A stretch of 20,142 nt of DNA from positions 1-20,142 of IMG/VR virus record IMGVR_UViG_3300037508_001439. One strand, 5' to 3'. The stretch is from a virus. Under the pieces are notes generated by a model. That model had not been told where the DNA came from. It was given only the letters and a program-made list of their open reading frames with translations, and searched no databases. The position numbers were made by a program, and so were the translations under genes. Each line of letters opens with the position of its first letter. The stretch's first letter is position 1. Positions 1 to 20,142 of this stretch are shown piece after piece.

Positions 1-19
1 ACCAGATTTAATTTCTGGT
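1..19 (-). terminator. Terminator-like hairpin at window edge
   Basis: ACCAGA and TCTGGT form a perfect 6 bp stem around a 7 nt loop, 16 nt past the stop of the capsid-associated gene. Read on the minus strand it ends the head gene cluster. The stem may extend, and a T-tract may follow, beyond the left edge, so whether it is an intrinsic terminator cannot be settled here. Confidence 0.45.
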
Positions 20-34
20 CCTAGTTTAGCCTAT

Positions 35-832
35 TCAGCTGACAGTGCGGTTAGGAAGATAATCTTCGATGTCGTCGTACGCAGGTGCGTCATCGGGCTG
101 GATGTAGCAAATCTCAACGACGAGGTAACCAACTTTACCAGCGGTAGAATCGGCATCCGAAATGTACACACCACCAGAAGTGGAGGTGTCGTTAGCGGCG
201 CCCTTGGCAAACACCTTCATGGTGACAGCACCAGTGTTGGTGTAGTACAGCACACCACCAGACACACCGGCAGCACCGGTGGCAGTCAGGATGGGGTTGG
301 TACCAAAGGCTTGGCTACCACCAGCGAAGTAGATCTTGGTGGCGGCATCACCAGACACAGAGGAAGTCAGGTTGGCTTGCACCACGCCTTCACCCACGCC
401 AGAGGCGGCGGTAGGGCCGCTGGAATCGCGACCGAAGGAGATCACGTTACCGGTGGCGGCATACACACCAGAAGCCACACGGCCATCGCCCCAGCCAGAA
501 GCCACGGAGATCGCAGTGCGATACACGTAGATGGGGAGGGTGGCGCTACCAGAGATCACCATGCCGGTGATGTCAGGACGAGTGTCGTCTTGGCGGTAGG
601 GGGAAGGCACGATCACGTTGCCGGTCACCAGGGGAGTGCCCGAGGTGGCAGACACAGACACATAACCACGCTGCTGGAAGTAGCGATAACCAGGGACGGC
701 CAGCACAGAAGTGGGGCCGCCCTTGGAGGCGTTATTGGTGCCGTCATCGTTGGTATCAATGTTCTTGTACCAACCGTTCAGAGGCTCTGCCCAGTTGCCT
801 GGGTAGATTTTTTTAGCGGATAAATAGGACAT
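35..832 (-). CDS. Putative capsid-associated/decoration protein, beta-rich, 265 aa
   Basis: Last gene of the visible head cluster, 33 nt downstream of the capsid gene. The 265 aa product is rich in Gly, Ser, Thr, Val and Ala with few charges and short alternating hydrophobic stretches, as in beta-rich virion surface proteins. It has no signal peptide or membrane segment. The ATG at 832 follows a GGAG ribosome site with 6 nt spacing. Codons are strongly C-ending (GCC, ACC, GGC), as in the neighbouring capsid and scaffold genes, which suggests high expression. Position right after the capsid gene fits a decoration or minor head protein; a head-completion or tail protein is the alternative. I recognise no specific family, so the role is inferred from context and composition. 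Confidence 0.6.
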   Translation of the reverse strand: MSYLSAKKIYPGNWAEPLNGWYKNIDTNDDGTNNASKGGPTSVLAVPGYRYFQQRGYVSVSATSGTPLVTGNVIVPSPYRQDDTRPDITGMVISGSATLPIYVYRTAISVASGWGDGRVASGVYAATGNVISFGRDSSGPTAASGVGEGVVQANLTSSVSGDAATKIYFAGGSQAFGTNPILTATGAAGVSGGVLYYTNTGAVTMKVFAKGAANDTSTSGGVYISDADSTAGKVGYLVVEICYIQPDDAPAYDDIEDYLPNRTVS

Positions 833-865
833 TTATTTCTCCAGTTTTAGGTTTTATTTTATAAA

Positions 866-2032
866 TCAGACGGTACCGTCATCAGACACATAGCTGAACG
901 CGGTGGTCACGAAGTCCTTGTTCAGGATTTCGAAGCCAGCGTACAGTTGCCAAATCAGAATGATGAAGCGGCTGAAGTCGTCGTTGTTGTTGATCAGCAC
1001 TTGGGCGTTCGGGCCGCCGATACCAACACCGATAGCCTGAGGACCAAAGAAGTAACCTTGGGCAACTTCTTGGTTGGCGTAGCTGCCGCCGGTGCCAGCG
1101 AAGGAGGTGCTGACGTTCTTGGTCGGGAAGTTGGTCGATTCGAAGAACTTAACACCTTCGAACTGAACACCAGTGGGCATCACCGGTTCGCCAGCCAGGA
1201 AATAGCCTTGGCCAGCTTGGGGACCCATGTAGAAGCTGGTGTTGTTAGGCATCATGGGATTACCCATGTACATGCCTTGACCAGGATTACCGGAGTAACG
1301 AGCAATCTCACGGAAGTCGGTGTCACGACGCAGGTGCATCATGAATGTGGGATCGCAGATGCAACGATACAGACCATCGGAGAAGGTCGGCACGTTACGC
1401 TTACGCAGATCCTTGACAACAGTCAGAAGGTCAGTGCGCACCGAGAACTGCTGAAGGTCAGCGGTGTACTCGGTAGAGGTGTAGGTGATTTGACCGGAAG
1501 AGTTCTTGATCTTACCACCAGGGAAGTAATAACCACCTTGGGTTGCGGAGGCAACACCATTGGCTTCGGCTTTGGCGAGTTCGTCGATGAACACGCGGTC
1601 GCGCCAACGGCGGTAGTCGTCAAGCAGGGTCAGGCTGCCGATCGACTGGTGGAACATATTCAGGTTGCCGGTATCCAGCAGCAGACGCTGGGCGGTAACC
1701 AGAGTTTCACGAGCAATCTTGAAGGTGCTGGGCTGGGTCGGATCGCCCGGGTCAGCAGGACCGGTGTATTCCTTCAGCACAACAAGCACCTTCTCTTTGG
1801 TGATGTTGCGGCTGTTGGCAGTACCGATGGTTTGGTCAGCCACGCGCTCACGGCTGTCCTTAGTGCCAGGGGTACCCCAGAACTTGTAGCGGTCTAACTG
1901 AACGGTTTGACCAGGCTGACGGGTGAAGTCGTGGACGACCACGGGCTCCACAGCCATTTCAGCGATGTACGCAGGGTGCGGACGATAGAGTTCCGCGCCG
2001 AGAATTTTTGGGAAATCGTTATCAAGAAACAC
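866..2032 (-). CDS. Major capsid protein (putative)
   Basis: A 388 aa protein in the canonical place after terminase, portal and scaffold. The N-terminus (PHPAYIAEMAVEPVVVHDF, then a Gln/Thr-rich strand) and the central FSDGLYRCICDPTFMMHL followed by LRRDTDFREIARYSG look like the extended arm and P-domain of HK97-fold capsid proteins, some of which place an 'ihP' type strand there. The start is GTG at 2032, with a strong GGAGG at 2043-2047 and 10 nt spacing; no ATG lies close by. Codon use is strongly C-ending, consistent with an abundant protein. A 108 nt spacer upstream holds a possible promoter and a dyad, so it may be transcribed separately from the upstream operon. The assignment rests on gene order and these resemblances. 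Confidence 0.75.
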   Translation of the reverse strand: MFLDNDFPKILGAELYRPHPAYIAEMAVEPVVVHDFTRQPGQTVQLDRYKFWGTPGTKDSRERVADQTIGTANSRNITKEKVLVVLKEYTGPADPGDPTQPSTFKIARETLVTAQRLLLDTGNLNMFHQSIGSLTLLDDYRRWRDRVFIDELAKAEANGVASATQGGYYFPGGKIKNSSGQITYTSTEYTADLQQFSVRTDLLTVVKDLRKRNVPTFSDGLYRCICDPTFMMHLRRDTDFREIARYSGNPGQGMYMGNPMMPNNTSFYMGPQAGQGYFLAGEPVMPTGVQFEGVKFFESTNFPTKNVSTSFAGTGGSYANQEVAQGYFFGPQAIGVGIGGPNAQVLINNNDDFSRFIILIWQLYAGFEILNKDFVTTAFSYVSDDGTV

Positions 2033-2083
2033 TTTGTTTTATCCTCCAGTGTCGCAGGAAGTGTTTTATCGGGTGAAAGATTC

Positions 2084-2099
2084 AGACATTACTATGTCT
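2084..2099. promoter_or_regulatory. Dyad in the capsid gene leader
   Basis: AGACAT, TACT, ATGTCT is a perfect 6 bp inverted repeat with a 4 nt spacer. It lies between the possible -10 at 2112-2120 and the GGAGG ribosome site at 2043-2047, so it would fall in the 5' leader of the capsid mRNA as a hairpin, or act as an operator on DNA. No function is demonstrated. Confidence 0.35.
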
Positions 2100-2111
2100 T
2101 ATCTAACACAA

Positions 2112-2120
2112 ATTTTAGCA
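2112..2120 (-). promoter_or_regulatory. Possible extended -10 promoter for the capsid gene
   Basis: On the minus strand the sequence is TGCTAAAAT, an extended -10 (TGN plus a hexamer matching TATAAT at 5 of 6). It lies in the spacer between the 184 aa gene and the capsid gene, about 80 nt before the capsid start. No good -35 sits 16-18 nt upstream (nearest TTGAAT at 14 nt). It resembles the TGCTATAAT at 9836-9844. Confidence 0.35.
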
Positions 2121-2140
2121 GTTGGTAATTTATTCAAAAA

Positions 2141-2686
2141 CTACATGTACTGCATTGTGGGTGTTTTGTATCGTGCACCCTCAGAATTGCTGGAACCGTA
2201 AGATTCAGGATCAACGGCACCTGTGAAGCCAGGAACACCAAAGGCGCCTGGAACAGCACCTGCAGCCATACCACCTAAACCAGCGAGAGAAGCTGCGCCA
2301 GGAACAGCTAAAGTAGCGGCAGTTTTTTGAACTGTGCTAGCGGGAACATTTCCGGCAGCCACATAAGCACCCCGAAGCACATCCCGCATCTTGCCCAATG
2401 CTTCTGCCCGCTTACCGCCAGGAGGCACAGATTCAATGGCAGCGCTTAATGCTTTGCCAGCTGGAACAATGGCACTTTGCATTGCTTCGCCAATGACAGG
2501 TGCATAGCGCCCGGCTAACCGAGCGGCACCTAAACCACCACGCGCACCAAGTGCAGCAGCTGCTCCACCCAAGGCGGCAGTGCCAGGGGCTTCACCTTGA
2601 CCGGCAAGAGCCCCGCCAACCGCAAGACCTGCGGCGGCGGGAAGCCCATAAGCCAGTAACGGACGTGTTTGTCCTAATGGCCGCAT
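2141..2686 (-). CDS. Ala/Gly-rich hydrophobic structural protein
   Basis: About 181 aa, built largely of Ala, Gly and small hydrophobic residues, with long helical hydrophobic stretches near residues 10-55 and 120-150 and a polar C-terminus ending TPTMQYM. The frame opens at a GTG at 2695 that overlaps the scaffold stop (GTGA). The ATG three codons later (2684-2686) has GGAG at 8 nt spacing and is the better start. It lies between the scaffold-like and capsid genes. Its composition resembles the Ala/Gly-rich proteins at 11856-14284, so a membrane-active or internal head protein is possible. No family is recognised. Confidence 0.6.
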   Translation of the reverse strand: MRPLGQTRPLLAYGLPAAAGLAVGGALAGQGEAPGTAALGGAAAALGARGGLGAARLAGRYAPVIGEAMQSAIVPAGKALSAAIESVPPGGKRAEALGKMRDVLRGAYVAAGNVPASTVQKTAATLAVPGAASLAGLGGMAAGAVPGAFGVPGFTGAVDPESYGSSNSEGARYKTPTMQYM

Positions 2687-2691
2687 GGCCG

Positions 2692-3645
2692 TCACTCCAT
2701 TACAAACAGTTTGTTGGCAACAACTTGAGGCTGGGCTTGATTCAGAATGCGCCAGGCATTCTGGGGATCACGCGCCATGATGTCGTTAAAGTTGCCCCAG
2801 AAGTTTTCAGGTTGCTGAGGAGCCGAGGCGGCAGGAGGAGCCGGGAACTCATTCATTTGGTAATCAACCGCTTCGGTGGGATAACCACGAGTTTCCAGTT
2901 GAGCCTCGTTTTCGTACACAGGGTACGGACCTTCAGGACCAAAGAACTTCAGGGTGTAATCGCTGAGCACATCGGGGTTCGTAAGAATCTCGTTGTAAGC
3001 CAGGTTCTCCTGGTGCTCATTCACCGCAAAGTTTGCGTAACCCTTAATGGTTTCAGCGGCGCGGTTTCCCCACTCGACGGCGCTGTCCAGCATCCCTTCC
3101 AGATTCAGGGCGTACTGGTTCAGAATTGCCGGTGCTTCGATTCCGAACGCGTCCACCACTTGGCGGCTGTCCTGGCTCATTCCCAGGTAATCCGCGATTT
3201 GCTCCAAGGATGGTGTCGAGGAGGTTTGGGAAGAGCTGGGCGAGTAAGCCTGGTTGAGATACGAGGTCGGCGCTGCCGATTGTTGCGTAGCTTGGGCGCT
3301 GTTCAACCCGTAGTTGGCCGGGGAAAACTGAGTCGTCGGAGCCGACGGTTGACCCTGGAACGGGGATTGGACTGGAGCGCTCAGCAGGTTGACTACTTTG
3401 TTGAACGCCGATTCCCAGGGATTGCTCTGCGGAGCCTCCGGTTGGGATTGGGGGGCGTACTGAGTAGGGCTGGATTGGTAGCTGGGGATCCCCTGAGGTA
3501 CCGCTTGGGGGTAGCTCGTACCCACTTGATACGCCATCGGTGCCGGAGCCGCTTGCTGCGGAGCTGCCACCACGTAGCTGCTGGGAGCCACCGCCGCCGG
3601 TGCTTGGCTCGTCTGTGGGATCGATTGGACGGTAGCGTCCTGCAT
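2692..3645 (-). CDS. Putative scaffold / head-assembly protein, 317 aa
   Basis: The gene starts inside the portal reading frame. The first ~140 residues are low-complexity (Pro, Gln, Ala, Ser) and probably disordered; residues ~145-250 are charged and helical (LEQIADYLGM, DSAVEWGNRAAETIKGY); the C-terminus is helical. This layout and the place between portal and capsid suit a scaffolding or internal head protein; a head protease is not supported, as no catalytic motif is visible. The ATG at 3645 has a near-perfect AAGGAG at 3653-3658 with 7 nt spacing. Codons are strongly C/G-ending, as in the capsid gene, so this frame is well supported. Its first 197 codons share bases with the portal frame. 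Confidence 0.65.
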   Translation of the reverse strand: MQDATVQSIPQTSQAPAAVAPSSYVVAAPQQAAPAPMAYQVGTSYPQAVPQGIPSYQSSPTQYAPQSQPEAPQSNPWESAFNKVVNLLSAPVQSPFQGQPSAPTTQFSPANYGLNSAQATQQSAAPTSYLNQAYSPSSSQTSSTPSLEQIADYLGMSQDSRQVVDAFGIEAPAILNQYALNLEGMLDSAVEWGNRAAETIKGYANFAVNEHQENLAYNEILTNPDVLSDYTLKFFGPEGPYPVYENEAQLETRGYPTEAVDYQMNEFPAPPAASAPQQPENFWGNFNDIMARDPQNAWRILNQAQPQVVANKLFVME

Positions 3646-5392
3646 AACTCATCTCCTTTTGTAGAGCTTCTAAAGTGCGATACAGATATGGGGTTAAATC
3701 CAATCGCGGATCCGCAGCCATCGGTAAATCCGGTGATTGCGGGTGGGGGGTCTGCATCATTCCTCCCACGAGGCGAGCGAAAGAAGAATATGCATTCTGT
3801 AATTCACCCACCATCCTGAACGGGAACCCCGATAGCATCGCGGCCCGCTCCTCATCCGTTTTTGACGGGAAGAGGTATTTCAGTGCTTCAATGCTATCAA
3901 CACCTAATTCTTGCAGATTTCGTACAACAATGGAGTTATTTAATACATCTTGGGTTGAATCTTCGTAAACAGGACCAAGCCAACGCCACAACATTGTGAC
4001 ATCACCGTCTGGAATTAAGCCAAGAACACCGGGGGGTATTTGCTGTGTCTTAAGGCAAGCCATCATTAACTGCTTGACTTGATCTTCAAACATCGAAATC
4101 GCATCTTCGTAAGCAGCAATGTCTTGATCGGAAGCGTTGTTTGGTAGCTCCAGGGGCTTTTCAAGTCCTGCTGCAGCCGCTAGCGTTTCGCGGAATAGGC
4201 GTTCTTCTTGATAAATAATGAGTTCCAAACAACGGCAAATTCCGTAGGTATAAATAGCGTTTGCTTTTTTCTTTGACGTGGCTGAAACGCGACCAAACAA
4301 AGACTTGTATTCAGTAGCAGTCACGCCAGCTGAAATGGAAAGTTCGTCAACGCCACCAAGGGCAGTTCGAATTTCTTCTCTATATTGACGAGCGAAAGAA
4401 TTTTGGTCCCCGGTGATTGCATCAGGAACAATGTAACCAACTCGGTCGTTTGGCTCCAGGTTTGCAATAACGCGTGGAACACGAATCTGACCATCAACTC
4501 CACGAGAAATGGGATCAGATTTAAACCGAGACTGACTCAGTGCGCCCATCCCTGTAAAGCCTGAGTTAGCCGCAATAGATGGACGCTGTACAACAGATTC
4601 TCCACCGGCCTCCATTAGGTCGGTTTTTGGACGAGATGAAAGGAGGGTTGGATTACCAAAGAACTGCACGTTCTTACGCATGGTGCGCACGATTTCATCA
4701 TGCGTGCAAATGTGATTGGCTAGCGCATCAAACTCACCAACACCTTCTGTTGCAAAGCCTTTGGGGTTATTAAAAATTTCTACGCAAGGAATAAAACGTA
4801 AGGTATTTTTAAAAGTCTTTGTTCGACCAGGGACTGTGTACTGGGGCTGCTCGAACGAGATTTCACCTTCAGAATGAGTTTCTTCAATAACATCTCGTTT
4901 AATGGACAAACGGATGTAACGCTTGGCGCCTTGCCCCATGGTGGCAGGACCGGTGAGGCTACCTGCTTGAATGTCTTGATCAAAACCAAAACCACGACGA
5001 ACCTTATAGCTGTAAATGATTACAACTTCATCAATTTCGCCATCGATGTTGTAATAAGTTCTGTACTCGTGCCGACGAAAATAATAAAGTCTGTAATTGT
5101 TTTTGGTTGGACGAATATAAAAAAGACCTTGTCCATCACAAAGGAAATAATCCCAGATGGAATCTAGGCGCGTATCAATTTGGTTGTATTTAATTACGCG
5201 ATCAATAAAGTCTTTGCGCTGGTTGCCGAAGTTATCTTGTGCCGGAAAAAATTCAACACCCTGGCGGATGCCAAACAATTTCATCTGGGCAAGATGGGAC
5301 GCCACCACGCCGGTGTCAATCATTGACCCACCGTCTTTATCAAGGTAGGAATCAATAATTTCTTTAAGGCGTGCTTTAGCGTCGACAGCCAT
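3053..5392 (-). CDS. Portal protein with long C-terminal extension
   Basis: The 779 aa product starts at the ATG at 5392, overlapping the stop of the 49 aa gene (TAATG). Residues ~1-580 form a portal-like core: acidic and aromatic early region, an FFGNPTLLSSRP segment near residue 245, long helices in the second half (DVLNNSIVVRNLQELGVDS), and a normal portal length. Gene order after terL and before scaffold and capsid supports this. Residues ~582-779 are different: Gly/Ser/Pro-rich, then a very basic tail (GQRRRVGKPRR), encoded wholly inside the scaffold-like gene in another frame. The extension may be a real overprinted domain or merely an open frame without a stop; the core assignment does not depend on it. 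I recognise the portal by context and general resemblance only. Confidence 0.75.
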   Translation of the reverse strand: MAVDAKARLKEIIDSYLDKDGGSMIDTGVVASHLAQMKLFGIRQGVEFFPAQDNFGNQRKDFIDRVIKYNQIDTRLDSIWDYFLCDGQGLFYIRPTKNNYRLYYFRRHEYRTYYNIDGEIDEVVIIYSYKVRRGFGFDQDIQAGSLTGPATMGQGAKRYIRLSIKRDVIEETHSEGEISFEQPQYTVPGRTKTFKNTLRFIPCVEIFNNPKGFATEGVGEFDALANHICTHDEIVRTMRKNVQFFGNPTLLSSRPKTDLMEAGGESVVQRPSIAANSGFTGMGALSQSRFKSDPISRGVDGQIRVPRVIANLEPNDRVGYIVPDAITGDQNSFARQYREEIRTALGGVDELSISAGVTATEYKSLFGRVSATSKKKANAIYTYGICRCLELIIYQEERLFRETLAAAAGLEKPLELPNNASDQDIAAYEDAISMFEDQVKQLMMACLKTQQIPPGVLGLIPDGDVTMLWRWLGPVYEDSTQDVLNNSIVVRNLQELGVDSIEALKYLFPSKTDEERAAMLSGFPFRMVGELQNAYSSFARLVGGMMQTPHPQSPDLPMAADPRLDLTPYLYRTLEALQKEMSYAGRYRPIDPTDEPSTGGGGSQQLRGGSSAASGSGTDGVSSGYELPPSGTSGDPQLPIQPYSVRPPIPTGGSAEQSLGIGVQQSSQPAERSSPIPVPGSTVGSDDSVFPGQLRVEQRPSYATIGSADLVSQPGLLAQLFPNLLDTILGANRGLPGNEPGQPPSGGRVRNRSTGNSEPVRPESGRDAGQRRRVGKPRR

Positions 5393-5541
5393 TAACTATT
5401 TGCCTCTTGCTGTAAATAAATCTTAGCAGTTTTCTTGTCTTGTTTCTTTTGCCAAAGCCAACGTTTAAAGTACGCAATTTCACCAGAAGTATAAAGCTCC
5501 GGATGTTTCAACGCTTCTTTAACGAGCTTTTTCTTTTTCAT
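5392..5541 (-). CDS. Small basic hypothetical protein, 49 aa
   Basis: It starts ATG at 5539-5541, overlapping the TGA of the upstream 164 aa gene by one base, and ends in TAA sharing one base with the portal ATG. The product begins MKKKKLVKEALKHPELYTSG and continues with Tyr/Trp-rich YFKRWLWQ. It looks like a short head-cluster protein coupled to portal translation. A similar Lys-rich small protein is common beside phage portal genes in my memory, but I cannot name a function. The perfect stop/start packing on both sides makes it a real gene. Confidence 0.7.
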   Translation of the reverse strand: MKKKKLVKEALKHPELYTSGEIAYFKRWLWQKKQDKKTAKIYLQQEANS

Positions 5542-6035
5542 CAGGAGACTGTTTTATTTTGGAACCCAGCGGGAACCTGTTGTCCATATTGAGGACCAGC
5601 AAAGAAACCTGCATTACCCATGGGAACAGGTCCTTGCAATCCGCCAAAAGCAAGAGGAAGCTGAGGGCCGGCCCCGGGCATAATGCCACGACGACGCAGT
5701 TCTTCGTTCAGCTGTTGGTTTTGTTGCGTACCACCTTCGTAAAGACGCTTTAACTGTTCGCCGGAACGACCGCCCAGTGCACCGGAGCTACGGTTGATGT
5801 CAAAACTTGGATTACCCGCAAGCATACTGGGAGAAGAAAAGGATGCCTGCGGTGCCGCGCCAGAGGCAGGTGGCAAACCAAATTGCTCCCTAAAACCTGG
5901 AGGGGGAGGTGTCCCGGGTTGCTGCAGACGCCTAAGCAGCTCGCGATCCACAGGACGATTGGGAATGCCACCAGGGTTAACCGCAGCTACATTACCTGGC
6001 GCACCTGGGACGTTAACTTCACCGCCGTAAAACAT
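5541..6035 (-). CDS. Pro/Gly/Gln-rich structural protein, 164 aa
   Basis: Low-complexity product rich in Pro, Gly, Gln, Asn and Ala (e.g. QQPGTPPPPGFREQFGLPP at ~38-56), with a short charged helix around residues 90-115. It is probably intrinsically disordered. It lies between the AbrB-like gene (26 nt gap) and the 49 aa gene (1 nt overlap). Its composition fits a minor virion or head-vertex linker protein. No family or motif was recognised. Confidence 0.55.
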   Translation of the reverse strand: MFYGGEVNVPGAPGNVAAVNPGGIPNRPVDRELLRRLQQPGTPPPPGFREQFGLPPASGAAPQASFSSPSMLAGNPSFDINRSSGALGGRSGEQLKRLYEGGTQQNQQLNEELRRRGIMPGAGPQLPLAFGGLQGPVPMGNAGFFAGPQYGQQVPAGFQNKTVS

Positions 6036-6061
6036 TTCTTTATTCTCTTGATTTTTCTATT

Positions 6062-6244
6062 TTAGTCCTCTAATACCTCGTATCCCACGGGATCATGGAC
6101 TTTTGACAGAACAATGCCATCTCCCCGCACATCCCAATTCAACACGTCTCCTTCTTGCCAGCCAAGATCTTCAATCACTTCTTCGGGTAAAACAATATAT
6201 TGATCACCGTTTTCGTCTTCTTGAACTTCAAGAATGTAGCTCAT
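6062..6244 (-). CDS. AbrB/MazE-type small DNA-binding protein
   Basis: A 60 aa product that looks like one swapped-hairpin (SpoVT/AbrB) fold: residues 13-48 read GDQYIVLPEEVIEDLGWQEG then a strand with GDGIVLSK, matching the family pattern of a hydrophobic strand, 'LP..v...LGw..GD.l' and a second strand. Such proteins bind DNA as dimers and act as transition-state regulators or antitoxins. No toxin gene is adjacent. It overlaps the 110 aa gene by 4 bases (ATGA), so it is expressed with the late operon and could be a late regulator. The fold call is from motif resemblance. Confidence 0.6.
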   Translation of the reverse strand: MSYILEVQEDENGDQYIVLPEEVIEDLGWQEGDVLNWDVRGDGIVLSKVHDPVGYEVLED

Positions 6245-6573
6245 TTTGCCAATAGCTTTTCCATAAGCTTATCAAGTTTATTGTTAATTTGCCTAAAGTT
6301 TTCGTGCATTTCTTGAATTTCCCTCAAGAAATCAACTTTTAAAACATAGTCAAGAGGCATGCGATTAACTTGATCTTCCAATGTGTCTAGGCGGCGTTTT
6401 TGAGATGATGTGTAATCAATTGCATTTTGAACGCGCTCACTTTGGCGATCGAGGATGCGATTAGCAACCCACGCACCTCCAGTAAGAGCCGATGCAGCTG
6501 CCGTAACCGCAATTGCAATGTACTCTGGGCCCACAACAAAAACTTTTTTTCTTATTCTAGGATTAGTAATCAA
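6241..6573 (-). CDS. TM plus coiled-coil small protein, 110 aa
   Basis: One hydrophobic segment (about residues 17-40, EYIAIAVTAAASALTGGAWV) is followed by a long charged helix (~40-105) ending LDKLMEKLLAK, typical of a membrane-anchored coiled coil. A holin-like or lysis-accessory role, or a virion membrane protein, is possible but not shown. The start is TTG at 6571-6573, 11 bases inside the terL 3' end, with an AAAGGA site 10 nt upstream. An internal GTG at residue 14 is an alternative start. It lies just downstream of terL and overlaps the AbrB-like gene by 4 bases. Confidence 0.6.
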   Translation of the reverse strand: MITNPRIRKKVFVVGPEYIAIAVTAAASALTGGAWVANRILDRQSERVQNAIDYTSSQKRRLDTLEDQVNRMPLDYVLKVDFLREIQEMHENFRQINNKLDKLMEKLLAK

Positions 6574-8089
6574 GCTGCAATTGTCCTTTTCGTGCTAATC
6601 CAGTAACAAGCCAGACGAGAGCGTCGACGCAATCGTCGTGACTGCTAACACCAAAGTTAGTTAGCTCTTCAAACAAAGCTGTGAAATTACGAAAACGATT
6701 AAAGATAATTTTGCGATCTTCAAACATGCCCATGATTCCACGGAAACGGGCCAGTTTATCAGCGCGGAAACCTTTGACAGGATGCCAGATTAAGTTGTAA
6801 AGCCCCTCGTTGTTTAAACAAACACGTTTAAAGTCAGCTTCTAAGGAAGCCTGGTACTGCACAGCTTCTGACCAAATATCACATGTTGAGTACGTTGGAA
6901 AATAATTGCCGTTTTCATCTCTACCTATGATGGACCAATCATTGAGAAGTTCTTTCATAGCGTCAAGTTTTTCTAAATTACCCATGACGCGTATGCGGCG
7001 GTAGTCAATGATATGAATGCGATCGCCAATACGCCCGCCAAGAATCATGACGGTGTAGTCATTCTTTTCTTTTGTGCCAGCAGAAAGATCAACACCAATA
7101 CCAAGCGTATCGAACTCCGTTGAAATCTCGGCTTTTACGATTAATTCTGGAGCAAGCGATAGCTCATTTTGCCTGACAATTTGATTCATGTACTGAAAAG
7201 AAAAAGCAATAGGAGCTTGCCTTTTCTTTTCTTTTAGGTACTCAAGTGACCACATCTCTGGCCAGTAGGACTCCTCATCACCAGTCTTTAAATTGTTAAG
7301 GATTGCTGACAAAACAATCTGAGTCCAGTTATTTTGTTCGTTGAAAGTAGTCGCATGAATATCATCATGGCGGAAGCGAGTACCAAGACAAATTGCACGT
7401 CCGCCTTCGAACATGGTGGGTGCAATCACAGCATTCCAGTTATCCTGCATTGTTTTACGGATATCTGGATTGGAAATATCAGCTGCAGATTTAATAGCGT
7501 CATCAATCATCACAAGATGAGAACGCTTGGATGTCACTGAACCCTTAAGGCCCGCAGCGCAAAGAGTAAATTGCTCGTCACCTGTTACATCAATACCAGC
7601 AAACTTATGGTCAATGGACCAGTATTCATTACTGGTGGCATTTTTTAAAAGGCGAACTTTTGGAAAAACTTCTTGATAACGTTTGCTAGAAATAATGCGT
7701 TTAATTGTTGCCGACTTAGAACGCGCAATATCAACTGTGTACGACAAATAAAGGATCTGCAGGGGCATCTTGGCATGTGTGTGAATGCCAATTGCCCAGG
7801 CAGTTAAAAGTCCCAAGACGGTTGATTTGGCCGAGCCCCTTGGCGCCAAAAGGTCGATGTTGGGGCCAGCAATTTTAATTAGACAAGAGCTGTCTTCGTT
7901 TGTTACAAAGTGACGATGCCAGTCTTTATGGTGTTGAGCTGGTGGTTTATCCGCTACGTACTCACAAAAATATGCAAAATCTTCTTGCGCACGCTTTAAC
8001 AGATCTTCGTTCTTAGGCTTTTTTAACTGCTGATTACGAGCAGCAGCTTTGGCATTACGCCTATGGGCTAAATGAACGTAGGAGGGCAC
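6563..8089 (-). CDS. terL: Terminase large subunit
   Basis: DNA-packaging motor, 508 aa. The ATPase domain has a Walker A-like LLAPRGSAKST at about residues 80-90, a Walker B LVMIDD near 192-197 and a coupling-type LGTRF near 235-239. The C-terminal RNase H-like nuclease is complete: IGVDLSAG with Asp334, an acidic site around CDIWSEA (403-409), and SSHDDCVDA with Asp485/486/489. Length is typical for the family. The frame starts at GTG 8089, the first usable codon after an in-frame TGA; there is no visible Shine-Dalgarno site and a 9 bp stem hairpin lies just upstream. The 3' end overlaps the next gene by 11 bases. Products of the terS-like gene should supply the DNA-recognition partner. Confidence 0.93.
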   Translation of the reverse strand: MPSYVHLAHRRNAKAAARNQQLKKPKNEDLLKRAQEDFAYFCEYVADKPPAQHHKDWHRHFVTNEDSSCLIKIAGPNIDLLAPRGSAKSTVLGLLTAWAIGIHTHAKMPLQILYLSYTVDIARSKSATIKRIISSKRYQEVFPKVRLLKNATSNEYWSIDHKFAGIDVTGDEQFTLCAAGLKGSVTSKRSHLVMIDDAIKSAADISNPDIRKTMQDNWNAVIAPTMFEGGRAICLGTRFRHDDIHATTFNEQNNWTQIVLSAILNNLKTGDEESYWPEMWSLEYLKEKKRQAPIAFSFQYMNQIVRQNELSLAPELIVKAEISTEFDTLGIGVDLSAGTKEKNDYTVMILGGRIGDRIHIIDYRRIRVMGNLEKLDAMKELLNDWSIIGRDENGNYFPTYSTCDIWSEAVQYQASLEADFKRVCLNNEGLYNLIWHPVKGFRADKLARFRGIMGMFEDRKIIFNRFRNFTALFEELTNFGVSSHDDCVDALVWLVTGLARKGQLQLDY

Positions 8090-8093
8090 AAGA

Positions 8094-8118
8094 ACTATTC
8101 AGAGTATTACTGAATAGT
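8094..8118 (-). promoter_or_regulatory. Hairpin abutting the terL start codon
   Basis: ACTATTCAG and CTGAATAGT are perfect 9 bp arms with a 7 nt loop. In the minus-strand mRNA the stem ends four bases before the terL GTG. No Shine-Dalgarno motif is present, so the stem may limit terL translation or be a processing site. The arms lie in the spacer between the 54 aa gene stop and terL. Confidence 0.45.
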
Positions 8119-8121
8119 AAT

Positions 8122-8286
8122 CTATTTTGCTTCTTTGTGTTTTTTCTTTTGTTCTTGATATTTACGCGCTTTATCCAAAGCCGCCCGACGCTTTTCTTTA
8201 TCGCTCATCTCTGAGCCATCTTCTTTCTTGGCTTCTTTCTTTTTGAAGTGTTCAAGAAGCTGCGGCGGCATTTTATTTTTAGACAT
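8122..8286 (-). CDS. Small Lys-rich hypothetical protein, 54 aa
   Basis: Starts ATG at 8284-8286 overlapping the TGA of the 120 aa gene by one base; ends TAG at 8122-8124. The product begins MSKNKMPPQLLEHFKKKEAK and stays highly charged and helical (Lys ~30%). It sits immediately upstream of terL. The 1 nt stop/start overlap and continuous charged coding support a real gene. Function is unknown; packaging-associated by position only. Confidence 0.65.
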   Translation of the reverse strand: MSKNKMPPQLLEHFKKKEAKKEDGSEMSDKEKRRAALDKARKYQEQKKKHKEAK

Positions 8287-8648
8287 CAAAACCGGCTCCC
8301 GGTATTACGGAGTTTGGCCAAGCCGCGAATACGCTCTTGGATCTGTTCGTAACCAGGAGAGCCCGCCGAAATGTTAGCGAGCTGAGAAGGATCAGAAATA
8401 AGACCTTGGCTAAATTCAACACCCTGGGTCTGAAGGGGAGAGCGAACGCCGGGACGTGCAGCATACATTTCCTGACGCATGATGGCATTAGGAGACATCG
8501 CAGCCCGCTCTCCAGTAACAGCAGGGTTGTCACTAGGGCCGCCAGCTGTAGAAGGCGTTGCACCTGCTGCAGCTCGACGCTGAGCCAAACCTTCTAGTTG
8601 ACGACGCTTGGCATCACCGGCCAAACGAATATCTTTTGTTGCACCCAT
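8286..8648 (-). CDS. Hypothetical protein of the packaging block, 120 aa
   Basis: Polar protein rich in Ala, Gly, Arg and Gln, with an N-terminal helix (DIRLAGDAKRRQLEGLAQRR at residues 5-24), a low-complexity middle and a C-terminal helix (GYEQIQERIRGLAKL). No membrane segment or known motif is visible. The ATG at 8648 lacks a clear ribosome site. It lies between the terS-like gene (36 nt gap) and the 54 aa gene (1 nt overlap), so it is part of the packaging operon. No family recognised; a virion or packaging accessory role is only positional. Confidence 0.6.
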   Translation of the reverse strand: MGATKDIRLAGDAKRRQLEGLAQRRAAAGATPSTAGGPSDNPAVTGERAAMSPNAIMRQEMYAARPGVRSPLQTQGVEFSQGLISDPSQLANISAGSPGYEQIQERIRGLAKLRNTGSRF

Positions 8649-8684
8649 AACAACATTTAAGCAATAACAATATTTTAAAGCAAT

Positions 8685-9302
8685 TTATTCCTCAAGCTGC
8701 ATGCGTGCCCACACACTCATTGAAGCTTCTTCCAGGGGGCCTTCAATTGCATCATCTTTAAAGATGAACATTAACTCACGAATAGCACGATCAGCCCCAG
8801 CCATTAACAAACCCTTGCGATCTTTGATGGCTGTAAACTCTTCTACTTGGGCGATTGTGCCACGGAGTTCTTTTTGCATTGATGCAATGCGAGCGACACC
8901 GGCATCGCGTTTGACGATTCCTTGCTCTACGTCTTCGCGCAATTTACGGATATCTTCTTGCATCTCATCAATTTCATATAACAGTTTCTTGCGATGGTCA
9001 GGTTTAACGTAATGATCTTTAACCCAAAGATCACACGCAGTAATACTTCCTCGATAACCAAGGAAACGAGAATATAAATAAATTTCAACTACTGAGTAGT
9101 TATCTGCAGCAAACGCACAGAATGATTCTTGGGTCGAAGCGTCTAAATTATCGACCCAAGAATCAAATAACTCAATATCGATAAGCTCGTTGGGCCTGAC
9201 CGTAGTCCCTGGCCTCGTCCCGCTGCCTGAATTCTTGTTCCTGCTCTTGGGAAGCACGTTGTTCCGTGGCGCCCCTGCCAATGGTTTCTCGTTCTTGTTC
9301 AC
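8685..9302 (-). CDS. Terminase small subunit-like protein
   Basis: A 205 aa protein two genes upstream of terL. Residues 1-40 are basic and disordered; ~60-98 form a helical DNA-binding-like domain (YSVVEIYLYSRFLGYRGSIT); ~105-150 are a charged coiled coil (YEIDEMQEDIRKLREDVEQG); the C-terminus is helical and acidic. DNA-binding N-half plus oligomerising coiled coil and the gene order fit TerS, which recognises the packaging site. The start is GTG at 9302 with GGAG at 9310-9313 and 7 nt spacing, so the first 131 bases overlap the 82 aa gene in another frame. The gene holds three strong dyads, one a perfect 15 bp inverted repeat. TerS assignment is by context and architecture. Confidence 0.55.
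   Translation of the reverse strand: MNKNEKPLAGAPRNNVLPKSRNKNSGSGTRPGTTVRPNELIDIELFDSWVDNLDASTQESFCAFAADNYSVVEIYLYSRFLGYRGSITACDLWVKDHYVKPDHRKKLLYEIDEMQEDIRKLREDVEQGIVKRDAGVARIASMQKELRGTIAQVEEFTAIKDRKGLLMAGADRAIRELMFIFKDDAIEGPLEEASMSVWARMQLEE
8752..8767. repeat. 16 bp perfect palindrome in the terS-like gene
   Basis: TCATCTTTAAAGATGA reads the same on both strands. It lies in coding sequence near the 3' end of the terS-like gene. Its ATCTTTAA core also occurs in the dyad at 9013-9033. One palindrome this long per 20 kb is not improbable alone. Confidence 0.5.
9013..9033. repeat. 8 bp inverted repeat in the terS-like gene
   Basis: TGATCTTT and AAAGATCA are perfect arms around the 5 nt AACCC. 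It is inside the terS-like coding sequence, in the codons for DLWVKDH, and shares the ATCTTT core with the palindrome at 8752-8767. Confidence 0.5.
9123..9165. repeat. Perfect 15 bp inverted repeat in the terS-like gene
   Basis: Arms 9123-9137 (TGATTCTTGGGTCGA) and 9151-9165 are exact reverse complements around a 13 nt loop. It begins 6 nt downstream of the stop of the 82 aa gene and lies in terS-like coding sequence for residues ~46-60. It may be a DNA site (packaging recognition) or a strong RNA hairpin (processing or attenuation). Confidence 0.8.
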
Positions 9303-9420
9303 CGGCTGTCTCCATTTTTTTCTTGGAAAACTCGTAAGCCACGCCAGCAGCTTGGCGATATTTGTCTAGATCGAACCAATCATCGACATCGACTTGCCCG
9401 GAGGGGACGCTACTGGTCAT
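9172..9420 (-). CDS. MTSSVP-family small protein, 82 aa
   Basis: Third of three consecutive genes sharing the N-terminal pattern MTSSVPxGQ...DDxFDxxKxxQ. Residues 1-21 match the two 59 aa copies; the rest differs and is a Glu/Gln/Arg-rich helix (~30-80). The last 131 bases overlap the first codons of the terS-like gene in a different frame. The ATG at 9420 has no clear ribosome site. The shared N-terminus supports translation in this frame. Function is unknown; the operon position suggests a virion or packaging role. Confidence 0.6.
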   Translation of the reverse strand: MTSSVPSGQVDVDDWFDLDKYRQAAGVAYEFSKKKMETAGEQERETIGRGATEQRASQEQEQEFRQRDEARDYGQAQRAYRY

Positions 9421-9443
9421 GGCTTATTAGTTTAACAAAAAAA

Positions 9444-9623
9444 TTAGAAGTTGCTCATCATGCTGGCGAGGCCTTGAGCAAAAACGTCACGACGACCTTC
9501 GAGGGACGATTGACGTTGCTGACGACCTTTCGAGGCTTCTAGGCGACTCAAAAGCTGTTCAAACTTACTGATATCAAAATAGTCGTCAGCGGTGCCTTGA
9601 CCAGTGGGAACAGAAGAAGTCAT
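9444..9623 (-). CDS. MTSSVP-family small protein, 59 aa, copy 2
   Basis: Starts ATG at 9621-9623, ends TAA at 9444-9446. The product begins MTSSVPTGQGTADDYFDISK and ends in a helix with FAQGLASMMSNF. It is 55/59 identical to the adjacent upstream copy. At the DNA level I count about 29 differences over 180 bases, mostly synonymous (about 21 silent codon changes against 4 replacements), the signature of selection on the protein. Ten nt separate the copies. No domain is recognised; the middle is charged and helical (SKGRQQRQSSLEGRR). Confidence 0.75.
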   Translation of the reverse strand: MTSSVPTGQGTADDYFDISKFEQLLSRLEASKGRQQRQSSLEGRRDVFAQGLASMMSNF

Positions 9624-9633
9624 GATTTAAAAA

Positions 9634-9813
9634 TCAGAAATTGCTCATCATTGTTGCAAGGCCTTGGGCGAAAACATCGCGACGACCTTCAAGGGACTTT
9701 TGGCGTTGTTGACGCCCCTTGGAGGCCTCAAGGCGATTCAGCAGCTGTTCAAATTTGCTGATATCAAAATAGTCGTCGGTGGTGCCTTGGCCAGTAGGAA
9801 CAGAAGAAGTCAT
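9634..9813 (-). CDS. MTSSVP-family small protein, 59 aa, copy 1
   Basis: Starts ATG at 9811-9813, ends TGA at 9634-9636. It begins MTSSVPTGQGTTDDYFDISK and ends FAQGLATMMSNF. It differs from its tandem neighbour only at residues 12 (Thr/Ala), 26 (Asn/Ser), 39 (Lys/Ser) and 54 (Thr/Ser). It is the first gene behind the strong extended -10 promoter at 9836-9844, with an AGG just before the ATG. Two nearly identical copies suggest a dosage-sensitive, abundant small protein, perhaps a virion component; that is inference. Confidence 0.75.
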   Translation of the reverse strand: MTSSVPTGQGTTDDYFDISKFEQLLNRLEASKGRQQRQKSLEGRRDVFAQGLATMMSNF

Positions 9814-9835
9814 TTACCTGTTACAGCATGAAATA

Positions 9836-9844
9836 ATTATAGCA
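9836..9844 (-). promoter_or_regulatory. Extended -10 promoter before the 59 aa repeats
   Basis: The minus strand reads TGCTATAAT, a perfect TATAAT with the TGN extension, 22 nt before the ATG of the first 59 aa copy. The -35 region is weak (TTTAAT at 17 nt), as is normal for extended -10 promoters. It lies in the 39 nt gap downstream of the 295 aa gene and would drive the repeats, terS-like gene and terL. Confidence 0.55.
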
Positions 9845-9852
9845 ATTTTAAT

Positions 9853-10740
9853 TTAAAAATTAAAAGAGCCCACCAGGGTATTGTAAATACTGCCTTGAGA
9901 TTGAATCTTAGCCAGCTCTTTAGAGCCTTCCGTTTTTAATTTTTGGACTTCTTTATCAATTTCGCCCTGAAGATTTGTCAGGCCAGCGCTGTAAAGAAAC
10001 TGACGAGAATCTCTAATGTTTTGTGTTTGCTCCTCTAGTTCCGCAGGAGTGCCCGTAACAGGCCCAAAAGATGGCAAGGAAACTCCTGCACGATCAAGGG
10101 CATCTCCCTTTAATGCAGGCAGAAGGTTGGACGAAAAATTAAACGTACGTTGCCCTGTTTTTTTGCCCGCTGCATCAACAGCTTGTTTGCCAAATTTAGT
10201 GTCGTAATAATTATCTAAATAGCTCTGATTAAATTTCTCTTGATATTCAGAACCTTTATATAAAGCGTCACGAAGATCTTGGGTAGACGTGTAATATCCT
10301 TGGCTAAAACGCTCCATCGCCTTGGACTTCTCTTCTTCAGTCGCTTGCCGACCAAGAATTTCTTCATAGGCTGCACCAACGCCTGTTTGGCGGCGACCAG
10401 GAAGAAGCTCTTGTGTATAAATATTGGTTAATGCAGTAACGTCCGCCTCGGGCGGAGTCATGTCATACTTAGTTGCATAATCACGCAACTGAGAAGTCGC
10501 GGCCTCATAGCCAATTAAACCTTGGCGCAGTTGTGATTCAACACCTTGACGAAGGCCTGCATAACCAGAGGCACCTGCGGCTTTACGCGCTTCTTCTGCA
10601 GCTTTTTGTTCTGCACGTTCTTGTGCAGCACGCGCTTCGGCAGCCGTTTCTTTTGTTTGTTGATATTCTAAAAATTTCGCAAAAGTATTATCAGGGGGTG
10701 GTGCCTGATATTGAACAGTTTGACTGCGTCCGCCGCCCAT
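9853..10740 (-). CDS. Structural-type protein with DUF4214-like segment, 295 aa
   Basis: Residues ~24-55 are an Ala/Glu/Lys/Arg coiled coil. Around 124-170 the sequence YEEILGRQATEEEKSKAMER, then TSTQDLRDALYKGSEYQEKF, recalls the DUF4214 pattern ('Y..iLGR..' then 'LR..L..S.EYq'), a module often seen in phage virion and secreted proteins. It continues SYLDNYYDTKFG and a helical C-terminus. The ATG at 10740 is 3 nt from the stop of the gene upstream. A virion structural role is likely; I cannot say which. The DUF4214 match is from memory of the pattern. Confidence 0.65.
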   Translation of the reverse strand: MGGGRSQTVQYQAPPPDNTFAKFLEYQQTKETAAEARAAQERAEQKAAEEARKAAGASGYAGLRQGVESQLRQGLIGYEAATSQLRDYATKYDMTPPEADVTALTNIYTQELLPGRRQTGVGAAYEEILGRQATEEEKSKAMERFSQGYYTSTQDLRDALYKGSEYQEKFNQSYLDNYYDTKFGKQAVDAAGKKTGQRTFNFSSNLLPALKGDALDRAGVSLPSFGPVTGTPAELEEQTQNIRDSRQFLYSAGLTNLQGEIDKEVQKLKTEGSKELAKIQSQGSIYNTLVGSFNF

Positions 10741-10743
10741 AGT

Positions 10744-11289
10744 TTAGCCCGCCAATGCTTCTATATTAATACGCCTAATTGGACCAAACATCCCTGTCGG
10801 TTGTGCCATGTAGCCCGCAATTGTTTCTTGCATGCGACCCATGCGTTCACGCCGGTTTGCTTCCAACATTTCAGGCGATGTGCGGAAAGCTGTTTCCCAA
10901 CGAGCTTGCTCACGGCCTAAGCCCATTTGCTTGGGGATAAACTCACCAAACTGAGCTCGTTGTGCAGCAAGTTGACGACCAAATTCAATATCAGGAGCAG
11001 TTGTTGCACCAAAGATGCTATTGAATAGACCTAAACCAAGTTGACCCTTTTGAGCTTCTCTGGCATTACGGATGGCATCCGCTTGCGCAGCCATCTGTGC
11101 GTTGGCAATAGACGCCTGGGTTTCAGCTTGGCGCTGAGCACCGATCATGCCAAAGATGCCTTGTCCAAGCATCCCAGCGCCTAACAGTGCATCATCAAAT
11201 CCAAATGCCATTGGTTTTTTGCCGCCGCCTGAAGAACCAGAATTAAAAAAACTTGGTAACCCTTTTGTTTCGTAGGCCCAATTATTCAT
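10744..11289 (-). CDS. Gln/Ala-rich virion-type protein, 181 aa
   Basis: Residues ~27-55 are Gly-rich hydrophobic (FGFDDALLGAGMLGQGIFGM), followed by a long polar helix rich in Gln, Ala, Glu and Arg (AQRQAETQASIANAQMAAQA). The C-terminus has several RxxR stretches. This mix of a short hydrophobic Gly-rich segment and Gln/Ala helices is typical of internal virion or tail-tip accessory proteins, but I recognise no family. The ATG at 11289 has an AAGGTAG-like ribosome site about 11 nt upstream. Confidence 0.55.
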   Translation of the reverse strand: MNNWAYETKGLPSFFNSGSSGGGKKPMAFGFDDALLGAGMLGQGIFGMIGAQRQAETQASIANAQMAAQADAIRNAREAQKGQLGLGLFNSIFGATTAPDIEFGRQLAAQRAQFGEFIPKQMGLGREQARWETAFRTSPEMLEANRRERMGRMQETIAGYMAQPTGMFGPIRRINIEALAG

Positions 11290-11307
11290 GACTTTATTCT
11301 ACCTTAC

Positions 11308-11853
11308 CTAAAAATAACGGTATTGCTGAACGGAAGAGCCTGGGATTTGCAATTGGGGGTAACTGGCAAGTGTAGAAGAATAGATGCCAGGAATTGCTGC
11401 AACTCCTTGATAAGCCATCGCAGCCCCAACGGGGCCACCGTATGGACTGGTGGCTATAGCCATGGTTTCAGGCAGGTTCGCCAAAGTTTGCCACATTAAA
11501 GCTTGCTTTGCTTTTTGACGGGATGTTTCATTGGCTTTTTGAAGCTGCCATTCCATGCCCTCTTTAGACTGCGCCCAACGAGACTGTTCAAGGATACCCG
11601 CTAAAGGTTCAACAAGAGATGCTTCAACCTTTGCGGAAGGAGATGTACGTTGCTGATATGTTTCGTAAAGTTTATTTTTTATTTCTGGCGTCCAATCTTT
11701 TTGAGGACCGTAAAAAGACTCGGCTTCTTTAACAAGATCTGAAAGCGGATTAACAGCAGGCATGCCAAAAGCGGGCAGCTTGCCGTATTTAAAGTTCGTT
11801 AAAGGTGTTTTTGTTTGTTGTTGGCCTACAAACTGAAATGCATCAAAAGCCAT
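11308..11853 (-). CDS. Hypothetical structural-cluster protein, 181 aa
   Basis: Soluble N-half, helical middle (about residues 75-120, QSRWAQSKEGMEWQLQKANE), and an apolar Ala/Gly/Pro-rich segment around 132-160 (GGPVGAAMAYQGVAAIPGIY). The ATG at 11853 has GAGG 5 nt upstream, and the upstream gene stops just before it. It forms an operon with its Ala/Gly-rich neighbours. Function unknown. Confidence 0.55.
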   Translation of the reverse strand: MAFDAFQFVGQQQTKTPLTNFKYGKLPAFGMPAVNPLSDLVKEAESFYGPQKDWTPEIKNKLYETYQQRTSPSAKVEASLVEPLAGILEQSRWAQSKEGMEWQLQKANETSRQKAKQALMWQTLANLPETMAIATSPYGGPVGAAMAYQGVAAIPGIYSSTLASYPQLQIPGSSVQQYRYF

Positions 11854-11855
11854 AA

Positions 11856-12740
11856 TTACCTCAACACCACATTGGCATAAGGGTTGGCATTAATCATGGT
11901 TCGTAACGTTTCACCGGTTTGTGCTTGACCACCGGCAGCAAGTTGACCAGCTGTACCAAGAACACTTAAACGTGCAAGTTGATTACCTTGAGAAGCAAGC
12001 AATGCTTGTTGACGAACCAGGTCAGCGTTCTTCATTTGGTTAACAATAGGAAGATTACGCTGGAGATCAAGATAAGCTTGATCAGAATAAAACTTGCTTA
12101 AATCTTTAACAGCACTTGTTTCAATTCCGGTTTGTGTACGGAACTGACTAAGGCCAAGATCAGAAAGAGTGCGAGCAGCGGCAATTTGAGAAGCAAATTC
12201 TTGCTCTTTGCCTTTGGTCGGCATACCTGTTAATTGCTGACGGGCGTATTCAGCACCTTCTGCGCCAAGTTGAGCACCAGCTGTAGCACCAAAGAAAGGA
12301 GCCGCCGCACGGGCAGCTTTACCAACAAGGCCAAATCGGCCTGTTGTTGGAAGCAAACGAGCAAGACCAGCTGCACCAATGCCACCAATCGCAGCGCCAC
12401 CCAGAGCGCCACCAGCGCCTACGGGGCGACCAGCAGCAGCTTCTGTCATGGCCGTAGTGACGCCAGGGATCAGTCCACCTACAAGACCAATGCGACCAAA
12501 GGGAAGTGCGCCAAGATCACCCATTAACTGCTGAGCGCCTTGCAGTGTTTGCCCGGCAAGCTTTTGAGCACGCTCTTGGGGAGAAATACGTGCAGTAGGA
12601 GCGACGGTGGTAGCGCCACGGGGAGCAGCTGCTTCTGCAGGAACTTCACCGGCACGCGCCCGACGAAGTAAATCAAGTTCCGGATAATAAGCCCGTGGAT
12701 CAAGACCCGCTTGCAATCTTGCTAATTCTTCTGGGGTCAT
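11856..12740 (-). CDS. Ala/Gly-rich hydrophobic protein, 294 aa
   Basis: Residues 1-60 are polar. About 80-165 is one long apolar Ala/Gly stretch with several candidate membrane helices (LVGGLIPGVTTAMTEAAAG, then GGALGGAAIGGIGAAGLARL). Residues ~175-260 are helical and Gln-rich. The composition resembles phage ejection proteins that enter the host envelope, an inference from composition and from the run of similar neighbours. The ATG at 12740 has no clear ribosome site. Confidence 0.55.
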   Translation of the reverse strand: MTPEELARLQAGLDPRAYYPELDLLRRARAGEVPAEAAAPRGATTVAPTARISPQERAQKLAGQTLQGAQQLMGDLGALPFGRIGLVGGLIPGVTTAMTEAAAGRPVGAGGALGGAAIGGIGAAGLARLLPTTGRFGLVGKAARAAAPFFGATAGAQLGAEGAEYARQQLTGMPTKGKEQEFASQIAAARTLSDLGLSQFRTQTGIETSAVKDLSKFYSDQAYLDLQRNLPIVNQMKNADLVRQQALLASQGNQLARLSVLGTAGQLAAGGQAQTGETLRTMINANPYANVVLR

Positions 12741-12764
12741 TATGAACGAATATGTTTTATTTAG

Positions 12765-13712
12765 TTAAATTCTATCAGTACTTAAGTTTTGGTATTGAGT
12801 TGTTGTTGGAAGTTGTGGACGATTAGCAGCAGCAATTGCTTCGTTTGTTACGTTGCCTAATGCAACACCAGCAAGAGATCCTGCCAAGCCACCAGCCATT
12901 GCTCGTGCAGCTTTTTGCCTTGGTGTTCCAGGTAGCCGTGCAGCTGTTGTTGCAGCAAGAGAACCGCCAGCAAAACCTCCTGCCATTGGAATATTCACAG
13001 GATAACCAAGGACACGAGCTTCCGGATAACCCTGAAGATTTTCCATGGTTCCTTTGACAACGCCAAGACCAAGCAAACCTTTTTCTTGGTAAAGAAAATT
13101 CATGTAGTTTGCATACCGCTCTGGCGTTAAGTTTGGAATTTCTTGTTTGGCTGTTGCGTACTTAAGCGGATCTCCTGTACGTCCCAGGAAGAAACGTTCA
13201 AACAACTCTTGTGTTGGCTGAGCAGTTTGCCTGCGATCTTCTGCACCTTTGGGTGAATATGTCTGAGCAAAGCCCGTGGGACGAAAAGCTTCTTCTGGGT
13301 TTGTAATGTCGTACGTACCGGCAGCTGCAATGGCGGGTGTTGCAATGCCAAGTGCAGTAACAGCTCTGGCAGTAGGAGACTTAATAACAGAAGGATCAAC
13401 AGCTAAACCAACAACACGTTGGGCAACTGCTAAGGGATGATTCCAACGCCACCAATAAGTACGCGTACCGTCATTGGCTAAATCAATAAGAGTACGTGAA
13501 AGGTATGCGCCAGCAAATTGAGCTGGTGTTTGACGTGCTGTAATACCTTTTGCGGCAATAGCTTTTTTAAAACCTGGGTCTAAAATACTTTCTCCGTAAC
13601 CAAGGCCTTCTTTCTGAGCCTTGGCAAACATTTGACGCTGCGTAACGTCAGCTGTTTTATAGCCTTGTTTAATATCTTGACCAACTTGTTGGAGAGATTG
13701 AAATAAATTCAT
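12765..13712 (-). CDS. Hydrophobic structural protein with YWWRWNHP motif, 315 aa
   Basis: Begins with an amphipathic helix (MNLFQSLQQVGQDIKQGYKT). Residues 81-93 read DGTRTYWWRWNHP, an unusually aromatic motif that looks constrained. Apolar stretches lie near 116-131 and 245-290, flanked by basic residues. A soluble aromatic/charged region (FERFFLGRTGDPLKYATAKQ) separates them. It overlaps the upstream 191 aa gene by 4 bases (ATGA). Likely an internal virion protein or membrane-active ejection protein; no family recognised with confidence. Confidence 0.6.
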   Translation of the reverse strand: MNLFQSLQQVGQDIKQGYKTADVTQRQMFAKAQKEGLGYGESILDPGFKKAIAAKGITARQTPAQFAGAYLSRTLIDLANDGTRTYWWRWNHPLAVAQRVVGLAVDPSVIKSPTARAVTALGIATPAIAAAGTYDITNPEEAFRPTGFAQTYSPKGAEDRRQTAQPTQELFERFFLGRTGDPLKYATAKQEIPNLTPERYANYMNFLYQEKGLLGLGVVKGTMENLQGYPEARVLGYPVNIPMAGGFAGGSLAATTAARLPGTPRQKAARAMAGGLAGSLAGVALGNVTNEAIAAANRPQLPTTTQYQNLSTDRI

Positions 13713-14284
13713 TGTGCCCCCAAAGGACTACGCAGTTGCGCCAGGGTTTCGTCATAGCCAGGCATCAAACTACTCATATAGTTTTGTGGTTTGACATAGT
13801 TTCTTAGGAAGGTATGCTCAAGGCCTTGCATCTGGAATTGAGTTCCAGGAGCGACAGCTTGCGGTCCTTCAAGTTGATTAACTGCAGCACGTTGCTGCAT
13901 TTCTTGCATGATCTGTTGACCTTGCGATTGGACAGTTGGTTCTGGATAAAGGTAACGACCAAAGGCTGCATCAACGGTAAACGGTGCAGCAATGGAAGAA
14001 CCTAAATTTGCAGTTGTTTCTACTGCACCACGAAGTGTCTGTGGGCTAATTTCTTTTCCTAAAAGTTTTACAGGTTGAGTAATATATTTTTGTCCAAGTT
14101 TACGGGCTGCAAGAGTGGCTGGATAAGCAGCAAGAAAATCAGCTGCACCATACGCAGCCGCTGCTGGAACACTGCCAGAGAGTAAGCCAAAGCCACCAGC
14201 AAGAGCGCTTCCTGCACCAACTTGCGTCGCAACATCAGGATTGCGTTTAGCAATATTTGCAAGTCGGCTTAGAAGATTTGCCAT
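13709..14284 (-). CDS. Ala/Gly-rich hydrophobic protein, 191 aa
   Basis: Residues 18-60 are an apolar Ala/Gly stretch (ALAGGFGLLSGSVPAAAAYG, then ADFLAAYPATLAA) able to form two membrane helices, followed by a basic patch and a Gln/Met-rich helix (~125-140). The C-terminus contains NYVKPQNYMSSLMPGYDE. It overlaps the 315 aa gene by ATGA, so the pair is probably co-translated. Same composition class as its neighbours; function unknown. Confidence 0.55.
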   Translation of the reverse strand: MANLLSRLANIAKRNPDVATQVGAGSALAGGFGLLSGSVPAAAAYGAADFLAAYPATLAARKLGQKYITQPVKLLGKEISPQTLRGAVETTANLGSSIAAPFTVDAAFGRYLYPEPTVQSQGQQIMQEMQQRAAVNQLEGPQAVAPGTQFQMQGLEHTFLRNYVKPQNYMSSLMPGYDETLAQLRSPLGAQ

Positions 14285-14322
14285 ATTATTTCAACTTTTT
14301 ACTTATTCTATCGAGGGTTAGC

Positions 14323-14970
14323 TTAAGAGGCCCCAGGGGGAATATTGGTTTGCGTTTCGTTTTCGTTGGCAGTTGTTTCCCCTTGACGTTCTTCTGTGGT
14401 TTTTTGTTCTTCTTGCACTAAATTCTTGCGTTCTAAAAGCTCAGAAATCGAAGGTTTATCTTCTGCTTCGCTCTCTGCGCGTCGTTCAGCCATGCCCATG
14501 AGAAAACCGCGTGGATCAGGATTCCTTAAACGAGGCATTGGATTTTTAGCTGCCTTGGCGGGATCCATGGTTGGACTTAACTTATAAGCCTCTATCCAAG
14601 ATGGATTGAAATCTGGTTGATCCTGCGGTCGCTGCATTGTACGTGCGCGACCTTCATCAAAGTCATAATCTTCTGGGCGATTAAACCGTCCCAGGCCAAA
14701 CATGTCATAAGCTTCTGTTACTCCTTCATTGCCATCAAAGAACGGAGTATTAGGCGTAAAACTTAATGAGGGATTTAACGTAACCTTGCGCGTCATCATG
14801 CGCTTTAATAGGTCACGTTCAGTAAATCTAGATGGGTTCCAAGGATATTCACCCGTCTCAGGCTTTGCCTGAAACAAGTCACTAAAATCTAAACGTTTTG
14901 CAACCTGGCCGCCTTTATCAAAAGGATTTTGAACGTAACGGCCAAGGTCTAATCTGGCGTCTTTAGCCAT
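14323..14970 (-). CDS. Hypothetical polar protein, 215 aa
   Basis: Charged, Pro/Asn/Asp-rich, no membrane segment. N-terminus MAKDARLDLGRYVQNPFDKG; middle with EYPWNPSRFTERDLLKRM and YDMFGLGRFNRPEDYDFDEG; C-terminus an acidic Glu/Thr/Asn tail that looks disordered. Its ATG (14968-14970) shares a base with the TAA of the 74 aa gene (TAATG). No family recognised; structural-cluster position. Confidence 0.6.
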   Translation of the reverse strand: MAKDARLDLGRYVQNPFDKGGQVAKRLDFSDLFQAKPETGEYPWNPSRFTERDLLKRMMTRKVTLNPSLSFTPNTPFFDGNEGVTEAYDMFGLGRFNRPEDYDFDEGRARTMQRPQDQPDFNPSWIEAYKLSPTMDPAKAAKNPMPRLRNPDPRGFLMGMAERRAESEAEDKPSISELLERKNLVQEEQKTTEERQGETTANENETQTNIPPGAS

Positions 14971-15194
14971 TAGCTTTCTTTTTTACTTTTCTTTTTCTGA
15001 TGCAAGCCTACTAACGTTTTGCGAAGATTGGCTTGTTTTACCGTCTTTTCATCATACTTTTCAGGATTTGATAAAACGTTTTCCTGAAGTTGAGCAGTAG
15101 TAATACCTTTCTTTTTGGCTTTAGCAGTGAAGGCGCCCTCCTTCATCTCCATGCCTTGAATCCAGTTCTTGTCTTTTTTCTTTTCTTCTGCCAT
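14970..15194 (-). CDS. Small Lys-rich phage protein, 74 aa
   Basis: Product begins MAEEKKKDKNWIQGMEMKEG, continues AFTAKAKKKGITTAQLQENV and LSNPEKYDEKTVKQANLRKT, and ends in a Lys/Ser tail. The core 'WI..a...GAl.akAkk.g....' and 'NPekYd..t.kqA.La' pattern is common in tailed-phage genomes, usually annotated hypothetical. It is separated from the 590 aa gene by two bases and overlaps the next by one. Role unknown; the small, basic, soluble character suggests a virion or nucleic-acid-associated factor. Confidence 0.7.
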   Translation of the reverse strand: MAEEKKKDKNWIQGMEMKEGAFTAKAKKKGITTAQLQENVLSNPEKYDEKTVKQANLRKTLVGLHQKKKSKKES

Positions 15195-15196
15195 GA

Positions 15197-16969
15197 TTAA
15201 AGATTAAAACCAAGCTGACGAAGAACCTTGTTGGGGTCACGTCCTTCAATATTAGCGCGACGTAATGCTTCACTCACTTCTATAGAACGTTGCTTTGTTT
15301 GAGGAGTTGCAGCACGTGCACGTTTTGTTTCTTCGATATACGTTTTTAAGGCTGGGCCTTCTGTTGGCATGCGACGAAGGGGTGCCCTAGTTTCTTCTCG
15401 TTGTAAAGCAGTAGGGCGAAGCTCTGGATCAGCAATAGGATAATTGCGTGGTTCTATACCATAAACACCTATTGAAGAACCCGTTTGAGAAGCCGGGTCA
15501 TACATAGCGTAATTACGACCGCCACCGGTTTTTTCCTCTTCTGATTGAACAGAACGACGACCTGTGCGAATTTCAAGAGTTTCTGGAATTGGTTGATTTG
15601 TAACAGGATCCACTTCAAAGAAAGGACGTACGCCTTCTTGTCTGTTAATTAATCTATATTGAGAGCCAAGAGATTCTGCCGACTCCATTTGTGCTCGAAC
15701 AAAATCACGTTGAGCAATTGCATCGCCAAGATCAGCATTGAAAAAATCTGGATTTAAACCCTGTTTTTCAAACATTACTTTGTTAAGCATGCGAGTATAG
15801 TACCCGCCTTGACCTGGTTCATCTGCAGCTGCAAAACGAAGCTGTGGCTCAAGTTGGTCAATTTCCTTCAAACGATTTAAAACGTTTTGTTTTGCTTCAC
15901 CAAGGCTGGAAATGCGATTGGTTAATTTGATATCTTTCTCAAAAAGATCATCAACAAATTCGCCTTGGCCGGTTGTTTGATAAAACATACCGGTTGGAAT
16001 CTTTTCTTTATCTTTGAGCTCTGTTTGAACACGAGGTATAACAGTCAAAGGAGAGGAAGGAGCCTCTGATAAACGCGAAAGAACGGACGGATCACCTGTA
16101 GATGCGTAAAATTCCATTGCTTCGGCAATCTGTGGGTCTTCTCCCATAATCCGTTCACGCCTGTAACGTCCTGGTGCCACAGCACCAAGTTTTTCAAAAC
16201 GCTGTTGAAGAAAACTTTGGGCCTTTTCTCGCAAACTACTTGCTGCAGCTGGTAATAAAAGAGTTGCTTTTTGTTCGTTAACAGCAGCAGGAGGAACTGT
16301 TGATTCGCCCCAAGGATCTCCAATGGTTAACTGTTTAATTAAACGACCTGTTGATTGATCTTCACCAGATTCAACCGCGTTAATAAATTGATTTTGACGA
16401 AGAGGTTCTTGCGCTTGTTGAATGGTAGTCAGCGACTCACCCTGCAGTTCAGCCAGTAATTGATCCGCTGTTTTTTCCAGGCGTTGTCCATAAGCCTGAC
16501 TCATGCGAGATGTCAGCTCTTTTTTGCGAGATGCTTGCATTTCACCAAGCTCTTGCAACAAACGATCCGTTGGATCAATTGCTAATGCATTCTCAGTTGT
16601 ACCAGGTGCTGGGCGTGATGGTGCTACGGGTTCAGACGCTGGCTCAACTGCAGCTGCAGCACGGCGAAGATTAGAAAGATCTTGTTGAACAACACCTTGG
16701 TTTGCACTACGACTAGGTGCTTTGGGTAATTCAGTTCTACCACGCAAAAAGCGACGACCTGCAAGACCAGCACCAATGGCAGCACCTGCAGCTAAGGCGG
16801 TTGTACCAAGGATTTGCAGAGCGTTGGGGCTTTGCTCTGGAGCTTTGAGTTGATTACGGCGAAATTCCAGAACTTCCGGCGCCATTTCCGCCCGTTCTTC
16901 CGGATCTTCAGGGATTTGGACCCCAGTAGCGCGGCTATAAGCGTAAAAATCAGCCGGAGAAAGGGCCAT
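15197..16969 (-). CDS. Large structural-type protein, 590 aa, first gene of the minus operon
   Basis: Residues 1-45 are polar with the SPADFYAYSRATGV segment; one hydrophobic Ala/Gly stretch follows (51-70, LQILGTTALAAGAAIGAGLA), then a long, mostly helical and Gln/Glu/Arg-rich region to the end (AQEPLRQNQFINAVESGEDQ). One membrane span plus a long helical body suits a virion-internal ejection protein or membrane-anchored structural protein. The ATG at 16969 has no ribosome site; a TACAAT -10 lies about 34 nt upstream, so the leader is short. I have a faint memory of similar N-termini in uncultured aquatic phages. Confidence 0.65.
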   Translation of the reverse strand: MALSPADFYAYSRATGVQIPEDPEERAEMAPEVLEFRRNQLKAPEQSPNALQILGTTALAAGAAIGAGLAGRRFLRGRTELPKAPSRSANQGVVQQDLSNLRRAAAAVEPASEPVAPSRPAPGTTENALAIDPTDRLLQELGEMQASRKKELTSRMSQAYGQRLEKTADQLLAELQGESLTTIQQAQEPLRQNQFINAVESGEDQSTGRLIKQLTIGDPWGESTVPPAAVNEQKATLLLPAAASSLREKAQSFLQQRFEKLGAVAPGRYRRERIMGEDPQIAEAMEFYASTGDPSVLSRLSEAPSSPLTVIPRVQTELKDKEKIPTGMFYQTTGQGEFVDDLFEKDIKLTNRISSLGEAKQNVLNRLKEIDQLEPQLRFAAADEPGQGGYYTRMLNKVMFEKQGLNPDFFNADLGDAIAQRDFVRAQMESAESLGSQYRLINRQEGVRPFFEVDPVTNQPIPETLEIRTGRRSVQSEEEKTGGGRNYAMYDPASQTGSSIGVYGIEPRNYPIADPELRPTALQREETRAPLRRMPTEGPALKTYIEETKRARAATPQTKQRSIEVSEALRRANIEGRDPNKVLRQLGFNL

Positions 16970-17003
16970 TGGAAAATATCTAACGTTTTTAAGGCTTATT
17001 TAC

Positions 17004-17013
17004 ATTGTATAAG
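17004..17013. promoter_or_regulatory. Overlapping divergent -10 elements
   Basis: ATTGTATAAG contains TACAAT on the minus strand (17004-17009, toward the 590 aa gene) and TATAAG on the plus strand (17008-17013, toward the 75 aa gene). The two hexamers share two bases, so polymerase could not occupy both at once. Neither has a convincing -35. Direct reading of hexamers only. Confidence 0.35.
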
Positions 17014-17055
17014 GGGAAAATCTCGAATAAATAGGGTTTATAGTTAGGAAATACA

Positions 17056-17283
17056 GTGTTGATGCAACAAATGGACGCCGGAACACGTCAAAAACGTGTA
17101 GAAGCTCTTGAAGCTATCAAAAACAAAGCTATGGATATGGCTGTAAAGGGCCATGATTCTCTTGAAGTGCGTGACTTTGTAAAAGACGCCAAGATGAGTT
17201 TGGCTTATGAGCTTCCAGACGAAGAAGCGTTTGGTAAAGCAGCCAAAGCAACGCTCGCATACAAACGCAAAAAGGGTCAATAG
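17056..17283 (+). CDS. Small charged helical protein, 75 aa
   Basis: First plus-strand gene, divergent from the structural operon and closed by a strong terminator, so it is a single-gene transcript. The product is almost entirely helical and charged (AGTRQKRVEALEAIKNKAMD; Lys-rich C-terminus). Candidate starts are GTG 17056 (AGGA 6 nt upstream), TTG 17059 and ATG 17062 or 17071. No domain recognised. A regulator or small takeover peptide is possible given the position, but nothing shows it. Confidence 0.65.
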   Translation: MLMQQMDAGTRQKRVEALEAIKNKAMDMAVKGHDSLEVRDFVKDAKMSLAYELPDEEAFGKAAKATLAYKRKKGQ

Positions 17284-17306
17284 ATAATATTTGCAAATGT
17301 AAACAT

Positions 17307-17334
17307 AAGGCCGGGGATAGACCCCGGCTTTTTT
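17307..17334 (+). terminator. Intrinsic terminator after the 75 aa gene
   Basis: GCCGGGG, loop ATAGA, CCCCGGC, then six T: a perfect 7 bp GC stem, extendable with flanking A/T and G/T pairs, followed at once by a T-tract, 23 nt past the TAG. Confidence 0.93.
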
Positions 17335-17371
17335 GTTGGAATTTTGGGGCTAATTAGGGAATTTACTAATA

Positions 17372-17396
17372 AAAACCAATTATAATTCCTGGTTTT
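17372..17396. promoter_or_regulatory. Dyad enclosing a consensus TATAAT
   Basis: AAAACCA and TGGTTTT are perfect 7 bp arms; the 11 nt loop holds TATAAT at 17381-17386. An operator straddling a -10, or a hairpin, are both possible. No good -35 is visible. Confidence 0.3.
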
Positions 17397-17531
17397 AATG
17401 ACATAACAGCCCTATATATGGCAATTAGGGATCAAAATTACCTGACGCTTCTCCCACCCATTGGCCGAATGTAAATGTGGGAAGAAAAAAAAAGAATGCG
17501 CGACGGTATGAAATTGTGAGTGTGAAGTTAA

Positions 17532-17547
17532 CGCCCCTGACTACGTT
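17532..17547 (+). repeat. 16 bp direct repeat, copy 1
   Basis: CGCCCCTGACTACGTT. Copy 2 at 17629-17644 differs at one base; 14 bases also recur exactly at 18279-18292 inside the 55 aa gene. Confidence 0.55.
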
Positions 17548-17628
17548 GATGAGGAGTGTGTTGTAAGCACCAAGGAATTATCAAGGTTGGAAGTTTAGTG
17601 AGTTAAGTGTAAGAGGCGGAGGGGGCAG

Positions 17629-17644
17629 CGCCCCTGACGACGTT
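17629..17644 (+). repeat. 16 bp direct repeat, copy 2
   Basis: CGCCCCTGACGACGTT, one mismatch from the copy at 17532-17547, about 97 bp apart. Its GCCCC half forms a hairpin with the preceding GGGGC. Confidence 0.55.
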
Positions 17645-17687
17645 AAGAACAATTGAAGTTTATTGTTGCGTCAATTTATTTTTTGTT

Positions 17688-17726
17688 TTGACCGCGACGC
17701 ATCCATTCGGACAATATTGATACAAT
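17688..17726 (+). promoter_or_regulatory. Candidate promoter of the right operon
   Basis: TTGACC at 17688-17693 sits 16 nt before GACAAT (17710-17715). An alternative extended -10, TGATACAAT, lies at 17718-17726. Either would start transcription about 170-180 nt before the first right-arm gene. Motif reading only. Confidence 0.35.
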
Positions 17727-17899
17727 TCTTAACATGATTTGGGCATTATATAGCGCCCGAATCTAGGAATTCTCTCCGTTTTGGCGACGGTTCAAATAAG
17801 ACTGTTGCGTAAATTTTGTTGATATTAATGTGTTTATTTACTGACATATCGGGGGCTGCGCATCCGTATCACGCAGAACATTCCATCGCATTTAATGTT

Positions 17900-18139
17900 A
17901 TGAACAAGACCAACAAGATGGCTATTGCTGCACGAGACAAAGCTCAAGCCATGGGCTGGGAAACGCGTATGAAACTGGACCAAAGCGACGTTCTTGACTG
18001 GGCAACAGTCGTTGCGTGGGCTCCAGGTTCTAAGCAGGCTCGTTACATCCGCTTTGTTGAAGAGCAGGAATCAGCCAAGGGCTGGATTGCAGTTGATCGT
18101 TATTACGAGAAACTGGACAACCACAACTGTTATTGCTGA
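17900..18139 (+). CDS. Hypothetical early-type protein, 79 aa
   Basis: Product MNKTNKMAIAARDKAQAMGW onward: a helical N-half, then strand-rich VVAWAPGSKQARYIRFVEEQ and a C-terminus ending HNCYC. An earlier in-frame start exists at 17816, but its extra 28 residues look non-coding and the ATG at 17900 fits the sizes and contexts of its neighbours. No ribosome site precedes it. Family not recognised; it starts the right-arm operon of small genes. Confidence 0.6.
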   Translation: MNKTNKMAIAARDKAQAMGWETRMKLDQSDVLDWATVVAWAPGSKQARYIRFVEEQESAKGWIAVDRYYEKLDNHNCYC

Positions 18140-18155
18140 TCCGTCAAAGCGGGTT

Positions 18156-18174
18156 CCAGGGTGCAATCCCCTGG
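18156..18174 (+). promoter_or_regulatory. Intergenic hairpin 1
   Basis: CCAGGG, loop TGCAATC, CCCTGG: a perfect 6 bp stem just after the 79 aa gene, without a T-tract. See the hairpin finding for the pattern. Confidence 0.5.
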
Positions 18175-18183
18175 GCAGCTCTT

Positions 18184-18202
18184 GCCACCCACCGAGGGTG
18201 GC
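18184..18202 (+). promoter_or_regulatory. Intergenic hairpin 2
   Basis: GCCACCC, loop ACCGA, GGGTGGC: a perfect 7 bp GC-rich stem ending 12 nt before the ATG at 18215. No T-tract, so more likely an RNA processing, stability or translation element than a terminator. Confidence 0.55.
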
Positions 18203-18214
18203 TTACATCTTGTC

Positions 18215-18382
18215 ATGATTCGTTCCAGGCTATCTCAGCTTCTTGCCGTAGCTGCGGTCAAGGTTGCTGAGAACAAGACCCCTGACTACGTTCGTGCTCA
18301 ACTTAAGCAGCGTCGTCAAGCATTGGTCGTTGAGATCAATGGCTATCGCGCTGCTCTCTCCAACATCATTGCACCTAATTGA
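18215..18382 (+). CDS. Small hypothetical protein, 55 aa
   Basis: The frame is open from 18161, but the ATG at 18215 gives the compact product MIRSRLSQLLAVAAVKVAEN through YVRAQLKQRRQALVVEINGY, a helical, amphipathic, Arg/Lys-rich protein. The upstream 18 residues overlap the hairpins and look non-coding. The start context is ACATCTTGTC-ATG, without SD. TGA is followed two bases later by the next ATG, so the two genes are co-transcribed. Function unknown; short basic helices would suit a nucleic-acid or membrane-associated peptide. Confidence 0.6.
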   Translation: MIRSRLSQLLAVAAVKVAENKTPDYVRAQLKQRRQALVVEINGYRAALSNIIAPN

Positions 18383-18384
18383 CC

Positions 18385-18612
18385 ATGTTCATTTATCAAC
18401 CCAACATCTATTCATCTGATCGTGTCGTTTGGTACGGCGGTGAATCAACCAGGCTTCACTATGAGCAGGAAGCCGTAGACGCCAACGGTTGCCCCGAGTG
18501 GTTGGACGTTGCTGTCCAAACACTAGGCGGTGGCATACCAGCTGGTGTATCTGAGCTTCATGCTGCACTGGTTGATTACTACAACTATTGCCAAACCACA
18601 GATCACATCTGA
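18385..18612 (+). CDS. Hypothetical protein, 75 aa
   Basis: Starts ATG 18385, two bases after the previous stop (an upstream TTG at 18379 is possible). Aromatic-rich acidic protein with an N-terminal strand region (MFIYQPNIYSSDRVVWYGGE), the segment CPEWLDVAVQTLGGG and a Tyr-rich helix YYNYCQTTDHI. No membrane segment and no known motif. Compact right-arm gene; role unknown. Confidence 0.6.
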   Translation: MFIYQPNIYSSDRVVWYGGESTRLHYEQEAVDANGCPEWLDVAVQTLGGGIPAGVSELHAALVDYYNYCQTTDHI

Positions 18613-18630
18613 TTTCTGCACTTAACCCTT

Positions 18631-18658
18631 CCGTAGTGGTATGCATGTACTACTGCGG
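18631..18658 (+). promoter_or_regulatory. Long intergenic hairpin 3
   Basis: The 28 bases from CCGTAGTGGTA to TACTACTGCGG fold into an 11 bp stem (G-U pairs included) with loop TGCATG, 18 nt after the 75 aa gene stop. Not followed by a T-tract. Confidence 0.55.
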
Positions 18659-18668
18659 TGGGTTTACT

Positions 18669-18688
18669 GCAGGATTCATTTATCCTGC
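18669..18688 (+). promoter_or_regulatory. Intergenic hairpin 4
   Basis: GCAGGAT, loop TCATTT, ATCCTGC: a perfect 7 bp stem in the same spacer, ending 24 nt before the ATG at 18713. Confidence 0.55.
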
Positions 18689-18712
18689 TTCGTTCTACAC
18701 CATTCAATTCCA

Positions 18713-19117
18713 ATGTCTGACACCATCGCTAAGAAGCTGCCTGACTTCCAGCAAGTTACGTTGCATGGTCGTATTGCACACATGGAGCTTGTCGACTACC
18801 AGGATCAGCAGTTCCTATCTGTTGTCCTGGCTCACACCATTTCCGAGAATACGGATGTGCGTGTGCGTTTCACCAACTCCAATGGGTTGCTTACGGCTTT
18901 TGGCAACGGCAATCTTGTTGTCGGTCAAGAGCTCACCGTCAGTGGCAACATCAAAGGCATCCGTGCTTTCTACATGAAAGAGGATGCGTTGATGCCACTG
19001 AAGTATCCTGAGCTGCAGCTTCGTTGCACCGGTTACATCTTTGGTTCTAAGCCCCAGGCTAAAGCTGAGGTTGAAACACCGAAAGCTGAACCTACTCTTG
19101 AGGCAATTCCGTTCTGA
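18713..19117 (+). CDS. OB-fold / SSB-like single-strand binding protein (putative)
   Basis: 134 aa. Residues ~13-110 alternate strands as in an OB-fold (QVTLHGRIAHMELVDYQDQQ, then FLSVVLAHTI, VRVRFTN, GQELTVSGNI). The C-terminus is a low-complexity tail ending EAIPF, recalling the DDDIPF tip that cellular and phage SSBs use to bind partner proteins; the tail is less acidic than usual. A 158 aa frame is open from 18641, but that part lies over the two hairpins; the ATG at 18713 is preferred. It would protect single-stranded DNA in replication or recombination. Assignment is from fold pattern and tip; single-strand binding is inferred. Confidence 0.6.
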   Translation: MSDTIAKKLPDFQQVTLHGRIAHMELVDYQDQQFLSVVLAHTISENTDVRVRFTNSNGLLTAFGNGNLVVGQELTVSGNIKGIRAFYMKEDALMPLKYPELQLRCTGYIFGSKPQAKAEVETPKAEPTLEAIPF

Positions 19118-19141
19118 CCCTTGGGCTGACGGTTGCACATT

Positions 19142-19164
19142 CCCCTAGTTCGCTAGGGGTTTCT
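19142..19164 (+). terminator. UUCG-tetraloop hairpin after the SSB-like gene
   Basis: CCCCTAG, TTCG, CTAGGGG: a perfect 7 bp stem with the very stable UUCG loop, then TTTCT. Either a weak or partial terminator (short T-run) or an mRNA 3'-stabilising element; genes continue downstream. Confidence 0.65.
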
Positions 19165-19211
19165 GCAGCCCTCACCAGAGAGCTGCCTCTATTACCCCAA
19201 CATCTCAACCC

Positions 19212-19406
19212 ATGAAACACATCATCAAACTAGGAGTCAATCGTTACTTACACCTTGACTCATATAAGACACATGAGACGCCGCTAGCCAACACTTCCGT
19301 TGGAGTGCTCGCAGTCTTGATTGCTGCACTCACCATGGGTGCCCTCGTTGGCGTCGATGTTACAAACCCTACTCAACCTACCAATGTACATAGCATTAGT
19401 CGCTGA
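19212..19406 (+). CDS. Small single-TM protein, 64 aa
   Basis: Basic N-terminus (MKHIIKLGVNRYLHLDSYKT), then a hydrophobic helix (~29-48, SVGVLAVLIAALTMGALVGV) and a short polar tail: a type II or tail-out membrane peptide. Its ATG context AACATCTCAACCC-ATG resembles that at 19703. The 3' end overlaps the next gene by 23 bases. Could be an early membrane protein; a holin is less likely in this position. Function unknown. Confidence 0.55.
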   Translation: MKHIIKLGVNRYLHLDSYKTHETPLANTSVGVLAVLIAALTMGALVGVDVTNPTQPTNVHSISR

Positions 19407-19605
19407 TCGCACTGGGCGCTACACCCATGTATGGGGTGAAGCCAAGACCTGGGGTCTGTTCCACGATCAACTCGAAGACGTTGGCTGCGAGGTGATCGAG
19501 AATCAGACCTACGAATGGTATGGCTGTACCAAGGAGGAAGTCGCTGAGGACTGCTTGTCAGTGCATCAGCTTCTCACCCATTCCGACTTTGTACCCCATC
19601 CGTAG
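19384..19605 (+). CDS. Hypothetical protein, 73 aa
   Basis: From ATG 19384: MYIALVADRTGRYTHVWGEA, then KTWGLFHDQLEDVGCEVIEN and a Cys/Glu-containing C-terminus. Small alpha/beta-looking soluble protein with Trp/Cys. An earlier in-frame start at 19321 would overlap the TM gene fully and is rejected. No SD; context AACCTACCA-ATG. No domain recognised. Confidence 0.6.
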   Translation: MYIALVADRTGRYTHVWGEAKTWGLFHDQLEDVGCEVIENQTYEWYGCTKEEVAEDCLSVHQLLTHSDFVPHP

Positions 19606-19629
19606 CGTCCTGCATCATTTCAACACCAC

Positions 19630-19661
19630 AGCTGGGACTTGCGTCTCTGCAGGTTCCAGCT
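19630..19661 (+). promoter_or_regulatory. Intergenic hairpin 6
   Basis: AGCTGGGAC and GTTCCAGCT form a 9 bp stem (one G-U) around a 14 nt loop, 25 nt past the 73 aa gene stop and 41 nt before the next ATG. No T-tract. Confidence 0.5.
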
Positions 19662-19702
19662 ATCCTCTACTTGCATTCACTGCACAACACACCATCTAAC
19701 CC

Positions 19703-20131
19703 ATGGAAGCACTCTCTCAACTCGACATTCAAAACCCTGATCACATCTCCGTGATTACCAGGGAAGACAAGCTGACTGTATCTGTCGTCAAAGACGGCGT
19801 TTCTGTCACGCTTGGTTTCCCGATCAACACAACGTTCAATACGACCCCCAGGCCCCCGCTGCAACAGTCGGCATCACAGATGATGGCTGTTAAGAACCAG
19901 GTTTCTACTGGTGTGCGGCCTGTGAAGAAGCGGTCTTCACCCATTGGTAACGCAAAGCTTAACAATGATCTGGTCCGTGAAATCAAACTGATGCTAGCTG
20001 ATAAGGAAACCATGACTCGTTTTGGTTCCAGGCAGCAAGCATACGAAGAAATTGCACGGGCCTATAAAGTGAGTCATCACACAATCTCTAACATCCACAA
20101 AGGTCTGGCTTGGCGTCAAGTCAAGCTTTGA
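19703..20131 (+). CDS. Helix-turn-helix DNA-binding protein, 142 aa
   Basis: Residues 1-60 are strand-rich and polar; ~62-82 are a basic linker; ~84-142 are a helical DNA-binding domain with a clear HTH: AYEEIARAYKVSHHTISNIH (113-132) followed by KGLAWRQV. The pattern 'eIA..y.VS..tIs.I..G..W' matches homeodomain-like HTH segments of phage regulators and homing-endonuclease accessory domains. Likely a phage transcription regulator. The ATG follows ACACCATCTAACCC, without SD. It is the last gene in the window. Confidence 0.7.
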   Translation: MEALSQLDIQNPDHISVITREDKLTVSVVKDGVSVTLGFPINTTFNTTPRPPLQQSASQMMAVKNQVSTGVRPVKKRSSPIGNAKLNNDLVREIKLMLADKETMTRFGSRQQAYEEIARAYKVSHHTISNIHKGLAWRQVKL

Positions 20132-20142
20132 TCTTTGTACTT

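Follow-up and report, generated by a model that had tools for sequence, protein, structure and literature searches.

Long out-of-frame gene overlaps are well known in viruses with small genomes, and the genes of HIV are an example of segregated overlap. In lambda-like phages, the lysis genes Rz and Rz1 share a long out-of-frame overlap, one being nested within the other, and both are essential. Scaffolds located within another head gene are exemplified by lambda C/Nu3 and by herpesvirus UL26/UL26.5; in both of these the scaffold has an internal start in the same frame and shares its sequence with the larger protein. DNA enters the head through the portal protein, the C-termini of which face inwards. 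The C-terminal barrel of the P22 portal lies within the head, is unfolded in the procapsid and has DNA around it in the virion (PMC5290284), and incorporation of this portal needs the scaffold (PMC9320234). Segregated (asymmetric) viral overlaps, in which selection varies along the overlap, have been reviewed, including the P/S overlap of hepatitis B (PMC8227390). The median length of same-strand viral overlaps with a +1 shift is 14 nt (interquartile range 8-26), and that of DNA-virus overlaps is about 16 nt (PMC8903798).

The window (the whole stretch of DNA that was analysed, a virus record of 20,142 bases) carries a run of head genes on its minus strand, comprising genes for the terminase large subunit, a portal-like protein, a scaffold-like protein, an Ala/Gly-rich ORF of 184 amino acids and the major capsid protein. 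The first-pass annotation had claimed a 593-nt overlap of the portal-like gene with the scaffold-like gene in another frame, and this overlap is exact. The scaffold ATG is found within portal codons 583-584, shortly upstream of the end of the portal core, and the half of the scaffold gene outside the overlap serves as a same-gene control for selection on the portal frame. Our results suggest that the overlap is very probably a case of real dual coding with both frames under selection. The features are as follows.

6563-8089, minus strand: terminase large subunit (phrog_38, E 6.8e-77)
3053-5392, minus strand: portal-like protein, 779 amino acids, with a core up to residue 598 or so and a tail (about residues 584-779) within the overlap
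3646-3664, minus strand: Shine-Dalgarno region of the scaffold gene, within the portal frame (ACAAAAGGAGATGAGTT-ATG)
2692-3645, minus strand: scaffold-like protein, 317 amino acids, ATG start, between portal and major capsid protein, named from position and composition
3053-3645, minus strand: probable dual-coding overlap, 593 nt, portal codon position 2 being scaffold position 1
3355-3423, minus strand: scaffold residues 75-97 (NPWESAFNKVVNLLSAPVQSPFQ), strongly conserved in the zone analysis of the overlap
3224-3289, minus strand: portal residues 702-723 (YATIGSADLVSQPGLLAQLFPN), conserved, portal-dominant, predicted partly helical, portal N/S ratio 0.33 (0.17-0.55)
3053-3210, minus strand: C-terminal end of the portal (residues 728-779 or so), covering the beginning of the conserved scaffold domain (SLEQIADYLGMSQ...)
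866-2032, minus strand: major capsid protein (phrog_1357 major head protein, E 2.5e-17)

Several hydrophobic Ala/Gly-rich ORFs without assigned function are located in the structural region at 2141-2695 and 11856-14284; these possibly encode internal or ejection proteins.

The first protein is most likely a portal, as suggested by structural comparison, weak PHROG matches and gene order. A Foldseek search with the portal model returned portals at all of ranks 1-26 (best E 3.5e-4), the model having a pLDDT of only 39, and the portal family phrog_64 was matched weakly by 29 of 37 members (best E 4.8e-4). The ORF is placed between the terminase and capsid genes. Sequence and profile searches delivered no Pfam match and no credible PDB sequence match. 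With the same model (pLDDT 39), VIA-align reached a best Z of 7.7 (rmsd 10.2, 230 aligned) over residues 2-401; this comparison is silent on the tail because most rows span model residues 4-470. The mean AlphaFold pLDDT was 39 for the portal (37 sequences) and 41 for the scaffold (21 sequences), and since both models are of low confidence, the helix in the conserved segment and the disorder of the tail are weakly supported. The tail had been described as Gly/Ser/Pro-rich, in agreement with its mean composition in 79 relatives (G 17%, S 14%, P 13%, R 9%); it is modelled mostly as coil in the low-confidence model (pLDDT 39).

The second protein is probably a head scaffold, as judged from its position between the portal and the major capsid protein and from its composition, with a Q/P/A/S-rich N-terminus and a C-terminal half that is predicted to be helical in a low-confidence model. 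It has no match in PHROGs or PDB and no database homologue outside the lineage; scaffolds diverge fast. A match of 57 residues to the "internal head protein" of Shewanella phage FishSpeaker (E 0.03) was judged to be due to chance.

The sole match among isolates is Synechococcus phage S-EIVl (KJ410740), which has a genome of 79 kb, a full-length portal of 767 amino acids and the same overlap with a length of 554 nt. In its GenBank record, the portal is entered as a long ORF (AHV82224), and the overlap is invisible because the scaffold (AHV82225) is entered with its last 133 residues only. This is an example of how gene callers may truncate one of two overlapping genes. Two further observations concern the same genome. 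The capsid protein of the window matches S-EIVl (L081, KJ410740.1 60784-62010) over its full length at 60859-62007 on the plus strand, whereas the GenBank record has a reverse-strand ORF (AHV82227) across most of this region and, on the plus strand, AHV82228 covering the C-terminal part only; the S-EIVl major capsid protein appears to be misannotated. Its terminase large subunit (L081:5544-8081) comprises about 846 amino acids vs about 511 in relatives, and the additional stretch is probably an intein, since it hits the intein splicing domain of Pfam (residues 202-526, E 1.4e-11). In another relative, an ORF for a LAGLIDADG endonuclease (L063:10697-11386, E 8.5e-14) interrupts the major capsid gene and probably sits in an intron or intein.

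The IMG/VR contigs yielded 131 non-identical close relatives (clade A), all of them with an overlap of 530-641 nt. Because full-length portal queries might be biased towards contigs with an intact tail, a second sample was picked by a scaffold C-terminal motif alone. The overlap was present in 81 of 81 loci with a readable clade-A start (497-662 nt). This sample also exposed deeper clades, which were extended by three further scans: the portal cores of clade B (L358-like), clade C (L314-like) and clade D (L360-like) are 55-59%, 49-51% and 48-50% identical to that of the window, respectively, and their portal tails 25-45%. The 184 complete loci of these three clades show the overlap in the identical +1 phase with a length of 467-563 nt, so that across the lineage its length is about 470-660 nt and its phase constant. 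The only exceptions are L261 and L571, which have broken or shifted portal or scaffold frames and are probably contigs frameshifted by assembly or sequencing errors. Relatives with an early portal stop and a conserved scaffold frame, named by the first-pass annotation as the contrary case, were looked for, and no unbroken relative shows this, including the 81 motif-picked loci and the 184 loci of clades B-D. Likewise, no relative without the overlap was found among all clades sampled. Searches of prokaryote genome contigs gave two fragments in metagenome bins only and no distant homologue. The distribution indicates that the arrangement is older than the split of the four clades.

The scaffold ATG is preceded by a strong Shine-Dalgarno sequence (ACAAAAGGAGATGAGTTATG), as had been noticed from the single sequence, and its last 19 bases are invariant in 77 of 79 non-redundant relatives. 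The same number of relatives contains CAAAAGGAGATGAGTTATG, the remaining two each being one base off, and the portal codons L-Q-K-E spanning the Shine-Dalgarno sequence show zero third-position variation. A Shine-Dalgarno sequence followed by ATG is found in clades A and B and one followed by GTG in clade C, while clade D has a weak Shine-Dalgarno sequence. The codon bias that had been reported for the second frame is present, although it is better described as a rarity of T-ending codons than as a preference for C: third-position T amounts to 12.5% in the overlap vs 34% in the remainder of the scaffold gene.

All intact relatives that were examined retain the arrangement, which argues for real dual coding rather than a chance lack of stops. 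For a direct comparison, the scaffold protein was recoded with the codon usage of its own non-overlap part, and stops in the portal frame were counted. The mean number of stops was about 12.6-12.8 in clade A, 9.5 in clade B, 6.4 in clade C and 5.8 in clade D, and the frame stayed open in 0/7900, 0/5000, 2/2700 and 6/4200 recodings, respectively; a larger run for clade A (79 x 1000) gave no open frame either. In this clade, third-position T preceding AA, AG or GA is found in 0 of 2,184 cases in the overlap common to all vs 614 of 2,243 outside. Beyond the portal stop, the portal frame contains a mean of 8.4 stops across the non-overlap half of the scaffold gene.

Substitution patterns point in the same direction. 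The variability at scaffold codon positions 1, 2 and 3 is 0.11, 0.15 and 0.25 in the overlap vs 0.13, 0.09 and 0.43 outside; it is raised at position 2, the wobble position of the portal, and lowered at position 3, which is a coding position of the portal. Substitution classes were counted in the manner of OLGenie with our own implementation, and intervals were obtained as bootstraps over codons, these being approximate because sequence pairs are not independent. Given a nonsynonymous change in the scaffold, the portal N/S ratio in clades A-D was 0.70, 0.57, 0.78 and 0.67 in the overlap, with all four intervals below 1, vs 1.23, 1.41, 1.36 and 1.81 in the control. Given a synonymous change in the scaffold, the ratios were 0.42, 0.43, 0.44 and 0.40 vs 0.98, 1.10, 1.51 and 1.17. 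The scaffold is under the stronger constraint, with ratios in clade A of 0.35 and 0.21 vs 0.70 and 0.43 for the portal. By these comparisons, purifying selection acts on both frames of the overlap in all four clades, and portal-frame selection is absent from the non-overlap half. The tails of the different clades can be aligned at motifs such as E/QS-x-x-x-G-V, P-x-PG and G-x-ADL. Constraint in both frames is thus as predicted for a comparison of synonymous sites, and the reading of the tail as an overprinted domain is supported for most of its length by the recoding, the control half and the four-clade ratios. Codon usage as a test for the older frame gave no answer, both frames being atypical, and no overlap-free relative was found, so that either frame may be the older one.

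The zone analysis indicates that selection is divided along the overlap, with the portal dominating one conserved segment and the scaffold dominating elsewhere. In clade A, conservation extends to both frames over the first 24 scaffold codons, a variable linker comes next, and the segment PWESAFNKVVNLLSAPVQSPFQ is led by the scaffold. At portal residues 702-723 the portal leads: differences that change the scaffold and are silent in the portal amount to 0.36 vs 0.10 outside, and the opposite scaffold residues 119-141 are variable. The G-x-ADL motif or close variants of it occur in all four clades. In clade A, amino-acid constraint is absent from the last 50 or so residues of the portal (ratio 2.28), yet they are stop-free and basic, and the loss of constraint coincides with the start of the conserved scaffold domain. 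Portal stops in this clade cluster, the scaffold extending 424, 391-394 or 358-370 nt beyond the portal stop in most members, and nearly all alternative stops (window 3053-3150 and relatives) give basic ends. The mean charge of the last 15 portal residues in clades A-D is +5.5, +5.1, +6.1 and +7.2, with recoding expectations of +1.7, +1.5, +1.1 and +2.9, a test less clean than the others because the expectation is conditioned on the real stop position. Basic portal C-termini are therefore common to the four clades through different sequences; the basic end GQRRRVGKPRR that had been singled out in the window holds up in its charge, whereas its sequence is the version of one clade. In two members of clade B (L396 and L404), the portal stops directly after the LFPN-like segment (FAGNNR and FGRNN, respectively) without the usual basic patch.

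The first-pass annotation had also considered a passive lack of stops, i.e. a portal frame that is open merely through the composition and codon bias of the scaffold gene. As a general account this is rejected by the recoding, the control region and the four-clade tests, and we consider it extremely improbable. Under the low-T usage of the overlap itself, a single sequence does stay open in 2.6% of recodings, and the unconstrained portal end in clade A would fit; however, this usage is limited to the overlap, and that of the remainder gives 6-13 stops. In addition, the portal frame meets stops past its own end, its N/S ratio stays under 1 in each of the four clades as opposed to about 1 or more in the control, and tail motifs are recognisable across clades with portal cores of 48-59% identity. 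A constraint at the RNA or codon level (structure, slow codons or scaffold expression), with the portal tail as a passenger, would explain why synonymous change in the scaffold is lowered over much of the overlap and why third-position usage there is unlike that of the remainder of the gene. It would not favour portal-silent over portal-changing substitutions, raise scaffold amino-acid change precisely at the conserved portal segment, or maintain basic C-termini of clade-specific sequence, and is very improbable.

Portal and scaffold are required in very different amounts, and the Shine-Dalgarno sequence is conserved within the portal gene. Both would agree with an overlap that couples scaffold translation to that of the portal at a low portal/high scaffold ratio, the tail being merely harmless. 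Such an explanation is improbable, as a few bases suffice for coupling, not 470-660, and as the portal segment and the basic end are conserved as protein. Dual coding would stand if the second gene encoded another head or ejection protein instead of a scaffold. The protein resembles no known scaffold in PHROGs or PDB, and the weak FishSpeaker match, though probably chance, is to an internal head protein; by contrast, its location between portal and major capsid protein, its Q/P/A/S-rich N-terminus and its C-terminal half, predicted to be helical in a low-confidence model, are typical of scaffolds, which makes this alternative somewhat unlikely.

We propose that the portal has a C-terminal tail of about 160-220 residues, which is very probably overprinted, with a +1 shift, on the first half of the scaffold gene that follows. 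The scaffold would be made through independent initiation, with portal translation passing across the scaffold start. The portal's share of the overlap would be the conserved G-x-ADL...LFPN segment, and the scaffold's share would comprise the scaffold N-terminus together with the PWESAFNKVVNLL segment, while the rest may serve as a flexible linker in both proteins. Given that C-termini of portals are directed towards the capsid interior, the tail would lie inside the head, presumably as a flexible arm. Its short hydrophobic segment, a putative helical docking motif, may bind a head component, which would most likely be the scaffold when the procapsid nucleates or else an ejection protein, and the basic end of the tail may contact packaged DNA; these steps, drawn by analogy, are tentative. 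That the tail binds the very scaffold encoded by its own overlap, the head-nucleating contact being one piece of DNA read twice, is a quite unlikely idea, although, if true, the two sides of this contact would be unable to drift apart independently.

The lineage comprises relatives of a cyanobacterium-infecting phage and occurs in many environmental samples; the genome group including S-EIV1 accounted for 3.3% of cyanophage content in a virome study of the ocean (PMC5332604). The long overlap of the lineage occurs in genomes that, at about 80 kb, are hardly short of space, and suggests that long dual coding can persist across deep divergence in tailed phages. It also points to an unrecognised basic portal arm, which is probably internal. 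The hundreds of sequences from four clades are a natural set in which the partition of selection between two frames can be studied.

In the literature, with subscription journals mostly outside the scope of the search, we found no published report of an out-of-frame portal/scaffold overlap. A conserved overlap of 470-660 nt between two head-assembly genes of tailed phages is thus without a precedent that we could find, whereas long overlaps and divided selection as such are known. The locus resembles Rz/Rz1 in being a long out-of-frame overlap in tailed phages, but those are nested lysis genes, and the proteins described here are unrelated to them. As in lambda C/Nu3 and herpesvirus UL26/UL26.5, the scaffold lies within a head gene and has its own internal start; here, however, the frames differ and the proteins share no sequence. 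With the P22 barrel it has in common a C-terminal extension of the portal, located inside the head and unfolded in the procapsid in P22 (PMC5290284) and internal by inference here. The P22 barrel is a long helix with a mildly acidic surface, whereas the tail described here is G/S/P-rich and dual-coded, contains a short conserved segment and ends in a strongly basic stretch. As in segregated viral overlaps (PMC8227390), one stretch is read in two frames and selection on one or the other varies along it; unlike these, the overlap belongs to a tailed dsDNA phage with a genome of about 80 kb, joins neighbouring head genes and is terminal.
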